A stretch of 64,000 nucleotides of DNA, taken from Geothrix sp. 21YS21S-4. GTDB lineage: Bacteria; Acidobacteriota; Holophagae; Holophagales; Holophagaceae. Shown piece after piece: positions 1 through 64,000 of this stretch; the first letter of the stretch is position 1, and each line of letters starts with the position of its first letter. The DNA lies in NCBI RefSeq assembly GCF_030845995.1, contig NZ_CP132719.1, positions 1,116,001 to 1,180,000 of the forward strand. The letters run 5' to 3'. Both the position numbers and the translations under genes were made by a program. The notes below the pieces were generated by a model, which had not been told where the DNA came from, did not search any database, and saw only the letters and a list, made by a program, of their open reading frames with translations.

Positions 1-22
1 GCACATTTTGGACGCGAGCCGA

Positions 23-3000
23 ATGATGTTGCCTCCGCCCCCAGGGCCCTTTCTCCAGAAGACGGTGCAGCGGGTGGTGGTGGCCTTGGCGACCTGCGCC
101 CTCGCGCTGGTGGTGCTGGGGATCGCCGGCAGGCTTTTGGGCGTGGACGTGCTGTTGACCTTCGGATCGGGCCAGGCCCTCCGGCCGCCCGTGGGCCTGG
201 GGCTGATGGGCCTCCTGGCGGTGGCGATTCTCCTGGCTGAGGGACGCCCCCGCTCGGCGCCCCTCCGGCGGCTTGCCGCGGGGATGGCGGTAGGGGCGGG
301 GATCGCGGGCGCGGTCCTTCCGCTGGGCGGCTGGAGTTCCGGGACCATGGCCGTGGCGGTGGTGGGCATCGCCCTTTCCGCCCTTCTGCGGTGGCTCTCG
401 CCCGCGCCGTCCCGGGGCGCGCGGCAGGCCGCGGCGGTGGGCGTGCATGTGCCGCTGGTGATCGGGACGGTGGTGGTGGTCAGCCATGCGGCGGGGGCGC
501 CGTCCCTGTACGAGGCCTCGGCCCTGCCGATGTTCCTGCCCTCCGCGCTGTGCGCGGTGCTGCTGGGCCTGGCGCTCCTACTGGCGGGGGGAAGCGACAT
601 CTGGCCGCTGGCCGCGTTCCAGCTTCTCTCGACCCGAAAGGACGGCCCCAACGGGGATTCCGGTCGCTGGCCGGGGGCGGGCCCGCTGGCGCTTTTCCTG
701 ACGACGGGCGCGGTGATTCTGATCGTCGGGTCGCTCCATCTCCGAAGCCAGCTGCGGAGCGCGCGGCAACAGGCGCAGGAGGAGTTGGCGGCCATCGCCG
801 GCCTCAAGGCGCGGCAGGCCGAGGCCTGGTACGGCGAGCGACACTCCGACGCCGACCAGATGCGCAGCCGCGTCTACCTCCACGCGAGGCTCCGCGATTT
901 CCTCTCGGGCGCTTCGCGGATTCCCGCGGCGGAGGTCGAGGCCTCGCTGAAGGAGCTGCGCCGGGACGTGTATCAGCACGCGGCGCTCGTGGATGGGAAC
1001 GGCCGCGTCCGGTTGGCGGTTCCCGCGGAGGCGGGCGCCGACGAAGTTCTCGCTGAGCCGGCGGACGGCCGCCTGCGCTTGCGGATTCCCCTGGGATCCG
1101 GGGAATCGGGCTGGCTGGTTCTGACGGCGGACATCCGGTCCGCGCTGGGGTCGGGAATCGAGTCCTGGCGGGCCGGCGCGCCCATCGAGACGCTGATGAT
1201 CCCTCCCGGCGGAGTGCCGGGGCTGGTGCTGAATCCGGCCAAGGAAGAGGCGGACCTGGCGACGGGCCGGGACGGGCGCGGGGTGCCCGTGCTGGCTGTG
1301 CTGCGGGACGTGCCGGGGACGCCCTGGCGAGTGGCGGCCAAGGTGGATGCCGCCGGCGTGTACGGCCCGATGCGCCAGCGCGTCTGGGTCACGGGGGCCG
1401 GCCTGATGGCGCTCCTGGCGCTGGCCGCCGCGGTGGTGGGCCTGATGGTGCGCCACCGCGAGGCGGGCATGGTCCACGCCCAGCTGGTCCTGTCGCAGCG
1501 GTTCGAGTGGCTGATGCGCGAAGCCAACGACATCATCCTGCTCCTGGACGAGGAGGGCCGCATCCGCGAGGCGAACCAGCGCGCGGTGGAGAGCTACGGC
1601 TACACGGCGGAAGAACTGAGGGGCAGGTCCATTTCCATGCTGCGCCTGTCCGAAGCGGCCCCGCTCGTGCAGGAACAGCTCGCCCGGCTGCGCGTCGTCG
1701 GCGCCCTGAGGTTCGAGACCCGCCACCGCCGCCGGGACGGATCGACCTTTCCGGTGGAGGTCAGCTCGCGGCTGGTCCGGCTGGACGGCGAACGGGGCGT
1801 GATCAGCTTCATGCGCGACATCTCCGAGCGGGAGGCGCGCCAGCACGAGATCCAGCGGATGACGCAGCTCTATGCCGCGCTCAGCCAGGTCAACCAGGCC
1901 ATCGTCTGGTCCGCCACGCGCGAGACGCTGTTCGCCAAGATCTGCGGCGCCATGGTGGTCTTCGGCAAGTTCTCCATGGCCTGGATCGGCTGGGAGGATC
2001 CCGCCACCCACCGCGTGGAGGTGGTGGGGCGCCACGGCGACACCACGGGCCTCCTGGATCGCGTGGTGGTCCGGGCCGACCAGTCCTCCGAGGGCCAGGG
2101 CGCCGTGGGCCAGGCCATCCGCCTAGGACGGCCGTGCATCCTGAACGACTTCATCGCCGCCCAGGCTTCTTCCCCATGGCGGGAGGAACTGGTGGCCGCG
2201 GGCTTCGCCTCCATCGCGGCGTTTCCCATCCGCGAGGGCGGCGAAGTGCGCGGCGCCCTGACCGTCTACGCCCACGAGAAGGATTTCTTCGGGGTGCAGG
2301 AAGTGGCTCTGCTGGAAGAGGCGGCCGTCGACATCTCCTTTGCGCTCGATCACCTGGCCGGGGAAGCGCGGCGGCGCGAGGTGGAGCTGGCGCTCCAGGA
2401 GAGCGAGCGGTCGCTCCGCGAGGCCCAGCAGGCGGGCGGCGTCGGCACCTACGCCTGGGACATCCGCGCGGATTCCTGGAAGAGCAGTGCTCAACTGGAT
2501 CGGATCTTCGGCGTGGGTCCCGATCATCCCCGCACCCTGGAGAGCTGGAGGGCGCTGGTGGTGCCGGAAGCCCGGGAGCGGATGGAGCGCTACGTGGCGG
2601 GCCTCGTGGCGCGGCACGAAGCCTTCGATCTGGAATACCCCATCATCCGCGTGAGCGACGGCGTCCGCCGGTGGGTCCACGGCCGGGGCGAACTCCACTA
2701 CGACGAGGAGGGCCACCCCCGGGCCCTGGTGGGCATCATCCAGGACATCACGGACCGCAAGCAGGACGAGGAGGCGCTGCGGAAGGTCACGGTGGCCGTG
2801 GAACAGAGCCCGCTCTCCATCGTGATCACCGATCCCGAGGGCCGGATCGAGTACGTGAATCCGGCGTTCACGGCCACCACGCACTACGCCGCGGAGGAGG
2901 CCCTCGGGCGCAATCCCCGCATCCTCAAGTCCCCGTCGACGCCGCCCGAGCACTACCGCCCGATGTGGGAGGCCCTGGCCCGGGGCGAAGTGTGGCGGGG

Positions 3001-4270
3001 GGAATTCGAGAACCTCCGGAAGGGCGGCGAACCCTTCTATGAGCGAGCCATCCTCGCCCCCGTGCGCGATGAGAAGGGCGACCTCACCGGCTACATTGCC
3101 ATCAAGGAGGACATCACCGGGCTGAAACGCGCCGAGGCCGAGCGGCGGGCCCTGGAAGCGCAGCTCCAGCAGGCCCAAAAGCTGGAGAGCCTGGGCAGCC
3201 TCGCGGGCGGCGTGGCCCACGACATGAACAACGTCCTGGGCGCCATCCTTGGGCTGGCCTCCAGCCTGCAGGAGAATCCGGACGACCCGCAGGCCCTGGC
3301 GAAGAGCCTGGAGACGATCACCACCGCCTGTCTCCGCGGTCGCGGGGTGGTGAAGAGCCTGCTCTATTTCGCGCGCCAGGATCTCCAGGAGGAGCGTCCC
3401 CTCGACCTGAACGCCCTCGTGCGCGAGATGGGCCACCTCCTCAGCCACACCACGCTCAAGCGGATCCACCTCGAAATGGATCTCGCGCCGGACCTCCGGT
3501 GGGTGCGCGGGGACGGCGGCGCCCTCAGCCACGCGATCATGAACCTGTGCGTCAACGCCATGGACGCCATGCCCGGCGGCGGCACCCTCGCCATCTCCAC
3601 CCGCGCGAGCGCCAACGGCGGGGTGGAGCTGCGGGTGAAGGACACCGGCGAAGGCATGTCGCCGGAGGTGCTCGCCAAGGCGATGGAGCCGTTCTTCTCC
3701 ACCAAGCCGCAGGGGAAGGGGACCGGCCTGGGCCTGGCGATGGTCTACGGCACGATGAAGGCCCATGAAGGCAACCTGGAACTGTCCAGCGTCCTGGGGG
3801 CCGGAACCGAGGCGATCCTGCGTTTCCCGCCCTTCCGTGTGGAGTCCGCCATGCTTCCCGAACCGACGCCGCGGCCCGAGCCCGAGGCCCTGCAACCGCT
3901 CCGCATCCTCCTGGTGGACGACGACGAACTGATCCGCGATTCCCTGGGGCCCATGCTGGAGATGCTCGACCACGAAGTGACGCTGGCCGCCAGCGCCGAG
4001 GAGGCGCTGCAGCTCATGGAGGAGGGACTCGCGCCGGAGCTGGTTCTCCTCGACATGAACATGCCCGGCCTGGGCGGCCCCGAGGCTCTTCCGCGGCTCC
4101 GCGCCCTGCGGCCCGGCATTCCCGTGATCCTGTCCACCGGCTACAGCGACCAGGAAATGGCTCCGCTCCTGGCCGCCCACCCCGGCGTCACCAGCATCCG
4201 AAAGCCCTTCACGGCGAAGGAGATCCAACAGAAGATCGCGACCCTCGCGATCCAGCCCGCCAAGGACTGA
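23..4270 (+). CDS. Membrane hybrid sensor histidine kinase (PAS-GAF-PAS-PAS-HisKA-HATPase-REC)
   Basis: A large hybrid histidine kinase, about 1,415 residues. The N-terminal 200 residues are a run of hydrophobic segments. Further membrane segments near 222-237 and 457-477 enclose a probable periplasmic sensing region. Then come a PAS domain (about 495-605), a GAF domain (620-780), two more PAS domains (800-910, 925-1030), a HisKA domain with the phospho-acceptor in 'GGVAHDMNNVLG' (His about 1066), an HATPase domain with 'DTGEGM' and 'GKGTGLGLAM' boxes, and a C-terminal receiver with 'LLVDDDELIRD' and its acceptor Asp in 'VLLDMNMP' (about 1344). It probably autophosphorylates and passes phosphate to its own receiver, then to an unseen partner. 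The ATG at 23 was chosen over a TTG at 8. The frame stays open to the window edge, so a more upstream start is possible. No output partner is adjacent; the ligand is unknown. Confidence 0.93.
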   Translation: MMLPPPPGPFLQKTVQRVVVALATCALALVVLGIAGRLLGVDVLLTFGSGQALRPPVGLGLMGLLAVAILLAEGRPRSAPLRRLAAGMAVGAGIAGAVLPLGGWSSGTMAVAVVGIALSALLRWLSPAPSRGARQAAAVGVHVPLVIGTVVVVSHAAGAPSLYEASALPMFLPSALCAVLLGLALLLAGGSDIWPLAAFQLLSTRKDGPNGDSGRWPGAGPLALFLTTGAVILIVGSLHLRSQLRSARQQAQEELAAIAGLKARQAEAWYGERHSDADQMRSRVYLHARLRDFLSGASRIPAAEVEASLKELRRDVYQHAALVDGNGRVRLAVPAEAGADEVLAEPADGRLRLRIPLGSGESGWLVLTADIRSALGSGIESWRAGAPIETLMIPPGGVPGLVLNPAKEEADLATGRDGRGVPVLAVLRDVPGTPWRVAAKVDAAGVYGPMRQRVWVTGAGLMALLALAAAVVGLMVRHREAGMVHAQLVLSQRFEWLMREANDIILLLDEEGRIREANQRAVESYGYTAEELRGRSISMLRLSEAAPLVQEQLARLRVVGALRFETRHRRRDGSTFPVEVSSRLVRLDGERGVISFMRDISEREARQHEIQRMTQLYAALSQVNQAIVWSATRETLFAKICGAMVVFGKFSMAWIGWEDPATHRVEVVGRHGDTTGLLDRVVVRADQSSEGQGAVGQAIRLGRPCILNDFIAAQASSPWREELVAAGFASIAAFPIREGGEVRGALTVYAHEKDFFGVQEVALLEEAAVDISFALDHLAGEARRREVELALQESERSLREAQQAGGVGTYAWDIRADSWKSSAQLDRIFGVGPDHPRTLESWRALVVPEARERMERYVAGLVARHEAFDLEYPIIRVSDGVRRWVHGRGELHYDEEGHPRALVGIIQDITDRKQDEEALRKVTVAVEQSPLSIVITDPEGRIEYVNPAFTATTHYAAEEALGRNPRILKSPSTPPEHYRPMWEALARGEVWRGEFENLRKGGEPFYERAILAPVRDEKGDLTGYIAIKEDITGLKRAEAERRALEAQLQQAQKLESLGSLAGGVAHDMNNVLGAILGLASSLQENPDDPQALAKSLETITTACLRGRGVVKSLLYFARQDLQEERPLDLNALVREMGHLLSHTTLKRIHLEMDLAPDLRWVRGDGGALSHAIMNLCVNAMDAMPGGGTLAISTRASANGGVELRVKDTGEGMSPEVLAKAMEPFFSTKPQGKGTGLGLAMVYGTMKAHEGNLELSSVLGAGTEAILRFPPFRVESAMLPEPTPRPEPEALQPLRILLVDDDELIRDSLGPMLEMLDHEVTLAASAEEALQLMEEGLAPELVLLDMNMPGLGGPEALPRLRALRPGIPVILSTGYSDQEMAPLLAAHPGVTSIRKPFTAKEIQQKIATLAIQPAKD

Positions 4271-4360
4271 ATCCTGCCCCTGTCCCTTCATGCCACTTGC
4301 ATTCAAAGAATAAGGATCATCGCCAAGACGGCCCACTACCAACAAACGTGCAACCAGGGA

Positions 4361-4840
4361 TCAAGTAGCGAATGCCTCATCCTGAGTGGCCGCCTTGATG
4401 GGAAGTCTCGTTTCCATGTCTAGGCCGAAACGCCCGTACGGGGTGACGTGCGCGGTCAGCAGGGGGCTCAGGGCCGCCAGATCCCTGGGCGTCATGCGCC
4501 CGAGCAATTTGGGATCCTCCAGCACCTCCTGGATCATGAGCATGTTGATGTAGACGAGGCAGGATTGGAGCAAATGCAGGCAGAGAACGCTCATCTCCTG
4601 GTCTTCTTTTCGGTTCGTGGCCAGCTCGCCCTTTTTCCCGAAGAGGATGAAATCATTTGTGCCGTTCCAATTCTCCACCACGTTCAAGCCCTCGTTTACC
4701 TCGCGGCGCAGTTCCTCAGAAGCCAGATAGCGACAGAGGAAGATGGTCCTGATGGCCTTCCCTAATTCGGTGAAGGCCTTGTAAGCCGGGTGCTGGACGT
4801 TGTGTCGCGTGAACCGCCGCAGAAGACTTTCCGCATCGGC
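4361..4840 (-). pseudogene. tnpA: Tn3-family transposase TnpA, C-terminal fragment
   Basis: The fragment encodes the conserved C-terminal end of Tn3-family DDE transposases. Starting inside the reading frame one sees '[20 protein letters not shown]', then '[19 protein letters not shown]', then '[20 protein letters not shown]', '[19 protein letters not shown]' and a tail with '[14 protein letters not shown]' and '[17 protein letters not shown]'. The first in-frame Met is at 4687, but the homologous reading continues upstream to about 4840. There a +1 shift would be needed to join the 'FRNGEQ' sequence read just beyond. Roughly 160 of about 1,000 residues remain, so most of the protein and the start are gone. 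The true C-terminus appears present. It forms a pair with the resolvase fragment on the other strand. Confidence 0.85.
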
Positions 4841-4845
4841 TGTTC

Positions 4846-5274
4846 CCCGTTACGGAACTCACCAGGTGGGGACGGAGCACCATGGATCTGGTGCAGACCC
4901 TTCATGATCTGCAGGCATGGAATGTGTCCCTGATCGCACAGACTGGCCTCCAGTTCGACCTGAGCACACCCCAGGGCAAGCTCATCGCCTCCTTGATGGC
5001 AGCCCTCTCTGAATTCGAGCGAGATCTGCTCAGAGAGCGCATCCGTTCCGGATTCGCGGCGGCGAAGGCCAAGGGAAAAACGTTCGGGCGGAAGCCTGGA
5101 GAACGACCGAAATCCGACCGCCTCGCCCCCAAAGTGCTGCGTCTCTTGGAACAGGGGAAGTCCTACCGCATGATTGCCAAGGAAGTGGATCTCAGCATCA
5201 ACACCATCATGGGCATCGCCCATCGGGAGCGTGAACAAGGGCGCATGCTATCAGAGGAAACCCCTCTGAATTAG
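4846..5274 (+). pseudogene. tnpR: Tn3-family serine resolvase/invertase, 5'-truncated
   Basis: This is the rear two-thirds of a small serine recombinase. The frame shows '[20 protein letters not shown]', 'GLQFDLSTPQGKLIASLMAA' and 'LSEFERDLLRERIRSGFAAA', the end of the resolvase catalytic domain and the long E helix. A helix-turn-helix region with 'LLEQGKSYRMIAKEVDLSIN' closes it. The N-terminal 60 or so residues, including the catalytic serine of the 'R(V/I)S' motif, are absent, and the frame runs into a stop at about 4810. An internal ATG at 4882 could still start a DNA-binding remnant of 130 residues. It should not be catalytically active. Confidence 0.85.
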
Positions 5275-5337
5275 GCTATCGTTGTTCATTAGAACGTATC
5301 GCCCCGCGAGTTCGATGTTACCAACTCATAGGAAAGC

Positions 5338-5354
5338 CCCCGGCTGTGCCGGGG
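5338..5354 (+). repeat. IS200 left-end hairpin
   Basis: CCCCGGC-TGT-GCCGGGG, a 7-bp perfect stem with a 3-nt loop. It lies about 80 bp before the transposase start and matches the right-end hairpin almost exactly. Confidence 0.8.
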
Positions 5355-5436
5355 AGGCAGTAGATGTTTGACATATACAGGAGTCCACCGCAGAAATCTT
5401 CATGTGAGCCGCCAAGCACACATGAGGAGAACTGAG

Positions 5437-5865
5437 ATGGACTCAGAAGAAAGTCTAAGCCACTCCAGATGGGAGTGTAAGTACCACGTGGTCTTTGTGC
5501 CGAAGTGTCGGAGGAAGACGATCTACGAGAAGTTGAGGCCGCACCTTGGAGAAGTCCTGAAGAAGCTGGCAGAGCAGAAGGAAAGCCGAATCATTGAGGG
5601 GCACCTGATGGGTGACCATGTCCATATGCTGATTTCAATTCCACCGAAGTATTCGGTATCGCAGGTGATCGGATTCATCAAGGGGAAGAGCGCCATTCAC
5701 CTGGCTCGAGTCTACGGAGAGAGGAAGCGGAACTTTGTTGGGCAGCATTTCTGGGCCCGAGGATATTTCGTATCGACCGTGGGGCGCGACGAAGCAACAG
5801 TGCGGGAATACATCCGTCGACAAGAAAGGGAGGACCAGCGCTTGGAGCAGATGTTGCCTTGGTAG
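5437..5865 (+). CDS. tnpA: IS200/IS605-family Y1 transposase
   Basis: A 142-residue HUH single-strand transposase. The HUH pair is in 'GDHVHMLISIPP' and the nucleophilic tyrosine in 'VREYIRRQE'. The N-terminal 'CKYHVVFVPKCRRK' and the 'RGYFVSTVGRDEATVREYI' block are family hallmarks, and the length is normal. It would cut and rejoin the hairpin ends of the surrounding element as single-stranded DNA. The ATG at 5437 was chosen because AGGAG lies 8 nt upstream (5424-5428); the same frame is open to 5368. No damage is visible. Base composition is somewhat lower in G+C than the chromosomal genes nearby. Confidence 0.93.
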   Translation: MDSEESLSHSRWECKYHVVFVPKCRRKTIYEKLRPHLGEVLKKLAEQKESRIIEGHLMGDHVHMLISIPPKYSVSQVIGFIKGKSAIHLARVYGERKRNFVGQHFWARGYFVSTVGRDEATVREYIRRQEREDQRLEQMLPW

Positions 5866-5950
5866 GGGTGGCCACCATGAGGTGGCACCGATGAAATGGG
5901 GCCGCGTTAGCGACCCCTCTTAGCCGCTTTGAGCGGCTCACTTGATAAAG

Positions 5951-5969
5951 CCCCCGGCTCTGCCGGGGG
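5951..5969 (+). repeat. IS200 right-end hairpin
   Basis: CCCCCGGC-TCT-GCCGGGGG, an 8-bp perfect stem with a 3-nt loop, the partner of the left-end hairpin. It lies 85 bp beyond the transposase stop. Confidence 0.8.
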
Positions 5970-6071
5970 ATATTTACTTGTTTCCCTCTACCGAGACCTC
6001 CGCCCGCGATGGGTTCCCTGGGGGCTTCAGCAATTACTAGCATTTATTTGGGGCATCTGTTGGAGTCCATC

Positions 6072-9000
6072 ATGAGGCGCATCTTTAGCCTTCTAGTTAT
6101 TTTTTTAATATGGGTACCGGCCTCGGCATCTCATGAATTCCTCGTCAAGCCAATGGGTGCAAGCGCAAGCTCCAAGATAGGCGATGACTACAGCGCCGAA
6201 AAGGCGATAAATGGCGTCGGCCTAGATTCGGACCTGTTGACCAATATGGACATCCCATCCAAATGGCCATCTCATCATATCGATCAGAGTACAAATTGGA
6301 TCTCCGGGACGGAGAAATTTGGAACCGGCAAAAGTATCGATTTCGATTTAGGGGCAACCTTTGTTGTTTCAGGCTTCCATGCCTGGAATTACTACAACCC
6401 AGGGAATGCAAGTAGTCGTGGCGCCAAATTGGTCGAAATTCAGTATTTAAGCAATCAGTGGGATTGGATCAGCACCCAAGAATCTATGACGCTTGATCAA
6501 GCTCCCTCGACTTGGGACGGGTACACAGGTGTTGACTATCGTTTATCTAACCCAATAACCGCCAGAAAAATACGCTTCCTGATCAAGAATAATTGGGGTG
6601 ATATTGAAAATATTGTCTCCATCGGAGAGGTGCGTTTTTTTGCACAATCTGTCGTTAATTTGGCTCCTAAATTTATAGTGAAGCCTGTAGGTGCCAATGC
6701 CAGTTCCCTTTGGTCGACGGTGTACGATTCAACTAACACCATAACCGGTAGGGGATTGTCGGTCGATCTTAAAACTGGCGCAAGCGTCCCCTCTGTTTGG
6801 CCCGACCACCAAATCGACCAGGGCACCCATTGGATTTCCGGAACCGAAGAATTTGGGATCGGCAAATCGATCGAGTTCGATCTTGGGGGAAGTTACATAC
6901 TTTCAAAATTCCATGTTTGGAACTATTGCAACACTTTTAATGCCAGCAACCGTGGTGCAAAGGATGTGACCTTTCAATACCAAGACATCACCGGCATCTG
7001 GGTAGATGCAGGTGTATATCAATTTGATATTGGTCCGAACGGATGGGGAGGCAGTTTTGCTGGCTCCGATTACACCCTGCCCTGCGAAATAACTGCACGG
7101 AACGTCCGATTCCTGATCCATAGCAATTGGGGTGACCCAGATCACCTCACCTCCATCGGCGAGGTAAGGTTCATCGCTGAGACCTTTCTCGCCAAACCCA
7201 TGAGTGCCGAGGCTAGCTCATTCTGGAGTCAATCGTTCCTACCTGGAAACGCCATCAACGGTTCCGGTTTGTCCTTCGACTTGACAACTGGCATGACGTC
7301 CGGCATTTGGCCCATGCACGGCGCCACCCAGGAAGACCACTGGATATCTGGAACGGAACCGTTCGGTAATGAAAAGTGGATTCAGTTCGATCTTGGGAAC
7401 ACACAGTTCATCACTGGGTTCCATGTTTGGAACTACAACAACACCTCCAATTCCAGCAACCGAGGTGTCAAGAATGTTGTTTTTCAGTATCAAGATGGGA
7501 CAGGGAACTGGGTCAATGCTGGAACTTTCATCTTTTTAAAGGGAGCTTCTTCTTGGGAGGGGGAAACTGGGGCCAATTACTTCCTGGAGAGCGGAGTAAC
7601 TGCACGGAAAGTCCGGTTCATCATTTCGAGCAACTGGGGCGACTCATCTAATTTAGTTTCTATTGGGGAGCTTCGTTTTTTCATAGCTCCTCGTGTCGTC
7701 AAGTCCAGCGACCTCATGGCGGTAACCCTTCAGCTCCAACCCGGAAGTGCTATGGCTAGCTCCACTTGGTCCCAGCCCTATCTGCCCATCAATGCCATTA
7801 ACGGCTCCGGGTTATTCGGTAACTTCCCAGTTGGAAACCTGGCAGGAAGTTGGCCAATGCATGGAGCAACACAGGAGGACCATTGGATTTCCGGGACCGA
7901 GCCTTTCGGAAACGGCAAGTGGATCCAATTTGATTTCGATAATCCCAGACTCATTTCTGGTTTTCACGCATGGAATTACAATAATACTTCCAATAATAGT
8001 AGTCGTGGCGCGAAGGATGTGAGCCTCCAGATTCTAGGCGATTCGGCCGCTTGGTCTTCAACCGATTCATTTCAATTCAAGCAAGGAACTTCCACTTGGG
8101 CTGGTGAGCCCGGGTATGACTACATTTTAAACAAGCCTATCCTTGCGCAAAAGTTGCGTTTCCTGGTTTCCAGCAACTGGAGTGACCCAGAAAACCTAGT
8201 TTCAATTGGGGAAGTTCGATTCCTAAGTCCGGTGATAAGACAGAAGGAGTTTCAGGTCGGATGGTATGACCAAATCGATTACAACTCCAACTCTCCAGAC
8301 GAAATGGTTTCTGTTGGGGCAGGAATTTCGCTGATGTATATTTATAATTCCACAAATGAACAAGTTAAGGCCAAGCTTGATCAAGCGGCAAAGTACAACC
8401 TAAAAATCATTCTGGAGCTTCCACGACGCTGGATAACCGCAATTTCCAATGGCGATACTCAAGCTGAGGAAAACATAAACAACTTTGTCCGCCAATTCGA
8501 CAAGCATCCTGCGCTAGCAGGATGGTACACAGCGGATGAACCCTCGGAAGGAGATTATCCAGGATGTAAAAAGGCCTATGAGCTGATCAAGCAGTCGAGC
8601 GTTGGCTTCCCATATTCATCAAAGCCCGTATTCATCGTTTTTTGCTTCACAGATAACCTGCCAAACCTGTTTTCAGATAGCTACGACATCGCACTTATCG
8701 ACAACTACCCTTGCAACCAAGGCGACCCCGAATTCACGCTTACCTACCCAGGCCCATACCGTAACGTCATTAACGCCTTCAGCCAAAAAATGAAAGGAAT
8801 CGGTAAGCCTTGGTGGGCCGTGTTGCAGGGAGTCGGAAGGGTTCCCAGCGAGCCGACATGGTATTTCCGCCTGCCAACCTTTAATGAGATGCGCTTCATG
8901 TTGTACTACGCTATCGACCACGGGGCCACCGGCTGGTTGAGCTGGATGTTCAACGCGTGCAAAGAGAGCCAGGCCAGCGTCGATCCCTTCCCCGGCGATG

Positions 9001-9398
9001 GTCAGAGGTGGGCTGATGGAGTGTTCAGCTCACTCGCGGAGGAGATAAGTGTTATCAGCACGGCTTTGGCGGTGGGTCCGTTGCCGAACGAGGTAGAGGT
9101 AGACAACGTGCCACATATTGATGTCCCAAAAAATTGGCCGATTGTCTGCCATCTTTGGATGGATCCCAATTCCCAGGATCTGTATTTAATTGCGATTAAC
9201 CAGGTGCAACCCCGGGTGAAGGTTTCGATGAAATTTAAAGTGGACAACCGCTTTGTTATTGCTGCTATACCCCTGTTTGAAAATCGCGGTAGCCTACCAG
9301 TTTCTAGCGATGGGTCACTTACTGACGACTTCAGCAGTTGTGGTGTTCATGTCTATAAGCTAATTTGCAGTGAACCGTCGCCAGTCTCCCGGAACTGA
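6072..9398 (+). CDS. Secreted protein with four discoidin-like (F5/8 type C) domains and a glycoside-hydrolase-like barrel
   Basis: About 1,108 residues with a signal peptide (MRRIFSLLVIFLIWVPASAS). Four related domains follow at about 24-191, 202-369, 373-537 and 550-719. Each holds an 'HWISGTE-FG--K-I-FDLG' block, an 'F-H-WNY-N---S-RG-K' block and an 'ARK-RF-I-SNWGD---L-SIGE-RF' end, which suggests discoidin/F5/8C beta-sandwiches that bind carbohydrate. The rest (about 727-1000) resembles a TIM-barrel glycosidase: 'IILELPRRW', then 'LAGWYTADEPSE' with a likely acid/base Glu near 823, then 'TGWLSWMFN'. Substrate and activity are unproven; a degenerate barrel is possible. The start at 6072 gives the signal peptide and has GGAG upstream. 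The gene is visibly AT-richer than its neighbours and sits next to transposon debris, which suggests recent acquisition. Confidence 0.8.
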   Translation: MRRIFSLLVIFLIWVPASASHEFLVKPMGASASSKIGDDYSAEKAINGVGLDSDLLTNMDIPSKWPSHHIDQSTNWISGTEKFGTGKSIDFDLGATFVVSGFHAWNYYNPGNASSRGAKLVEIQYLSNQWDWISTQESMTLDQAPSTWDGYTGVDYRLSNPITARKIRFLIKNNWGDIENIVSIGEVRFFAQSVVNLAPKFIVKPVGANASSLWSTVYDSTNTITGRGLSVDLKTGASVPSVWPDHQIDQGTHWISGTEEFGIGKSIEFDLGGSYILSKFHVWNYCNTFNASNRGAKDVTFQYQDITGIWVDAGVYQFDIGPNGWGGSFAGSDYTLPCEITARNVRFLIHSNWGDPDHLTSIGEVRFIAETFLAKPMSAEASSFWSQSFLPGNAINGSGLSFDLTTGMTSGIWPMHGATQEDHWISGTEPFGNEKWIQFDLGNTQFITGFHVWNYNNTSNSSNRGVKNVVFQYQDGTGNWVNAGTFIFLKGASSWEGETGANYFLESGVTARKVRFIISSNWGDSSNLVSIGELRFFIAPRVVKSSDLMAVTLQLQPGSAMASSTWSQPYLPINAINGSGLFGNFPVGNLAGSWPMHGATQEDHWISGTEPFGNGKWIQFDFDNPRLISGFHAWNYNNTSNNSSRGAKDVSLQILGDSAAWSSTDSFQFKQGTSTWAGEPGYDYILNKPILAQKLRFLVSSNWSDPENLVSIGEVRFLSPVIRQKEFQVGWYDQIDYNSNSPDEMVSVGAGISLMYIYNSTNEQVKAKLDQAAKYNLKIILELPRRWITAISNGDTQAEENINNFVRQFDKHPALAGWYTADEPSEGDYPGCKKAYELIKQSSVGFPYSSKPVFIVFCFTDNLPNLFSDSYDIALIDNYPCNQGDPEFTLTYPGPYRNVINAFSQKMKGIGKPWWAVLQGVGRVPSEPTWYFRLPTFNEMRFMLYYAIDHGATGWLSWMFNACKESQASVDPFPGDGQRWADGVFSSLAEEISVISTALAVGPLPNEVEVDNVPHIDVPKNWPIVCHLWMDPNSQDLYLIAINQVQPRVKVSMKFKVDNRFVIAAIPLFENRGSLPVSSDGSLTDDFSSCGVHVYKLICSEPSPVSRN

Positions 9399-9610
9399 CA
9401 TGAAACTGATTGAATGCCCATGAATCTGAAGTCATTCGTTCTGAATTTTCCGATCTGAAGGCTCTCTCGGCACAAGGGATCCTGTCCTTGGCGTTTCAGA
9501 AATTTTTCTATAGCCATTTCGAAATCGACCTAATCCATTGAGATCTACTCCCAAGAAGGGAGTGCTGGAGTGGATTACTTGATCCCTGGTTGTAAGTTTG
9601 TTGGTAGTGG

Positions 9611-9670
9611 GCCAAGACGCCAAGAAAGACAGAAAGCGGTGTCTTTATGCAGTTCTTGGTGTCTTGGTGG
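9611..9670. repeat. Intergenic imperfect palindrome, CCAAGACGCCAAG family
   Basis: Arms GCCAAGACGCCAAGAA (9611-9626) and TTCTTGGTGTCTTGGTGG (9653-9670) can fold into a long imperfect hairpin. A second member is at 52801-52858. It lies in the 292-bp space between the discoidin gene and cheB, both of which end there. I see no gene in the rest of that space. Confidence 0.6.
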
Positions 9671-9690
9671 TGAAAAGAAAAGCTTGGGCT

Positions 9691-10755
9691 TCAGACGGCC
9701 ACTGAACTCCACTCAGCCAGGTGGCGGGCGACGTCGGCCAGGGGGACCTGGACCTGGACGGCCCCGCGCGACCAGGCTGCCCGCGGCATTCCGTAGACCA
9801 CGCAGGTGGCTTCGTCCTGGCCGAGGGTGCGTGCGCCCTTCTGGCGCATCTCCAGGAGGCCGCGGGCGCCGTCGTCGCCCATGCCCGTGAGGATCGCCCC
9901 CAGGGCGTGGGGGCCGCAGGCCTCGGCGACGCTCTGGAAAAGGGCGTCCACGGAGGGCAGGTGGCGGGAGATCCGCTCGCCGACCTGGAGGTGGGCAGCG
10001 AGGCCCGCCCCCTGCCGGATCACCGTGAGGTGGCAGCCGCTGGGGCCCAGATACACCGTCCCGGACTGGAGGGTCTCGTGGTCCTCGGCAACCTTCACTT
10101 TGGCCGCGCAGCTGCGGTCCAGGCGATCGGCGAAGGCGGGCATGAAGCCCGGAAGCATGTGCTGAACGACGACCACGGGCGGAAGGTTCCCGGGGATGGT
10201 CTCGAAGACGCGCCGCAGGGCCTCGGTTCCCCCGGTGCTGGCGCCCACGGCGATGAGGGCGCGGCCGCTGCGGGTCTTCCGCACGCTGGAGAGGGGAGCG
10301 ACCGGTCCCGCGGCGGCGGCCGTCGAGGCCATGAGGGGGCGGACCCTCGCCAGGGACGCGGCGTAGACCGTCTCGGCGATCTCGGTCCCCATGGCCTCCA
10401 GCCCCGCGGCCTGGTCCAGCACGGGCTTGCCGATGACGTCCACGGCCCCCAGCGCCAGGGCGTCCAGCGCGGTGGACGTGCCCTGGGCCGTGAGGCTGGA
10501 CAGCATCACCACGGGCAGGGGATGGGCCTTCATCAGTTTGCCGAGGAAGGTGAGCCCGTCCATGCGTGGCATCTCCACGTCCAGGGTGAGGACGTCGGGA
10601 TCCAGTTCCTTGATCTTCTCCCGCGCGTCGTAGGGATCGCGGGCGGAGCCCACCACTTCGAGTCCGCCGTGGCGGACGAGGATGGAGGACAGGGTCTGGC
10701 GGACCAGCGCGCTGTCGTCCACCACCAGGACGCGGGATTTGACCTTGGCGTTCAT
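9691..10755 (-). CDS. cheB: Chemotaxis response regulator methylesterase/deamidase CheB
   Basis: Removes methyl groups from (and deamidates) chemoreceptor glutamates, closing the adaptation loop. A receiver domain occupies residues 6-120, with acidic pocket 'VVDDSA' and acceptor Asp59 in 'TLDVEMPRMDG'. The methylesterase domain spans 165-350, with catalytic Ser173 (GASTGGTEAL), His199 (VVQHMLPG) and Asp295 (GMGDDGARGL). Length (354) is typical. It is the last gene of the minus-strand chemotaxis operon. Its ATG overlaps the cheD stop by 4 bp (ATGA), which implies translational coupling. CheA phosphorylation of the receiver should activate it. Confidence 0.97.
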   Translation of the reverse strand: MNAKVKSRVLVVDDSALVRQTLSSILVRHGGLEVVGSARDPYDAREKIKELDPDVLTLDVEMPRMDGLTFLGKLMKAHPLPVVMLSSLTAQGTSTALDALALGAVDVIGKPVLDQAAGLEAMGTEIAETVYAASLARVRPLMASTAAAAGPVAPLSSVRKTRSGRALIAVGASTGGTEALRRVFETIPGNLPPVVVVQHMLPGFMPAFADRLDRSCAAKVKVAEDHETLQSGTVYLGPSGCHLTVIRQGAGLAAHLQVGERISRHLPSVDALFQSVAEACGPHALGAILTGMGDDGARGLLEMRQKGARTLGQDEATCVVYGMPRAAWSRGAVQVQVPLADVARHLAEWSSVAV

Positions 10756-11366
10756 GTGGGTAGCTCCGTCCCCCCCTCGGTCCGCGACGAGGCCATGTCG
10801 AAGAGGTAGGCGCGCTCGCGGTCGAAGATGGTGTCGTTGTGAAGGCGTTGGATGCGCTTGACGAGAACCTGGCCCGTGTGGGGAAAGAAGTAGATCTTGC
10901 GGGGAAGGGTGCCGCCCATGTCCTCGCTCCAGAGGGGGATCCCCTTGTCGCGGAGGAACCCGCGCACGAAGTCGATGTTCTGGCCGCCGATGTCGGGGAG
11001 GCCGCGGACCACGCGGCCCCCGCCGAAGGCCTTGGCCACGAGGCGGCTGCGCTCGGCTCCCAGCAGGACCAGGTCGTCGATGAGGTAGTCCATGGCGGCG
11101 GCGCCGTAGCGGGCGGAGGAGAACACGTCGGGATCGGGCTCGCCGTCCCCCCGTAGCGGCAGCATGAAGTGGTTCATCCCGCCCACCATGGCGATGGGAT
11201 CCAGCAGGCAGGCGGTGACGCAGCTCCCCAGGACGGTGACGATCACCTCGTCGTCCACCGTGGCGTAGAACTCGCCGGGCAGGATCTTCATGGCCTGCCG
11301 GTTGAAATGGCGGTCCAGGTACTTGGAGGCCCGGCCTTGGACCAGGGGAGCGAGGGAAGACGTCAT
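10752..11366 (-). CDS. cheD: Chemoreceptor glutamine deamidase CheD
   Basis: A 204-residue CheD. The family deamidates specific receptor glutamines and can bind CheC-type phosphatases. The catalytic Cys is in 'VTVLGSCVTACL' and the His in 'GGMNHFMLP', with 'KAFGGGRVV' and 'GGTLPRKIYFFPHTG' as further conserved blocks. The ATG at 11364-11366 overlaps the cheR stop, and the stop overlaps the cheB start. The three adaptation genes are therefore coupled. No cheC is visible in the window. Confidence 0.96.
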   Translation of the reverse strand: MTSSLAPLVQGRASKYLDRHFNRQAMKILPGEFYATVDDEVIVTVLGSCVTACLLDPIAMVGGMNHFMLPLRGDGEPDPDVFSSARYGAAAMDYLIDDLVLLGAERSRLVAKAFGGGRVVRGLPDIGGQNIDFVRGFLRDKGIPLWSEDMGGTLPRKIYFFPHTGQVLVKRIQRLHNDTIFDRERAYLFDMASSRTEGGTELPT

Positions 11367-12223
11367 GCTTTGCCGTCCTTCCGCTGGTAGACGGTCTGGC
11401 CCAGCGGATGGAACCCGCTCGCGGCGTCCAGCAGCGCCTCCGAGTGGCCCACGAACAGCAGCCCGTCCCGTTCCAGGCGCTGGTGAAAGCGGGCGAGGAG
11501 GTTCCGCTGGGTGGGCTTGTCGAAGTAGATCATCACGTTGCGGCAGAAGATGGCGTGGATGGGGCCGCTGCCCAGCGGCCAGCGGGGGTCCAGGAGGTTG
11601 AGGCGCTCGAAGGTGATCAGCCCGCGGAGCTCCGGCCGGATCCGCACCTGGCCCTCCTGCCGGCCCGTGCCGCGGAGGAAGCCGAAGTGCTTCCACGGCT
11701 CGGCGACGTTCTCCAGGCGGGCGAGGGGGTACACGCCCCGGGCCGCCGTCTCCAGGACGGACGTGTCCAGGTCCGTGGCCACGATCTCGATGCGGCACAT
11801 CCCCCCGAAGGCCTTGTGCAGCGTCATGGCGAGGGTGTAGGGCTCCTCGCCCGTGGAGCAGCCGGCGCTCCATACCCGCACCAGGGGCGGAGGGCCCTGG
11901 GCCTCCAGCAGCTCCACCAGCCGCGTGAAGTGGTGGCCCTCGCGGAAGAAGCTGGTGAGGTTGGTGGTGAGGGCGTTGATGAATTCGCCCCACTCCTCGG
12001 ACGCCGGATCGCTCACTCGCTCCAGGTAGCTCTCGTAGTCCGTCAGGCCGAGCACCCGCAGGCGCTTGGCGAGGCGGGACTGGACCATGGTCAGCTTGTG
12101 GGGCGCCAGGGCGATTCCCGAATGGGCGTAGAGCAGGTTGCGGATGGCCTGGAAGGTCCGCGGCGACAGCGGCGTCCGGTCCAGGACCACGCTTTCCCGC
12201 GGGAGTTCGTCGGGCCGGTTCAT
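11363..12223 (-). CDS. cheR: Chemotaxis protein methyltransferase CheR
   Basis: A 286-residue S-adenosylmethionine-dependent enzyme that methylates receptor glutamates. The N-terminal helical domain (about 15-75) precedes the catalytic domain with the SAM-binding 'VRVWSAGCSTGEEPYTLAM' and 'IEIVATDLDTSVLE' strands, then 'AIFCRNVMIYFDKPTQ'. The start is the ATG at 12221-12223, which overlaps the cheA stop as ATGA. The product is likely to dock on receptor C-terminal tails; the operon's own MCP ends in such a tail. Confidence 0.96.
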   Translation of the reverse strand: MNRPDELPRESVVLDRTPLSPRTFQAIRNLLYAHSGIALAPHKLTMVQSRLAKRLRVLGLTDYESYLERVSDPASEEWGEFINALTTNLTSFFREGHHFTRLVELLEAQGPPPLVRVWSAGCSTGEEPYTLAMTLHKAFGGMCRIEIVATDLDTSVLETAARGVYPLARLENVAEPWKHFGFLRGTGRQEGQVRIRPELRGLITFERLNLLDPRWPLGSGPIHAIFCRNVMIYFDKPTQRNLLARFHQRLERDGLLFVGHSEALLDAASGFHPLGQTVYQRKDGKA

Positions 12224-14316
12224 GCTTTCACGGCGGCGGCGCCGGATTCGAGGCGCATGAGGCCCTGCACGTCCAGGATGAGGGCCACGCGCCCATCGCC
12301 CAGGATGGTGGCGCCGGAGATCCCCTCCACGCGGTGGTAGTGGGTCTCCAGGCTCTTGATGACCACCTGCTGCTGGCCCAGCAGCTCGTCCACCATCATG
12401 GCGGCCCGCCGGCCCTCGGTTTCCACCAGGACCAGCAGCGCGCGATCGCGGCCGCTCTCGCCGGGGGCGGCTTCCAGCAAGCGCTGGAGGCGCACCACGG
12501 GAATGAACTCGCCCCGCAGGCTGATCACCTCCCGATCGCCCTTCACCGTGCGCACGTCCTCGGCCCGGCACTGGAAGCTCTCCAGCACCGACGCCAGGGG
12601 GAACACGAAGGTCTCCTGGCCCACACGCACCGTCAGGCCGTCGAGGATGGCCAGGGTGAGCGGCAGCACCAGGCGGATGGTGGTGCCGCGGTTCACCCCG
12701 CTCTCCACTTCGATGCGGCCCCCCAGGGCGCGCACGTTCTGGCGGACCACGTCCATCCCCACGCCGCGGCCGGACAGGTCCGAGACCTGATCCTTGGTGG
12801 AGAAGCCGGGCTCGAAGATCAGCAGGTTCAGCTCGTCGTCCGAGGGCCGGGCGCCGGGCGCGACGAGGCCCCGCTCCACGGCCTTCCGCAGGATGCGCTC
12901 GGGATCCAGTCCCTGGCCGTCGTCCTTCACTTCGATGTGGATGTGGCCGCCGCGGCTGGACGCGCGGAGCAGGATGGTCCCGCCGGCGGGCTTGCCCGCG
13001 GCGATGCGGGCCTCCGTGGCCTCCATCCCGTGGTCCACCGCGTTCCGGACGAGGTGGGTCAGGGGATCCACCAGCATCTCGATGAAGGTCTTGTCCAGTT
13101 CGGTGGCCTGGCCCTCCATCCCCAGTTCCACCTCCTTGCCCAACTGCCGGCCCAGTTCGTGGACCATGCGGGGGAAGCGCGAGAACACCATCTCCACGGG
13201 CACCATCCGGATGCCCATCACCCGCTCCTGCAGCTCGCGGGTCTGCCGGTCGAGTTGCAGGAGGGCGGCGTTCATCCGCTCCTCGCTGGCCGGCACGTGC
13301 GAGGCCTGGGAAGCCTGGGCCAGCATGGCCTGGGTGATGACCAGTTCGCCCACGAGGTTCACCAGCCGGTCGATCTTCTCGGTGGCCACGCGCACGGTGG
13401 AGGCTTCGGCCTGGTGCCGCTTGGACTGCTGGCGGTCCAGAGCCTTGGTGACGGCCTCGGGCTTCACCTTCCCCGCTTCCACGAGGAGTTCGCCGAGGTG
13501 CTTCTGGTGCGACAGCGCTTCGCGGATGTCCTTGGGGCTCACGCCCGCTTCCACCTGCAGGATCTCTCCCAGGGGCGGGACGGCGCCTTCGGGGGCCAGG
13601 GGCTGGATCTGGAGGTTGTCGCCCTCGGCCACGAACTCGAAGACCTCCTCCACGTCCGCCAGGGGCGCCGAGGTCTCCAGGCGGAGGTCCCAGGCCATGT
13701 GGCAATCCTCGGGATCCAGCTGGTCGAAGGGGGGAAGGCGGGAGAGGTCCAGCCACGTCCGGAGATGTCCCAGCTTCCCCAGGTCGCGGAACAGGCGCTC
13801 CAGGTTGATGCCGCGGCGGAAGGCGTCCGAAGGGGCCTCGAACCGGATGGCGAAGCCGGTGCCGCTGTGGGCCTTGGCGGCGGCTTGGGCCATGGCTTTG
13901 GCGAGGGGCTCCGGCGGCGGCGCGGCCTCCCGGGCCTGGAGCTTCGCCACCAGCGCCTCCTGGGTCCGCACTTCCTTCGCGGGCAGCGGCTCCTCCTGGC
14001 GGGCGTGGTGCAGGTGGCTGCGGATGAGGTCCACGCCCTGGAGCAGCAGCTCGCGCAGGTCGGAGGTCATCGCCCGGGTGCCCTTCCGCACCGGCTCCAG
14101 GGTGTTCTCCAGCTCATGGGTGAAGGCGGCGACCTCCGGAAACCCGAAGGTCCCGGCGTTCCCCTTGATGGAATGGGCGCCCCGGAACAGCGTGTGCAGA
14201 TCCTCCACCTCGATGGCGTCGAGATCGAGGGAGAGCAGGGTCGCTTCCATGCCGTCCGCCAGCTCGGCGGCCTCTTCGAAGAAGGCCTCGCGAAATTGCT
14301 GCATGGGATCGGACAT
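12220..14316 (-). CDS. cheA: Chemotaxis histidine kinase CheA
   Basis: A 698-residue CheA, the kinase that couples receptor arrays to CheY and CheB. P1 (about 5-105) has the phosphorylatable His48 in 'GAHSIKGNAGTFGF'. A middle region (about 155-255) containing 'LPPFDQLDPEDCHMAWDL' fits a P2-like substrate-docking segment. The P3 dimerisation helices are near 310-375. The P4 kinase domain carries 'LVRNAVDHGMEA', 'VKDDGQGLDPE' and 'GRGVGMDVVR'. The P5 CheW-like domain fills about 560-690. All catalytic boxes appear intact. The gene lies 7 bp downstream of cheY and its stop overlaps the cheR start. Confidence 0.97.
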   Translation of the reverse strand: MSDPMQQFREAFFEEAAELADGMEATLLSLDLDAIEVEDLHTLFRGAHSIKGNAGTFGFPEVAAFTHELENTLEPVRKGTRAMTSDLRELLLQGVDLIRSHLHHARQEEPLPAKEVRTQEALVAKLQAREAAPPPEPLAKAMAQAAAKAHSGTGFAIRFEAPSDAFRRGINLERLFRDLGKLGHLRTWLDLSRLPPFDQLDPEDCHMAWDLRLETSAPLADVEEVFEFVAEGDNLQIQPLAPEGAVPPLGEILQVEAGVSPKDIREALSHQKHLGELLVEAGKVKPEAVTKALDRQQSKRHQAEASTVRVATEKIDRLVNLVGELVITQAMLAQASQASHVPASEERMNAALLQLDRQTRELQERVMGIRMVPVEMVFSRFPRMVHELGRQLGKEVELGMEGQATELDKTFIEMLVDPLTHLVRNAVDHGMEATEARIAAGKPAGGTILLRASSRGGHIHIEVKDDGQGLDPERILRKAVERGLVAPGARPSDDELNLLIFEPGFSTKDQVSDLSGRGVGMDVVRQNVRALGGRIEVESGVNRGTTIRLVLPLTLAILDGLTVRVGQETFVFPLASVLESFQCRAEDVRTVKGDREVISLRGEFIPVVRLQRLLEAAPGESGRDRALLVLVETEGRRAAMMVDELLGQQQVVIKSLETHYHRVEGISGATILGDGRVALILDVQGLMRLESGAAAVKA

Positions 14317-14323
14317 GGGAACC

Positions 14324-14686
14324 TCAGATGACCTTGTTCACGACCTCGAGGAGCTTCTCGGGACTGAAGGGCTTGACGATCCACCCCGTGGCGCCGGCCT
14401 CTTTCCCCTTCTGCTTGATGTCCCCGCGCGCCTCGGTCGTGAGCACGAGGATGGGCGTGAACCGGAATTCGGGGAGGGCCCGGAGTCGCTGCACCAGCGT
14501 GATCCCGTCCATGCGGGGCATGTTCACGTCCGTGATGACCAGGGACAGCTGCTTGCCCTGGGCCACCTCCAGCGCCTCCACGCCGTCGGAAGCCTCCAGG
14601 ACGTCAAAGTTCGCCCCTTTCAGGGTGAAGGTGATCATCTGCCGCATCGTGCTCGAATCGTCCACGGTGAGAATGCATTTGCCCAT
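14324..14686 (-). CDS. cheY: Chemotaxis response regulator CheY
   Basis: A 120-residue stand-alone receiver domain. It has the acidic pair Asp9/Asp10 (ILTVDDSSTMRQ), acceptor Asp53 (VITDVNMPRMDG), the switch Thr in 'ILVLTTEA' and the Lys in 'WIVKPFSPEKL'. Phosphorylated by CheA, it should bind the flagellar switch or control another motility output. It is encoded between the soluble MCP-like gene and cheA, with 7-12 bp gaps, in the same operon. Confidence 0.95.
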   Translation of the reverse strand: MGKCILTVDDSSTMRQMITFTLKGANFDVLEASDGVEALEVAQGKQLSLVITDVNMPRMDGITLVQRLRALPEFRFTPILVLTTEARGDIKQKGKEAGATGWIVKPFSPEKLLEVVNKVI

Positions 14687-14698
14687 CGGATCAAGCCC

Positions 14699-15778
14699 CT
14701 AGAAGAGATCGACATCGCCCGCGACGAGATCGCCGCGCTTCACTGCCTTGAACTGCACCCGGGCGGCTTCCACCTGGCCCAGGACTTCGTGGAGCGAGGC
14801 GATGGCCTCCACCCCGTCGGCGCCCGCGGCCAGCCGGGCCTCGAAGGCCCGCCACGCGCCCGCCTGTTCCAGCAGGTTTTGCAGCTCCTGGAGGCAGGCC
14901 ATCAGGGTCTGATGGACCAGGTCCTCGAACTGGAGGCTGCGCACCACGTGGCTCACCTGCTGGGCGATGCCGCCGGCGTTGGCTTCCAGCTGGCCCACCA
15001 GCTCCTGCGCCTTGGCGTTGTTCGTCTCCAGGGTGCGGATCACCACTTCGGACTCGTCCTTGGACCGCAGGGCCACCCCCACGTCCTTGCTGACGATGGA
15101 CTGGACCAGGGCATCCGTCCGCTCCAGGGCCTGGCGGGTGCCGCTGATCTGCTCGTGGATGATGGAGCTGAGCGCCGTGCTGCGGTCCGCCAGTTTGGAC
15201 ACTTCGCCCGCCACGATGGCGAACCCGGCGCCGAACTGGCGGGCGTGGGCGGCCTCGATGGTGGCGTTGAGGGACAAAAGATGGGTGCGCCCGGCGATCT
15301 CCGACAGCTCGCCCAGCATGTCCTCCATGTGGGCCGCGCGGTCGCGGATGTCCTCGATCTCCGCGGCGAAGCGCGTGGACGACTCGGAAATGTCGAGCAT
15401 GTGCTTCACGAAGGTGTCGAGGGTCCCCACGATCGCGGTCCCGAACCCGCCGCCCGCCTGATCCGCGGACGCGCCTTCGGAGCCCGTCCCCATGCACTCC
15501 AGGACGGCTTCGGCCAGCCGGTGCTGCTGGTCCACGCCCTGGTCGAGGCTTTTAAGCGCGGCTTCCACGGTGGAGGCGGCCTCCCGCACGAGGTTGTCGG
15601 CCTGGGTCAGCTCGTTGCTCAGGAAGTCCACCTGGCCCTCCAGCATCGCGGCCTCGCGACCGGCCAGCTGTTGGAGCGCGGCCGTCATCCCGGCATCGCC
15701 GGAAGCGGCCTCCGGCGGTGCCGCCGGCGCGGACAGCGCCTGCGGAGGCGCGTCGGGGGTGCCGGACCACCACTTCAT
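14699..15778 (-). CDS. Soluble methyl-accepting chemotaxis-like signalling protein
   Basis: A 359-residue protein with an MCP signalling core but no membrane segment. The core contains 'GRTHLLSLNATIEAAHARQ' and 'GAGFAIVAGEVSKLADRSTA', which correspond to the hairpin tip of receptors. The long helices either side are heptad-rich. The N-terminal 50 residues are Ala/Pro-rich and hold no recognised sensor. The start at 15776-15778 overlaps the stop of the STAS gene, so the two are probably translated together. It may join the cytoplasmic side of the array or have a regulatory role with the STAS partner. The core is short, and some residues of the canonical tip differ. Confidence 0.85.
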   Translation of the reverse strand: MKWWSGTPDAPPQALSAPAAPPEAASGDAGMTAALQQLAGREAAMLEGQVDFLSNELTQADNLVREAASTVEAALKSLDQGVDQQHRLAEAVLECMGTGSEGASADQAGGGFGTAIVGTLDTFVKHMLDISESSTRFAAEIEDIRDRAAHMEDMLGELSEIAGRTHLLSLNATIEAAHARQFGAGFAIVAGEVSKLADRSTALSSIIHEQISGTRQALERTDALVQSIVSKDVGVALRSKDESEVVIRTLETNNAKAQELVGQLEANAGGIAQQVSHVVRSLQFEDLVHQTLMACLQELQNLLEQAGAWRAFEARLAAGADGVEAIASLHEVLGQVEAARVQFKAVKRGDLVAGDVDLF

Positions 15779-16092
15779 GAGGAAGCTCCTTCCAGGAGAT
15801 CCGCCAAGCCCAGCAGGGTGAGACGGCTCCGCCATTCCTCCTTGAGGCCCGTCAGGACCAGTCGATGGCCCTTGGTGTGCAGGGTCTGGGCTGCGGCGGC
15901 CAGGAGCTGGAACCCGGACAGGTCGATGTCCCCGAGGCCGGAGAGATCCAGGGGAAGCGGCTGCTCCTCGGAGGCGGTCCAGGGCGCGAGCCACTCCCAC
16001 TGGTCCTGGATGGCGAAGATGTCCAGGTCCCCTTCCAGGAGAAGGGGGCCGGCGGCGGAATCGGAGTCGGGGGGCGGGAAGGAGTCGGCCAT
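15775..16092 (-). CDS. STAS-domain protein
   Basis: A 105-residue protein that is almost entirely one STAS domain. It has 'GPLLLEGDLDIFAIQDQW' as the first strands and helix, then 'LPLDLSGLGDIDLSGFQLL', which includes the conserved D-S-G around the usual phospho-Ser site, and 'HRLVLTGLKEEWRSRL' at the end. STAS domains of this size act as anti-anti-sigma factors or as partners in switch complexes. Its place between cheW and a soluble MCP, with coupled translation, suggests a chemotaxis role rather than sigma control. That role is an inference; no anti-sigma kinase is nearby. Confidence 0.85.
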   Translation of the reverse strand: MADSFPPPDSDSAAGPLLLEGDLDIFAIQDQWEWLAPWTASEEQPLPLDLSGLGDIDLSGFQLLAAAAQTLHTKGHRLVLTGLKEEWRSRLTLLGLADLLEGASS

Positions 16093-16098
16093 GGCGGA

Positions 16099-16596
16099 TC
16101 AGGAGGAGGCGTCGAGGGCGAACAGCTCGCCGTCCGACAGCAGGCGGTCGAGGTCGAGGAGGATCAGCATGGCGTCCGCCCCCGTGGCGCCCGGAAGCGA
16201 GGCCAGGCCCGCGATGAACTCCCGGCCCAGGGCCGTCTGGGCGCCGAGTTCGGGGGCGGGGCGGATGGCGGACGGATCGAGGTCCAGCACGTCGGAGACC
16301 GCATCCACCCGGATCCCCAGGGTGCGCCCCTGGACTTCGACGATGACGATGACTGGCCGGGCGTCCGGAGGGGCCTCGCCCAGGGCGAAGCGGCGCCTCA
16401 ACTCCAGGATGGGGACGATGGCCCCGCGGAGGTTGATCACCCCGGGCATGTACTCGGGAGCCTCGGGGATGCGCGTGATGGCGGCCTGGGCCTGGATCTC
16501 GCGGACCTTGAGGATGGGTAGGGCGTAGGCCTCGCCCGCCAGGACGAAGCACAGGACCTGCTGGGTTCCGTGGAAGCTGCTGTCGGCGGCGGCCAT
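16099..16596 (-). CDS. cheW: Chemotaxis coupling protein CheW
   Basis: A 165-residue CheW that links receptors to CheA. It begins with 'QQVLCFVLAGEAYALPILKV', followed by 'ITRIPEAPEYMPGVINLRG' and 'IVPILELRRRFALG', the family's core beta-barrel sequences. The later 'LGIRVDAVSDVLDLD' is also typical. The start at 16594-16596 was chosen over a longer frame because GAGGAG lies just upstream and the family begins here. It lies 10 bp from the MCP and 6 bp from the STAS gene in the same operon. Confidence 0.95.
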   Translation of the reverse strand: MAAADSSFHGTQQVLCFVLAGEAYALPILKVREIQAQAAITRIPEAPEYMPGVINLRGAIVPILELRRRFALGEAPPDARPVIVIVEVQGRTLGIRVDAVSDVLDLDPSAIRPAPELGAQTALGREFIAGLASLPGATGADAMLILLDLDRLLSDGELFALDASS

Positions 16597-16606
16597 GGGC
16601 GACTCC

Positions 16607-18334
16607 TCAGAAGGCTTCCCACTGGCCGTCGTCGTCGTCCTTGGGCGTGGGCAGGGGCTGTTTCGAGGCGCCGAGTTCGGGGCGGGCGGGGGTCCGCTTC
16701 GCCCCGAGGGAGGGCTTGGCCGCGGAACGGGGCGCGGCGGCATGGTGGGGGGCGAGGGGCCGGGCGCGGCTGGCTTCGGGCCGCCGCACTTCCAGACCCG
16801 TCTTGAAGCGGGCCACGACCTCCGTCAGCGCGTGGGCCTGGGCGTCCAGGGACTCGGCGGCCGCGGCGGATTCCTCCACCAGGGCCGCATTCTGCTGGGT
16901 GACCTCGTCCATCTGGACCACGGCCTTGTTGATCTCGTTCAATCCCGCGCTCTGCTCCTGCGTGGCCGCCGCGATCTCGCCCACCAGGCTGGTCACGCGC
17001 TGGACGTTGGCCACCACCTCGCGGATGGTGTCGCCGGCGTGGGCGGCCACCTTGGTGCCGTCCTGGGATTTGGACACGCTGTCCCGGATCAGGCCCTTGA
17101 TCTCCTTGGCCGCGTCGGCGCTGCGCTTGGCGAGGTTCCGGACTTCCGCCGCCACCACCGCGAACCCGCGTCCCTGCTCGCCGGCCCGGGCGGCTTCCAC
17201 CGCCGCATTCAGGGCGAGGAGGTTGGTCTGGAAGGCGATCTCGTCCACCACGCCGATGATCTCGTTGATCTTGGCGGAACTCTGGTTGATGGCCTCCATG
17301 GCCTCGATGACCTGGCCCACGGCGGTGCCGCCGTCCTGGGCCACCTGGCGGGCCTTGCCGGACTCCTGGTTGGCGGAGCGGGCGTTGTCCGCCGTCTGGT
17401 TCACGTTGCTGGTGATCTGCTCCATGCTGCTGGCGGTCTCTTCGAGGCTGGCGGCCTGTTCTTCCGTGCGGCGGCTCAGGTCGGTGTTGCCCACGGAGAT
17501 CTCGCCCGAGGCGGTGGAGATGGCCAGAGCGCTTTCCTGGATCTGCAGGACCATCTCCCGCAGGCCCTCGTTGGTGGTGTTGAGGATCCGCCCCAGTTCG
17601 CCCAGTTCGTCCGTGGAGTCGATCTCCACGCGCTGGGTGAGGTCGCCCTGGGCCACCGTCTCGATCACCGCGCCCACGGCCTGCAGGGGCCGGGTGATCC
17701 CGCGGGTGATGGTGAAGGCCAAAAGCCCGCCCAGGACCAGCGCGAGGCCCGAGCAGATGGTGACGATCACCACCGCCTGGTTATGGCTGGCCATGGCGGC
17801 GTCATAACGCTTGGTGATGGCTGCGTTGAAGAAGTGGACAGCGTTGGCGACGTCGGCTTCCAGGGCCCGATCCGCCCCCCGCACTTCCTCGAAGAGGAAA
17901 CGGACCGCGTCCTTGTCCCGGCCGCCCAGAGAGGCTTCCAGGGTCTTCTGATTGGCCTGGCGGACCTTGAAGTGGCTTTCCTGGACCTTGGCGAAAAGGG
18001 CCTTGGACTCGGCGCTCCACAGGCTCTCTTCCAGGCGCTTGGAGGCGGCCTCGTAGGTGTCCCGGGCCTTGCTGATGCGCTCGAAATTGTCCTTCCGGTC
18101 CGGGATGTTGTCCATGAGGAGGGTGGTCCGGAGCATGCGGGCCACGAGGGCGCTCTGCTCCGACATCGTGTTGATGTCCTCCAGCTGCTTGTTGTAGTGC
18201 GTGACGATGTCGCTCGTGTTGCTCGCGATGACGCTCATCCGGTTCATCCCCACGCCGGCCACCAGCAGCAGCAGCAGCAGGATGAGGGAAAAGGCCAGGG
18301 TGAGGCGGGTACCGATTTTCAGGTTGCCGAGCAT
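16607..18334 (-). CDS. Transmembrane methyl-accepting chemotaxis protein with C-terminal CheR/CheB tether
   Basis: A 575-residue chemoreceptor and the first gene of the operon. It has a membrane helix at 12-28, a periplasmic helical sensor (30-185, four-helix-bundle type), a second membrane helix at 188-208, a HAMP domain (209-262) and the long signalling coiled coil. The tip 'EIAFQTNLLALNAAVEAARA' (about 365-384) is canonical and binds CheW/CheA. After residue 515 an Ala/Pro-rich linker ends in 'GQWEAF', which resembles the NWETF-type pentapeptide that tethers CheR and CheB. That fits its position with cheR, cheB and cheD. The ligand is unknown. Confidence 0.95.
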   Translation of the reverse strand: MLGNLKIGTRLTLAFSLILLLLLLVAGVGMNRMSVIASNTSDIVTHYNKQLEDINTMSEQSALVARMLRTTLLMDNIPDRKDNFERISKARDTYEAASKRLEESLWSAESKALFAKVQESHFKVRQANQKTLEASLGGRDKDAVRFLFEEVRGADRALEADVANAVHFFNAAITKRYDAAMASHNQAVVIVTICSGLALVLGGLLAFTITRGITRPLQAVGAVIETVAQGDLTQRVEIDSTDELGELGRILNTTNEGLREMVLQIQESALAISTASGEISVGNTDLSRRTEEQAASLEETASSMEQITSNVNQTADNARSANQESGKARQVAQDGGTAVGQVIEAMEAINQSSAKINEIIGVVDEIAFQTNLLALNAAVEAARAGEQGRGFAVVAAEVRNLAKRSADAAKEIKGLIRDSVSKSQDGTKVAAHAGDTIREVVANVQRVTSLVGEIAAATQEQSAGLNEINKAVVQMDEVTQQNAALVEESAAAAESLDAQAHALTEVVARFKTGLEVRRPEASRARPLAPHHAAAPRSAAKPSLGAKRTPARPELGASKQPLPTPKDDDDGQWEAF

Positions 18335-18660
18335 GCGGGCTCCTCTCGGGAGGGGGCGGGGGATGGGCGGGGCGGCCTCAAGAAAAAAGATGGACGAAAA
18401 TAAGCGCGACCGATTTTTCTACTTGGATGAGCCAATCGGCAAAGGGAGATCTGCTATTGAATAATTCAACTCGATGGGGCTCATCGGCGTACAAAAGAAG
18501 GTTCTGAGTTATAGATCATCGATATGTGATATCCATCACAATTATATGATTCTCTTTGACCTGATTGATTTGTATTTGAAATTAAGAGGCTTTAATATCC
18601 AAAAATAATCGATATTTTGCTATCCCAGGCCGGACGAAGAATGTGGCCGTTTTTTGCCAA
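18335..18660. promoter_or_regulatory. AT-rich leader and promoter region of the chemotaxis operon
   Basis: About 330 bp without a gene, strikingly AT-rich compared with the coding DNA on both sides. It should hold the promoter for the minus-strand operon that starts at 18334. On the minus strand GCCGATTG near 18430 is partly like a flagellar sigma-28 -10 box (GCCGATAA), but the -35 position reads CAAT rather than TAAA, so I do not call it. No RNA gene was recognised. Confidence 0.35.
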
Positions 18661-18663
18661 ACA

Positions 18664-18691
18664 AAAAGGGCCGGACGAGGCCGGCCCTTTT
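18664..18691 (-). terminator. Intrinsic terminator of the YciI-like gene
   Basis: An 11-bp perfect stem, AAAAGGGCCGG (18664-18674) with CCGGCCCTTTT (18681-18691), and a 6-nt loop. On the minus strand it is followed by a T-rich stretch ending the arcC-yciI unit. The symmetry would also allow rightward termination. Confidence 0.85.
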
Positions 18692-18708
18692 CTGAGTGGA
18701 AGTCCCTT

Positions 18709-19002
18709 TTAGATTCGGTCGAGGCCTTCCTTGCCCTGCATCACGTTCCAGGGGAGGAGGTCGTAGTTGGCCAGGCCCTGCTGATAGAAGGGATCGCCGT
18801 TGCGGAGGGCGTCCAGGTCGGCGAGGGGGGTTTCGTCGGAGACGCGCACCAGCCACATCCCGCCGAAGCGCGGGTCCAGCGGGCCCGAGGCGACGACCAC
18901 GCCCTTCTCCTGCAGGTCGCGGAGGTAGACGCGGTGGGCGTCGGTCACGGCCTCGATCTCGGAGATGGGGCGGCGGTAGCGGACGAGGACGAGCGCGTAC
19001 AT
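18709..19002 (-). CDS. YciI-like (YCII-related) protein
   Basis: A 97-residue ferredoxin-fold protein of the YCII family. Recognisable parts are 'MYALVLVRYRRPI', the 'HRVYLRDLQEKGVVVASGPL' helix and strand with the family's conserved His and the G-P pair, and 'GDPFYQQGLANYDLLPWN' near the end. The biochemical role of most family members is not known; some relatives are dehydrochlorinases or domains of larger enzymes. It follows the carbamate kinase gene by 22 bp, has AAAGGA upstream of its ATG, and is followed by a strong terminator. Confidence 0.85.
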   Translation of the reverse strand: MYALVLVRYRRPISEIEAVTDAHRVYLRDLQEKGVVVASGPLDPRFGGMWLVRVSDETPLADLDALRNGDPFYQQGLANYDLLPWNVMQGKEGLDRI

Positions 19003-19024
19003 GAGGGGTTCCTTTGAAGACCCT

Positions 19025-19972
19025 CTAGTCTCTCACGATGCGGGTCCCCACGGTGCCCGGATCCTCGGTGGCCAGGGCCTCCGCGGTGGTGATCAGCACC
19101 TCGCGCCCGCCCCCCTCCAGATAGGCCAGGGCGCTCTCGATCTTGGGCCCCATGCTGCCGGGGGGGAACTGCCCCTCGGCCAGGTGCCGCCGGGCCTCGC
19201 TGGCGGTGAGGCGATCCACCCAGCGCTGGGTGGGCTTCCCGAAATCGAGGGCCACCTTGGCCACGCCCGTGAGGATGATGAACAGCTCCGCCTGGAGCTG
19301 GGCCGCCAGCAGGGCGCTGAGCCGGTCCTTGTCGATGACCGCTTCCACCCCCACCAGGAATCCGCTGGCGTCCCGGATCACGGGGATGCCGCCTCCGCCG
19401 CCGGCGATGACGGAACTGCCGGACTCGAGGAGCGTCTTGATGGCGCCGAGCTGGACGATCTCCAGCGGGCGGGGCGAGGGCACCACCTTCCGCCAGCCCC
19501 GGCCAGAATCCTCCTTCATCTTCCAGCGCTTGGACCGCATCAGCTCCAGGGCGCGGAACTCCGGATAGAACGGGCCCACGGGCTTGGTCGGGTCCTGGAA
19601 GCCGCGGTCCTCCTTGTCCACCACCACTTCGGTCAGGACCGAGGTCACCGGCGCGTTCAGCTTCAGGAAGCGCAGGCGGTTGATCAGCATCCGCTCCAGC
19701 ATGTAGCCCATGGAGCCCTGGGTCATGGCCCCGCAGATGTCCAGGGTGTAGGGCGGGATCTGGCCCGAGCCGGCCTCCTGCTGGATCAGCAGGTTGCCCA
19801 CCTGGGGGCCGTTCCCATGCACCACGCACAGGGCGTAGCCCTCCGCCACCACCCGGGCCAGCATCTCCGCCGTTTCCCGGGCGTTCTCCAGCTGCTCCTC
19901 CTGGAGCCCGCGTTCCTTCTCCTTAAGGAGAGCGTTGCCGCCGATGGCCAGGAGCGCGATTTTTCGGGTCAT
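19025..19972 (-). CDS. arcC: Carbamate kinase
   Basis: A 315-residue amino-acid-kinase-fold enzyme that converts carbamoyl phosphate and ADP to carbamate and ATP, or the reverse. It shows the 'IALLAIGGNALLKEKE' start, 'VVHGNGPQVGNLL', 'DICGAMTQGSMGYML', 'VIAGGGGGIPVI', 'AVIDKDRLSALLA' and 'GSMGPKIESALAYLE', all family signatures around the nucleotide and carbamate sites. The length is standard. The arginine deiminase partners arcA and arcB are not in the window. It could therefore serve another carbamoyl-phosphate-yielding route such as purine or allantoin breakdown. Confidence 0.95.
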   Translation of the reverse strand: MTRKIALLAIGGNALLKEKERGLQEEQLENARETAEMLARVVAEGYALCVVHGNGPQVGNLLIQQEAGSGQIPPYTLDICGAMTQGSMGYMLERMLINRLRFLKLNAPVTSVLTEVVVDKEDRGFQDPTKPVGPFYPEFRALELMRSKRWKMKEDSGRGWRKVVPSPRPLEIVQLGAIKTLLESGSSVIAGGGGGIPVIRDASGFLVGVEAVIDKDRLSALLAAQLQAELFIILTGVAKVALDFGKPTQRWVDRLTASEARRHLAEGQFPPGSMGPKIESALAYLEGGGREVLITTAEALATEDPGTVGTRIVRD

Positions 19973-20108
19973 GCGGAACCCCGGGAAAGCGGGATTCTAG
20001 CAAGGCGGCCGGATGCCGGCCATCACGGCGACGGGGATACCGAGTCAATCCTTGACGAAGCGGAAAGGATTTCCTCTGGGAAGGTGGTCGTTCCCGCTCC
20101 GCTTCCGC

Positions 20109-20137
20109 TTACGGGAATGGCTAAAACCCGCTAGAAT
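20109..20137 (+). promoter_or_regulatory. Candidate sigma-70-type promoter for glyQ
   Basis: TAGAAT at 20132-20137 is a fair -10 box, with TTACGG at 20109-20114 at 17-bp spacing. The predicted start of transcription is about 14 bp before the glyQ ATG, so the leader would be very short. No T-box or other riboswitch is visible in this gap. Confidence 0.35.
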
Positions 20138-20157
20138 ACTCGTTTTGGCGAGCCCCC

Positions 20158-21078
20158 ATGCATATCCAGGAACTCATCCTCCGCCTTCAGCGGTTTTGGG
20201 CCGACCGGGGTTGTCTCGTCGGCCAGCCCTACGATCTGGAAAAGGGCGCGGGCACGATGAATCCCCTCACGTTCTTCGGGGCGCTGGGGAGCAAGCCCTG
20301 GAACGTGGCCTACGTGGAGCCCTCGCGGCGCCCGGCGGACGGCCGCTACGGCGAGAACCCCTTCCGGGTCTACAAGCACCTCCAGTTCCAGGTGATCCTC
20401 AAGCCCAGCCCCGCCAAGGTGCAGGACCTCTACATCGAGAGCCTGGAGGCCCTCGGGATCGACCTCACCAAGCACGACCTCCGCTTCGAGGAGGACAACT
20501 GGGAATCGCCGTCGCTGGGCGCCTGGGGCGTGGGGTGGCAGGTGGTGCTGGACGGGATGGAGATCAGCCAGTTCACCTACTTCCAGCAGGTGGGCGGCCT
20601 GGACTGCCGGCCCGTGAGCGCCGAGCTGACCTACGGCATCGAGCGCATCTGCATGTTCCTGGGCGGCTACGACAACATCTTCGACTTGGTGCACGGCGAG
20701 GTGAAGACCGACGACGGCGTGTTCCCCGTCACCTACGGCCAGATGCGCCAGCGCGAGGAGTTCGAGCTGTCCGCCTACAGCTTCGAGCACGCGGACCTGG
20801 ACCTGCACCGCACCCTGTTCGACGCCCACGAAAAGGAGGGCTGGCGCCTGCTCAAGGACCACGGCCACTTCCTCAGCGCCTACGAGCAGGCCCTCAAGAT
20901 GAGCCACACCTTCAACGTCCTCGATGCCCGTGGCGCCGTGAGCACTACCGAGCGGCCCGGCATCATCAAGCGCGTGCGCGACCTGGCCTGCGGGTGTGCC
21001 AAGGCGTATCTGGAATTTGAAACCGCAGATGGCGCCGATGCCGCAGATGCGAAAGCCGGGAAGGGAGGTGCGAAGTGA
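20158..21078 (+). CDS. glyQ: Glycyl-tRNA synthetase alpha subunit
   Basis: The catalytic alpha subunit of the bacterial tetrameric class II glycyl-tRNA synthetase, which charges tRNA-Gly. It begins '[19 protein letters not shown]' and shows '[20 protein letters not shown]', '[19 protein letters not shown]', '[18 protein letters not shown]' and '[20 protein letters not shown]'. It is 306 residues long. The last 18 or so residues ('[18 protein letters not shown]') lie beyond the usual family end and are encoded by a half-copy of an intergenic repeat (see findings). The stop overlaps the glyS start by 4 bp. Confidence 0.97.
21021..21049 (+). repeat. Half-copy of AACCGCAGATG repeat inside the glyQ 3' end
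   Basis: AACCGCAGATG, followed by further GATG and CGCAGATG steps. It matches the left arms of the intergenic palindromes at 23234 and 29778. Here only one arm is present and it is translated as part of GlyQ. Confidence 0.65.
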
Positions 21079-23225
21079 GCGGCACGAAGACCTTCCTGCT
21101 GGAACTGCATTGCGAGGAGATTCCGGCGCGGTTTCTGAACCCTCTGAGTGAAGAACTTGCTAGCAAGTTGAATCAGTTCGTTGACGAGACATTGAGGCAT
21201 CCAATTCAGCGTCGCGGTGAAATTGGTTCGGATTGGCCAGCTGACCAATTTGAACCATTTCCTGAGGGCGTAGACCCCACTGCTCTTTTTAGCTATTGCT
21301 ATTCGCCACGAAAACTTGCTTGGCTGATTGAATTCCTCCCCATTCAGCAGCCCGATCAGACAGAGATTCAGATTGGTCCGCCCCAGCGGATGTGCGTGGA
21401 GGAGGGTGGCAGAGCGACCATCCAGGGACTGAAGTTCGCGGAGAAATGGGGCGTGGATTTCTCGGCGGTGCGGTTCGAGCAACCGGCCGGGAAGAAAGAA
21501 CCCTGTGCGGTGGTGACAGTCACGAAGCCGGGCCGGCCCACGGTGGACCTGCTGGCGGAGATGCTGCCCAAGCTGATCGCGGGTCTGCACGTGCCCAAGG
21601 CCATGCGCTGGGGCCGTTCCGAGTTCGAGTTCGTGCGGCCCATCCGCAACATCCTCTGCCTATTCGGGGAGCAGGTCGTACCCATCACGGTGGACGGTGT
21701 GACGGCCACCAACAGTACCTGGGGCCATCGCCTCTACCACCGCGATCATCCCGAAGCAGTGACGGTTGCGGCGCCCGAAGCCTATGAGGCCGCGCTGGAA
21801 GCGGCGGGCGTGGTGGTGAGCGTGGAGGTCCGCCGCGATCGCATCGCCGCGCAGCTGGACTCGCTGGCGGCTGAGGTCGGCGGGCGCGTGGTGGCCGATG
21901 CGGAGCTGCTGGACACGCTGGCGGAGATCGTGGAGTTCCCCAAGATCGTGCGGGGCGAGTTCCCCGCCAATTTCCTGGAATTGCCCAAGGAAGTGCTGGT
22001 CACCAGCCTCCGCGAGCACCAGAAGAGCTTCTGCATCGAGGGGCCGGATGGCGCCCTGCTGCCCTTCTTCCTCACTGCGGCCAACCGCGTGGACGATCCC
22101 GCCGGTTTCGTGAAGGCGGGCAACGAGTGGGTGCTGAAGGCTCGGCTCTACGACGCTCGGTTCTTCTTCGCCGAGGACCGCAAGCACCCGCTGGCTGACC
22201 GATTGGAGCGGCTCAAGGCCCTCACTTTCCAGCGGGAACTGGGGAGCTATTTCGAGAAGACCGAGCGGGTGGCTGTCCTGGCGCGGGCGCTCGCCGGAAA
22301 GCTGTCCACGGACGCTGCCCACATCGAGCGGGCCGCTGAGGCCGCGCGCCTCGCCAAGTGCGACCTGCGGACCCTGATGGTGGGCGAATTTCCCGAACTC
22401 CAGGGCGTCATGGGCGGCGAGTATCTCAAGCACGAGGGCGTCCACGAGGAGGTCTGGCAGGCGGTCACGGAGCACTACCGCCCCATCGGCGCCGACGACG
22501 CCATCCCCGGCACGCCTCTGGGCGGCTTGCTGTCCCTCTGCGACAAGCTGGACACGGTAACGGGCTGCTTCGCCGTGGGCCTGATCCCCAGCGGATCGAA
22601 GGATCCCCTGGCGCTGCGGCGGGCGGGGCAGGGCATCGTGCGCATCCTGTGGGAGCGGGGCTGGCCGCTGTCCCCGATCGATCTCATCGCCGCCGGTTTG
22701 AAGGCCGTGGGCGCCAAGGCCACCCAGCCCGAGGCCGAAACCCGGGAGGCCCTGCTGGCCTTCTTCAAGGACCGTGTCGCCTACCAGCTCGAAGTGGCCG
22801 GCTACGCCGGCTCCGTCCGCCGGTCGGCCCTGGCCGCAGGGTGGGAGGACCTGGGGGATCTCAAGGCCCGCTGCGAAGCCCTGTCCGCTTTCGCCGAGGA
22901 TGCCCGCTTCGCCAGCCTCGCCCAGAGCGCCAAGCGGATCGGGAACATCCTAAAGGACGAGACGCCCGCCGCTGATTTCGACCGGACTCTCCTCCAGCAA
23001 GCGGAGGAGCGCGTCCTGGCGGATGAACTCGCCAAATTGGAAGGCACCGCCGATCGGAAGGAACTCCTCGCGGCCCTGGCGAACCTCGCCCAGCCCCTGG
23101 AAGCCTTCTTCAGCGCCGTGATGGTGAAGTGCGACGACCCGGCCCTCCGCGCCGCCCGCCTCAGCCTCCTGCACCGCTTCCGTCTGGCCTTCCTGCGCGT
23201 GGCGGATTTCAGCCTTTGGCAGTAG
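21075..23225 (+). CDS. glyS: Glycyl-tRNA synthetase beta subunit
   Basis: The 716-residue beta subunit, which binds tRNA and is needed for GlyQ activity. It starts '[17 protein letters not shown]' and continues with '[20 protein letters not shown]', '[11 protein letters not shown]', '[19 protein letters not shown]', '[15 protein letters not shown]' and '[20 protein letters not shown]', ending in a DALR-like helical domain. The segment of residues 20-100 is unusual. Its DNA (about 21130-21370) is clearly AT-richer than the rest, and it appears about 20 residues longer than in typical family members. The frame is unbroken. It probably forms one operon with glyQ. Confidence 0.96.
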
Positions 23226-23233
23226 CGACCTTC

Positions 23234-23283
23234 AACCGCAGATGAATCCGCTTCCATCTGTGACATCAGCGCCATCTGCGGTT
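23234..23283. repeat. Intergenic palindrome, AACCGCAGATG family
   Basis: Arms AACCGCAGATG (23234-23244) and CATCTGCGGTT (23273-23283) are perfect inverted copies. A degenerate extra arm (CCATCTGAGGTT) follows. It fills the glyS-guaA gap and could act as a hairpin in the transcript. Confidence 0.7.
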
Positions 23284-23305
23284 TCTTGTTCCATCTGAGG
23301 TTCCC

Positions 23306-24835
23306 ATGCACCACGAACGCATCGCGATCATCGACTACGGCAGCCAGTACACCCGGCTGATCACGCGGCGCCTGCGGGAGCTGGGCGCCTTCGGGCTGGT
23401 CTACAACAGTGGAACCTCGGCGGCGGAGATCGCGGGGGCCGACCTGAAGGGCGTGATCCTGTCGGGCGGTCCCAATTCCGTGCTGGAGCCCGGGGCGCCG
23501 GAGCTGGACATGGCCATCCTGGACCTGGGCGTGCCCATCTTGGGCATCTGCTACGGCCAGCAGATCCTGGCCCGGAACCTGGGCGGGCAGCTCCACCGCG
23601 CCACCAGCCGGGAGTACGGCAAGGCCGAGATCACCGCCTCGCCGGAGACTTCCCTGCTGTTCGAAGGCCTGCCCCACGCCCAGCAGGTGTGGATGAGCCA
23701 CGGGGATCACGTGGAAGTGGCGCCCGAGGGCTTCGCCGTGACAGCAAAGACGCCCGGGGTGCCCGTGGCCGCCATGGAGAACGCGGCGCGCCGGATCTAC
23801 GGCATCCAGTTCCACCCCGAAGTGACCCACAGCGCCCAGGGCACGCCGCTCCTCCTGAACTTCCTCAAGTCCTGCGGGATGGCCCTGGATTGGAACGCCG
23901 GCAACTTCATCGAGGAGAAGGTCCGCGCCATCCGACAGCAGGTGGGCGACGGGACCGTCGTCCTGGGGCTCAGCGGCGGCGTGGATTCCAGCGTGGCGGC
24001 CCTGCTGCTGCACAAGGCGATCGGCAAGCGCCTGACCTGCGTCTTCGTGGACCACGGGCTGATGCGCAAGGACGAGATGACGCAGGTCCAGGCCTACTTC
24101 GCGCCCTTCGAGCTGAACGTCCGGTGGATCGACGCTTCCGACGAGTTCCTGGGCGCTCTGCAGGACGTCACCGATCCCGAGCGGAAGCGGAAGATCATCG
24201 GCGGGAAGTTCATCGAGGTCTTCGAGCGCGAGGCCGGCGCGGTGCGCGCGGACTTCCTGGGCCAGGGCACCACCTACCCCGACGTGATCGAATCCAGCGG
24301 CATCGGCGGCGCCATCCTGGTGAAGTCCCACCACAACGTGGGCGGGCTTCCCGAGCGCATGAAGCTGAAGCTGGTGGAGCCGCTCCGCGAGCTGTTCAAG
24401 GACGAGGTCCGCGCCACGGGCCTCGCCTTGGGCCTGCCCGAGGAGATGAACCAGCGGCACCCCTTCCCCGGTCCGGGCCTAGCGGTGCGCCTCCCGGGCG
24501 CCATCACCCGGGAGCGGGTGGCCATCCTCCAGAACGCCGACGCCATCTTCCTCCAGGAGCTGCGGGAGAGTGGCTGGTACGCGAAGACCAGCCAGGCCTT
24601 CGCCGTTCTGCTGCCCGTCCAGACCGTGGGCATCATGGGCGACGAGCGCACCTACGAGGCCATCTGCGCCCTCCGTGCCGTCACCAGCGAGGACTTCATG
24701 ACCGCGGACTGGGCGCGCCTCCCCCACGACCTGCTGGAGAAGATCGCCCAGCGCATCGTGAACGAGGTGAAGGGCATCAACCGCGTCGTCTTCGACATCA
24801 CCTCCAAGCCCCCGGCGACCATCGAATACGAATAA
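23306..24835 (+). CDS. guaA: GMP synthase (glutamine-hydrolysing)
   Basis: Converts XMP to GMP using glutamine and ATP. The 509-residue chain has an N-terminal class I glutamine amidotransferase domain with catalytic Cys82 (GICYGQQILA) and the His-Glu of 'YGIQFHPEVTHS'. The ATP-pyrophosphatase domain carries the P-loop 'GLSGGVDSSVAALLLHKAI'. A C-terminal dimerisation domain has 'RHPFPGPGLAVRLPG' and ends 'FDITSKPPATIEYE'. All catalytic residues are present. The gene stands between two repeat palindromes. Confidence 0.98.
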   Translation: MHHERIAIIDYGSQYTRLITRRLRELGAFGLVYNSGTSAAEIAGADLKGVILSGGPNSVLEPGAPELDMAILDLGVPILGICYGQQILARNLGGQLHRATSREYGKAEITASPETSLLFEGLPHAQQVWMSHGDHVEVAPEGFAVTAKTPGVPVAAMENAARRIYGIQFHPEVTHSAQGTPLLLNFLKSCGMALDWNAGNFIEEKVRAIRQQVGDGTVVLGLSGGVDSSVAALLLHKAIGKRLTCVFVDHGLMRKDEMTQVQAYFAPFELNVRWIDASDEFLGALQDVTDPERKRKIIGGKFIEVFEREAGAVRADFLGQGTTYPDVIESSGIGGAILVKSHHNVGGLPERMKLKLVEPLRELFKDEVRATGLALGLPEEMNQRHPFPGPGLAVRLPGAITRERVAILQNADAIFLQELRESGWYAKTSQAFAVLLPVQTVGIMGDERTYEAICALRAVTSEDFMTADWARLPHDLLEKIAQRIVNEVKGINRVVFDITSKPPATIEYE

Positions 24836-24842
24836 TCGGCCC

Positions 24843-24912
24843 CGGATGAACGCGGAGGGACACGGATGAATCCCCGTGTTTCCCATCTGCGTTCATCCGT
24901 GTTCATCCGTGG
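24843..24912. repeat. Intergenic palindrome, GGATGAACNCGGATG family (ORF-less form)
   Basis: The left arm starts GGATGAACGCGGAGGGACAC. The right arm (24885-24912) is its approximate inverse, ending TTCATCCGTGTTCATCCGTGG with a 15-bp centre between them. The outer ends match the inverted repeats that bracket the GxxExxY gene at 31444-31858. It lies directly after the guaA stop and 12 bp before the next ATG. Confidence 0.75.
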
Positions 24913-24924
24913 CAAAGAGGTTTC

Positions 24925-25371
24925 ATGGCCAAGCGACAAGAACCCGTCCGCAAATCGGTGAAGGAGATCCTGGAGGACCTGCTGGCGGGTCACCGGGAGG
25001 CGGCCTTCAGCGGGCCGGAGGCGGCGCTCAAGTACCTGCGGCGCACCTTCGAGGGCCAGGGCAGCCTGCCCAATGCGGTGAAGGCGGTGGCCTACGACCT
25101 GACGGCCGATGCCCAGGCCCAGCTTGGGCAATGGGAGGCCTGCGCGGCCTCGGTGGACGCGGCGCTCGCCCTCCTTCCGGAGGTGGAGGAGGCCTTTCCC
25201 CACGGCTACCGCCGGATGGTGGAGGGCCTGACCTGTTTCGAGCGGGGCATCCAGGCCCACAGCGAACTGGGCGACTTCCACCGGGCCCTGGAGCTGTGCG
25301 AGCGGGCCATCTCCCTGGACCTGGGCGCCCACTACCAGGCGAAGCGGGATTCCCTGGAATGGGCCCGCTGA
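24925..25371 (+). CDS. TPR-like helical protein of unknown function
   Basis: A 148-residue protein without a signal peptide or membrane segment. It is built of amphipathic helices in TPR-like pairs: 'AVAYDLTADAQAQLGQWEAC' with 'AASVDAALALLP', and 'FERGIQAHSELGDFHRALEL' with 'CERAISLDLG'. The last pair fits the TPR consensus well. It starts 'MAKRQEPVRKSVKEILEDLL'. AGAGG lies 4 nt before the ATG. It may be a scaffold, perhaps for the response regulator 66 bp downstream, but nothing specific identifies it. Confidence 0.75.
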   Translation: MAKRQEPVRKSVKEILEDLLAGHREAAFSGPEAALKYLRRTFEGQGSLPNAVKAVAYDLTADAQAQLGQWEACAASVDAALALLPEVEEAFPHGYRRMVEGLTCFERGIQAHSELGDFHRALELCERAISLDLGAHYQAKRDSLEWAR

Positions 25372-25437
25372 GGGCGATCCTCCGGAAAACTTGAGATCGC
25401 TCCCGCGGAAGCCGTTGAGGCGGAAAGCGGAGAGCGC

Positions 25438-26520
25438 ATGACCGAGGACATCCAGGTGGTGCCGGCGGAGACCCGCGTCCTGATCGTGGACGACCTTCCG
25501 GTCATCCGCCTGTCCCTCCAGCGGATCCTGGCCAAGGCTGGCTACCGCTGCCGGGAGGCGGAGGACGTTTCCCAGGCCCTGGCCGCCCTGGAGGCCGAGC
25601 CCGCCGACCTGGTGCTGTGCGACATCCAGATGCCGGGAGCCTCGGGTTTGGACCTGGTCAAGGCGCTCCACCCCCGGATCCCCGACACCTCCGTGGTGAT
25701 GGTGAGTTCGGTGGAGGACGCGGAGACGGCCATCGAGTGCCTCCAGCAGGGGGCCTTCGGCTACGTCCTCAAGCCCTTCCAGCCCCGGGAGATCCTCGTC
25801 CAGGTGAACGGCGCCCTGCGCCGCCGGAGGCTGGAGATCGCCTTCCGCGACCGGGAGGCGGAGCTGGCGCAGAAGGTCCGGGAGCAGACCCTCCAGATCC
25901 GGGATTCCCGGGAGGAGATCGCCCTCCGCCTGATCGCCGCCACGGAGCACCGGGACAACGAGACGGGGATGCACGTCCGGCGGATCGGGCTCTACGCCGC
26001 CGAAATGGCGCGGCTGCTGGGCTGGGACGAGGCCCGGGTGGAGACCCTCCAATCCGCGGCGCCCATGCACGACATCGGCAAGATCGGCGTCCCGGACGCC
26101 ATCCTCCAGAAGCCCGGCGCCCTGACGGACGACGAGTGGGTGGCCATGCGGCGCCACACCACCATGGGCGCCGCCATCCTCAAGGGCTCCACGGTCCCCT
26201 TCATCCAGATGGGGGCGCGGATCGCCGTGGGGCACCACGAGAAGTGGGACGGCAGCGGCTATCCCAAGGGCCTGAAGGGCGAGGTCATTCCCCTGGAGGC
26301 CCGCATCACCACGCTGGTGGACGTCTACGACGCGGTGCGGAACCGGCGCCGCTACAAGGATCCGTGGCCCGAGGACCAGGTGGTGGCCCTGATCCGGGAA
26401 GGCCGGGGAACCCATTTCGATCCGGCGCTGGTGGACTTGTTCCTGTCGAACCTGGGACGGTTCCGCGCCATCCTGGAGGCGAACCCCGACGAGGCGCCGG
26501 ACGAGGACGCGGGCCCCTGA
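25438..26520 (+). CDS. Response regulator with HD-GYP cyclic-di-GMP phosphodiesterase domain
   Basis: A 360-residue two-domain regulator. The receiver (about 12-125) has acceptor Asp62 in 'LVLCDIQMPGASG' and the Lys in 'YVLKPFQPREI'. A coiled linker leads to the HD-GYP domain (about 155-355), with metal ligands His211-Asp212 (MHDIGKIGVPD), His240 (RRHTTMGA), His266-His267 (GHHEKWDGSGYPKG) and Asp295 (LVDVYDA). The GYP triplet is intact, so it should hydrolyse cyclic-di-GMP under control of a cognate kinase, none of which is adjacent. Together with the two GGDEF proteins further on it suggests heavy use of cyclic-di-GMP. Confidence 0.95.
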   Translation: MTEDIQVVPAETRVLIVDDLPVIRLSLQRILAKAGYRCREAEDVSQALAALEAEPADLVLCDIQMPGASGLDLVKALHPRIPDTSVVMVSSVEDAETAIECLQQGAFGYVLKPFQPREILVQVNGALRRRRLEIAFRDREAELAQKVREQTLQIRDSREEIALRLIAATEHRDNETGMHVRRIGLYAAEMARLLGWDEARVETLQSAAPMHDIGKIGVPDAILQKPGALTDDEWVAMRRHTTMGAAILKGSTVPFIQMGARIAVGHHEKWDGSGYPKGLKGEVIPLEARITTLVDVYDAVRNRRRYKDPWPEDQVVALIREGRGTHFDPALVDLFLSNLGRFRAILEANPDEAPDEDAGP

Positions 26521-26551
26521 TCCCAACCCGGGAAGGGGGAAGGAGGCCGCC

Positions 26552-27634
26552 GTGAAACTCGCCGACTACCGCACCCTGGGGCACTCGGGCCTGCGCGTCA
26601 GCCCGCTGTGCCTGGGCACCATGACCTTCGGGATGGACTGGGGCTGGGGGGCGGACGTCCCCGCCAGCCGCGCCATCCTGGACCGCTACCTGGAGGCCGG
26701 CGGCAACTTCATCGACACCGCCAACATCTACACCAAGGGCCACAGCGAGACCATCCTGGGCGACCACTTCGCGGAGCGCGGCGGGCGGGACCGGGTGGTC
26801 CTGGCGACCAAGTTCTGCGGCAACCTGCATCCGGGCGATCCCAATGGCGGCGGGGCCGGGCGGAAGGCCATCCAGCAGCAGCTGGAGCAGAGCCTGCGCC
26901 GCCTGCGGACGGACTGCATCGACCTCTACTGGATGCACTTCGACGACCCCTACACCCCGATCGACGAGACGCTCCGCGCCCTGGACGACCTCGTGCGGGC
27001 CGGGAAGATCCGCTACCTCGGCGTCTCCGACACGCCCGCGTGGAAGGTGGCTGGAGGCCAGGTGGAAGCCGGGCTCCGGGGCTGGTCGCCCCTCGTGGCG
27101 CTCCAGATCGAATACTCGCTCATCGAGCGCACGGTGGAGCACGACCTGCTGCCCATGGCGCGGGCGCACGGTCTGGGCGTCACGCCCTGGTCCCCGCTCC
27201 GGGGGGGGCTGCTCAGCGGGAAGTACGGCCGGAACCGCCGGCCCGAGGGCGAGGGTCGTCACGTGCCGGGCGTGTCCAAAAGCCTCAACGAGCGCAACTA
27301 CGCCATCCTCGATGCCGCCGAGGCCGTGGCGACGGAGCTGGGGACGGGCATGGCCCAGGTGGCCTTGGCCTGGGTCCTGGCGCGGCCGGGCGTGGCCAGC
27401 CCCATTCTGGGCGCCCGCACCCTGGAGCAGCTGGACGCCAATCTCCGGGCGCTGGACCTGGACCTGCCGCCCGAGCTGATGGCCCGGCTCGACGCCGCCA
27501 GCGAGCCCGCGCCCATCTTCCCCCACGCATTTCTGGTCAATGCCAAGAGCGTGATGCACGGCGGCTCCGCCATCGACGGCGTCCCCGCGGCCCCCTGGCC
27601 CTTGGCGCCGCAGACGGACCAGGAGCGGTGGTAA
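26552..27634 (+). CDS. Aldo/keto reductase
   Basis: A 360-residue NAD(P)H-dependent oxidoreductase of the aldo/keto reductase superfamily. The TIM-barrel active site is visible: Asp and Tyr in 'NFIDTANIYTKGHSE', Lys in 'VVLATKFCGNL' and His in 'DLYWMHFDDP'. The cofactor end has 'ASPILGARTLEQLDANLRAL'. The closest general type is the YajO/GSP69-like group; the substrate cannot be told. Translation starts at a GTG with a strong GGAAGGAGG-type site just upstream. The downstream histidine phosphatase gene begins 8 bp after its stop. Confidence 0.93.
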   Translation: MKLADYRTLGHSGLRVSPLCLGTMTFGMDWGWGADVPASRAILDRYLEAGGNFIDTANIYTKGHSETILGDHFAERGGRDRVVLATKFCGNLHPGDPNGGGAGRKAIQQQLEQSLRRLRTDCIDLYWMHFDDPYTPIDETLRALDDLVRAGKIRYLGVSDTPAWKVAGGQVEAGLRGWSPLVALQIEYSLIERTVEHDLLPMARAHGLGVTPWSPLRGGLLSGKYGRNRRPEGEGRHVPGVSKSLNERNYAILDAAEAVATELGTGMAQVALAWVLARPGVASPILGARTLEQLDANLRALDLDLPPELMARLDAASEPAPIFPHAFLVNAKSVMHGGSAIDGVPAAPWPLAPQTDQERW

Positions 27635-27642
27635 AAGGAACG

Positions 27643-28158
27643 ATGCGCTTCTTCCTCGCCGTCGTCCTTCTCGCCGCTTCCGGCCTCGCCGCCCAGGAGA
27701 CCACCGTCGTGGTGCTCCGCCACGCCGAGCGCCAGTCGTTCCTGGACCAGGATTCCCCCCTGTCCGACGCCGGGCTCCGCCGCGCCGCGGCGCTGCCTCC
27801 CCAGTTGGCGGGCTTCAAGCCCGCGGCCCTGTACGCCTCCGATCGGAAGCGCACCCAGCAGACCCTGGCCCCCTTCGCCGCGCAATCGGGCGTGGCGCCC
27901 CTGGTACGTTCCGCCGATGGAACCGAGGCGTTGGCGGCGGAGATCCTGCGCGAGCGACGCGGGCAGACCGTGATCGTCTGCTGGCACCACGACCTGGTGA
28001 AGAAGCTGGCGCGGGGCCTGGGTGTGAAGGGGCCACTGCCCTACTGGTCGCTGGATACCTACGACCGGCTGTGGATCATCAGCGTCCCGGCCCAGGGCGC
28101 CCCGACGCTGGTGGAAAAGCTCCAGGCCTCAGCGCCAGCTGCCGTCCCGGCGGCCTGA
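27643..28158 (+). CDS. Exported histidine phosphatase family (SixA/PhoE-like) protein
   Basis: A 171-residue protein with a short signal peptide (MRFFLAVVLLAASGLAA). The mature part starts with the phospho-His motif 'VVVLRHAERQ' (RHxE) and later has 'ALYASDRKRTQQTLAPF' and 'IVCWHHDLVKKLARG' with the second catalytic His. It is a compact member of the branch-1 histidine phosphatases and probably periplasmic. The substrate is unknown. It follows the aldo/keto reductase closely. Its last 30 bp overlap the end of the convergent amine oxidase gene. Confidence 0.88.
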   Translation: MRFFLAVVLLAASGLAAQETTVVVLRHAERQSFLDQDSPLSDAGLRRAAALPPQLAGFKPAALYASDRKRTQQTLAPFAAQSGVAPLVRSADGTEALAAEILRERRGQTVIVCWHHDLVKKLARGLGVKGPLPYWSLDTYDRLWIISVPAQGAPTLVEKLQASAPAAVPAA

Positions 28159-29736
28159 GGCCGCCAGCACTTCCTCCGCCGCCCGCAGGCCGTGGTCCTG
28201 GGCCTCCTCGAACAGGGCCAGGCCGCTGAGTTCCGTGTGGGCGAAGTGGACGTTCCCGAAGGGCCGGGCCAGCGCCAGGAAGGCGGGATCCCACATCAAC
28301 CCGGGCTGCGGACGGACCATGGCGTGACCCCACCGCATCACGTCCAGCCGCGCCACCAGGCCCTCCAGGTCGGGGTGGGCGGGGCGCAGGTCGTCCATCA
28401 CCATCCGGGCGCAGGCGGACCAGTCCAGGGTGCGGAGCCGGGCCCGCTCGGCGTCGCACTCCGCCCCCGCGAAGGGGCGATACCAGGTGAGGACCGTGGG
28501 GCCGTAGTCCTTCAAGCCCTGGTGCGTGGCCGCCACGTAGCCCAGGGCTTCGCTGTCCCGCAGAACGTTGTCCCAGGCGAGGGGGAAGGCGGCTTCCTTG
28601 GGCCGCGCCCGCAGCGTGAGGTTGGCCACCATCCAGGGGGCGTTGCGGATGCGGGCCGCGGCGGGTCGGGCCTCCGCCAGCCCCGCCACGATGTGCCGCG
28701 CGGCGTGCTGGGGACCGGCGAAGATCACCCGCTGCGCCCGCCAGCCCACCCGCCGCTGGTTCACCGCGTCCCAGGCCGTGACGAGGAGATCGCTGCCGTC
28801 GGGCCGGATGGCGGTGGCCACCACGCCGCAACGCAACCGGTCGCCGCAGGCGCGGCGGAGGTGGTTCACGAGGAAGCCGTTGCCCTCGGGCCAGGTGAGG
28901 AGGGGCCGCGAATCCTCGCCCGGGCCCTGCTTCCGCGCCGCGAAGTAGAACAGGCCCGCCCAGGCGCTGGTGGTCTCCAGCCGCGACCCGTAGTCGTCCC
29001 GGCAGGCGTAGTCCAGCAGCCAGCGCAGGCGCGGCGACGAGAAGCCCCGGGCGTCCAGCCAGGCGGCGAAGGAGAGCGCGTCCAGGGCCACCGCTTCCGG
29101 GGCGTCCGAGCACCGGGACCGGGGAATGCTGAAGGCGGGCCGGCCGGCGCGGTCCCGGAAGGCCGCCCAGCGGTCCACCTCGCGGAAGAAGGCGTGGTAC
29201 TGCCGCTCGTCCTCGGCGCTGGCGCCCGCCCGCAGGTAGAGGCCCTCCCACCACTGGCCGTAGGCGAAGATCCGCTCCTCCGGCGCGCGCACCGTGGCCT
29301 CCTCCGCGAACCGGGGCTCGCCCTTGGCGTCGAAGCCCTCCAGGACACCGCATTCCGCCAGCAGGCGCAGGACCGCGTGGTTGCCCTTATCCGGCACCGG
29401 CAGGTAGTGGGCGGCCCACGGAAAGGCGCTGACGTGGTTGCGGCCGGATCGGGAGGTGCCGCCGGGCTCGCGCTCCAGCTCCAGGACGCGGAAGTCGTCC
29501 AGTCCGCCGCCCGCCAGCCGCCACGCAGCGCTGAGCCCGGCCACGCCGCCGCCCACGACGAGGACGGACACGGGCTCGAAGCGCTCCGGATCCGGAAAGG
29601 CCCCGTCCCGGATCCAGTGGCCCAGCGCCACGTCCGGCCCGATCAACTCGCCCTGGAACGGGAACTCGGGCTTCCGCCGGCAGGCCAGGGGAACTGCCGA
29701 GAGGGCGCCCGCAGCGAGAAAATCGCGGCGCTTCAT
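28129..29736 (-). CDS. FAD-dependent amine oxidase-like flavoprotein (Tat/lipoprotein-type signal)
   Basis: A 535-residue flavoprotein. The N-terminus 'MKRRDFLAAGALSAVPLAC' combines a twin-arginine-like KRRDF motif with a possible lipobox cysteine, so it is likely exported folded. The FAD-binding 'VLVVGGGVAGLSAAWRL' follows, then 'LELEREPGGTSRSGRN' and a C-terminal 'GNVHFAHTELSGLALFEEA', as in flavin amine oxidases. In this locus polyamine or amine oxidation is a reasonable guess, since a spermidine synthase homologue lies upstream on the same strand. The start at 29736 excludes an upstream frame extension that is only repeat sequence. Confidence 0.85.
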   Translation of the reverse strand: MKRRDFLAAGALSAVPLACRRKPEFPFQGELIGPDVALGHWIRDGAFPDPERFEPVSVLVVGGGVAGLSAAWRLAGGGLDDFRVLELEREPGGTSRSGRNHVSAFPWAAHYLPVPDKGNHAVLRLLAECGVLEGFDAKGEPRFAEEATVRAPEERIFAYGQWWEGLYLRAGASAEDERQYHAFFREVDRWAAFRDRAGRPAFSIPRSRCSDAPEAVALDALSFAAWLDARGFSSPRLRWLLDYACRDDYGSRLETTSAWAGLFYFAARKQGPGEDSRPLLTWPEGNGFLVNHLRRACGDRLRCGVVATAIRPDGSDLLVTAWDAVNQRRVGWRAQRVIFAGPQHAARHIVAGLAEARPAAARIRNAPWMVANLTLRARPKEAAFPLAWDNVLRDSEALGYVAATHQGLKDYGPTVLTWYRPFAGAECDAERARLRTLDWSACARMVMDDLRPAHPDLEGLVARLDVMRWGHAMVRPQPGLMWDPAFLALARPFGNVHFAHTELSGLALFEEAQDHGLRAAEEVLAASGRRDGSWR

Positions 29737-29777
29737 GGCCTGCCCAGATGGAGGGGGGGAAAGGAAAAACGAGTTGA

Positions 29778-29854
29778 AACCGCAGATGACGCAGAGGGCC
29801 GCAGATGAAGGAGGTTCCATCTTTTCATCTGCGTTATCGGCGACATCTGCGGTT
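29778..29854. repeat. Intergenic palindrome, AACCGCAGATG family
   Basis: Arms AACCGCAGATG (29778-29788) and CATCTGCGGTT (29844-29854), with further inverted similarity inside (CCGCAGATGAA against TTCATCTGCG). It occupies most of the gap between the spermidine synthase-like and amine oxidase genes. Confidence 0.7.
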
Positions 29855-29908
29855 CCCATGCCTTTCCCCGCGAGCGAGGAACCTCTTCCCCAACAGGGCG
29901 CATCCCCC

Positions 29909-31447
29909 TCACGACCACCGCCGCCACTCCCGGGCGTAGAGGTGGACCAGCAGCTGGTTGTCGAGGCGGTTCACGTCGGTGGGGATGCGGTCCATGTCCT
30001 TGGGAAAGGCGAACATGGCCGCGGTGGCTTCGTCGGACAGGTGGCGCAGGCCGGGCAGGACGCGGGTGGGGACGGCGAACTCGCGCTTGGAGGCCAGGGC
30101 GAAGCCCCACACCCCGAAGGACGGGACGGCCAGGTGGTAGGGCCGCACCTTCAGTCCCGCGGCCTCCATGGTCGCGGCGATGCACCAGAAGGACTGCCGC
30201 GCCATGAGCGGCGACGTGCTCTGGACGGCGATCACGGCGTCGTCGGCAAGGCGCCGCTGGAGCAGCCGGTAGAACCGCGACGTGTAGAGCTTCCCCAGGG
30301 CGTAGGTGTTGGGGTCGGGGAAATCCACCAGCGCCACGTCGAAGGGCGCCCCTTGCGTCTCCTGGAGCCACACCATGGCGTCAGCGTTGACGACCTTCAC
30401 CCGGGGATCGTCCAGGGCGGCGCCGTTGAGCTGGCGCACCATGGGCTGATGCCGCGCCATGTCGGTCATGGCGGGGTCCAGGTCCACCAGCACCACCTCC
30501 CGCACCGAGGGCTGCTTCAGGACTTCGCGCACGGCCAGTCCGTCCCCGCCGCCGCAGACCAGCACCCGCTTCGCGTCGGGCCGGACGCCGAAGGCCGGAT
30601 GGACCAGGGCCTCGTGATAGCGGTACTCGTCCGCGCTGGAGAACTGCAGGTTGCCGTTGAGGAAGAGCTGGAAGCTGCCCCGCCCGCGCGTGAGGACGAT
30701 GCGCTGGTAGGCGCTGTCCTTGGCGTAGACGATCTCGTCGGCGAAGATCTCCTCCTCCACCGCCAGGGTGAATTTCCCGGCGAAGCCCAGACCCAGCGCC
30801 AGGATGGCCATCACCGCGAAGCAGCGGGCGCGCAGCATCCGCGTGGGGCCGAGTTGGGACCGGAGCAGGTGGGTGGACCACAGCCCCACGGCCGCGTTCA
30901 GCAGGCCGAAGGCGAGGCTGGTCCGCACCAGGCCGAGCTTGGGCATCAGCAGCAGCGGGAACAGCAGCGAGGCGAACAGGGCGCCGATGTAGTCCAGGGT
31001 CAGCACGCCCGCAACCAAGTCCTTGAAGCGCACCTGGTCCTTGAGGATCCGCATGAGGATGGGGATCTCCAGGCCCACCAGCGTTCCCACCGCCGTCACC
31101 ACGCCGTAGAGCACCACCCGGAAGGCGTGGGTGTGGGCGAAGGCCTGGAAGAGACTGGGCGCGGAAAACCCACCCACCAGAGCCACCGCCAGCTCCAGGT
31201 CCACGAAGCGCCGCGCGAGCCCCCGCTGGAGGAACTTGGACAGCCAGGAGCCCAGCCCCATGGCGCTGAGGTAGACCCCGATCACCGTGGAGAACTGCGT
31301 GACCGAATCCCCCAGCAGGTAGCTCGACAGCGTCCCCGCCACCAGCTCGTAGATCAGCCCGCAGCTGGCGATGAGCAGCACGCTGAGGAACAGCAGAGGA
31401 GCCTTGAGGGCGGGCTCCGACGGGAGGGCAGAAGCTGAATCAGCCAC
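29909..31447 (-). CDS. speE: Membrane-anchored spermidine synthase-like aminopropyltransferase
   Basis: A 512-residue protein. The first 230 residues hold about seven hydrophobic segments, including 'LYGVVTAVGTLVGLEIPILM'. A cytosolic spermidine-synthase domain follows, with 'LFLNGNLQFSSADEYRYHEA', the SAM-binding 'VLVCGGGDGLAVREVLK', 'VVLVDLDPAMTDMAR' and 'VDFPDPNTYALGKLY', whose D-x-P-D loop fits the aminopropyl-transfer site. It probably transfers an aminopropyl group to an amine; substrates are unproven and no speD is in the window. The only upstream start in frame is a GTG at 31445-31447, and it falls inside the terminal repeat of the neighbouring cassette. No good ribosome-binding site precedes it. 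Confidence 0.9.
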   Translation of the reverse strand: MADSASALPSEPALKAPLLFLSVLLIASCGLIYELVAGTLSSYLLGDSVTQFSTVIGVYLSAMGLGSWLSKFLQRGLARRFVDLELAVALVGGFSAPSLFQAFAHTHAFRVVLYGVVTAVGTLVGLEIPILMRILKDQVRFKDLVAGVLTLDYIGALFASLLFPLLLMPKLGLVRTSLAFGLLNAAVGLWSTHLLRSQLGPTRMLRARCFAVMAILALGLGFAGKFTLAVEEEIFADEIVYAKDSAYQRIVLTRGRGSFQLFLNGNLQFSSADEYRYHEALVHPAFGVRPDAKRVLVCGGGDGLAVREVLKQPSVREVVLVDLDPAMTDMARHQPMVRQLNGAALDDPRVKVVNADAMVWLQETQGAPFDVALVDFPDPNTYALGKLYTSRFYRLLQRRLADDAVIAVQSTSPLMARQSFWCIAATMEAAGLKVRPYHLAVPSFGVWGFALASKREFAVPTRVLPGLRHLSDEATAAMFAFPKDMDRIPTDVNRLDNQLLVHLYAREWRRWS

Positions 31448-31473
31448 GGATGAACGCGGATGGACACGGATGG
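31444..31473 (+). repeat. Terminal inverted repeat of the GxxExxY cassette (left)
   Basis: Begins CCACGGATGAACGCGGATGG and ends ACACGGATGG. Its inverse copy is at 31829-31858. It also supplies the GTG start of the speE-like gene on the minus strand. Confidence 0.75.
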
Positions 31474-31474
31474 G

Positions 31475-31870
31475 TCATAGGGACACTCGCTTCACGCCGA
31501 CTTTCGGGAAGAAGAAGTTGAGGATCAGGCCCCGCCGCAGTCCGGTGGCGCGCAAGTAATTGAGGCACTGAGCGAGGTGGATGTCCTCCAGATGCGTGAC
31601 GCACTTCAATTCAACGATGACGCAGCCGACCACCAGCAGATCGGCGAAGTAATCCCTGGCGATCACTCCGTCGTACATGACCTTCACAGGATGCTGCTGC
31701 AGAACGGGGAAGCCCGCTTTCCTCAACTCGTGGGCGAGGGCGTTCTCGTAGACCTTCTCCAGAAACCCGCATCCAAGCGTGTTGCTGACCTTGAATGCCG
31801 CCCCGATGATGGCTTCGGACACGGCCTCCCATCCGCGTTCATCCGGGTTCATCTGTGGCAGATCACCCAT
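31475..31870 (-). CDS. GxxExxY family protein
   Basis: A 131-residue protein of the GxxExxY family, named for the motif seen here as 'GCGFLEKVYENALA'. The rest fits the family: 'EAIIGAAFKVSNTLGCG', 'LRKAGFPVLQQHPVKVMYDG', 'RDYFADLLVVGCVIVELKCV' and 'LAQCLNYLRATGLRRGLILN'. The 'D-LV---VIVELK' core resembles a PD-(D/E)xK nuclease fold, but the function is not established. The first Met overlaps the DUF350 stop. A second Met at 31850-31852 gives 'MNPDERGWEA', which is encoded by the terminal repeat. The gene fits inside the repeat-bounded cassette and is probably read with the host operon. Confidence 0.88.
   Translation of the reverse strand: MGDLPQMNPDERGWEAVSEAIIGAAFKVSNTLGCGFLEKVYENALAHELRKAGFPVLQQHPVKVMYDGVIARDYFADLLVVGCVIVELKCVTHLEDIHLAQCLNYLRATGLRRGLILNFFFPKVGVKRVSL
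31829..31858 (-). repeat. Terminal inverted repeat of the GxxExxY cassette (right)
   Basis: On the minus strand it begins CCACAGATGAACCCGGATGA and ends ACGCGGATGG. It is translated into the N-terminus of the GxxExxY protein. Confidence 0.75.
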
Positions 31871-32081
31871 GGATCGCGGCGGCGATGATGAGGCTGATGC
31901 CCAGGATCAGGGCGCCCAGGACGATGCCGAGGGCGACGTTCTGGTCGTCCTCCATCTCCTTGCGGAGGGAGAAGGGGAGGATCTTCACCAGGAGGAGCCA
32001 CACGAGGCCCAGGATGGCGAGGCCGAGGAGGGAGAAGACGGCGGCGACGAGGAGCTGGTGAAGCAGCGGGTTGGCGATCAT
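31863..32081 (-). CDS. DUF350-family small membrane protein
   Basis: A 72-residue integral membrane protein with two hydrophobic helices, 'LLVAAVFSLLGLAILGLVWL' and 'VALGIVLGALILGISLIIAA', joined by a short charged loop (PFSLRKEMEDDQN). The 'ALGIVLGALILGISLIIAAA' end is characteristic of DUF350. The biochemical role is unknown. DUF350 genes recur beside DUF4178 and spermidine-synthase-like genes in many bacteria, as here. GGAGG lies 8 nt upstream, and the ATG overlaps the previous stop as TGATG. Confidence 0.85.
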   Translation of the reverse strand: MIANPLLHQLLVAAVFSLLGLAILGLVWLLLVKILPFSLRKEMEDDQNVALGIVLGALILGISLIIAAAIHG

Positions 32082-32260
32082 CACTTGCCTCCGTGGAAAC
32101 CGTTGTTGTGCAGGAAGGTGCGGTAGGCGCCGGGGGTCTGGCGCACGCTGGGGGGCAGGTCCGCGCGGCGGTGCTGGCCGAAGAATTCGCGCCCGAAGAA
32201 GCCGTTGGCGACGACCAGACTGAAGCCGCCCGCGAGAAAGAGCAGGTAGAGGATGCGCAT
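32081..32260 (-). CDS. Small single-span membrane protein of the DUF4178/DUF350 locus
   Basis: A 59-residue protein, 'MRILYLLFLAGGFSLVVANG' followed by a polar tail with 'FFGREFFGQHRRADLPPSVR' and 'TPGAYRTFLHNNGFHGGK'. One N-terminal hydrophobic helix suggests a membrane anchor or an uncleaved signal. Both ends overlap neighbouring genes as TGATG, so it is almost certainly translated with them. I do not recognise a family. The tight coupling and the conserved-looking tail argue that it is real. Confidence 0.7.
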   Translation of the reverse strand: MRILYLLFLAGGFSLVVANGFFGREFFGQHRRADLPPSVRQTPGAYRTFLHNNGFHGGK

Positions 32261-34263
32261 CAGTCGTCGTCTCCCGAAGAAGCTCCCGCCGCGTAGGCGC
32301 TCTCCTGCCAGCGCCGGCTCTCAAAGGCCGCCATCCGCAGCGCCGTCACCAGCGGCACGACGAGGATGGCCACCAGCGCGAGGACGGGATAGAGCCAGCG
32401 CATCACGCCCTGGCGCAGCTCGACCTCGATGCTCCGCACCGGCGGCATCTTCCCCTCCCATTGGGGAGCCAGCCGCAGGACGTAGCTGCCGGGCGGAACG
32501 GCGCTGAGGAAGACCGTCTGCGTCTGGGCGCCTTCGGCCCAGGATTCGCCGCCGTCCACGCCGCGGTAGAAGCTCGATTCCACCAGGAACAGCTCCGCGA
32601 CGCCGGTGGTCTCGCTCACCAGGGCCCCTTCCACGCTCACCCAGCTGTTGCTGACGGGGGCGCGGAGGGTGAAGGCCAGGTTCCGGTGCCCCTCCTTGAT
32701 CTGGATGGGATCGGAGAAGTAGACGGGTTCGGGGGATTCGCCGGCCGGAGCCGGTCCCCGGGGGGAAGAGGGGCGATGGATGGTGTCGCCCACCTGGAAA
32801 TCGAGGCGGGCCAGGTCGTACAGATCCAGTTGCTGATGGAAGAGCTGAGTGCGGCGGTGGGTGGCGGATTCGGCCAGGACCAGCACCAGCAGCAGGCCCA
32901 GCGCGGCGACGGCCCAGAGCCAAGCTCGGCTCAGGGCGGGCTTGTGGGGGTTGGGCTGGAATGCCCCGATGCCGATGGGTGGAGGCGGCGCGCCGGGAAG
33001 CTGGAAGGCCGTCCACACCTCGCTCGGATCCAGGTAGGTGGAGAGGCTCCAGTTGACCTCCTCGCCGCCGTTGGGATGTGCCTGCCGCTCCCGCGTCAGG
33101 CTGCGGGGCGGCGCTACGAATTCCGAGACATCCACCCGCTCGCCCCGCGTCACCTGCCAGTAGAACTCGCCCCACACGCCCTCGACCACGGCCGACGTGT
33201 CCTGGAACCGCCGCCACGTCTCGTCCAGGGCCGACAGGTTCTTCTGTCCCCGCTGCGGCTGGGGGATCTCTCCGGCGGGCGCGGCGACGGCCAGGCTCCA
33301 GTGGCCCTCGCTCTGCACCAGCCACTGGAAGCCGTGCCCGGCGTCCAGGAGGAGGTATTCGTTCCAGGGATACACCGTCCCGTCCACGGTGCAGCTGCGC
33401 CGGAGCTGGCCGATGCAGATCACGCGCTCCCCGCGGAGGGTCCCTTCGGCTCCCAGGGGGATGGCCAGGCTCGCATGGGGGCGCTCCAGGCTCTTGAGGA
33501 ACGCCAGCTTGCCGTGCTCGGCGGACAGCAGGCTGCCGCAACTGGGACAGCCCACGCGGAGGGTCTGGTCCGGCGCCCGCAGAGCCAACGGCCCCCCGCA
33601 CTTGGGGCAGTTGAGGTTCTGGACCGCCACCGGGGGTGCCTTCCGGGTGCCCCCTCGGATGCCCAGCTCTTCCAGCGCAATTTCCCGGCCCACGAACAGC
33701 AGCGGCGGCTCCTCCCCGTAATCCAGGGTGGCGAAGGCGCCGCGGGGGCCCGAGAGGTCCGCGAAGCGATAGGTGGCGCCGGGTTCCACGGCCCAGGGGA
33801 TCTCGCCCTCGGCGCTGTGGAAGGCGGCTTCGCTGACTTCCACGACGGTCCACAGGCCGTCGGGTCCCAGGTCCGCGGGGGCGCCCGCCTTCAGCTCCGC
33901 TACGGGAGGAAGGGGACCGCGCGGCGCCTGGGCGAAGGTGAGGTAGAAGCGGCCCTGCGCCTCCGCCAGCCAGCCCCAGCGGCCGTCGTCCAGGGCCAGG
34001 TACCACTCGTCCCAGGTGCCGCCCAGCGGATGCTTCAGCTGGACGCGGCCCGCCAGGGTGAAGGCGCGTCCCGTCCACGTCCCCGTGGCCCCGAGGCCCA
34101 GGGGCGAGCCCGTGTCCACCAGCGCCGCCGCCTTGCCGAGCAGCTCCGGATCCCGGTCCCGGCGGGCGGCGAGGGCGTGGCAGTAGGGACAGACCGCGAC
34201 CATCGTCCCCGGGCGGAAGCTCAGGGGGGCACCGCAACTGGGGCAGGAGGCGAGGGCGCTCAT
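32260..34263 (-). CDS. Double DUF4178 zinc-ribbon membrane protein
   Basis: A 667-residue protein with two repeats of a zinc ribbon plus a DUF4178-type beta domain. The first ribbon is 'CPSCGAPLSFRPGTMVAVCP' ending CPYCH (7-29), and the second is 'CPKCGGPLALRAPD...CPSCG' near 219-245. Each is followed by a domain with 'GGTWDEWYLALDDGRWGWLA' or 'YPWNEYLLLDAGHGFQWLV'. Membrane helices lie near 445-465 and 635-655, enclosing an extracytoplasmic beta-rich region. The function is unknown. Such proteins travel with DUF350 and aminopropyltransferase genes. The gene lies 17 bp from the aminotransferase gene. Confidence 0.85.
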   Translation of the reverse strand: MSALASCPSCGAPLSFRPGTMVAVCPYCHALAARRDRDPELLGKAAALVDTGSPLGLGATGTWTGRAFTLAGRVQLKHPLGGTWDEWYLALDDGRWGWLAEAQGRFYLTFAQAPRGPLPPVAELKAGAPADLGPDGLWTVVEVSEAAFHSAEGEIPWAVEPGATYRFADLSGPRGAFATLDYGEEPPLLFVGREIALEELGIRGGTRKAPPVAVQNLNCPKCGGPLALRAPDQTLRVGCPSCGSLLSAEHGKLAFLKSLERPHASLAIPLGAEGTLRGERVICIGQLRRSCTVDGTVYPWNEYLLLDAGHGFQWLVQSEGHWSLAVAAPAGEIPQPQRGQKNLSALDETWRRFQDTSAVVEGVWGEFYWQVTRGERVDVSEFVAPPRSLTRERQAHPNGGEEVNWSLSTYLDPSEVWTAFQLPGAPPPPIGIGAFQPNPHKPALSRAWLWAVAALGLLLVLVLAESATHRRTQLFHQQLDLYDLARLDFQVGDTIHRPSSPRGPAPAGESPEPVYFSDPIQIKEGHRNLAFTLRAPVSNSWVSVEGALVSETTGVAELFLVESSFYRGVDGGESWAEGAQTQTVFLSAVPPGSYVLRLAPQWEGKMPPVRSIEVELRQGVMRWLYPVLALVAILVVPLVTALRMAAFESRRWQESAYAAGASSGDDD

Positions 34264-34280
34264 GGGGTGCCGCGATTATG

Positions 34281-35438
34281 TCAGAGCAGGGGAAGCATGC
34301 GGTCCAGCCCTTCCCGGAAGGCCGCCTCACGCGTGAGCAGGCTCGCCACCAGGTGGCCACCCCCGGGCAGGTCGAAGAAGGAACCCGGATGGACCAGGAC
34401 CGAGGCCTCTTCCAGCAGGCGCAGGGCGCAGGCCTCATCCTCGTCCACGGCCGGGCGGCGCAGGAGGACGGACCACCCGCCTTCGACCGGCAGGCGCGAG
34501 AGGCGGGGATGGGCCGCCAGGGCCGCGTCGAGGGCCGCGAGGTTGGCGCGGAGTCGCGCCCGGATCTGGGCCTGGAGGCCCGGCGCCAGGGCCAGGAGGG
34601 CCGGCGCGGCGGCCTGGACAGGAGCGGAGACGGAGAGGTACTGGTCCGCCAGGAAGGCCAGGCCTTCCAGATGGGCGGAAGCGCCCGGTCCCCGAACGGC
34701 GATCCAGCCCAGCTTCAACTGGGGAAGGGCCGCTACCTTGCTGAGGCCGGACAGGACGAAGACGGGGCAGGGGGGAGCTGGATCCTCCAGCGCGGTGGCC
34801 AGCCGGTCCACCGGAGCCTCCAGGGCGTAGTCGGAGAAGACCTCGTCCACCAGGAGCGCCAGGCCGTGACGAGCGCACAAGTCGGTGAGCTCATGCCACT
34901 CCGTTTTCGACAGAAAATGTCCGGTGGGGTTGTTGGGGTTCACCACCACCACGGCCCGCGTGCGGGGCGAGATTGCGGCCTCCAGGGCGCCCAGGTCCAG
35001 GTGCCAGCGGTCGTGGAAGTAGGACGGCACGCCGCGGGCCTGGATGCCTTCCAGCCGCGCCAGCCATTCGAACAGCGGGTAGCTGGGGCTGGGCACCAGG
35101 ATCTCGTCGCCGGGATCGGCCAGCAGCTTGAACAGCAGCCCGTAGCCCTCGCTGGTGGAGGCCGTGAGGAGGAGGTCCTCCGCCCGGAGGCCGTGCCCGT
35201 GGTGGGCCGCCACGGCTTCCCGCGCGGATGCGGCGCCCTGGGGATCCGGATCGTAGGCGAGCACGCCGGGAGCCGACAGCGCCGCGCGGATCTCCGCCTC
35301 GGGATACGCGAAGCCGCACCGCGTGGGATTCGACACCGTCAGGTCGAGCACGTCCCGGCCCTCCGACCTCGCCCGCGCCAGGGCCGCCGACAGGGTGTTG
35401 GGCTCGAAACCGGCGGGCAGGCGCGACGAAAAGGGCAT
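34281..35438 (-). CDS. PLP-dependent class I/II aminotransferase
   Basis: A 385-residue fold-type I aminotransferase. It has 'LDLTVSNPTRCGFAYPEAEI' at the N-terminus, 'VVVVNPNNPTGHFLS' at the cofactor, 'LLVDEVFSDYALE' with the PLP-ring Asp, and the Schiff-base Lys in 'VLSGLSKVAALPQLKLGW'. The C-terminus keeps 'VLVHPGSFFDLPG', but the usual 'R(I/L)S' carboxylate Arg region is altered to 'LVASLLTREA'. Substrate preference is therefore unclear. It starts the minus-strand block leading into the DUF4178-spermidine synthase locus and may share its promoter. Confidence 0.88.
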   Translation of the reverse strand: MPFSSRLPAGFEPNTLSAALARARSEGRDVLDLTVSNPTRCGFAYPEAEIRAALSAPGVLAYDPDPQGAASAREAVAAHHGHGLRAEDLLLTASTSEGYGLLFKLLADPGDEILVPSPSYPLFEWLARLEGIQARGVPSYFHDRWHLDLGALEAAISPRTRAVVVVNPNNPTGHFLSKTEWHELTDLCARHGLALLVDEVFSDYALEAPVDRLATALEDPAPPCPVFVLSGLSKVAALPQLKLGWIAVRGPGASAHLEGLAFLADQYLSVSAPVQAAAPALLALAPGLQAQIRARLRANLAALDAALAAHPRLSRLPVEGGWSVLLRRPAVDEDEACALRLLEEASVLVHPGSFFDLPGGGHLVASLLTREAAFREGLDRMLPLL

Positions 35439-35472
35439 GGATCCAGAGTAGACGGGGCAAGAAAGAGATGGA

Positions 35473-35561
35473 AAAGCGGAGGAAAACAGAGGCGAACGGA
35501 GGAAGCGGAAAAAGGCCGGAGGAATTCCGCGATCCTCCGACCTTCCGCTCTCCTCCGCTTT
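35473..35561. repeat. Intergenic imperfect palindrome, AAAGCGGAGGA family
   Basis: Arms AAAGCGGAGGA (35473-35483) and TCCTCCGCTTT (35551-35561) are perfect inverse copies. Further purine-rich/pyrimidine-rich matches lie inside. It occupies the divergent promoter gap between the aminotransferase and elbB. Confidence 0.6.
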
Positions 35562-35636
35562 GAAACGCCTTTCCCGCCTTCATCTGCCCGCGGCCGGATT
35601 TGGCGCGATAATCGGGCGGAACTTCCGGAGGCTCCC

Positions 35637-36314
35637 ATGGCGAAGACGCCCAAAGTCGCGGTGCTGCTGGCCGGTTGCGGCCACCTCGACGGCGCCGAGG
35701 TGCGCGAGGCGGTCCTGGCGCTGCTGGCGCTCGATCAGCACGGCGCGGCGTTCCAGTGCATCGCGCCCAACGCGGACCAGTACCACGTCGTCAACCACGC
35801 CACGGGGCAGCCGGTTCCCGGTGCCGCCCGCAACATCCTGGAAGAGGCCAGCCGCATCGCGCGGATGGGCGAGTGCCTGGATCTCGCCCGCGCCGATCCC
35901 GGCGACTACGACGCCCTCGTGATGCCCGGCGGGTACGGCGTCGCCAAGAACCACTGCACTTTCGCGCTCAAGGGCGCCGAAGCGGAGGTGCGCCCGGACG
36001 TGGCGGCCTTCGTCCGCGCCTTCTTCGATGCCAAGAAGCCCGTGGGGGCCATCTGCATCGCGCCCGCCCTGGTGGCGCTCGTCCTGTCCCGGGACGCGCC
36101 GGTGGACCTCACCCTGGGCATGGATCCCGGTTCCGCCGCCGCGGTGCAGGCCCTGGGCCACCGCCACATCGCCACGCCCAACGCCCGGGAGATCGTCGTG
36201 GACGAGGGCCGCAAGCTGATCACCACGCCCGCCTACATGTTCGACGACGCCCGGCTGGGGGATGTGTGGATTGGAATCGAACGCTGCGTGAATGAAGTTC
36301 TCAAGCGCTGCTGA
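35637..36314 (+). CDS. elbB: ElbB-type glyoxalase (DJ-1/PfpI superfamily)
   Basis: A 225-residue ElbB homologue. It starts 'VAVLLAGCGHLDGAEVREAV' and has 'CIAPNADQYHVVNHATGQP', 'ILEEASRIARMGECLDLA', 'DALVMPGGYGVAKN' and the nucleophile elbow with Cys in 'KPVGAICIAPALVALVL'. E. coli ElbB is described as a class of glyoxalase that hydrates methylglyoxal-like aldehydes. The ATG at 35637 has GGAG 7 nt upstream. Its last codons ('GIERCVNEVLKRC') lie inside the first unit of a triplicated 128-bp sequence, so the C-terminal coding end is copied twice downstream. Confidence 0.92.
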   Translation: MAKTPKVAVLLAGCGHLDGAEVREAVLALLALDQHGAAFQCIAPNADQYHVVNHATGQPVPGAARNILEEASRIARMGECLDLARADPGDYDALVMPGGYGVAKNHCTFALKGAEAEVRPDVAAFVRAFFDAKKPVGAICIAPALVALVLSRDAPVDLTLGMDPGSAAAVQALGHRHIATPNAREIVVDEGRKLITTPAYMFDDARLGDVWIGIERCVNEVLKRC

Positions 36315-36655
36315 AAGGGGCCGGTGATTCGCTCCCTGCGGGGCCCCGCTCCGCAGGCTCCCCCGGAGCCTGTTCCGCGACCCGCATGGTCGCGAGGATT
36401 GGGCTCGGACGGTGCGTGAGTGGAAGTTCTCAAGCGCTGTTGAAGGGGGCTGGTGATTCGCTCCTTGCGGAGCCCCGCTCCGCAGGCTCCCCCGGAGCCT
36501 GCTTCGCGACCCGCATGGTCGCGAGGATGGGGATCGAACGCTGCGTGAGTGAAGTCCTCAAGCGCTGCTGAAGGGGGCCGGTGATTCGCTCCCTGCGGGG
36601 CCCCGCTCCGCAGGCTCCCCCGGAGCCTGCTCCGCGACCCGCATGGTCGCGAGGA
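36271..36655 (+). repeat. Three tandem 128-bp units including the elbB 3' end
   Basis: Units at about 36271-36398, 36399-36527 and 36528-36655. Each contains the last codons and stop of elbB, then CAGGCTCC-CCC-GGAGCCTG and CGCGACC-CGCAT-GGTCGCG hairpins. Unit 3 keeps an open copy of the C-terminus (GIERCVSEVLKRC plus stop). Unit 2 has a 1-nt insertion. Beyond it, 36656-36791 holds only the presumed promoter of the next gene. Confidence 0.9.
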
Positions 36656-36791
36656 ACTCACGCGGATCTGACGAATTCGAGCAGGACCGGGGGATGATGC
36701 GGAAATCTTCCAAAACCAGGCATTTCAGTCCTCTTGACGGTACGGAAAGGGGAATCGGATCCTGGGACTCCCGATCGTCTGGAGTGTCGTG

Positions 36792-37841
36792 ATGTCCCCC
36801 GTCCCCTTCTCTTCGACCACGGAAGGGGATGATTCCCTTCCGCCCGAGCGCCTGCTGAGCATCATCCGTTTCCAAACGGAGATCGCCAAGGCGGGGCTGG
36901 ACCTGGGCGAAGTGATCGAGCGGGTGGCCCATCTGGCCCAGGATCTGACCGAGGCCGCGGGCGCCGCCCTGGAGTTGGCGGAAGGCGAGGAGATGGTCTA
37001 CCGCGCCGCCACGGGGATCGCCGCGAAGCAGCTGGGGCTGCGGATCCGCCGCCAGGGCAGCCTGTCCGGCCTGTGCGTGGAGCAGGGCGCGCCCCTCTCC
37101 TGCGAGGACTCGGAAACCGATCCCCGGGTGGACCGGGAGGCCTGCCGGTCGGTGGGGCTGCGGTCCATGGTGGTGATGCCCCTCACCCACGGGGGGATTC
37201 CCGTGGGCGTCCTGAAGGTGCTCTCCGAGCGGCCCAACGCCTTCACTCCGGTGGAACGCAACACCCTGCGCCTGATTTCGGAGGTGGTGGCCGCGGCCAT
37301 GGCCAATGCCACCCTCTACACGGCCCAGGTGGAAGAGGCCCGCGACCTGTTCGCCCGCGCCACCCAGGACTCCCTCACCGGGCTGGGCAACCGGGCGCTG
37401 TTCTACGACCGCTTCCACCAGGGGCTGAAGCTGGCCCGCCGCCAGGGACGGCGCCTGGGGATCGCCCTGATCGACATGGACGGGCTGAAGCGGATCAACG
37501 ACAGTTGCGGCCACCAGGCGGGCGACACCGCGCTCCGCACCCTGGCCCAGCGGCTGCAGGCCCTCCTCCGCGAGTCCGACACGCTGGCGCGGCTGGGGGG
37601 CGACGAGTTCGCCATCCTCCTGGCCACGGTCAACGATCCGGAGGCCGCGCGGCGCTTCGGCGTGCAATTGGCGGAGCGGGTCCGTGGCGACTTCGCATAC
37701 GAGGACCAGGTGTTCGAGTTGGCCGCCAGCATCGGGGTGGTGGTCTTCCCGGAGGACGGCGCCGATCTGGAGGCCCTGCTCCGGGAGGCGGACCTGGCCA
37801 TGTACGCGATGAAGCGCGCCCACCACGCGGCCCGGGACTAG
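36792..37841 (+). CDS. GAF-GGDEF diguanylate cyclase
   Basis: About 349 residues. A GAF domain (about 35-175) containing 'LEVIERVAHLAQDLTEAAGA'-like helices, 'YRAATGIAAKQLGL' and 'GLRSMVVMPLTHGGIPVGVL' senses a small ligand or protein. The GGDEF domain (about 185-345) has 'ATQDSLTGLGNRALFYDRFH', 'ALIDMDGLKRINDSCGHQAG', and an intact active site 'LARLGGDEFAILLA'. It should make cyclic-di-GMP. No RxxD inhibitory site is evident before the GGDEF. It is probably cytosolic. The ATG at 36792 with GGAG 7 nt before it is preferred to a GTG one codon upstream. Confidence 0.93.
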   Translation: MSPVPFSSTTEGDDSLPPERLLSIIRFQTEIAKAGLDLGEVIERVAHLAQDLTEAAGAALELAEGEEMVYRAATGIAAKQLGLRIRRQGSLSGLCVEQGAPLSCEDSETDPRVDREACRSVGLRSMVVMPLTHGGIPVGVLKVLSERPNAFTPVERNTLRLISEVVAAAMANATLYTAQVEEARDLFARATQDSLTGLGNRALFYDRFHQGLKLARRQGRRLGIALIDMDGLKRINDSCGHQAGDTALRTLAQRLQALLRESDTLARLGGDEFAILLATVNDPEAARRFGVQLAERVRGDFAYEDQVFELAASIGVVVFPEDGADLEALLREADLAMYAMKRAHHAARD

Positions 37842-37846
37842 GCGGG

Positions 37847-38548
37847 TCAGTCCGCCGCTGCGCGCCGCGGATGCACCATCTGCCGCAGCGCGGGGGTGAG
37901 GGTCCGGCTGGCCGCGAGGATCCGCGCCTCGTCGTCGAGGACGCGGATCCAGGGGGCCGCGTGGCCCAGCACCATTCCGGATTCGGGAAGGTCGAGCGTC
38001 CGGTCCAGGGCCTGGAGCACCTGGAGGGCGACGGGTTCGGCGCCCCGCCAGCGGGAGGCGGCCAGGGCGTCCGCCTGGGCTGGGCGGAGCGGCGGCTGGA
38101 TGAGGGCGGCGAGGGTTTCCAGGCTCAGCTTGGGATGCTGGAGGAAGGCGGCGAGGACGCTGGGTGAAGGTGCGCGCCAAACCTGCGCCCAGAGGGCCCG
38201 GGGCGCCTGAAGGGCGAGGCTGCGCCGCTCGCCCGTGGTCATGGTCGCCCATAGCTGCTGCAGCTTCTCCGTGGCCTGCTGGCGGGCCTGGGGATGGGCG
38301 GCGGCATCGCCCGCGATGGCCGCCAGCGCCCGCCAGGGCAGCCGCGCCAGGAGTCGGGAGCGGAGGTGCGCGGGCGCCTTGGGATGCTGCGCGATCCACC
38401 GCAGCAGCAGGGGCCGCTTCAACAGCTCCGGCCGCTCCGCCGCCGCTTCCAGCCAACCGGCGGGGGGTTCCGGTTGGCGCAGCAGCCGCAGGAACTGCGC
38501 CCACGAGGCGTCGGGCGGCAGCGGCCAAGGTGCGGAAGGGCGGGGCAT
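37847..38548 (-). CDS. Helical-repeat protein of unknown function
   Basis: A 233-residue, Ala/Leu/Pro-rich soluble protein. It appears to be a series of helix pairs like a HEAT-type solenoid: 'LLLRWIAQHPKAPAHLRSRL', 'LARLPWRALAAIAGDAAAHP', 'QARQQATEKLQQLWATMTTG' and 'SVLAAFLQHPKLSLETLAAL' share an hP-x-hxxxxhxxL pattern. No catalytic motif or signal peptide was seen. It converges on the diguanylate cyclase gene 5 bp away and diverges from the DUF2520-like gene. The function is unknown. Confidence 0.7.
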   Translation of the reverse strand: MPRPSAPWPLPPDASWAQFLRLLRQPEPPAGWLEAAAERPELLKRPLLLRWIAQHPKAPAHLRSRLLARLPWRALAAIAGDAAAHPQARQQATEKLQQLWATMTTGERRSLALQAPRALWAQVWRAPSPSVLAAFLQHPKLSLETLAALIQPPLRPAQADALAASRWRGAEPVALQVLQALDRTLDLPESGMVLGHAAPWIRVLDDEARILAASRTLTPALRQMVHPRRAAAD

Positions 38549-38605
38549 GGGGGAAGTTTAGGGCGGCTCCGGGGGTTCTCCGGCCATTTCCGCCACACTG
38601 TTCCC

Positions 38606-39241
38606 ATGGCTGTCGAATTCACCATCCTGGGGCGGGGCCGCGCGGGACGCGCGCTGGCGGCGGCATGGGGAGGCCGGGCCGCGCTGGCGGATCACGGTTC
38701 GCGGCCGGAGGGGTTGGTCCTGCTGGCGGTGCCGGACCGGGCGGTGGCGGAACTGGCGGAGGCCTTTCCCGGACGCTGCGTCCATCTGGCGGGGAGCCTG
38801 CATCTGCCGGGCGTGCCCAGCGCCCATCCCCTCACCAGCTTCGACGGCGAGGCGCGGGACTGGACGGGCACGCCCCTCGCGATCACCGGAGCCGTGCCCG
38901 ACGGGCTGCGGCGCGCCTTCGGCGACCTGGGCTTCGCGGCGTTCGACCTGCCCGCGGAGCTGAAACCCCTCTACCACGCGGCGGCGGTCCTGGCCTCGGG
39001 CCACGCGGCCACCCTGTGGCTGGGGGCCGAGAACCTGCTGCGGGCGCAGGGTGTGGCGCTCCCCGGCCGCGGAATCCTACCCCTCGCTGAAGCCACGTTG
39101 CGCAACGTGGCCCGGCTGGGCGCGGAAGGCCGGACGGGGCCCTTCGTCCGAGGGGACGACGCCACCGTCGCCCGGGACGCGGAGGCCCTGCCGGAGCCCT
39201 GGCGGGGAATCTTCCTGGAACTGGGCCGCAGCCTCCGCTGA
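38606..39241 (+). CDS. Rossmann-fold DUF2520-type protein
   Basis: A 211-residue protein. The N-terminal nucleotide-binding strand and loop 'VEFTILGRGRAGRALAAAWG' is followed by 'GLVLLAVPDRAVAELAEAFP', 'CVHLAGSLHLPGVPSAHPL' and a helical C-terminal half with 'LKPLYHAAAVLASGHAATLW'. This is the layout of Rossmann-like DUF2520 oxidoreductase-fold proteins, often found near pantothenate genes. The catalytic role is unproven, and it is shorter than typical members (about 250-290). The ATG at 38606 is at the natural family start. Confidence 0.82.
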   Translation: MAVEFTILGRGRAGRALAAAWGGRAALADHGSRPEGLVLLAVPDRAVAELAEAFPGRCVHLAGSLHLPGVPSAHPLTSFDGEARDWTGTPLAITGAVPDGLRRAFGDLGFAAFDLPAELKPLYHAAAVLASGHAATLWLGAENLLRAQGVALPGRGILPLAEATLRNVARLGAEGRTGPFVRGDDATVARDAEALPEPWRGIFLELGRSLR

Positions 39242-39263
39242 AGCCGCCTCTTTCCGGAGTCCC

Positions 39264-40118
39264 ATGATCCAGCTGCTCCTCGTCTCGGTCCTGTGGGCCC
39301 TCTCCTTCGGGCTGACGGCCCGGGTGGCGGACCTGGGCGCGCCCTTCGTAACCGCCGCCCGGACGGTCCTGGCGGCGCTGGTCTTCCTCCCCTTCCTGCG
39401 GACGCGGGGGTTGGGCGCGCGGCGGACCCTCATTTTCGCGGGCATCGGAGCCCTCCAGTTCGGGCTGATGTACGCCCTCTACATCGCCTCGTACCGCTGG
39501 CTCCGCCCTTCGGAGGTGGCCCTCTTCACCATCTTCACGCCCCTGTTCGTGACCCTGGCGGGGGAGCTGTTCGAGGGGGCGCCTTCCTGGCGGCCCTTGG
39601 CGGCCGCCGCCCTGGCGGTGGTAGGCACCGGCATCTGCGTATGGACGGGATTGGGCCGGACCGGGCTTCTCCGTGGCTTCCTGCTGATGCAGGCCTCCAA
39701 CCTCTGCTTCGCGGTGGGCCAGGTGCTGTACCGCCGGGTGGCTTCCCGCTCCGGCCGGGCGGACCGCGAGCTGATGGGCGTCCTCTACCTCGGTGCCGCC
39801 GCCGTGGCCCTCCCGTTCCTGGGCCCCTCCATCGCGTGGGCGAAGGTGGCGCACCTCCGACCCGACCAGGCGGCGGTGCTTCTCTACCTCGGTGCCGTGG
39901 CCTCGGGGCTGGGGTTCTTCCTGTTCAACGCGGGGGCCCGCCGGACCGATCTGGGGACGCTGGCCGTGCTCAACAACCTGAAGATCCCGCTGGCCATCCT
40001 GGCTTCGGGTTTCGTGTTCGGGGAGGCCGTGGACTGGCCGCGGCTGGCGGCGGGGGGCGCCGTGATCGCCGGCGCCTTGGCCCTGAACGGCCTGGGACCG
40101 GGGCGGAAGCGAAGATGA
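39264..40118 (+). CDS. EamA-family (DMT superfamily) transporter
   Basis: A 284-residue inner-membrane protein with about ten hydrophobic helices in two EamA halves. The first half includes 'LLLVSVLWALSFGLTARVAD' and 'FVTAARTVLAALVFLPFLR', the second 'LRGFLLMQASNLCFAVGQVL' and 'GTLAVLNNLKIPLAILASGF'. The final helix is followed by a basic tail, GRKRR. It probably exports amino acids or related metabolites. The substrate is not determinable. The ATG at 39264 has GGAG 5 nt upstream; the longer frame reads back into the previous gene. Confidence 0.9.
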   Translation: MIQLLLVSVLWALSFGLTARVADLGAPFVTAARTVLAALVFLPFLRTRGLGARRTLIFAGIGALQFGLMYALYIASYRWLRPSEVALFTIFTPLFVTLAGELFEGAPSWRPLAAAALAVVGTGICVWTGLGRTGLLRGFLLMQASNLCFAVGQVLYRRVASRSGRADRELMGVLYLGAAAVALPFLGPSIAWAKVAHLRPDQAAVLLYLGAVASGLGFFLFNAGARRTDLGTLAVLNNLKIPLAILASGFVFGEAVDWPRLAAGGAVIAGALALNGLGPGRKRR

Positions 40119-40189
40119 CGATGAAGGGGTCGTTTAACCCCGGGTAAGGGCGTTCGTGGCATGCTGGACCCTCTTCATCCGAGGCAGCA

Positions 40190-40891
40190 ATGGCCACCGT
40201 TCCCGATCATGGTCTCAAAGAGATGATGCCGGTCTTCGGCCCCGAGACGCTGGGCGTCGGCGCCCGGGGGAGCTTCCGCGCGGCCCTGGAACGGCTGAGC
40301 GGGGAGGGCGACCTCAAGGCCCGCCTGCTGCTGTCGGCCCTGTCCCATTTCGCCGCCAAGGGCTACGACGGCGTGCAGGTGAAGGAGGTCGCCGAGGAGG
40401 CGGGCGTCTCGAAGCCGACGCTCTACTACCACTTCGGCAGCAAGGAAGGGCTCTTCCGCCAGCTCTGCCTGGTGGCCCTCGGAAGCATGGCCGTGCGCAT
40501 CCAGGCGATGGTGGAGCCCGTCCTGGCGGCGCCAGTGAAGGGCGCCGAAGCCATCGATCGCGCTTGCGGAACGCTGGTCCGCGCCTACCTGGACCTCCTT
40601 CTGGAGAGCCAGGAATTCACGGGATTCATTCTCCGGTCCATCGCCGTGCCCTCGCCGGATTCCACCTTCCGGGACCTGATGCCCCTGGTGGAGAAGGGCC
40701 TCAGCCCCTTGGGCCTGTTCATGAACCACGTGTTCGGGATCGGGCTGGAGGAGGCCCGCAAGGAGGTGCTGCTGTTCACCTCGCTGGTGGGTTCGCTCAT
40801 CGAGGAGAAACTGCGCGATCCCCATTACCAGATCACGGACGGCGAGGTACGTTGGTTGACCCGCCGCTGGCTCCACGGCGTGCGGGGCTGA
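40190..40891 (+). CDS. TetR/AcrR-family transcriptional regulator
   Basis: A 233-residue repressor-type protein. The DNA-binding domain spans about 42-88, with 'ARLLLSALSHFAAKGYDGVQ' and the helix-turn-helix 'VKEVAEEAGVSKPTLYYHFG' followed by 'SKEGLFRQL', a classical TetR signature. The C-terminal domain is helical and ligand-specific. There is an N-terminal extension of about 40 residues before the usual start. Co-directional neighbours are an M61 peptidase (20 bp downstream) and the EamA transporter upstream, either of which might be a target. Confidence 0.93.
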   Translation: MATVPDHGLKEMMPVFGPETLGVGARGSFRAALERLSGEGDLKARLLLSALSHFAAKGYDGVQVKEVAEEAGVSKPTLYYHFGSKEGLFRQLCLVALGSMAVRIQAMVEPVLAAPVKGAEAIDRACGTLVRAYLDLLLESQEFTGFILRSIAVPSPDSTFRDLMPLVEKGLSPLGLFMNHVFGIGLEEARKEVLLFTSLVGSLIEEKLRDPHYQITDGEVRWLTRRWLHGVRG

Positions 40892-40910
40892 CGTTCCGAA
40901 GGAAGGCGCC

Positions 40911-42710
40911 ATGTCCCGACCCGCTCCCATCCTCGCCGTCCTCCGGCCCCTGGACCTGTCCCAGCACCTGTTCGAGGTGGAACTGACCTTTCCCGCGGAA
41001 GCCGTGGCCCAGGGCGCCGTGGCGGCCATGGCGGCGTGGACGCCGGGCTCCTATCTGGTGCGCGACTACGCCCGCTTCGTGGACCGCGTGCGCGCGGGCA
41101 GCGGGCGGAAGGAACGCCCCCTGGAAAAGCTCGACAAGCAGCGGTGGCGGCTGCCCGCCTCGTCGGCGGATCTGACCGTCCGCTACCGGGTCTACGGGAA
41201 CGACCTCACCGTCCGCACCAACCACGTGGACGCCGCCCACGCCCAGATCATTCCGGCGCCCACGTTCCTCTACCTCGAAGGCCAGGCGCACCGGCCCTAC
41301 GAAGTGCGCTTCGAGGGCTTCCCGGCGGACTGGAAGGTGGCCTCCGTTCTTCCGAAGCGCCGCGGCGCCTACCTGGCGAAGGACCTCGACACCCTCATCG
41401 ATTCTCCCTTCGAGGTGGGGACCTTCCGCGCGCGCAGCTTCCGCGCCGGCGGAACGACCTTCGACCTGGCGTTCACGGGCGCCCACAACGGCGACGAGAC
41501 CCGCATCGCGGAAGCCACGGAAAAGATCGTCGAGGCCGCGGGGGCGATCTTCGGCGGCTTCCCCTTCGACCGCTACCTGTTCCTGTTCACCTTCGCCCCC
41601 AAGGTGCGGGGCGGGCTGGAGCACCGCGACTGCACCAGCCTGATCTCCGACTGCCACGGCTTCGATCGGCCCGAGGGCTACCATCGGCTCTACCGGCTGG
41701 TGGCCCACGAGTTCTTCCACGCCTGGAACGTGAAGCGGCTCCGCGATCCGCTCCTCGGCCCCTTCGACTACAGCCGCGAGAACCCCATCAAGCTCCTGTG
41801 GTTCCACGAGGGGTTCACGTCCTACATGGAGCACCTGATCGTCCTCCGCGCGGGCGTCGTGCCCTGGAGCCTGGCCGCCCAAGACCTCGCGAAGGGGTGG
41901 AGCGAGCAGGTGCAGCGCCCCGGCCGCCTGGAGCAGAGCCTGGAGGAATCCAGCTGGGACGCGTGGATCCGCTTCTACAAGCCCCACGAGTTCAGTCCCA
42001 ACAGCTCCGTGAGCTACTACGAGAAGGGCGCGATGGTCGGCTGGCTGATGGACGCCGAAATCCGCCACGGGAGCCGCGGCAAGGCGGGCCTGCCGGACCT
42101 CTTCGCGCGGCTGTGGGAGCGCCACGGCGAGGGCGGCCTGACCGACGCGGACGTGCGCCGCGCCTTCGAGGAGCTGTCCGGGAAACCCGCCGCGCCCTTC
42201 TGGGAGGCCTACATCTCCGGGCGCGCGGACCTGGATCCCGCGCCGATCGCGCGGGCCTATGGCCTCGCGCTGGAGGCGAAGGCGCTGTGGGAGGGCCTTG
42301 CTCCGGACGAAGCCGGCGATCCGGCGGCTGTCCGCCGGGCCAAGGCCTGGATCGGGCTCACTCTGTCGCCCCCCGCCCCCACCATCCAGAACGTGACGCC
42401 CGGCGGTCCCGCGGCGGAGGCGGGCCTCAGCTTCGGGATGGAGATCCTGGCGGTGGACGGCTGGCGGACCGCCGCCGCGGCGGACGTGAATCGGTGCGTG
42501 GCCGACGCGGGGCCCGGCGGACGGATCGCCGTGCTCGCCGCGGACCGGGGCCGCGTCTTCGAGACCTCGGTGACGGTGGCCGAGAGCCCCGAGCGGACCC
42601 ACCGCCTCGTTCCCGACCCGCGGGCGGGTCTCGCCCAGCGCGCGGCCTTCGCCGCCGCCTACGGCCAGGCCTTCCCCGGAGGGCCGATCAAGCGCGGACT
42701 CCGCCGGTGA
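40911..42710 (+). CDS. M61-family metallopeptidase with C-terminal PDZ domain
   Basis: A 599-residue zinc peptidase of the glycyl-aminopeptidase (M61) type. An N-terminal beta domain (about 1-185) carries 'AAWTPGSYLVRDYARFVDRV'. The thermolysin-like catalytic domain has zinc ligands His266 and His270 in 'LVAHEFFHAWNVKRLRD' and the third ligand Glu near 300 in 'LWFHEGFTSYMEH'. A PDZ domain sits at about 475-575 (NVTPGGPAAEAGLSFGMEIL). No signal peptide is evident. It probably trims N-terminal residues of peptides. The stop overlaps the glycosyltransferase start by GTGA. Confidence 0.93.
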   Translation: MSRPAPILAVLRPLDLSQHLFEVELTFPAEAVAQGAVAAMAAWTPGSYLVRDYARFVDRVRAGSGRKERPLEKLDKQRWRLPASSADLTVRYRVYGNDLTVRTNHVDAAHAQIIPAPTFLYLEGQAHRPYEVRFEGFPADWKVASVLPKRRGAYLAKDLDTLIDSPFEVGTFRARSFRAGGTTFDLAFTGAHNGDETRIAEATEKIVEAAGAIFGGFPFDRYLFLFTFAPKVRGGLEHRDCTSLISDCHGFDRPEGYHRLYRLVAHEFFHAWNVKRLRDPLLGPFDYSRENPIKLLWFHEGFTSYMEHLIVLRAGVVPWSLAAQDLAKGWSEQVQRPGRLEQSLEESSWDAWIRFYKPHEFSPNSSVSYYEKGAMVGWLMDAEIRHGSRGKAGLPDLFARLWERHGEGGLTDADVRRAFEELSGKPAAPFWEAYISGRADLDPAPIARAYGLALEAKALWEGLAPDEAGDPAAVRRAKAWIGLTLSPPAPTIQNVTPGGPAAEAGLSFGMEILAVDGWRTAAAADVNRCVADAGPGGRIAVLAADRGRVFETSVTVAESPERTHRLVPDPRAGLAQRAAFAAAYGQAFPGGPIKRGLRR

Positions 42711-43378
42711 GGATCGCCGCCCTCCTGGCCGCCCACAACGAAGCCGAGCACATCGGCGGGGTGCTGGAGGGGCTCCGCGCCTTCGGCCTCCACCGGATCC
42801 TGGTGGTGGACGACGGTTCGGACGACGCCACCGGCGCCCTGGCCGCCGCCGCGGGAGCCGAGGTGCTCCGTCTGGAGCCGGGCCGCGGCGGAGGCAAGGG
42901 CCAGGCCCTGCGGGCGGGTCTCGCGCGGCTGCGGGAGGACGACTTCGACTTCTACCTCTTCATCGACGCCGACGGGCAGCACGATCCCCGGGACCTCCAA
43001 GGGTTTCTCGACTACCTGGCGGTTCATCCGGACGGGGATTTCCTGATCGGCTCCCGCTACCTGGAGCGGGCGAAGATCCCGCCCAAGCGGTGGCGGACCA
43101 ACGCCCTGGGGACCTGGACGCTGGGCCGCATCGCGGGCGTGCGGTGGGAGGACAGCCAGAGCGGGTTCCGGATGATCCGGAAGCGGGTGCTGGACCGCCT
43201 GGACCTGTGCACCTGCGGCTTCGCCATCGAGATGGAGATCGCCATGAAGGCCGCGGACCGCAACCTGCGGTGGGCCCACATCCCCATCCGCGCCATCTAC
43301 CATCCGGGCCCGCCCCGCAGCCACTTCCGCGGGGTCCTGGACACCTGCCTCATCGCGATGGCCTCGCTGAAGTGCTGA
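42707..43378 (+). CDS. Family 2 glycosyltransferase (polyprenol-phosphate mannosyltransferase-like)
   Basis: A 223-residue GT-A fold enzyme. It begins 'RIAALLAAHNEAEHIGGVLE' and has 'ILVVDDGSDDATGALAAAAG', the metal-binding 'FYLFIDADGQHDPRDL' (DxD), 'FLIGSRYLERAKI' and 'DSQSGFRMIRKRVL'. This is the pattern of DPM1/ArnC-like and cell-surface glycosyltransferases without membrane anchors. The sugar donor is probably a nucleotide sugar. The start is a GTG overlapping the peptidase stop, which suggests coupling; no ATG is available nearby. Confidence 0.9.
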   Translation: MRIAALLAAHNEAEHIGGVLEGLRAFGLHRILVVDDGSDDATGALAAAAGAEVLRLEPGRGGGKGQALRAGLARLREDDFDFYLFIDADGQHDPRDLQGFLDYLAVHPDGDFLIGSRYLERAKIPPKRWRTNALGTWTLGRIAGVRWEDSQSGFRMIRKRVLDRLDLCTCGFAIEMEIAMKAADRNLRWAHIPIRAIYHPGPPRSHFRGVLDTCLIAMASLKC

Positions 43379-43406
43379 GGCCGAATCCCTGTTAAATTTC
43401 AATGTG

Positions 43407-44258
43407 ATGATCAATCCGCTCGACTGGGACCTCGGCAATGTCCCCCCTGGCGTCCCGTGGGGCGGCGTCGATGAAGCGGGGCGGGGGGCCTGGGCGGGGC
43501 CGGTGGTGGCGGCCTGCGCGGTCCTGGACGGGGAGACGGTCCGCCGCTGGGGGCACGTCCTGCGCGGGGTCCGGGACAGCAAGCAGCTGTCGCCCGACCG
43601 CCGCGAAGCCCTCGCCACGGAGCTGAAGGCCATCCTTCCGGCCTGGGGCGTCGCCGAAGTGGACGAACTGGCCATCGACCGGGAGAACATCCTCCAGGCC
43701 AGCCTGATGGCCATGCGGCACGCCGTGGCCGATCTCGCGGTGCGGCCACGGATCCTGTTCATCGACGGCAACCGCGGGCCCCGGACGGGTCTTCTGGAGC
43801 GGCTGGTGGTGGACGGCGACGCGCTCAGCTGCGCCATCGGGGCCGCGAGCATCCTCGCCAAGGCCCACCGCGACGCCCTGATGATCGGGCTGGAGGAGCG
43901 CCATCCGGGCTACGGCTTCGGGCAGCACAAGGGCTACGGGACGCCGCTCCACCGCGCCCAGATCCGCGCGCTGGGCGTCTCTTCCGTCCACCGCATCAGC
44001 TACGCGCCCGTGGCGGCGCTCCAGCAGGTGGACGAGGCCCTTCGCGACGCCCTCCGCCACGGGTTGGACCTCTGCGCCACCGTGGCCGAGCTGCGCCTGT
44101 GGGTGGAGCGGGACCTCCGTCCGGCCTACGGCAGCCTCAAGCTGGTGTGGGTGGAGACGCTGCGCCGCCGCTACGCGGACCGCCTGGCCCAGTTGGCGGA
44201 TTCGGAGGGCCTGGCGCGGGAATCCGGTCCCGCCCAGGCGGCTCCGGACGGGCCCTGA
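43407..44258 (+). CDS. rnhB: Ribonuclease HII with long C-terminal extension
   Basis: Cleaves the RNA strand of RNA-DNA hybrids and single ribonucleotides in DNA. The catalytic Asp-Glu are in 'GGVDEAGRGAWAGPVVAACA'. Further sites are 'VRDSKQLSPDRREALA', 'ILFIDGNRGPR', 'AIGAASILAKAHRDALM' and 'YGFGQHKGYGTPLHRAQI'. The catalytic domain ends near residue 200. About 80 further residues follow that most family members lack; they look helical, with 'ALRHGLDLCATVAELRLWVE'. The ATG at 43407 follows a GTG one codon earlier. No clear ribosome-binding site was found. Confidence 0.94.
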   Translation: MINPLDWDLGNVPPGVPWGGVDEAGRGAWAGPVVAACAVLDGETVRRWGHVLRGVRDSKQLSPDRREALATELKAILPAWGVAEVDELAIDRENILQASLMAMRHAVADLAVRPRILFIDGNRGPRTGLLERLVVDGDALSCAIGAASILAKAHRDALMIGLEERHPGYGFGQHKGYGTPLHRAQIRALGVSSVHRISYAPVAALQQVDEALRDALRHGLDLCATVAELRLWVERDLRPAYGSLKLVWVETLRRRYADRLAQLADSEGLARESGPAQAAPDGP

Positions 44259-44617
44259 TGCGGGACGTGGCTCTGGCTGTCCTGGAAAGGGAGGGCCGCT
44301 ACCTCCTCCAGCGGCGGGCGGGCTCGAATCCGGTGCTGCCGGGGCTGTGGGAATTCCCGGGCGGGAAGGTCGAAGCGGGCGAGACGATTCGACAGGCCCT
44401 GGCGAGGGAGCTGTCCGAGGAGATGGGCCTGGAGATGCGGGACGCGTGGCCCCTTCCGATCCTGGAAGGTCCCGTGCGGCTCCATCCCTTCCGCGTCGAG
44501 GCCCCAGGCGCGCCGCGGACGCCCCTGGCGTGGGGCTGGTTCACGCTCGCGGAGATCCGGCGCCTGCCCATTCCGCCCGCGAACGCGGCGCTGCTCCGCC
44601 TCCTCGGAGGCGCCTGA
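44258..44617 (+). CDS. MutT-type Nudix hydrolase
   Basis: A 119-residue Nudix protein. The full Nudix box is present from 'GGKVEAGETIRQALARELSE' through 'EMGL', preceded by 'YLLQRRAGSNPVLPGLWEFP', as in MutT-like (8-oxo-dGTP) pyrophosphohydrolases. The size fits MutT. Substrate specificity needs testing, so no symbol is given. The ATG overlaps the rnhB stop as TGATG, which implies coupled translation of two genome-maintenance genes. Confidence 0.92.
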   Translation: MRDVALAVLEREGRYLLQRRAGSNPVLPGLWEFPGGKVEAGETIRQALARELSEEMGLEMRDAWPLPILEGPVRLHPFRVEAPGAPRTPLAWGWFTLAEIRRLPIPPANAALLRLLGGA

Positions 44618-44660
44618 AGCGCATCTGATAACCTGGATTTCCCTCAGGCCCGGAGATGCC

Positions 44661-45944
44661 ATGCTGCGATTCCTCGTTCGGACCTTCCTGTGCGCCGCCG
44701 CGCTGGGTCTGTCGGCCCAGCAACCCACGGAAGTGGTGCTGAGCGCCTCCAGCGGCGCGAAGCTCGTCCTGGCGATGACGGCGCCCAAGGTCTCCGGGGT
44801 GGACGAATCCCAGGTGGCCTCGGAGTTCACCGCGGTGCTGCGGCGCGACCTCGACGAGACCGGCGTGTTCGCGCTTCTGCAGGAGCGGCTTCCCGCTGAT
44901 TCCGCGCCGACCAAGGCGTGGCGCGAGGCGGGCGCCCAGTGGCTGCTGTCGGTGCGGATCGCCCGCGCGGCGGAAGGCGGCGGGTTGCAGCTCGACGCCT
45001 CGGCCCTGGACACGGCGGCGGAGAAATCCGTGTTCACCAAACCCTACAAGGCGGATCGCCTGGTCCCGCTGCGCCGGATGGCCCACGCCCTCGCGGACGA
45101 TCTGGTGGCGCGGCTCACCGGCGAGCGGGGCGTCGCGTCCAGCCGTGTGGTGTTCGTCCGCCAGGTCTCGCCCGGGGTGAAGGAGCTGTTCCAGATCGAT
45201 CGCGACGGCGCCAACCTCGTCCAGCTCACGCGCCACGGCAGCCTCACGCTCTCGCCTTCGGTGGCCTCGGACGGCCGCCTGGCCTACGTCACCTACAAGG
45301 GCGGGGCGCCCGCGCTGTGGGGCCAGCGCCGCAAGGACGGGCCCCACGAGAAGCTCTATCCCGCGAACGGAGCCGCGGACATGGTCTCGACGCCGGTCTG
45401 GTCGCCGGACGGGAAGCGCCTCGCCTTCGTCCAGCTCGACCGCCGCGGAAACAGCGACATCATGATCCTCGATCTCGAAAAGGGCCGCGCGCGCCGGCTG
45501 ACGGACGGCACCGGAATCAACACGGAGCCGAGCTGGAACCCCAACGGGACGCAGCTCGCGTTCACGTCGGACCGGGAGGGCAGTCCCCAGGTGTTCCTGA
45601 TGCAGGACGACGGCTCCAACCTCCGCCGCCTCACCGGCGAGGGCCTGTACAACGCGAGCCCCGCGTGGAGTCCCAACGGCGCGATGGTGGCCTACGTCTC
45701 CCGCTTCGAGGGCCGGTTCGACTTGTTCATCTACAAGCTGGGCGAAGGAAAGGCCTACCAGATCACCACGGGCGTGAGCACCTCGGAATCGCCGGCCTGG
45801 TCGCCGGATGAGCGCCGCCTGGTGTTCACCAGCAACCGGTTCGGCTCCATGCAGATCTTCACCACCGACCTGTCGGGCCGCCAGGTGGTCCGCATGACGG
45901 AACTGCCCGACTGCCAGAGCCCGAAGTGGACGCGCGCGCGGTAA
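44661..45944 (+). CDS. tolB: Tol-Pal system beta-propeller protein TolB
   Basis: A 427-residue periplasmic protein with a signal peptide (MLRFLVRTFLCAAALGLSAQ). An N-terminal alpha/beta domain (about 25-165) is followed by a six-bladed propeller of PD40/WD40-like strands with 'TPVWSPDGKRLAFVQ', 'EPSWNPNGTQLAFTSDREGS', 'NASPAWSPNGAMVAYVS' and 'ESPAWSPDERRLVFTSNRFG'. In Tol-Pal systems TolB binds Pal and supports outer-membrane constriction at division. pal and cpoB follow. tolQ, tolR and tolA are not in the window. Confidence 0.95.
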   Translation: MLRFLVRTFLCAAALGLSAQQPTEVVLSASSGAKLVLAMTAPKVSGVDESQVASEFTAVLRRDLDETGVFALLQERLPADSAPTKAWREAGAQWLLSVRIARAAEGGGLQLDASALDTAAEKSVFTKPYKADRLVPLRRMAHALADDLVARLTGERGVASSRVVFVRQVSPGVKELFQIDRDGANLVQLTRHGSLTLSPSVASDGRLAYVTYKGGAPALWGQRRKDGPHEKLYPANGAADMVSTPVWSPDGKRLAFVQLDRRGNSDIMILDLEKGRARRLTDGTGINTEPSWNPNGTQLAFTSDREGSPQVFLMQDDGSNLRRLTGEGLYNASPAWSPNGAMVAYVSRFEGRFDLFIYKLGEGKAYQITTGVSTSESPAWSPDERRLVFTSNRFGSMQIFTTDLSGRQVVRMTELPDCQSPKWTRAR

Positions 45945-45958
45945 AAATTATGCCAACC

Positions 45959-45987
45959 CCCTGAGTTTCATCCATCTATACTCAGGG
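45959..45987 (+). promoter_or_regulatory. Inverted repeat overlapping a candidate -10 box upstream of pal
   Basis: CCCTGAGT (45959-45966) and ACTCAGGG (45980-45987) are perfect 8-bp inverse copies, 13 bp apart. TATACT at 45977-45982 inside it could be a -10 element. It may be an operator, or a weak terminator after tolB. An AGGAGG ribosome-binding site (45994-45999) follows, 9 nt before the pal ATG. Confidence 0.4.
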
Positions 45988-46008
45988 CTATCCAGGAGGA
46001 ACAACTCT

Positions 46009-46722
46009 ATGCGATACGGAACCTACCTTGTCCCTGCGGCGATCGTGCTGACGCTCGGAAGCCTCGCTTGCAAGCCGCCCAAGACGGCGGAGCAGCTGAA
46101 GCAGGAGACGCAGGCGGCCTTCAACGAGGGCTACCAGGCGTTCAAGGACGGGAAGGCGCGGGAGACCAACCCCTACCTGAACGACAAGGAAAACCCCCAC
46201 AAGATGCAGGGCTGGTACGACGGCTGGGACAAGGCCAAGGCCGACAAGGACGCCGCTGACAAGGCCGCTGCCGACAAGGCCGCCGCCGACGAAGCCGCTC
46301 GCCGCGCCGCCGCCGAGAAGGCCGCCGCCGACGAGGCCGCCCGCCGCGCCGCCGAGGCCGAGAAGGCCGCCGCCTTCACGCGCGCCGCCGAAGCCGCGCT
46401 GAAGACGATCCACTTCGACTACGACAAGTCCGACATCAAGGAATCCGACCGCGCCATCCTTCAGGGCATCGCCGACTTCCTGAAGGCCTATCCCGCCGCC
46501 AAGGTCGAGATCGCCGGCCACTGCGACGAGCGCGGAACCAACGAGTACAACCTGGCCCTCGGCAACCGCCGCGCCGCCGCCGCCCTCGCCTACCTCAAGA
46601 CCCTGGGCGTGGACGAGGCCCGCTTCACCACCATCAGCTACGGCAAGGAAAAGCCCCTGTGCACCGAGGCCAAGGAGGCCTGCTGGAGCCAGAATCGCCG
46701 CGGCGAGTTCAAGCTGAAGTAG
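46009..46722 (+). CDS. pal: Peptidoglycan-associated OmpA-family lipoprotein (Pal)
   Basis: A 237-residue lipoprotein. The lipobox 'TLGSLAC' places the lipid on Cys21. Residues 30-75 are polar with 'QAAFNEGYQAFKDGKA'. A striking Ala/Lys/Asp/Glu-rich coiled segment (about 76-125) is built of 'ADKAAAD' and 'AARRAA' heptad-like repeats. The C-terminal OmpA domain (about 130-235) has 'IHFDYDKSDIKESDRAIL' and the peptidoglycan-binding 'NEYNLALGNRRAAAALAYL'. It should tether outer membrane to peptidoglycan and bind TolB, encoded just upstream. The repeat-rich linker is longer than in E. coli Pal. Confidence 0.93.
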   Translation: MRYGTYLVPAAIVLTLGSLACKPPKTAEQLKQETQAAFNEGYQAFKDGKARETNPYLNDKENPHKMQGWYDGWDKAKADKDAADKAAADKAAADEAARRAAAEKAAADEAARRAAEAEKAAAFTRAAEAALKTIHFDYDKSDIKESDRAILQGIADFLKAYPAAKVEIAGHCDERGTNEYNLALGNRRAAAALAYLKTLGVDEARFTTISYGKEKPLCTEAKEACWSQNRRGEFKLK

Positions 46723-46740
46723 ACGTTCCGTTCCTGGGAA

Positions 46741-46765
46741 GCGGGGGCCTCGGCCCCCGCTTTTT
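46741..46765 (+). terminator. Intrinsic terminator after pal
   Basis: Perfect 9-bp stem GCGGGGGCC (46741-46749) with GGCCCCCGC (46752-46760), a 2-nt loop and a TTTTT run at 46761-46765. It lies 19 bp past the pal stop and separates pal from cpoB. Confidence 0.92.
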
Positions 46766-46795
46766 CGTTTAGGATGAGGAAGTGCCGGAGGTCCC

Positions 46796-47518
46796 ATGAG
46801 TGCCCGCGTGATGATCCTTCCCGCCCTGGCCGCGCTGCTCGCCGTGGGATGCAACTCCGAAGACCAGCTCCGCCGCGTCGAGCAGGAAGTCGGCGACCTC
46901 AAGCTGGAGGTCTTCAAGCTGCGCCAGCAGGTGGAGGACGGCAACAAGCGCACCGAGGTGGAGCAGAAGGCCGCCCAGGAGTCCCGCGCCCAGGACCGCC
47001 GCTTCCAGGCGGACCTGCAGGAGAGCCTGCGCCAGGTGCAGGACACCACCCGCGCCCTCAACAACCGGATGAACAGCGTTCCCCGCAGCGGCTCCCGGCC
47101 CGCGGCGGACACCGCGTCGGCCCAGCCCGCGGCTGCGGCGGCCGAGGACGAGCGCGCCTTCAACGCCGCGGTCCTCGACTACAACCGCGGCAACTATCCG
47201 CTGGCGACCGAAGGGCTGGAGCTTTTCCTCAAGACCTATCCGCAGAGCCCCAAGCGCCCGGACGCCCTGTTCTTCCTGGGCCTCTGCCACTACAACCAGC
47301 GGGCCTTCGACAAGGCGCAGCAGGCCTTCGACCGGATCATCCGCGACCACGCCGCCTCGCCCCAGTTCCTCCCGGCCAAGCTCAAGCGCGCCCAGTGCCT
47401 GCTCAAGCAGGGGCTCAAGCCCGCCGCGGTGAAGGCGTTCCGCGAGCTGGTGGACGGCTTCTCCGGCAGCGCCGAGGCCCGCACCGCGCAGCAGGAGCTG
47501 AGCGATCTCGGCCTCTGA
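46796..47518 (+). CDS. cpoB: CpoB/YbgF-type lipoprotein with coiled coil and TPR domain
   Basis: A 240-residue protein. The signal ends in a lipobox (LLAVGC, Cys19), unlike the plain signal peptide of E. coli CpoB. A coiled coil (about 22-95) with 'LRRVEQEVGDLKLEVFKLRQ' should trimerise. An Ala-rich linker leads to three TPR units (about 120-240), beginning 'AFNAAVLDYNRGNYPLATEG' and 'KRPDALFFLGLCHYNQRAFD'. CpoB coordinates peptidoglycan synthesis with Tol-driven outer-membrane constriction. The tolB-pal-cpoB order supports the call, though a terminator lies between pal and this gene. Confidence 0.9.
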   Translation: MSARVMILPALAALLAVGCNSEDQLRRVEQEVGDLKLEVFKLRQQVEDGNKRTEVEQKAAQESRAQDRRFQADLQESLRQVQDTTRALNNRMNSVPRSGSRPAADTASAQPAAAAAEDERAFNAAVLDYNRGNYPLATEGLELFLKTYPQSPKRPDALFFLGLCHYNQRAFDKAQQAFDRIIRDHAASPQFLPAKLKRAQCLLKQGLKPAAVKAFRELVDGFSGSAEARTAQQELSDLGL

Positions 47519-47522
47519 ATCG

Positions 47523-48506
47523 ATGACCTCGGAAACCTGGCGCGTTCCCGTCCGCATCGACCTGGCGGGCGGCACCCTCGACCTCTGGCCCATCTACGCC
47601 CTGATGGGCGGCTGCCTGACGGTGAACGCCGCCGTGGACCTGTGGATCGACCTGGAGGTGATCCGCGGCGGCAGCGGCCACCGGCTCGCCAGCCGGGACC
47701 TGGGGATCGATCTCTCGTTCGATGCGTGGCCTGCGGAGCCTCCTCCGGGCCTCTCCTGGGTCTGGCGGGTCCTGGACGCCTCCGGCGTCCCGCCCGCGTC
47801 CGCGGTCATCCGCAGTCCCGTTCCCCAGGGTTCGGGCCTGGGCGTGTCCTCCTGCCTGGGCGTGGGCCTGCTGGGCGCGGCCCTGGGACAGGAGGCCGGA
47901 GAAGCTTTGGCGCATCGGGTGCCCCTTCTGCGGGACCTGGAGAGCCGGGAGCTCCAGACGCCCGCCGGCTGGCAGGACTACTATCCCGCGGCGCTGGGGG
48001 GCGCTCTCGCTCTCCATTGGGACCAGCCGGAACCCCGGTGGGAGCGGCTGGAGCCGCATCTCGGCCTGCTGGCGGACCTCGTCGTGTTCTACACCGGCAA
48101 GCCCCACCATTCCGGCATGACGAACTGGGAAGCCTACAAGCGGTTCATCGAGGGCGATCTCCGGACGCGACAGGCCCTGTCCGACATCCGCGCCATCGCC
48201 TGGGACATGGCCGCCGTCCTGCCGTCGGATCCCGCCGCCGTGGCCGCGCTGCTGGAGCGGGAAGGCCGGGCCCGCGGCGATCTTTCGCCCGCCGTGGAGA
48301 CCGACGCCATGCGCGCCGTGCGGGACCGCGGCCTGCGCGAGGGGTGGTACGCGGGGATGAAGCCCTGCGGCGCCGGCGGTGGCGGCTGCTGCATCCTGGT
48401 GGCGAAGCCCGGGCACCGGGAAGCGGCCGAGCGGGCCCTGCGCGAGATGGAACTGCCGCCGCTGGACGTGCGGATCACGCCGAAGGGGCTGCACAGGCGC
48501 GGATGA
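47523..48506 (+). CDS. GHMP-family sugar kinase-like protein
   Basis: A 327-residue GHMP kinase fold protein. It begins 'VPVRIDLAGGTLDLWPIYAL', resembling the D-glycero-D-manno-heptose 7-phosphate kinase group. The phosphate-binding motif 2 is 'VIRSPVPQGSGLGVSSCLGV'. Motif 3 near the end is 'GMKPCGAGGGGCCILVA'. It probably phosphorylates a sugar or isoprenoid-type alcohol, heptose being a guess from the N-terminus. It begins 4 bp after cpoB, so the two are likely co-transcribed. Its last 32 bp overlap the convergent mutY gene. Confidence 0.85.
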   Translation: MTSETWRVPVRIDLAGGTLDLWPIYALMGGCLTVNAAVDLWIDLEVIRGGSGHRLASRDLGIDLSFDAWPAEPPPGLSWVWRVLDASGVPPASAVIRSPVPQGSGLGVSSCLGVGLLGAALGQEAGEALAHRVPLLRDLESRELQTPAGWQDYYPAALGGALALHWDQPEPRWERLEPHLGLLADLVVFYTGKPHHSGMTNWEAYKRFIEGDLRTRQALSDIRAIAWDMAAVLPSDPAAVAALLEREGRARGDLSPAVETDAMRAVRDRGLREGWYAGMKPCGAGGGGCCILVAKPGHREAAERALREMELPPLDVRITPKGLHRRG

Positions 48507-49572
48507 GCGCCGCGACCTCCGGGGCTTCCAAGGGCGTCTGTCCCGAGGCCGTCAGGAGGTCGCGGAGGCGCTGATCCCGCTTCCCAAGGGCCAGGGCGGA
48601 GAGGTCGGCGGCGGCGATCCAGCGGAGGCCTGGGCCGGGCGCGAAGCAGTTTTTCGCGCGGAGATGTAGCGGGCTCACCGCTTCCCGGCGGTGGGTGTAG
48701 ACCTGGGTCCAGCCGGGCCACGCCGTGAGGCTCGATTCGCCGGCGGCCGGCTGAGGCGGAAACGCCGACGCCTCGAACGTGGGCCAGCGCCACAGCCCTG
48801 CCAGCAGCCCCTCGGCGCTGGGCGCATGCAGCAGGAAGTGGCCTTCCGCTTCGAGGGCCAGGAGCCACAGGATGGAGGCCCGGGGCTTCGCCCGCTTGGC
48901 GACGGGCGGGATCTCGCCGGTGCGTCCGGAGCGGCGGGCGCCGCAGCGATCCGCCAGAGGACAGGCGCCGCAGGCCGGCCGCGGCGCGCAGACCGTGGCG
49001 CCCAGCTCCATCAGGGCCTGGGTCAGGCGCGAAGGGCCGTGGGTCTCCAATGCGGGCGCGAGCCAGGCGCGGAGTTCCGCGGCCTGCGCCTTGGGCTCGC
49101 CTTCGATCTCCAGGAGCCGCGCCAGGACGCGGAAGGCGTTCCCGTCGAGGGCGGGCGCGGGCCACTGGAAGGCGATGGCGCCCACGGCGGCGGCGGTGTA
49201 GGGGCCGAGGCCCGGGAGAGTCGCCAGCCCCTCCAGATCGCCGGGCCAGCCTTCCGCTGCCACGGAAGCGGCGGCCGCCTTCAGGAAGCGGGCGCGGCGG
49301 TAGTAGCCCAGCCCTTCCCACAACTTGTGGACGGAGTCCTCATCGGCCTCCGCGAGGGTCGCGGGCGTGGGAAATCGGGCCATCCACCGGCCGAAGTAGG
49401 GCACCACCGTCGCCACCTGGGTCTGCTGGAGCATCAGCTCCGACACCAGGACGGCGTAGGGATCGGGATGGGGCGCGTCCAGATCCGCGGCCCGCCACGG
49501 CAGGTCCCGCCGCACGCGATCGAACCACGGCGCGAGGGGAGCGAGGAATCCGGGGGAAACGGGCCAGGGCAT
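48475..49572 (-). CDS. mutY: A/G-specific adenine glycosylase MutY
   Basis: Removes adenine mispaired with 8-oxoguanine. The 365-residue chain has the helix-hairpin-helix region '[20 protein letters not shown]' with the catalytic Asp in '[15 protein letters not shown]', a Glu in '[20 protein letters not shown]' and an iron-sulphur loop '[16 protein letters not shown]'. The first cysteine spacing in that loop is 5 rather than the usual 6 residues. The C-terminal Nudix-like domain (about 225-340) recognises 8-oxoguanine. The start at 49572 lies only 20 bp after the terminator hairpin of the upstream tRNA gene and lacks a clear ribosome-binding site. Confidence 0.94.
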
Positions 49573-49592
49573 GGGCGCTTTCGGCTGACAGC

Positions 49593-49618
49593 AAAAGAGC
49601 GCCGGAAGGCGCTCTTTT
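49593..49618 (-). terminator. Intrinsic terminator of the tRNA-Leu gene
   Basis: AAAAGAGCGCC (49593-49603) and GGCGCTCTTTT (49608-49618), an 11-bp perfect stem with a GGAA loop, 4 bp past the CCA end of the tRNA. It is symmetric, so it may work both ways. Confidence 0.85.
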
Positions 49619-49622
49619 CGTT

Positions 49623-49708
49623 TGGTGCCCGCGAGCAGACTCGAACTGCTACGGCTTGTGGCCACCACCCCCTCAAGATGGCGTGTCTACCAATTTCACC
49701 ACGCGGGC
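49623..49708 (-). tRNA. tRNA-Leu (anticodon GAG)
   Basis: An 86-nt class II tRNA with encoded CCA. The acceptor stem is GCCCGCG with CGCGGGC. The D arm has TGGTGAAATTGGTAGACAC. The anticodon arm is CCATC-TTGAGGG-GGTGG, giving anticodon GAG for CUC/CUU codons. A long variable arm with GGCCACAAGCC follows, then the T arm with GTTCGAGTC. The variable arm and the layout closely follow E. coli tRNA-Leu(GAG). Confidence 0.95.
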
Positions 49709-49775
49709 AGCGCGGAACATTCATCTTCACCCAAAGCGCGAACGCGGTCAATGCCCCGTTTCGCGCGATCCGCGA

Positions 49776-50090
49776 CTAGGGATGCGCGGGGGTCTGGGCG
49801 GGCGCCGCAGGCGCGGAGGCGGCGGGCTTGTCGGCGATCTTCTCCAGCACCGAGCGGTTGCCGCGGATGATCAGGACTTCGATGAGGAGAGTGGTCCCCA
49901 GGAAGCCCGCAGCCAGCCAGTAGGTGGCCTTGGACAGGAAGGGCGTGGCGCCCTGGGCGCCGAAGGCGGAATTCGCTCCACCGCCGCCGAAGGACGCGCC
50001 GAGGCCGCCCTTCGTGCCGGGCTGGAGCAGGATCGTCCCGATGAGGAGAACGCCGAACAAAATCAGAAGCGCGAGGGCGAGGCCATTCAT
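49776..50090 (-). CDS. secG: Preprotein translocase subunit SecG
   Basis: A 104-residue membrane protein. The first helix is '[20 protein letters not shown]', followed by the characteristic cytoplasmic loop '[20 protein letters not shown]' and a second helix '[20 protein letters not shown]', with an Ala/Pro-rich tail. SecG helps SecYE/SecA translocation. The start at 50088-50090 is the natural family start; the frame is open further upstream but overlaps the DAHP synthase gene. Confidence 0.95.
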
Positions 50091-50128
50091 GTCAACTCCG
50101 AACCCCCTAGTCTCGCATGGGAGAAGGG

Positions 50129-51160
50129 TTACATCCAGAGGCCCGTCAGGCTGGGACCCTGGAGGGCGCGGTGGACGGCGCCGGCCTGGGCCACGAGGCG
50201 GATGAAGTCCGAGGGCAGCAGCGCCTGCGGCCCGTCGCTTAGGGCCTTCTCCGGATGGCAGTGGGTCTCCACCAACAGCCCGTCGGCACCGACGGCCACG
50301 CCCGCCAGGGCGCAGGGGATCACCAGGTCCCGACGGCCGGTGGCGTGGCTGGGATCCACCATCACGGGGAGGTGGGTGAGGGCCTTGGCGGCGGGGACGA
50401 CGCTGATGTCCAGGGTGTTGCGGGCGTGATCGGACCAGGTGCGGATCCCCCGCTCGCACAGGACGACCTGGCGGTTGCCCTCGCTGAGGACGTACTCGGC
50501 GGCGTAGAGCCACTCTTCCAGGGTGGCGGCGGGCCCGCGCTTCAGCAGGACCGGCTTTTCGCTTCGCCCGGCGCGGCGGAGCAGGGCGAAGTTCTGCATG
50601 TTGCGGGCGCCGATCTGCACCATGTCGGCGCTGCGCTCCACGTCGTCGAAGGTCTCCACCTCCGTCGCCTCCGTGACGATGCCCAGGTCGAATTCCCGGC
50701 GCGCCTCCTCCAGCAGGCGCAGTCCCTCTACCCCAAGGCCCTGGAAGGCGTAGGGGCTGGTGCGCGGCTTGAAGGCGCCCGCCCGCAGCAGCTTGACCCC
50801 GGCTTCCGCCACGTAGCGCGCCACGGTGAAGAGCTGCTCGCGGCTTTCCACGCCGCAGGGGCCGCCTACCAGCGCCAGGTCGGGGCCGCCGATGCGCGTT
50901 CCGCGGACGTCCACCACCGTCCGGCCCGCGGCGGCGTCCGCGCTGGCCAGCTTGTAGGGGCTGGTGAGGGACACCACCCGCCGCACGCCCGCCATGGGCT
51001 CGATCCGGTCGGCCTTGAGTGCCTGGGACGCGTGGGGCGCGACGATGCTGAGGGAATCCGGCGCCTCGTGGACGTGGGCGCGAATGCCCGCCGAATCCAG
51101 CAGGGCGAGCACTTCGGCCACCTGGTCGGGCGTGGCGGCGGGTTGCATCAGGATGAGCAT
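50129..51160 (-). CDS. aroF: 3-deoxy-7-phosphoheptulonate (DAHP) synthase, AroF/type I-beta
   Basis: Condenses phosphoenolpyruvate and erythrose 4-phosphate in the first step of aromatic amino-acid synthesis. The N-terminal 70 residues form a ferredoxin-like domain ([20 protein letters not shown]), and the catalytic barrel follows with '[20 protein letters not shown]', '[20 protein letters not shown]', '[18 protein letters not shown]', '[15 protein letters not shown]' and '[15 protein letters not shown]'. This is the Thermotoga/Bacillus-like I-beta form. It lies 38 bp before secG on the same strand. Confidence 0.95.
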
Positions 51161-51297
51161 GAAGGGGCCTCAATAGCGGGAAGGAGCGCAGGGTGCGGCT
51201 GAAGCGGGAATCCCGCGGCAAAGCCCGATTCTACCCCCCGCCGCCCGCGACCTGGACAGGAGCGGAACCCGCATCCAGACTGGACCGCGGAGGTCCC

Positions 51298-52065
51298 ATG
51301 CGGCGCGCTCCCGTCCTGCTCCTCGCTCCTTTCGCGCTGATCCTCGGCTGCACCCGGCCCGAAGTGGAGGCCTTCCGCCAGCGGCCCGCGCCGGTGAGCG
51401 TCTCGGTGACCCTGCCCGAGGGCCTCGCCGACCGCGAGGGCTTCCAGAAGGAATACGCCTCCGCCCTCCGGGCCCGGCTGGCCACCCGAGTGACCGTGGT
51501 GCCCGAGGGCGTGAAGCCCCCCGTGGGCGCCGCGGAACTGCGGGTGGAGATCCGCGACCTCCGGCCCGCGCCGGGCCAGCCCAGCCCCGCCGCCATCGGC
51601 GTCGCGACGGGGGCCGCGGTGGGCGCCATCAGCGCGGTCGGCGGCAGCCGGGGCGGCTGGGCGGTGATGGACGGCCTGTTCTGGGGCCTCTTCGCGGGGA
51701 CCCACGCGGCCATCCACCAGGAGCGGAGCCGGGACCGGCTGGGCTACCAGCCCCAGGTGGTGCGGGCCCAGGTCTCCCTGGTGAAGGAGGGCCTCTCCGA
51801 GCCGCTGTGGGTGGATGCCATCGAGCCCATGGAAGTGATCGAAGCCATGGATCCGCTGCCGTCCGGCTCACGGGACGACGACGGCCGCATCCGGGAGGAG
51901 GAGGCCAAGGGCTTCGCCCGGGTGGTGGTCCAGAAGCTGTCGGTCCAGTTCCAGTGGACGCGCGGGACCGGCCAGCGCTTCTACCAGGAGCCGGCGCCCC
52001 GGCGGGAGGAGAGCCCCGCCCGCAGCCAGGAACCGGCTCCCGCGCCCGAACCCCACCGCGACTGA
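51298..52065 (+). CDS. Lipoprotein of unknown function with a glycine-zipper-like segment
   Basis: A 255-residue lipoprotein with lipobox 'FALILGC'. The mature protein has a beta-rich region 'PAPVSVSVTLPEGLADREGF', a 'LRVEIRDLRPAPG' strand, and a Gly/Ala-rich membrane-like stretch 'AAIGVATGAAVGAISAVGGS' near 100-120, as in glycine-zipper outer-membrane lipoproteins. The tail is Pro/Glu-rich. I recognise no named family. The ATG at 51298 with GGAGG 5 nt upstream is preferred to a longer frame. The stop overlaps the next ATG as TGATG. Confidence 0.75.
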   Translation: MRRAPVLLLAPFALILGCTRPEVEAFRQRPAPVSVSVTLPEGLADREGFQKEYASALRARLATRVTVVPEGVKPPVGAAELRVEIRDLRPAPGQPSPAAIGVATGAAVGAISAVGGSRGGWAVMDGLFWGLFAGTHAAIHQERSRDRLGYQPQVVRAQVSLVKEGLSEPLWVDAIEPMEVIEAMDPLPSGSRDDDGRIREEEAKGFARVVVQKLSVQFQWTRGTGQRFYQEPAPRREESPARSQEPAPAPEPHRD

Positions 52066-52799
52066 TGGAGGCGCGGACCCTCCGCTGCGCGGGCTGTGGG
52101 GCGCCCGTGCCCGCGGACGCTCCCCAGTGTTCCTACTGCCGCGCCCAGGTGGCGACGGTGGCCTGTCCTGCCTGCTTCGCGCTGGCGCCCCTCTCCGCCA
52201 CCCACTGCCCGGGCTGCGGCGCCGACTTGGCGCCCCGCGCCGCTGCCACTCCGGACGGCGCGTCCTGCCCGGCCTGCGCCAAATCCCTCGCCGCCGCCCG
52301 CATCGGGGACCTCGATACCCGCGCCTGCCCAGCCTGCGGGGGCCTCTGGCTGGATCGGGCGGTCTTCGAGCAGCTGGGGGCCAGCCGCGAGCGCCAAGGG
52401 GCCGTCCTGGGCGCCCTGCCTCCGCTTGCCGCGCCGCCGGGGGGCGCGCTGGAGCCCGTCCGCTACCGCCCGTGCCCCGCCTGCGGCCAGCGGATGAACC
52501 GCGTCAACTACGCCAAGCGGTCCGGCGTGGTGCTGGATGTGTGTCGGGACCACGGCCTGTGGTTCGACCGGGACGAGCTGCGGCGGGTCCTGGCCTTCAT
52601 CGCCGGAGGTGGCCTGGACCGCGCCCGGGAGCGGGAGATCCAGGAGCTGAAGGAGGTCCGCCGCGCCGCGGTCTCCTTCCAGAACCATTCCGACGCGCCG
52701 CTCGATCTCCGCCCGGATGCGTCCGGCGACCTGTGGCTGGGCGCGGCGGGACTGGTCGCGCTGGTCCACGAAGTGGCGGGATTTTTTCACCGGGATTGA
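52065..52799 (+). CDS. Multi-zinc-ribbon (zf-TFIIB type) protein
   Basis: A 244-residue soluble protein with several CxxC zinc knuckles: 'CAGCGAPVPADAPQCSYC' (8-25), 'CPACFALAPLSATHCPGC' (34-51), 'CPACAKSLAAARIGDLDTRA' ending CPACGGLWLDR, and 'CPACGQRMNRVNY' with 'VCRDHGLWFDRDEL'. The last two are zf-TFIIB domains, where CPxCGGxWLD is diagnostic. The C-terminus is helical. Such proteins are common but poorly characterised. Its start overlaps the lipoprotein stop, so the pair is probably co-translated. Confidence 0.85.
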   Translation: MEARTLRCAGCGAPVPADAPQCSYCRAQVATVACPACFALAPLSATHCPGCGADLAPRAAATPDGASCPACAKSLAAARIGDLDTRACPACGGLWLDRAVFEQLGASRERQGAVLGALPPLAAPPGGALEPVRYRPCPACGQRMNRVNYAKRSGVVLDVCRDHGLWFDRDELRRVLAFIAGGGLDRAREREIQELKEVRRAAVSFQNHSDAPLDLRPDASGDLWLGAAGLVALVHEVAGFFHRD

Positions 52800-52800
52800 G

Positions 52801-52858
52801 ACCAAGGCGCCAAGGACACCAAGAGACAAAACGGACTCTTCTTGGTGCCGTGGCGGTG
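52801..52858. repeat. Intergenic imperfect palindrome, CCAAGGCGCCAAGGACACC family
   Basis: Left arm ACCAAGGCGCCAAGGACACC (52801-52820), right arm CTTCTTGGTGCCGTGGCGGT (to about 52858). Related to the palindrome at 9611-9670. It sits between the convergent zinc-ribbon and tpiA genes. Confidence 0.6.
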
Positions 52859-52884
52859 ATCCTTTGAACGGATGAGGCTGAAGC

Positions 52885-53631
52885 TCAGCCCGCCTGGGCC
52901 ACCAGGTCCGCGAACTTCACGGGGTCGAGGCTGGCGCCGCCCACGAGGCCGCCGGAGACCTCGGGGATGGCCAGCAGCTCGGGGAAGTTGTCGGGGGTGA
53001 CGCTGCCGCCGTAGAGGATGGGCACCTCGTAGGCGGTGCCCGCGAGATGGCGCTGCAGTTCGGCACGGATGAAGGCGTGGGCCTCCTCCACTTGGCCGGC
53101 CTCGGCGCGGCGGCCCGTCCCGATGGCCCACACGGGCTCGTAGGCCACCCGGAGGGGGCCGGGGCCCGTCTCGGCCAGGATGGACAGTTGCTGTCCGAGC
53201 ACTTCCAGCGTGCGGCCCGCGTCCCGCTGCTCGAGGGTCTCGCCGATGCAGAGCACCGGCAGGAGGTCCCACTGCCAGGCGGCCTTGACCTTCTTCGCCA
53301 GGGCGGCATCGGTCTCCCCGAAGAACTGGCGGCGCTCGCTGTGGCCCAGGAGCACGCCGGAGCAGCCCGCGTCCCGGAGCTGGGGCATCGAGACCTCGCC
53401 GGTGAAGGCGCCCTTGGGTTCGGCGTGGCCGTTCTGCCCGAAGACTTCGATTCCCCGGGTTCGCACGAGGCTGCTGACGAGCCCCAGCATGGTGAACGGA
53501 GGCGCGATTCCGACCTCCACGCCCTGGCCCATGCTCGACTGGGGTGTGATCCGCTCGAGCAGCGTTTCGCAGAACGCCGCGGCTTCGGCGGCGGTGAGGT
53601 TCATCTTCCAGTTGGCGACGACGCAGCGCAT
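52885..53631 (-). CDS. tpiA: Triosephosphate isomerase
   Basis: Interconverts dihydroxyacetone phosphate and glyceraldehyde 3-phosphate. The 248-residue TIM barrel shows Lys9 in '[11 protein letters not shown]', the electrophilic His in '[15 protein letters not shown]', the catalytic Glu in '[16 protein letters not shown]' (loop 6) and the phosphate-gripping '[12 protein letters not shown]' and '[13 protein letters not shown]'. All active-site parts are present. It begins 8 bp after pgk on the same strand, a common glycolytic pairing. Confidence 0.97.
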
Positions 53632-53639
53632 GGGGCGGC

Positions 53640-54836
53640 TCACTTGGACAGGGCGGCGACGCCCGGCAGTTCGAGGCCGCTGAGGAATTCCAGGCTGGCG
53701 CCCCCGCCGGTGGAGACGTGGGACATGCGCGGGCCCACGCCCGCCTTGTTCACCGCGGCCACGCTGTCGCCACCGCCCACCAGGACGAACGCGCCGCGGT
53801 CGGCGGCGTCCGCCAATTCTTCGGCCACACTCAAGGTCCCGCTGGCGTAGGGTGCCATCTCGAAGACGCCCATGGGGCCGTTCCACAGAAGGGTGTTCGC
53901 CGCGCGGATCTCCGCGGCGTAGGCCGCCACCGTCTCGGGTCCGATGTCCAGGGCCATCCGTCCCTCGGGGACGTTCTGGTCCACCGTGATGGCGCAGTCG
54001 GCGTCCTCCTTGAATTCGGCGGCGACCACGTGGTCCAGGGGCAGCAGTAGGCGCGTTCCCGCGGCCTCCGCCCGCTTGAGCAGGTCCTGGGCGAGGTCCA
54101 GCTTGTCCTCCTCGCACAGGCTCTTTCCGATCTGGAAACCCTGGGCCTTGAGGAAGGTGTAGCTCATGGCGCCGCCGATCAGGATGGCGTCGGCTTTGCC
54201 CAGGAAATTCTGGATCAGCTCGATCTTGTCGCTGACCTTCGCGCCGCCGAAGATCACCACCAGGGGCTTCTCGGGGCTTTCCGTCACCTTGGCGAGGGCC
54301 TTCAGTTCCTTCTCCATCAGGAAGCCCGCCGCCACGCGATCCTTGGGGAAGTGGGCGACCATCCCGCTGACGGATGCGTGGGCGCGGTGCGCGGCGCCGA
54401 AGGCGTCATTCACGTAGGTATCGGCCAGCTTGGCCAGACCCGCGGCGAAGTCCTCCTTGTTCTTGGTCTCGCCCTTCTCGAAGCGGAGGTTCTCCAGCAA
54501 GAGCACCTGGCCCGGCTTCAGCGCGGCGGCCTCGGCTTCCACCGCCTCGCCGTTCACGTAGCTGGCGAGACGGCAATCGATCCCCTGCTCCTTCAGCCAG
54601 GCCGCCACCGGCGCGGCGCTGTAGGCGGGCTCGAAGCCCTTGCCCTCAGGGCGGCCGAGATGCGATGCCAGTACCACGGAAGCCCCGCCCTCCAGCAGGT
54701 GCTTCAGGGTCGGCAGGGTCTCGCGGATGCGCGTGGCGTCGGTGATGCGCCCTTCCTTCTGCGGTACGTTCAGGTCCGCCCGGAGGAAGACGCGCCGGCC
54801 CTTGACATCGAGATCCCGCACCGACTGGAAGCCCAT
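53640..54836 (-). CDS. pgk: Phosphoglycerate kinase
   Basis: Transfers phosphate from 1,3-bisphosphoglycerate to ADP. The 398-residue two-domain enzyme shows '[20 protein letters not shown]', '[13 protein letters not shown]', '[16 protein letters not shown]', '[18 protein letters not shown]', '[20 protein letters not shown]', '[18 protein letters not shown]' and the C-terminal '[17 protein letters not shown]'. The length is typical. It is the first gene of the pgk-tpiA pair. No gap gene is in the window. Confidence 0.97.
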
Positions 54837-54896
54837 GGTTGCTCCTTGCGAATGGAAAGTTCCATTGTGGCGGAGTGGGCGGCCCGGAGCCTAGCG

Positions 54897-55619
54897 TCAG
54901 TCCTTGCGGAAGATCCCGATCCACCGGGGACTGTCCGCGTGGAAGGCGTCGCCCGCATAGGTCCCCATGGCGCGGCGGAGGCGGAGACCCGCGGCGGCGG
55001 TCATCTCCTGGAGGTCCGCCGGCAGGTAGAGGCGGACGCTCTCCAGGGCGTCGCGCCGCTCGCCGGTGTCCAGGCGGGTCAGCTCCATCCGCTTCACCAG
55101 GCGATCGCCCTCGAAGCCGCGGCGGCTCAGGACGCGCACCCCGGCGCGCTCCAGGATGTCCTCCGGCACGAGGGTCCGGGTGACGAGGCCGGCGTTGAGG
55201 TAGTCCATCACCAGGACGCCCCCGGGGCGGAGGAGGTCCGCCAACTGATGCACCAGGCGCCGGTTTTCGGCATCGGGGAAGTACCCGAACGGCGTGAACC
55301 ACAGGCAGATCCCCGAGAGGCTGCCCGCCTTCACCGGCAGGCGGCGCATGTCGCCGCGCAGCAGCCACGGCCTCAGGTGCGTCGGCGCCAGCCGCAGCAG
55401 GGCGCGGGAGAGGTCCATCCCGAAAGCGAGGGGATTCGTCCCGCGGAGGATCTCCAGGTGGCGGCCCGCGCCGCACCCGAGGTCCAGGACGGGGCCCGAG
55501 GCCAGTTCGGGCGCGGCTTCCAGAGCCTGGCCCACGGCGAGCCGCGCCTCCTCCGCGTCCCGGTGGGCGTAGAGCAGGGCGTAGTCCTCGTCGAACCACT
55601 CTTCGAACCAGTCGACCAT
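54897..55619 (-). CDS. Class I SAM-dependent methyltransferase
   Basis: A 240-residue Rossmann-type methyltransferase. It has 'GPVLDLGCGAGRHLEILRG' (motif I), 'LAFGMDLSRALLRLAP' (acidic end of strand 2), 'LRGDMRRLPVKAGSLSG' and 'LLRPGGVLVMDYLN'. The N-terminus 'MVDWFEEWFDEDYALLYAHR' is a distinctive motif of a subgroup of small-molecule or unknown methyltransferases. The substrate cannot be assigned. It diverges from rbfA and lies 60 bp upstream of pgk on the same strand. Confidence 0.9.
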   Translation of the reverse strand: MVDWFEEWFDEDYALLYAHRDAEEARLAVGQALEAAPELASGPVLDLGCGAGRHLEILRGTNPLAFGMDLSRALLRLAPTHLRPWLLRGDMRRLPVKAGSLSGICLWFTPFGYFPDAENRRLVHQLADLLRPGGVLVMDYLNAGLVTRTLVPEDILERAGVRVLSRRGFEGDRLVKRMELTRLDTGERRDALESVRLYLPADLQEMTAAAGLRLRRAMGTYAGDAFHADSPRWIGIFRKD

Positions 55620-55665
55620 CGGCTCAGGCTAGCAGGCCAGCTAGAATGCGGAAGGAAGGAAGCCC

Positions 55666-56058
55666 ATGCAACGCCCCGAGCGCCTCGAAGACCAGATCCA
55701 TTTCCTGATGTCGAACCTCATCCAGCGGGAGCTCCGCGATCCCGAACTCGGGTTCCTCACGCTCACCGCCGTCCGCCTCACCCCCGACCGCAGCATCGCC
55801 CGGGTCTACTTCACGGTGCTGCCCGCCAACGGGGGCGACCAGGAGGTGCAGGACGCCCTCACCCGCAAGGCCCTGGGCCGCGCCGCGGGCTTCCTCCGCA
55901 GCCAGCTGGCCGCCCGCCTCAAGATGCGCCGCGTCCCCGAACTGCGGTTCTTCCCGGACGGCACCCTGGAAGAGGGCAACCACCTGGAGACGCTCCTCGC
56001 GGAAATCGAGAAGGAGCGCGCCGCCCGGCCCGCCGAGCCCGACGCGGAAGAAGCCTGA
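55666..56058 (+). CDS. rbfA: 30S ribosome-binding factor RbfA
   Basis: A 130-residue KH-fold protein that helps mature the 16S rRNA 5' end. It begins 'RPERLEDQIHFLMSNLIQRE' and shows 'LRDPELGFLTLTAVRLTPD' and 'IARVYFTVLPANGGDQEVQD', then 'LGRAAGFLRSQLAARLKMRR' and 'PELRFFPDGTLEEGNHLE', all typical. It directly abuts truB (stop then ATG with no gap), the classical rbfA-truB order. Confidence 0.95.
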   Translation: MQRPERLEDQIHFLMSNLIQRELRDPELGFLTLTAVRLTPDRSIARVYFTVLPANGGDQEVQDALTRKALGRAAGFLRSQLAARLKMRRVPELRFFPDGTLEEGNHLETLLAEIEKERAARPAEPDAEEA

Positions 56059-56955
56059 ATGGTGGAATCCGGAATCCACCTGGTCCACAAGACGGTGGGC
56101 CAGAGCAGCTTCGACGTGGTGCGCGGGTTCAAGCGGCGGGCCTTCGAGGCCGGCCAGAAGAAGCTGGCCCTGGGGCACGGGGGGACGCTGGATCCCTTCG
56201 CGGATGGGCTCCTGCTGGTGCTGGCGGGCCAGGCCACGCGGCTGATGGAGCTGATGCACCCCCTGCCCAAGACCTACGTGGCCGAGGTGGCGTGGGGGGT
56301 GGAGACCGACACCTGCGATCTGCACGGCAAGCCCGTCTCGGAGGGCTCCGCCGCCGCCCTGACGCCGGCGATGCTGGAGGCGGTGCTCGCGCCCTTCTTC
56401 GGGTGGACGGACCAGATTCCTCCCGCCACCAGCGCCAAGAAGATCGACGGCGAGGCGGCCTACAAGAAGGCCCACCGCGGGGAAGAGGTGGTGATGCGGC
56501 CCAGCCGGGTCTTCCTCCTATCGGCGCGCTGGTTCGGCCACGACCTCCCGCGGCGCAGCACCCTGGAGCTCACCTGCCGCGGCGGATTCTACGTCCGCAG
56601 CCTCGCCCGGGACCTGGGGCGCGCCCTGGGCTGCGGAGCCCATCTGACCGCTCTCCGCCGTACCGCCATCGGCCCCTGGCGCGATCCCGGGGAGGGCGGT
56701 GAGCGCCTGATCGCCGGTGCGGACCTCCTACCGTGGTGTCCGACGCGTCTGCTATCCGACGAAGAAGCCGCCCACCTGGCGCATGGCCGGGCCATCCCGG
56801 TGGGGGAATCCCACCCCGCCATGTGGTCCCTTCCGGAAGGCTTCCCCAATCCTGGCGCCCCCCTCCGGGCCCTGCACGAGGGACGGCTGGTGGCCCTCCT
56901 CCGACCGGTCGAAGACGGCCTGCGAACCTTCGCCAATCTGCGGGGCGGGTTGTAA
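56059..56955 (+). CDS. truB: tRNA pseudouridine-55 synthase TruB
   Basis: Makes pseudouridine 55 in the tRNA T loop. The 298-residue enzyme starts 'ESGIHLVHKTVGQSSFDVVR' and has the catalytic Asp45 in 'GHGGTLDPFADGLLLVL', then 'KTYVAEVAWGVETDTCDLHG', 'QIPPATSAKKIDGEAAYK' and 'LELTCRGGFYVRSLARDLG'. The typical TGTLDP motif here reads GGTLDP. A C-terminal PUA-like tail (about 230-298) is present but divergent. Confidence 0.95.
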   Translation: MVESGIHLVHKTVGQSSFDVVRGFKRRAFEAGQKKLALGHGGTLDPFADGLLLVLAGQATRLMELMHPLPKTYVAEVAWGVETDTCDLHGKPVSEGSAAALTPAMLEAVLAPFFGWTDQIPPATSAKKIDGEAAYKKAHRGEEVVMRPSRVFLLSARWFGHDLPRRSTLELTCRGGFYVRSLARDLGRALGCGAHLTALRRTAIGPWRDPGEGGERLIAGADLLPWCPTRLLSDEEAAHLAHGRAIPVGESHPAMWSLPEGFPNPGAPLRALHEGRLVALLRPVEDGLRTFANLRGGL

Positions 56956-56972
56956 GGATCGTTCCAAACGAA

Positions 56973-56999
56973 CGAGAGGCCGCCAAAGGCGGCCTCTCG
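56973..56999. terminator. Hairpin between convergent truB and TonB-receptor genes
   Basis: CGAGAGGCCGCC (56973-56984), AAA loop, GGCGGCCTCTCG (56988-56999): a 12-bp perfect stem located 18-44 bp after the truB stop and 17 bp past the receptor stop. There is no strong T-run, so it may act as a bidirectional terminator or as an mRNA 3' end barrier. Confidence 0.75.
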
Positions 57000-57015
57000 G
57001 GTTGAAGCGCTGTGG

Positions 57016-59943
57016 TTAGAACCGCAGCTTGGCGCCGAAGCGGAAGGAACGGCCGGGCTGGTAGTCGGTTGCGGAGGCATAGCGTCCGGCCGGCTGCGGG
57101 TTGCCGTAACGATCCAGGTACTGCTCCAGGACCGAGGTTTCGGGCCGGTGGTTCATGACGTTGTAGACCTCGATGAGGGGCTCGAGCTTCATCTTGTTGT
57201 TGAGGGGAATCTCGTAGTGGGCCGTGAGGTCCAACCGGGTCAGCCAGGGAAGGCGCCCCTTGTTGCCCATCTTCAGGTCCTGGAAGTCGGCGTTCATGTA
57301 GCCGCCGGGATCGGGAAGGACGGGATTGCTGGTGGAACCGTCGTCCTGCTGGCTGTAGGGCCGACCGGACTGGGCCAGGAAGTTGAAGCCGAGGGAGAGG
57401 TCCCCCGTGCCCACCTTAAACTTCTTGTAGCCGTAGGCCTTGATTTGATGGGTGTGGTCGGTGGGAAGGTAGCCTGTGCCGACGTAGGGCCAGAAGTCGT
57501 AGGAGGCGGTGATTCCGCCATCCGGCTGGCCGTTGGTGGCGCTGATCAGGCCCTCGTAGGTGCCGTAGTCCCGGCTCCAGGTGTAGCCCAAGAAGAAGAA
57601 GGCATCGGAGGTCTTATAGGTATAGGAAATGTCGGCGGCCTTGTATTCGTTGTAGGCCTCGGGATAGAGGCTGTTGGCAGCCGTTACCTTCTGGCCATTG
57701 AAGGGTGAAGTCCACGTCACGGAGCCGGCATGGGGGTTCCAGATGATGGCCTGTCCGCCGCCAGGGCCGGAGCCGTCCGGACCGTCCGCACCCTGGGCTC
57801 GGGAGCCGGGATCGGCAGGATCCATGGCATAGCCTTCCATGTCCGTGATCTCGGAGTCCTCGATGGGGTTCGTCAATTTTCGGTAATGGAGATGGAAGCC
57901 CAGGCTGTGATTGGTGTTGAGTTGGTGGTCGATGCCCAGCAGGATCTCGGTGCGCTTGGGCAGCTTGGTGCCGTCGGCAATGGGGTCGCGGCTCCAACCT
58001 GTGGAGTAGTCGATGTCCGCGTAGGGCGAGCCCGTCACTGTCACCTGATTGGTGGTGCGGTTGTAGGTGGCAGTGCTATTGGGGGTGTCCCCACCTCCGT
58101 AATAGAGGAGATGGTAGTACTCCACGCCGTAGGTCCGGATGGCCATCCGCTGGGGGATCTGCATGTAGTACCAGGCATAGCTGCCGGAGACTTTGGTCAT
58201 GCCCTTTCCGACGGGATCCCAGGTGAATCCCAGGCGGGGCTGGACGTAGTCCGAGAACTTGAAGTGCATGAAGGTCTGGCCGTTGGCGCCGATCTGCTTC
58301 TGGTCTTCGGCGCGGAATCCGTAGAACAGGTTGAAGTCCTTGTTCACCTGCCAGGTATCCTGCGCGTAGATCGCCTGGAAGTAGGCATTGGCTTCGGAGT
58401 TGTTGTCATAGAGGTTCTGGATGGCCCGCAGGTTGCCCGAGGAATTCTGCAGCATCCAGGTCACGCCGCCGTTCCGATGGGTATCGTCGGCATAGTTGGA
58501 GCGCAAGTAGGAATACCCAAACTTGAGGTTGTGGCTGCTGAGGGCCCAGCTCAGGTCCGCCGTGAATTGGGTGGTGGTGTTGGTTTCCTTGGAAAGGTTG
58601 CTGCCCCCACCAGCGGCCCAATACGTAAGGGGATCCGCTTCACCATAGCCGGGGCCGCCCACATCGTAATAGGTGCGGTCTCGGATCAGGGGGGCCGAGA
58701 CGTTGGGCGTCACCTGGTTCAGGAGGTGGGCCTGGCCGGCCTTCACGGACAGGTTCAGGGACGACGACAGGGTGGAGTCCCAGATGAGGTTGAAGTTGTT
58801 CGAGTTGTTCTTGGTGTCGCCGCTGGTGTCCGCCGTTCCGCGGCCATCAAAGAGGTTGCTGGGCGCGTTGCCGTGCTCCTGGGTGGCCGTCTGGTTGTTG
58901 CCGAAGTAGCTCAGCGTCACCTGGTTGTCGGTGTTGAGGAAGTACTGGAACTTGCCCATGAACTGGTAGGCGGGCGTCTTGGTCCCGCCCACGGCGAGGC
59001 CCCCGAGATTGTTGTAGGAAGGGCTGTCGGTGTGCGCGTAGTTCAGGCCGATGGAGTAGAAGAACTTGTCCTTGATGAAGGCGCCGCCCACCCACGCGCC
59101 CACGTCCATCACGCTGGACGCGGGGAGTTCCCGGAACCAGGGCGTTCCCTTCGGATCGGGGGAGAGGGCCCGCGGGGTGTAGGTGGCCCACGTCGAACCG
59201 GCGAACTCGTTGCTGCCGGACTTGGTGAGGACATTGAAGACGCCGCCCATGGCGCTGTATTCGGGCTTGTAGCCGCCCGTTTGGATGTCCACCTGGTCGA
59301 TGAACTCGTTGGACATGGCCACGCTCTGGCCGCCGTAGCGCATGTCGTTGGTCTTGAGGCCGTCCACGGAGAAGGAGTTCTCCGCGCCGGAGGCGCCGGC
59401 GATGGAGATCTCGAGGCCCAGGCCGCCGTTGCCATTGTTGTTTCCAAAGCCGGAAGCCGTGACCCCGGGCGCCATAAAGGCCATTTCCGCGAATTCGCGG
59501 CCCTTGGGGATCATCGCCACGGCGTCGGAGGAGAAGTTGGAGCCCGTGGTGGTGCTGGTCGCGTCGATGGTGGACGTGGCGGCCACCACTTCCACGGTGG
59601 CCCCTCCTTCGTGGGCGACCTTGAAGTTGGCGGTGGTGGCGGTGTTGATGCTCACCTGGACGGACTGCTTGGACGCGGAGTAGCCCGGCTTCGTGACGGA
59701 CACGGTCCACGCGCCCGCGTTCAGGAGGCCCGCGGAATAGTGGCCGTCGGCGCCCGTTCGGGTGGTGCGGCTGATCTGCCCGGATTCGAGACGGACCACC
59801 GCATCCGCCAGAGGCGCGCCGGTCTTGGAATCGAGGACGGACCCGTTCACCGCGCCGGTGGTGGTGGTTTGCGCCTGGACGATGGTTCCTCCCGCGATGA
59901 GGGCGAGGGAGGTGAGACCAAGCCGGCTAAGGACTCGACTCAT
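57016..59943 (-). CDS. TonB-dependent receptor with N-terminal carboxypeptidase-regulatory domain (Oar-like)
   Basis: A 975-residue outer-membrane protein. A signal peptide (LTSLALIAGGTIVQAQ) is followed by a carboxypeptidase-regulatory-like beta domain (about 30-110, 'TGAVNGSVLDSKTGAPLADA'), then a plug with 'ISIAGASGAENSFSVDGLKT' and 'EFIDQVDIQTGGYKPEYSAM', and a large 22-strand-type barrel ending 'QPGRSFRFGAKLRF', with the usual terminal aromatic residue. This is the Oar-like class abundant in Acidobacteria and Myxococcota. The substrate is unknown. A terminator-like hairpin lies 16 bp before its start, after an AGGAG site. Confidence 0.93.
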   Translation of the reverse strand: MSRVLSRLGLTSLALIAGGTIVQAQTTTTGAVNGSVLDSKTGAPLADAVVRLESGQISRTTRTGADGHYSAGLLNAGAWTVSVTKPGYSASKQSVQVSINTATTANFKVAHEGGATVEVVAATSTIDATSTTTGSNFSSDAVAMIPKGREFAEMAFMAPGVTASGFGNNNGNGGLGLEISIAGASGAENSFSVDGLKTNDMRYGGQSVAMSNEFIDQVDIQTGGYKPEYSAMGGVFNVLTKSGSNEFAGSTWATYTPRALSPDPKGTPWFRELPASSVMDVGAWVGGAFIKDKFFYSIGLNYAHTDSPSYNNLGGLAVGGTKTPAYQFMGKFQYFLNTDNQVTLSYFGNNQTATQEHGNAPSNLFDGRGTADTSGDTKNNSNNFNLIWDSTLSSSLNLSVKAGQAHLLNQVTPNVSAPLIRDRTYYDVGGPGYGEADPLTYWAAGGGSNLSKETNTTTQFTADLSWALSSHNLKFGYSYLRSNYADDTHRNGGVTWMLQNSSGNLRAIQNLYDNNSEANAYFQAIYAQDTWQVNKDFNLFYGFRAEDQKQIGANGQTFMHFKFSDYVQPRLGFTWDPVGKGMTKVSGSYAWYYMQIPQRMAIRTYGVEYYHLLYYGGGDTPNSTATYNRTTNQVTVTGSPYADIDYSTGWSRDPIADGTKLPKRTEILLGIDHQLNTNHSLGFHLHYRKLTNPIEDSEITDMEGYAMDPADPGSRAQGADGPDGSGPGGGQAIIWNPHAGSVTWTSPFNGQKVTAANSLYPEAYNEYKAADISYTYKTSDAFFFLGYTWSRDYGTYEGLISATNGQPDGGITASYDFWPYVGTGYLPTDHTHQIKAYGYKKFKVGTGDLSLGFNFLAQSGRPYSQQDDGSTSNPVLPDPGGYMNADFQDLKMGNKGRLPWLTRLDLTAHYEIPLNNKMKLEPLIEVYNVMNHRPETSVLEQYLDRYGNPQPAGRYASATDYQPGRSFRFGAKLRF

Positions 59944-59958
59944 GGAAAACTCCTATCT

Positions 59959-59980
59959 AAAAAATGGCGGCAAGGCCGCC
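59959..59980 (-). promoter_or_regulatory. Terminator-like hairpin in the leader of the TonB-receptor gene
   Basis: On the minus strand GGCGGC-CTT-GCCGCC is followed by A and six T residues, then the AGGAG site and the ATG at 59943. A full terminator so close to the start codon suggests attenuation or control of ribosome access. The leader upstream (to about 60165) holds a small GATCC-GGG-GGATC hairpin. No known riboswitch was recognised. Confidence 0.5.
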
Positions 59981-60164
59981 CGAGGGGCGGGAGGGGAATG
60001 GAACGTACGAACTTTCGCCTCAAGATCCGGGGGATCTTAAGGAGCGTCGAATATGGAAATGGAAAAAAACGGATTCCCAGCCTTGACCGTTCGGTTCTCG
60101 AACTGGGGCGAGAGAAGGGGCTTCCAGCGATGGACCCGCGGATTCTCGCCGAGGTTGAAGTCGC

Positions 60165-60201
60165 GCCCAAAAAAATGATCTTCCCCTGGGGCGGGAAGAT
60201 C
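60165..60201 (-). terminator. Intrinsic terminator of the PAS-GGDEF gene
   Basis: On the minus strand GATCTTCCC (60201-60193) pairs with GGGAAGATC (60185-60177) over a 7-nt loop, then ATTTTTTT. It lies 20 bp past the stop of the diguanylate cyclase gene. Confidence 0.88.
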
Positions 60202-60221
60202 ACGTTGTGTCGCGCAAGATT

Positions 60222-62624
60222 TCAGGCCACGCCGACGCGGTTCCGACCCTCGGCTTTGGCGCGGTAGAGCCCCTGATCCGCGAGGCGGACGGCGGCGTCC
60301 TCGGTGGGCTGCTCGGCGTCGGCGAGGGCGAGGCCCACGCTGATGGTGAGACGTCCGACCAGGGGGACCTCGGCCCCCGCCACGATGGCCCGGACTTTCT
60401 CCGCGGCGAGGAGAGCGCCCTCCATGGTCGTATCGGGGAGGAGGATCAGGAATTCCTCGCCGCCGAACCGGGCCACGAAATCGCTTTCGCGCACGGCGGA
60501 GCGGAGGCATTCGGCCACCTGCTGCAGGACGTGGTCGCCGGTCTCGTGGCCGTAGGTGTCGTTGACGCGCTTGAAGTGGTCGATGTCGATGAGGAGGACG
60601 GAATAGGCGCTGCCCGAGCGCTTCATCCGCAGGAATTCGGACCGGAGCCGCTCGTTGGCCGCGAGGCGGTTGCGGAGGCCGGTCAGGGCGTCGTTGCGGG
60701 CCAATTTGTCGAGTTCCCGGTTGGCGTCCATCAGCTCGGACACGTCCTTGACGACGAGCAGGACCATCCGGACGCCTTCATGGTCGAGGGGGAGGATCGT
60801 CACGACGCTGTCCAGGCGCTTTCCGAAGGAACTGGTGGAATGGATCAGGAGCTGCCCGCGGGTGCCCTGGAACGCCGCCAGCACGGCGTCGCGCAGGCCG
60901 GAGGCGGCCCAGTGCGCGATCTCCAGGAAGTTCTGGGCCAGCAGCTCCTCCACTGAAGCGCCCGCGATGTCGGCGGCGGCCTCGTTGGCCAGCACGCACT
61001 GCCCGTCCTCGCGGTAGAGGAGAAGGCCGTTCGAACTGGAGTGGATGATGCTGTGGTTCAGGATCTGCTGGCTCCGCAGCCGCTTTTCCAACTCTCGGAG
61101 TTCGGTGACGTCCATGACCACCGCGCGGGATTTCACGAATTGGTGCTCCTCGTCGAACAGGGCGCTGGCCGCCAGCCGGACGGGGATCTGGGTGCCGTCC
61201 TTGCGGACCAGGTTGAAGTCGGAGGACTGGAAGAGGCCCGTCCCCTGGAGGCGGCGGAACGACTCGCTGAAGGAGAGGTATTCCTCCGGGGGAAGGAGGT
61301 CGGCCATGGACATCCGCTCGACCACTTCCTGGGCTTCGTAGCCCAGCCATCCCAGCTCGCGCTCGTTCATGTGGACGAAGCGGCCCTGCGCATCCAAAGA
61401 GTGGTATCCCACCGGCGCGTTGTCGTAGAGATCGGCGACTTCATGCGCCTTCTGGACGAGGGCGGCATTGGCACGGTTCAGTTCGGCCGTGCGCGCCTCC
61501 ACTTTGCGCTCCAAAGTCGCATTGGCGTCCGCCAGTTCCAACTTGCGGCTGATCAAGGTGGTGGTCATGCCGCGGACGGAATCGATCAGATCGGCCAGTT
61601 CGCGAATTCCGCTACGGACGGAAAAGGGGTGCCGCTCGTCCCCCTGCTCGATGCGGCGCGCGACGCGGGCCAGTTCTTCCACGGGCCTGCTGAAGCTCCC
61701 CGCCACTTTGTAGGCCAGGAGCATGAACACGACCGTGGCCAGGGCCTCCAGCAGCAGGATGTTGCGGTGGAGTTCCGCCACGGGGGCCAGGGCCTTGGAA
61801 ATGGGCTGGCGCAGGACCACCCGCCATCCCAGGTCGTTGACGGGCCCCTTCACGGCGATGGTGGTCGTGAGGAACCGGCCGCCGTCTCCCCACGCGAGCA
61901 CGAGGTAGCTGTCCGGCTGGGGAAGCCGGTCGCCGGGCACGGGCCGGCCGATGGCCTGGAAGGGATAGATGATCTCGCCCTTGGCGTTGAGGACCATCGA
62001 TTCGATCCCCTCCTGCGGGGCCTCGGCGGGAAGCGATTTCTGGAAGACCTCGTTCACCCAGTCGAAGTGCGCGTGGGCGCCGAGAACGCCGCGGAACGTC
62101 CCCTGCGCATCGAGCACGGGCGCGGCGAAATCCACGAACCGCAGGGGCTCGTTGGGGTTGGGCGCCTTGAGGGACTTCGCCAGAAGGGCGGCCTCGTGGA
62201 CGTCGCCCACGTGCGCGCCCAGGCGTCCGTGGGTGACCCAGGGGCGGGCGCTGGCGTCGACTCCCTCCAGCACGCCATCGGCGGCGGACACGATGCGGCC
62301 CCTGGCGTCGGTGACGCCCAGCCAGGCGTAGTGGCGGTAGGAGCGCTTGGTCTGGTCGAGCCCGTTGCGGATGTCGGCGCTGTCGAGGGAGCCCCGGATG
62401 AACTGGGGGCTCTGGCTGAGGAGGAGGATCTCCCGCTCCCGCTCCTGGAGGTTCTCCGACAGGGCGTGGGCGATGGCCTTCGTGACGCCGTGGAGCTTGT
62501 CGCCGCTGGCCGCAGTCATCCGCTCCGAAGCGACCCGGCTGACGTACTGGGCCAGAGCGAGGCCCATCAGGACGGAAAGACCCCCGAAGAAGATGGTCAA
62601 GCGGAGGCGAAGGCTGTTGAACAT
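60222..62624 (-). CDS. Membrane diguanylate cyclase with periplasmic sensor, HAMP, two PAS and GGDEF domains
   Basis: An 800-residue signalling protein. Membrane helix 1 is at about 8-27. A Cache-like periplasmic sensor (30-285) includes 'RHYAWLGVTDARGRIVSAAD'. Membrane helix 2 is near 290-310. A HAMP domain follows, with a long coil to 395. PAS domains lie at about 395-515 and 525-635, the first with 'MNERELGWLGYEAQEVVERM'. The GGDEF domain (about 645-800) has 'DALTGLRNRLAANERLRSEF', 'LLIDIDHFKRVNDTYGHETG' and an intact 'FVARFGGEEFLILLP' active site. It should raise cyclic-di-GMP in response to an external signal. It ends at a clear terminator. Confidence 0.94.
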   Translation of the reverse strand: MFNSLRLRLTIFFGGLSVLMGLALAQYVSRVASERMTAASGDKLHGVTKAIAHALSENLQEREREILLLSQSPQFIRGSLDSADIRNGLDQTKRSYRHYAWLGVTDARGRIVSAADGVLEGVDASARPWVTHGRLGAHVGDVHEAALLAKSLKAPNPNEPLRFVDFAAPVLDAQGTFRGVLGAHAHFDWVNEVFQKSLPAEAPQEGIESMVLNAKGEIIYPFQAIGRPVPGDRLPQPDSYLVLAWGDGGRFLTTTIAVKGPVNDLGWRVVLRQPISKALAPVAELHRNILLLEALATVVFMLLAYKVAGSFSRPVEELARVARRIEQGDERHPFSVRSGIRELADLIDSVRGMTTTLISRKLELADANATLERKVEARTAELNRANAALVQKAHEVADLYDNAPVGYHSLDAQGRFVHMNERELGWLGYEAQEVVERMSMADLLPPEEYLSFSESFRRLQGTGLFQSSDFNLVRKDGTQIPVRLAASALFDEEHQFVKSRAVVMDVTELRELEKRLRSQQILNHSIIHSSSNGLLLYREDGQCVLANEAAADIAGASVEELLAQNFLEIAHWAASGLRDAVLAAFQGTRGQLLIHSTSSFGKRLDSVVTILPLDHEGVRMVLLVVKDVSELMDANRELDKLARNDALTGLRNRLAANERLRSEFLRMKRSGSAYSVLLIDIDHFKRVNDTYGHETGDHVLQQVAECLRSAVRESDFVARFGGEEFLILLPDTTMEGALLAAEKVRAIVAGAEVPLVGRLTISVGLALADAEQPTEDAAVRLADQGLYRAKAEGRNRVGVA

Positions 62625-62775
62625 GGGCGATCGGGGGAAAGGTTAGAAAACCACAGGGGCTTCGGAGAGGTCCGCAGAGCAGGCGCGGGGGAAGGCTTTT
62701 TCCGGCCTTCCCTCGCTGTTTCGGAGAAGCGGAAAGCCTTCTCAAACTTTGGGGGATTGCGTGGCCCTTCACTGA

Positions 62776-62813
62776 AAAGACCAGGCCGGCTCTGGAAGGC
62801 CGACCTGGTCTTT
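62776..62813 (-). terminator. Intrinsic terminator of the small cysteine-rich protein gene
   Basis: Arms AAAGACCAGGCCGGC (62776-62790) and GCCGACCTGGTCTTT (62799-62813) pair over 15 positions with one mismatch and an 8-nt loop. On the minus strand a T-rich tail follows. Confidence 0.8.
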
Positions 62814-62833
62814 ATCAGGGTTTTCTTGGGGAA

Positions 62834-63097
62834 TCAGGCGGGGTCGGGGACCCGCGCGGCGAGTTCGTCGAGGACCTGCAGCATGTGCTGGCACTCTTCG
62901 CAGCTGCTGTGGGGCGTCCCGCAGGGGAAGCCGTCGCTCTGCATGCCCAGACAGCGGGGCTGCTGGACGAAGCGCACCAGCTCTCCGAAGAGGCCCGAGA
63001 CCTTCGTCCGGAGCGGGCTCTCCGGAATCTCCCGGAGGGCCATGACGAGCTTCCATTCCTCGGCATTGAGGGTGACGTGGATCGCGGTGTCCGTCAT
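62834..63097 (-). CDS. Small cysteine-containing protein of unknown function
   Basis: An 87-residue soluble protein. The N-terminal half is helical (HVTLNAEEWKLVMALREIPE). The C-terminal half has four cysteines in 'CLGMQSDGFPCGTPHSSCEE' plus one more (CEEC), the pattern C-x9-C-x6-C-x2-C, which could bind zinc or an iron-sulphur cluster. I know no family for it. It follows the ferredoxin oxidoreductase gene by 29 bp on the same strand and ends at a terminator, so the two may form one unit; a redox or metal-delivery role is only a guess. Confidence 0.7.
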   Translation of the reverse strand: MTDTAIHVTLNAEEWKLVMALREIPESPLRTKVSGLFGELVRFVQQPRCLGMQSDGFPCGTPHSSCEECQHMLQVLDELAARVPDPA

Positions 63098-63126
63098 GGC
63101 TGCCTCCTTGGGAGATGCCGGGACTG

Positions 63127-64000
63127 CTATTTATCGAGCGCTTCCACCGACTTGACGCCCCAGGCGAAAGCCTCTTCGTTCAAGGGGATCAGCGCGCACT
63201 TGTCCTTCAGGGCCACGCGGATGGCGGTCAGGAAGGTGTCCTTGGGGAAGAGGTTCGTGGCGGCCTGGAGGGCGCCCAGAGCCACGATGTTCTTCACCAC
63301 GGCCTTGCCGAGGTCGGTGGCGATCCCGGTGAAGGGCACGGGGAAGACCTTGATGCTGGGATCCAGCACAGGAGCTTCGGTGACCACGGAGCTGTCGTAG
63401 ATCACGTAGCCGCCCTTGCGGACCGTGGGGCCGAACTTGGTGAGGCTCGGCGTGTTGAAGGCCAGCAGGATCTGGGGATCGGGGGAGCCCGGGTTCAGGA
63501 CCTCGTCCTTGGCCACGTGGACGTCCGCGTAGGACGTGCCGCCGCGGCTTTCGGGGCCGTAGCTCGGGATGTGGGTGGCGTCGAAGCCCTCGCTGATCGC
63601 CGCCCGGGCGATGAGCATGGCCGCGGTCTGGGCGCCGTCGCCGCCGGATCCCGCCAGCTTCAGGGAGATGTCCTGGGGATCGAGCTGCGCGGGGAAGCTC
63701 GCGCAGAAGCGCTCAGGGCGCTCGGTGCTGGCGCCGGCCAGGCTCAGGAGCTTCTCGCCCTTGAAGCTGGGCTCATTGCGCTTGAACCAGGGATCGACGG
63801 TGAGGTCCTTCTTCACGCCCAGGGGATACACGGGCTCCATGCACTCCTTGACCCACTTCTCCGTGTCCTCGGGGTTCATCTTCAGGTGGGTGGGACACTC
63901 GGCCAGCACCTCGATGAACGAGTAGCCGCGGCCTTCCATCTGGAGCTTGAGGCCCTTCTGGATGGCCTTCTTGGCCTTGATGCGCTGCTTGGCGTCGAAC
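63127..64000 (-). CDS. 2-oxoacid:ferredoxin oxidoreductase, fused beta-gamma subunit (partial)
   Basis: The 3' part of a gene that continues past the window edge. The visible 291 residues begin with a beta-subunit C-terminus ('EVLAECPTHLKMNPEDTEKW', 'YPLGVKKDLTVDPWFK'), as in the thiamine-diphosphate subunit of KorB/PorB. A full gamma subunit (about 110 to the end) follows, with 'KLAGSGGDGAQTAAMLIARA', 'IPSYGPESRGGTSYADVHVA' and 'QILLAFNTPSLTKFGP'. The enzyme would oxidise 2-oxoglutarate or a related 2-oxoacid and reduce ferredoxin. The fusion of beta and gamma parts is the notable point. The alpha subunit is not in the window. Confidence 0.88.
   Translation of the reverse strand, partial: FDAKQRIKAKKAIQKGLKLQMEGRGYSFIEVLAECPTHLKMNPEDTEKWVKECMEPVYPLGVKKDLTVDPWFKRNEPSFKGEKLLSLAGASTERPERFCASFPAQLDPQDISLKLAGSGGDGAQTAAMLIARAAISEGFDATHIPSYGPESRGGTSYADVHVAKDEVLNPGSPDPQILLAFNTPSLTKFGPTVRKGGYVIYDSSVVTEAPVLDPSIKVFPVPFTGIATDLGKAVVKNIVALGALQAATNLFPKDTFLTAIRVALKDKCALIPLNEEAFAWGVKSVEALDK

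Follow-up and report, generated by a model that had tools for sequence, protein, structure and literature searches.

Among the closest described counterparts of the locus reported here are the REPIN-RAYT systems and short gene-less elements such as the SMR and PATE elements of Haloquadratum. In the available text of three reports (PMC3116915, PMC3733652, PMC8266576), the anatomy of a REPIN-RAYT system is given as an enzyme gene together with gene-less repeat palindromes. The available part of PMC3119063 describes SMR and PATE elements as preferring other palindromic elements as targets. It gives the mobiliser of the SMRs as not known, and its PATEs have no terminal inverted repeats and are linked to IS605-type transposons. 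The gene at the centre of the present locus encodes a GxxExxY protein. Such proteins are widespread, often with several per genome. In the literature searched, with subscription papers and database comments outside its scope, no report of their function or of a repeat association was found; the passages available mention the name in passing, with no role assigned.

The window (the whole 64-kb stretch of Geothrix DNA that was analysed) belongs to a genome of one contig of 3.08 Mb, of which it covers positions 1,116,001-1,180,000. An earlier note, made from the letters of the window, had described a GxxExxY gene between two near-identical inverse copies of a 30-bp sequence, the same sequence recurring as a stand-alone palindrome at 24843-24912. 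Both features are confirmed (Table 1), the palindrome at about 24840-24912, and the arms share an inverted core of 17 nt without any mismatch (31447-31463/31829-31845). A third palindrome of the region, absent from that note, belongs to a different family from the cassette. The 19-nt pattern of the repeat occurs nine times in the window, where 0.46 matches would be expected. None of 100 shuffles gave nine, and eight of the nine fall in the cassette segment or in 24840-24912. A chance origin of the repeat was considered and is ruled out by this control and by the comparison with other ORFs given below. Other repeats of the window include a 128-bp unit present three times in tandem at 36268-36655 (90% matches), and 15/42-bp tandem repeats of GACAAGGCCGCCGCC and its variants at 46228-46397.

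Table 1. Features of the cassette, its neighbour and the two stand-alone palindromes (positions of the window)
Feature	Position	Strand	Remark
Gene-less stand-alone palindrome, GGATGAAC family (the family of the cassette)	24840..24912	.	
Stand-alone palindrome, CGCAGATG family (that of another GxxExxY gene of the same genome, L031)	29778..29854	.	
Downstream gene, spermidine-synthase-like (by eye), first codons interrupted	29909..31447	-	ORF list
Left arm, three GGATG-type units (CCACGGATGAACGCGGATGGACACGGATGG)	31444..31473	+	26/30 identity to the inverse of the right arm
GxxExxY gene, 131 aa, predicted PD-(D/E)xK nuclease (E38, D77, E87, K89, Q101, Y105)	31475..31870	-	
Right arm, inverted copy; residues 5-14 of the GxxExxY gene are read from it	31829..31858	-	

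The junctions of the cassette differ in some details from the first description. The stop codon, said to lie 2 bp from the repeat, is 1 bp away from it. The N-terminal part of the protein is indeed encoded by the other arm, but the residues concerned are PQMNPDERGW and not NPDERGWEA. A CAG triplet does stand beside each outer edge here, but the pair is not kept in the five congeners with a full cassette at this site, whose edges read TAG/CAA in three cases, TAG/CAG in one and TAG/CCT in one (by eye). The CAG triplets are therefore no evidence for a target duplication. The annotated GTG start of the downstream gene now lies inside the cassette arm. Translated by eye, MGDLPQ forms the start of that gene in two congeners with an empty site (L181, L185) and the start of the GxxExxY ORF here, which shows that the cassette inserted into the opening codons of this neighbour.

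The association between gene and arms extends far beyond this locus. In the arm test, the 200 bp preceding the gene domain are aligned with the 200 bp following it, the latter taken as reverse complement. All six GxxExxY (PF13366) genes of the genome itself pass. The search of the genus Geothrix gave 163 matches, of which 136 were retrieved and, one having too little flank, 135 were tested; matching inverted arms were found at 117 of these 135 genes, compared to 9 of 866 other ORFs, and 18 genes failed. Matching arms were also found at 19 of 27 GxxExxY genes from the phylum's other genera. Among many phyla and archaea, 62 of the 78 scored loci lie above the 99th percentile obtained by shuffling the right flank (80 loci had been named, two of which were left out for short flanks). 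The arm-flanked loci are spread over planctomycete, verrucomicrobial, acidobacterial, bacteroidete and archaeal genomes. When random placements in the window serve as reference, 119 of 141 loci lie beyond the 99th percentile; this set includes the copies L155-L169, and the control with other ORFs is judged the fairer one. Of 1000 draws of mismatched left and right flanks, 74 passed; this is due to the pool, which contained those same copies and orthologous families.

The counts from the genus, set against the other ORFs, and those from elsewhere refute a chance insertion of the gene into a palindrome, an explanation that retains next to no probability. The idea of the earlier note that gene and arms belong together as a unit is borne out family-wide, and inverted flanks are general among other GxxExxY genes. 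Its 30-bp end, in contrast, is not shared: when the flanks of 35 genes were compared, most had matching inverted arms, the sequence of which differs from gene to gene, each family having its own unit sequence. The link between each gene and a repeat family of its own offers an origin for short repeats like ACCGCAGAGACGCAGAG or CACGGATGAACACGGATG that flank GxxExxY genes. At one locus (L055:700-1400, G036), the CCCCGT-type repeats flanking the GxxExxY gene look direct rather than inverted (by eye).

The arms follow a common grammar. A typical arm consists of three units of about 7 bp (CRCNRAK-like) at a spacing of 8-10 bp, with AC usually standing before the first unit. Exactly three units were found in 156 of 232 scored arms, and the spacing is 8, 9 or 10 bp in 444 of 467 cases. 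This description is drawn from those loci (122 of 246) in which both sides have a strict CRCNRAK core, and the locus of the window (L034) lies outside this set. At paired positions the units of the two arms agree by 94%, a value biased upward since the units were picked with at most one mismatch; the spacers agree by 62% across arms. Other families use ACAGGAT, GGTGAT or GGGGAT units (by eye), and these types were left out of the covariation analyses described below.

The GxxExxY ORF matches TIGR04256 (6e-40, 136.2 bits, cut-off 35) and PF13366 (8.5e-39, 133 bits, cut-off 22). A search by sequence gave no relative of solved structure, with two hits at E values of 0.45 and 0.93. For the predicted structure (pLDDT 90.2, pTM 0.84), Foldseek places PD-(D/E)xK nucleases at the head of its matches, namely LHK-Exo (3syy, E 1e-4), Cas4 SSO0001 (4ic1, E 6e-4) and lambda exonuclease, with Hjc lower. 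A structural aligner puts Cas4 SSO0001 (4ic1_G) on top, with a Z of 9.7 and an rmsd of 3.1 across 98 residues, the remaining rows reaching a Z of 8.1 at most; Hjc shows weak fold similarity (Z 7.0). E38, D77 and E87 do not vary across 64 proteins, and K89 (at least 90%), Q101 and Y105 are nearly as constant. The PD-(D/E)xK-like core that the earlier note had named is supported by these motif residues and the structure model, and the protein is accordingly predicted to be a PD-(D/E)xK nuclease. No PHROG match was found for GxxExxY and none of the PADLOC defence models matched it. The family was seen in none of 50,697 phage records and in 8 of 72,556 plasmid records (E 1e-5).

The protein and its units covary. 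Variation at unit position 5 goes with the columns of S18, E19, I22 (all three in the first helix) and R113, and variation at unit position 4 with that of V84; none of 400 tree-based simulations reached the observed values. The analysis comprised 108 columns and six features (about 648 tests), of which 17 gave p<=0.0025 compared to about 2-3 expected by chance, and nine of these 17 column-feature pairs were reached by none of the 400 simulations. The alignment columns were mapped to the residues of the window by hand. Where unit position 5 is A (39 proteins), the S18 column is A or S in 32 and T in one; where it is G (75 proteins), the column is T in 59. The protein of the window has S at this column and three site-8 relatives have C, where the main S18 rule pairs T with G, so the window's protein departs from that rule. 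Unit positions 2 and 4 give a weaker signal than position 5. The residues encoded by the arms do not cause the covariation, because the arms end outside the domain. A further pair, unit position 7 (G/T) with L/F at F36, was discounted as part of a code: it involves only four changes on the tree and is perhaps a clade marker.

As for the location of the cassettes, 136 genes of the genus and three from a neighbouring genus were grouped by site, which gave 26 sites that are shared and 11 singletons. Within a site, protein identity to the first member ranges over 56-99%, and for 16 sites dN/dS was obtained, at 0.06-0.16 (pairs with finite dS, near saturation). The GxxExxY protein is under purifying selection. 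For most cassettes the chromosomal site is conserved and the inheritance looks vertical. With 26 shared sites among 139 loci, cassettes rarely change site. The arms at a given site can nevertheless differ between species, and both then differ together and still match each other. This joint change was found at site 0 (CACCAAG vs CGCCAAG), site 1 (CGCAGATG vs CACAGATT), site 4 (CACGGAA vs CACAGAG) and site 13 (CGCGAATG vs CGCGAAA).

The earlier note had taken the arrangement for a small mobile cassette with a MITE-like derivative. The gene-less palindromes do seem to be the mobile part, but a cassette that moves by itself is not supported, given the mostly fixed sites. The sole high-copy case (28 matches) was considered for self-mobility and rejected: in G128, from another genus of the family (L153-L169), the cassette lies within an IS-like element with repeated flanks (by eye), which carries it in dozens of copies. 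At least 25 of these copies have one common internal deletion of the gene (query 530 to 729). Among the matches listed for G128 there was no copy without the cassette, and hence no empty site. In the filled and empty pairs compared, which come from highly divergent genomes, no clean target-site duplication was seen.

Presence and absence vary among congeners, where empty sites, which the earlier note had proposed to look for in close strains, are common. The slots were counted by hand in 34 genomes. At the site of the window's cassette, six genomes have the cassette, one an internally deleted cassette (G016) and one a gene-less remnant (G006); three have a palindrome that belongs to a different family (G045, G005, G028) and one (G004) a CACCAAG-armed DUF4268/PDC-S11 cassette. 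Twenty are empty and two unreadable. In the G004 cassette (L357:654-1622) a 322-aa DUF4268 gene matching the candidate defence model PDC-S11 lies between the CACCAAG-type arms, so arms of such a kind can carry other genes. The 24840 slot is filled in 19 of 34 congeners by palindromes or remnants of four families, and empty in 14; one genome (G011) shows a duplication there but no palindrome. In only 7 of the 19 filled genomes is the matching gene known (CACAGATT, 4/4; CGCAGATG, 2/7; GGATGAAC, 1/4; CGCAGAG, 0/4). Consequently, either the palindromes outlive their genes or some genes were missed.

When three slots were compared across the genomes G000, G031 and G015, they held differing families or were empty. 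The slot orthologous to 29778-29854 holds CACAGATT in G031 and CGCGAATG in G015, and the latter genome also has GGATGAAC and CGCAGATG palindromes without a known matching gene. At the slot occupied in G000 and G031 by the site-1 cassette, G015 carries a palindrome without the gene. That one slot can hold both forms fits an explanation by homing or conversion, according to which the palindrome is the older and intact target, GxxExxY cuts palindromes of its family, and repair of the cut brings in a copy of the gene or of the arm sequence, so that slots are converted and not newly invaded. This explanation also agrees with orthologous slots that bear the family of the resident gene, and with the arms and the dispersed copies switching together. 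However, many slots of congeners are wholly empty, and the cassettes scarcely reach new sites. In addition, in one G031 slot an apparently decayed arm of the older family stands next to an intact palindrome of the newer one (by eye), and this speaks for insertion rather than conversion. Homing or conversion is regarded as unlikely, and insertion of palindrome copies is the preferred reading of the slots.

The number of gene-less palindromes follows the matching gene. In 47 genomes, palindrome counts are higher where the matching gene is present in four of four families (p 0.00066, 0.0012, 0.00033 and 0.00051, kinship ignored). These values come from a looser presence rule, which classified 35 loci of the genus and leaves hits within cassettes in the counts; a strict rule, tried first, gave p=0.0023, 0.0073, 0.030 and 0.0016. 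The gene lists of the count test cover 136 of the 163 genus genes. Tests of mismatched genes and palindromes gave p>0.05 in 11 of 12 cases. The exception (p=0.0093) may be explained by the ACCGATG pattern, which at two mismatches also catches GGATGAAC palindromes; the CRCAGATT pattern likewise catches CGCAGATG palindromes. Controls with reversed patterns stayed at or near zero in the 47 genomes. The number of GxxExxY genes correlates with total hits at a Spearman coefficient of 0.55 in the 47 genomes and 0.63 in the 30 that are at least 93% complete (kinship ignored in both). Among these 30, the four genomes without the gene have 12, 1, 4 and 6 hits, and the other 26 have 3 to 220. Gene-less copies of the repeat, which the earlier note had suggested counting, are thus commoner where the matching gene is present.

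The same match is seen palindrome by palindrome. In a 400-kb segment from each of three genomes, 29 palindromes were listed, and for 26 of them the same genome also carries a gene of their family (11/11, 12/13 and 3/5). When the gene lists were swapped between the three genomes, 21 of 58 palindromes matched, compared to 26 of 29 in the true pairing. The list was merged by hand from two scans, each of which missed members, and its family labels and gene lists were also assigned by hand. Twenty of the 29 palindromes lie outside long ORFs, and ORF coverage of the segments is about 0.9. This placement would suit a host function, in which the palindromes serve as terminators, mRNA ends or parts of the chromosome structure and a resolvase-like GxxExxY protein binds or resolves them, their spread having another cause. 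The strong purifying selection (dN/dS about 0.1), the vertical inheritance of the cassettes and the weak fold resemblance to Hjc point the same way. Against a host function stand the frequent empty slots (20/34 and 14/34 at the two slots counted), the replacement of palindrome families by one another, and a palindrome number that tracks the matching gene; in addition, no Rfam family matched in 24000-33000 of the window. A host function is therefore considered rather improbable, and the preferred reading remains that of palindromes that spread with their own nuclease.

A last candidate for moving the palindromes is a Y1 (HUH) transposase of the RAYT or TIRYT kind, with GxxExxY as a passenger. 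The architecture is shared by REP systems, as far as the available text of two reports describes them (PMC3116915, PMC3733652), and the genome of the window has five identical copies of Y1_Tnp, all with one score. On the other hand, Y1_Tnp (PF01797) occurs in only 5 of the 47 genomes, far fewer than have palindromes of at least one tested family, and GTAG stands at only 2 of 58 palindrome feet. It is very improbable that GxxExxY is such a passenger. In the window itself, an ORF resembling the C-terminus of a resolvase or recombinase (by eye), followed by a Y1_Tnp gene, was noted at 4882-5865.

Taken as a whole, the gene, its arms and the scattered palindromes probably form one system, in which a sequence-specific nuclease acts in trans on the palindromes of its own family. 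The element would consist of two inverted arms, placed either around the gene (cassette) or around a short loop (palindrome). The GxxExxY protein would recognise the tandem units of about 7 bp, usually three per arm, in part through its first helix. It would then cut or process the palindromes of its own family in trans, perhaps as extruded cruciforms. Subsequently, palindrome copies would enter intergenic slots and replace older ones, and the nuclease gene would remain at its fixed site and be inherited vertically, as do the RAYT transposases beside their REPINs. DNA binding, cleavage, mobilisation in trans and the cruciform substrate are what we infer from the comparative data. The best reading is that of a nuclease with cognate palindromes, similar in build to REPIN-RAYT and based on an unrelated enzyme.

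We also lean, by a little, towards a wider reading in which GxxExxY defines a class of elements found across bacteria and archaea. Here, a lone PD-(D/E)xK nuclease would replace the transposase, read its tandem units of about 7 bp through a partly decodable code and act in trans to spread the gene-less palindromes of its family. Nuclease and repeats would co-evolve, so that across the tree a change of the repeat word goes with a change of the recognition residues. For each GxxExxY protein, the repeat family of its own provides a directly testable substrate. The covariation of units and residues is a natural data set for working out the DNA specificity of such a small nuclease. If mobilisation in trans is true, a REPIN-like lifestyle has arisen a second time with an unrelated enzyme.

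With regard to known systems, an architecture of dispersed palindromes linked to an enzyme has precedent, but the enzyme class and the repeat grammar differ. To our knowledge, there is no precedent for the combination of a PD-(D/E)xK enzyme with repeats of tandem units. The protein shares its fold and the E / D / ExK / QxxxY residues with Cas4, lambda exonuclease and Hjc, but the identity is just 7-19% in the structural alignments listed, and we know of no link between these enzymes and cognate palindromes. As in a MITE and its parent transposon, short gene-less elements with inverted ends occur beside a gene-bearing form. Unlike a MITE parent, this form matched only PF13366/TIGR04256 and no transposase family, and sits mostly at fixed sites; no clean target duplication was seen in the divergent pairs compared.

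The SMR and PATE elements of Haloquadratum resemble the palindromes as short gene-less elements with inverted ends. They have no target duplication, of which no clean case was seen here in the divergent pairs compared, and no linked nuclease gene in the part of their description available (PMC3119063). In TIRYTs, or TIRtrons, the gene likewise lies between terminal inverted repeats, which are longer and make up repeat families; their enzyme is a tyrosine transposase, and a grammar of tandem units is not part of the available description (PMC3733652). The likeness to REPIN-RAYT, as given in the available text (PMC3116915, PMC3733652), covers several traits: inverted repeats flank the enzyme gene and also occur as intergenic gene-less palindromes, several families per genome each have their own enzyme, and the enzyme gene stays at one place and is vertically inherited. 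In contrast to REPIN-RAYT, the linked enzyme here is a PF13366 protein of the predicted PD-(D/E)xK type instead of a Y1 HUH transposase, the arms are built of tandem units of about 7 bp, the GTAG tag stands at 2 of 58 palindrome feet, and the GxxExxY system extends widely across bacteria and archaea.

Follow-up and report, generated by a model that had tools for sequence, protein, structure and literature searches.

A conserved C-terminal lysine in a small membrane protein encoded with DUF4178, DUF350 and a membrane aminopropyltransferase, and its possible aminopropylation

The locus considered here raises the question of what a very small membrane protein does in an operon of polyamine-type enzymes, and what those enzymes act on. 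It lies in a 64,000-nucleotide stretch of the genome of Geothrix sp. 21YS21S-4 (the window, numbered from its first letter). Genes for a DUF4178 protein, a 59-residue protein and a DUF350 protein are followed downstream, in order, by a GxxExxY gene, a gene for a seven-transmembrane (7-TM) aminopropyltransferase (APT) and a gene for an FAD amine oxidase-like protein. The features are as follows.

32260..34263, minus strand: DUF4178 protein, 667 aa (Pfam, direct reading)
32081..32260, minus strand: small membrane protein, 59 aa (direct reading, conservation in Geothrix, dN/dS)
32084..32092, minus strand: codons GGA GGC AAG, the C-terminal Gly-Gly-Lys of the 59-aa protein (direct reading)
31863..32081, minus strand: DUF350 (YjfL-type) membrane protein, short, 72 aa (Pfam)
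31475..31870, minus strand: GxxExxY / PDDEXK_3 gene, a variable insertion outside the operon core
29909..31447, minus strand: 7-TM polyamine aminopropyltransferase (PRK03612), 512 aa (profile, catalytic aspartates kept)
28129..29736, minus strand: FAD-dependent amine oxidase-like protein, 535 aa (N-terminus MKRRDFLAAGALSAVPLAC, a Tat signal with lipobox)

The three gene calls from DUF4178 to DUF350, made in a sequence-only reading of the locus, were borne out by direct reading and Pfam, and the TGATG overlaps that it described are present at both junctions on the minus strand. From these overlaps it had deduced a stoichiometric membrane complex; overlapping genes suggest translational coupling and are no proof of stoichiometry. 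The DUF4178 protein matches its family with two copies (98.9 bits against a cut-off of 25), and consists of two zinc-ribbon/DUF4178 repeats, a transmembrane helix at about 441-468, a beta-sandwich at about 470-620 and a second transmembrane helix at about 624-653. When its model was used in a fold search, residues 470-620 returned only generic beta-sandwiches with middling Z. The DUF350 match (PF03994, 47.1 bits against a cut-off of 26) covers profile positions 2-66 of 133, no more than its first half, which makes the DUF350 of the window a short form. The middle protein is tiny and unnamed, as had been noted, with no match in Pfam or NCBIfam. It has a single N-terminal hydrophobic helix and ends in ...NNGFHGGK. 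The FFGREFFGQ stretch that had been taken for its tail lies in the middle of the protein, the conserved end being GFHGGK, and the central feature of the locus, an invariant C-terminal lysine, had been missed. The GxxExxY gene between DUF350 and the APT had likewise been passed over. It was rejected as a component of the system, since the insertion varies and G. fermentans has a DUF4268 gene at that place.

Across its full 59 residues the small protein shows 90-93% identity to its counterparts in 12 other Geothrix genomes and is more conserved than the DUF4178 protein (73-79% among Geothrix). Among Geothrix-like relatives the dN/dS of the small ORF is 0.07-0.12, and third codon positions hold 255 of its 345 differences. 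A chance ORF is rejected on dN/dS and conservation. The sequence-only reading had turned on whether the small ORF is conserved in other genomes that have the locus; given this identity and low dN/dS, it is. Conservation extends to every DUF4178-DUF350/APT locus that is fully covered, in Acidobacteriota, Planctomycetota, Gemmatimonadota and Proteobacteria, where the slot after DUF4178 is occupied. The occupant is a protein with an N-terminal hydrophobic segment in other Acidobacteriota, in Planctomycetota (L080, L083), in Gemmatimonadota (L092), in a deltaproteobacterial MAG (L082) and on alpha-, beta- and gammaproteobacterial plasmids (L093-L097). In this transmembrane form the slot protein is 48 to 88 aa long, and most of its sequence drifts between loci. 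Actinobacterial DUF4247 loci may hold further candidate occupants of the slot. The association with the membrane aminopropyltransferase and the FAD amine oxidase, also pointed out in the earlier reading, recurs in several phyla.

Across distant loci the C-terminal lysine is the sole invariant residue of the slot protein. It is found in 26/26 divergent loci, with glycine as the penultimate residue in 22 of the 26 and glycine or serine in third-last position in 22. The tails include GFHGGK, GFRGGK, GYRSGK, YWTGGK, GGPESGK, TGPSHK, YGSHK and SNRVK. The early slot loci were gathered with a filter for a GK ending; therefore, the lysine was tested without a filter in new genomes. The prediction of a C-terminal lysine was fixed in advance, 396 Acidobacteriota genomes were then searched with the APT, and the slot was read without any filter on the C-terminus in 28 regions around APT matches, in genomes new to the analysis. 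In 23/23 regions that cover the slot, its ORF with a hydrophobic segment has lysine as the final residue; three of these contigs, judged by their length, had already appeared in another collection (L158 = L078, L160 = L076, L182 = L084). As for the other five regions, L163, L168, L177 and L178 end at a contig edge, and in L173 neither DUF350 nor DUF4178 lies close to the APT.

The lipoproteins that end in -GK are the stronger second line of evidence for a conserved tail. In two genomes (G008 and G172; loci L121 and L122) the APT is present and the long form of DUF4178 is missing. The operon there contains genes for a short DUF4178-like protein, a lipoprotein (236 or 243 aa), a DUF350 protein of the long form and the APT, followed in G008 by genes for CesT/Tir and PspA. 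The lipoproteins in the slot end in ...SRGFSSGK and ...SRSGRGGK. In an Alteromonas locus (L096) the slot is filled by a 510-aa lipoprotein with the C-terminus ...NRGPSSGK. Since lipoproteins and small transmembrane proteins both end in -GK, this ending spans proteins without other visible similarity. A search for further lipoprotein-type loci with a short DUF4178 gave no match on the plasmids searched.

If the tail codons served only as a nucleotide signal, the lysine could be a by-product of the Shine-Dalgarno and overlap context that GGA GGN AAR codons form for the next gene. The Geothrix codons GGA GGC AAG do carry GGAGG just before the overlapping DUF350 start, as in many relatives, and ribosomes may also bind this GGAGG to translate DUF350. 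Even so, the lysine persists in loci with a non-overlapping next start (e.g., L021, L092, L093, L095, L100, L101, L121), where the following gene begins at a distance of 12 to 101 bases, and where speD or the APT, not DUF350, comes next. It is also kept without Gly-Gly (GSHK, PSHK, NRVK, YYHK, RHGK), and is encoded by both AAA and AAG. A Shine-Dalgarno artefact is thus highly improbable, and we reject it as the cause of the lysine, while it accounts for part of the Gly-Gly. As the Gly-Gly codons double as a Shine-Dalgarno sequence in many loci, only the lysine is clean evidence; the Gly-Gly may partly reflect a nucleotide constraint, and the lysine not.

The APT matches NF002956/PRK03612 over residues 10-511 (659.5 bits, cut-off 472). 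Its D302, D324, D356, D375 and D378 are invariant in 28 sequences and align with 1uir; the enzyme retains the GGGDG cofactor motif together with the catalytic Asp375 and Asp378. The AlphaFold model (pLDDT 90) has seven transmembrane helices and a catalytic domain, and its best match in a structure search is 1uir (Z 35.9, 1.9 A over 274 residues, 32% identity). Aminopropyltransferases take their aminopropyl group from decarboxylated AdoMet (dcAdoMet), which is made by AdoMet decarboxylase, the product of speD. Among Acidobacteriota genomes, speD is present in 37/38 with the APT and in 27/161 without it (P ~ 1e-21, Fisher test, relatedness uncorrected). In the lone APT genome without speD (G016), the APT lies at a contig end, and in G040, the Geothrix genome without an APT in the first survey, speD is absent as well. 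The speD gene adjoins DUF4178 in most Acidobacteriota loci outside Holophagaceae, and in Novosphingobium it lies downstream of the oxidase.

Taken together with the tail, these observations lead us to propose, at a little under even odds, that the lysine at the end of the small protein is aminopropylated by the joint action of SpeD and the APT. On this view the operon would serve the envelope, and its target would be the C-terminus of a small protein anchored in the membrane. The APT would take an aminopropyl group from dcAdoMet and place it on the terminal lysine, giving the side chain -(CH2)4-NH-(CH2)3-NH2, which resembles spermidine, so that the tail would present a polyamine-like cation at the periplasmic side of the membrane. 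As membrane partners of the small protein, DUF350 and DUF4178 would provide a scaffold. The FAD oxidase exported by Tat, in the loci that have it, would act in an optional step that either takes the added amine off again or converts it further.

The side of the membrane bears on this proposal. In the APT, lysine plus arginine counts are 3.1, 3.8 and 3.2 in loops 2-3, 4-5 and 6-7 versus 0.1, 0.6 and 1.6 in the others; positive charge gathers in the former loops, so the catalytic domain is predicted to lie outside. In nearly all loci the oxidase orthologue has a Tat motif together with a lipobox. These charge counts, the oxidase lipobox and the slot lipoproteins, whose C-termini lie outside, agree in predicting a reaction on the periplasmic face, and the orientation of the Geothrix 59-aa protein is ambiguous by the positive-inside rule alone. 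The envelope-associated amine-modifying system proposed in the sequence-only reading fits the Tat-lipoprotein oxidase, the slot lipoproteins and the predicted periplasmic APT domain; taken as a whole, that reading is partly supported. The cytoplasmic location of the metabolite dcAdoMet counts against periplasmic aminopropylation of the tail. A periplasmic active site would, speculatively, need the 7-TM domain to supply dcAdoMet.

The main rival to lysine aminopropylation, possible and at the same time rather unlikely in our estimation, is synthesis of a free polyamine (spermidine or aminopropylagmatine) at the membrane by the APT and SpeD, while the small protein is an unmodified accessory subunit whose Gly-Lys end serves to dock it to, or retain it at, DUF350, DUF4178 or the APT. 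The score of the APT is that of a polyamine aminopropyltransferase, and its nearest structure is an agmatine/triamine aminopropyltransferase. Geothrix retains SpeA-like and agmatinase-family genes, and an argument that a missing putrescine route implies a protein acceptor is unsupported for this reason. Because the nearest structure is the free-polyamine enzyme of Thermus and these genes are present, putrescine or agmatine may be the acceptor. Furthermore, the APT is the only PF01564 protein, and so the only aminopropyltransferase, in the genome of the window, and hence could simply be the spermidine synthase of the cell. APTs without a slot protein also occur (G077/L120, G378/L173 and L128, the last a viral contig with a full-length APT and no partner genes, further viral matches being partial), and these orphans count against aminopropylation of the tail. 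On the other side, proteins from 48 to 510 aa in length share the tail and are otherwise unrelated, a pattern that suits a modification site no less than it suits docking; a docking signal needs no donor enzymes within the operon; and in some genomes a second AdoMet decarboxylase is encoded elsewhere than in the operon (G066, G141, G143).

It is also conceivable, at a low probability, that the C-terminal lysine undergoes other chemistry, in which the FAD oxidase oxidises the amine in the manner of a lysyl oxidase, or another group is attached. In most loci of the small transmembrane form, the APT gene is followed by one for an FAD amine oxidase-like Tat lipoprotein. The window protein matches PF01593, flavin amine oxidase (49 bits, gathering cut-off 19.8). 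However, no oxidase was detected near the operon in L095, L096, L097, L121 and L122, and the lysine tail and the APT are kept in all five. Structure comparison found no close solved relative of the oxidase.

The operon type is partly known. Group 2 of Ravi et al. (2024; PMC11237479) is a PspA-CesT/Tir-associated operon with a 7TM spermidine synthase, YjfL/DUF350, DUF4178 and the "Ctha_1186" lipoprotein. In that work "aminopropylation of other substrates" is proposed in general terms only, and the main text makes no mention of lysine. As in group 2, a single operon of the window combines a 7TM APT, DUF350, DUF4178 and, in the slot, an envelope protein; G008 and G172, with lipoproteins ending in -SSGK and -RGGK, resemble that group. 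The window differs in that its slot protein is a 59-aa transmembrane protein without a lipobox cysteine rather than the Ctha_1186 lipoprotein, its DUF350 is short, and the operon also includes an FAD oxidase; neither member of the CesT/Tir-PspA dyad is among the genes identified at 28.1 to 36.3 kb of the window.

In E. coli, YjfC and YgiC carry the annotation of peptide-spermidine ligases (Pederick et al. 2023, cited in PMC10948618 and PMC12568646). The yjfIJKLMC and ygiBC operons resemble the window in DUF350 (yjf operon), in polyamine chemistry and in a partner, either a membrane protein or a lipoprotein, whose tail is rich in glycine. They have an ATP-grasp ligase, whereas the window has an aminopropyltransferase and no ligase among its operon genes, and a search with E. 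coli YjfC found no ATP-grasp ligase in related loci. The partner in yjf/ygi is a DUF1190 protein, mostly with a Gly-Gly end, whereas that of the window is not DUF1190 and ends in Gly-Gly-Lys. YjfM and YgiB, the neighbours of the ligases, have Gly-Gly at the C-terminus; among DUF1190 partners beside ATP-grasp peptide-spermidine ligases, 8/10 end in -GG and 0/10 in lysine. These tail counts pair ligase operons with a free Gly-Gly carboxylate and transferase operons with Gly-Gly-Lys. DUF1190 proteins would be the substrates of the ligases, a polyamine being ligated to the Gly-Gly carboxylate, and the side-chain amine of Gly-Gly-Lys would be extended by an aminopropyl group, so that both routes would leave a polyamine-like group on the tail.

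Diatom silaffins have lysine side chains that bear aminopropyl units, as proposed for the tail, and AdoMetDC and an aminopropyltransferase are implicated (PMC3820600); unlike the slot protein, silaffins are eukaryotic, secreted biomineral peptides with many internal lysines. The triamine/agmatine aminopropyltransferase SpeE of Thermus thermophilus (1uir, 3anx) shares the catalytic domain fold of the window APT; its solved protein has no 7-TM domain, and its substrates are free polyamines.

The family of small proteins appears to be new, as do its invariant lysine at the C-terminus, which the lipoproteins share, and a concrete substrate hypothesis. No description of the lysine tail was found in the literature searched, which lay mostly outside subscription papers. 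If lysine aminopropylation is true, the polyamine genes of envelope-stress operons, so far without a known acceptor, would have a specific substrate defined to the single residue, and aminopropylation of a C-terminal lysine would join the known protein modifications of bacteria. The role of DUF350, DUF4178 and the membrane spermidine synthases would then reduce to a single question for mass spectrometry.

Three genes lie in or beside the operon, within or upstream of its DUF4178-slot protein-DUF350 core and the 7-TM polyamine aminopropyltransferase (APT):

31475-31870, minus strand: GxxExxY (PDDEXK_3) gene, overlapping the end of DUF350 and lying between DUF350 and APT, with CGCGGATGG/ACACGGATGG repeats at its 3' end
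34281-35438, same strand as DUF4178: class I/II aminotransferase gene, 17 bp upstream of DUF4178
35637-36314, plus strand: ElbB-type isoprenoid biosynthesis glyoxalase gene, near the upstream end of the operon

Among the Geothrix loci compared, the GxxExxY gene is present in only part of the genus; a DUF4268 gene occupies its position in G. fermentans (L004:3994-4962), and other loci have no gene there. Because the occupant differs by genome in this way, the DUF350-APT gap seems to be a site accepting insertions.

The 7-TM APT genes at L120:7000-10237, in L173 and on a viral contig (L128:6001-7521) have no DUF350, DUF4178 or lysine-tailed protein nearby; in L120, an FAD oxidase is still downstream. 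In genome G356, the APT gene (G356:C85:34687-36192) is recorded with a single internal TAA stop, which may reflect sequencing error or gene decay; the slot protein of this genome is intact (L170). Close to speD in another genome (L116:7073-11959), several O6-methylguanine-DNA methyltransferase-like ORFs were observed, with the active-site cysteine motif PCHRV in two and PSHRV instead in one.

DUF1190 proteins adjoining ATP-grasp peptide-spermidine ligases (L144-L150, L153, L118, L119) end in Gly-Gly in 8 of 10 cases, usually preceded by a Gly/Ser/Arg-rich stretch with RGGFG-like motifs.

The aminotransferase is retained upstream of DUF4178 in Holophagaceae loci (60-85% identity), whereas none was found adjoining DUF4178 in the tested loci outside this family. 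Thus, the aminotransferase may be on the DUF4178 transcript in Holophagaceae only.
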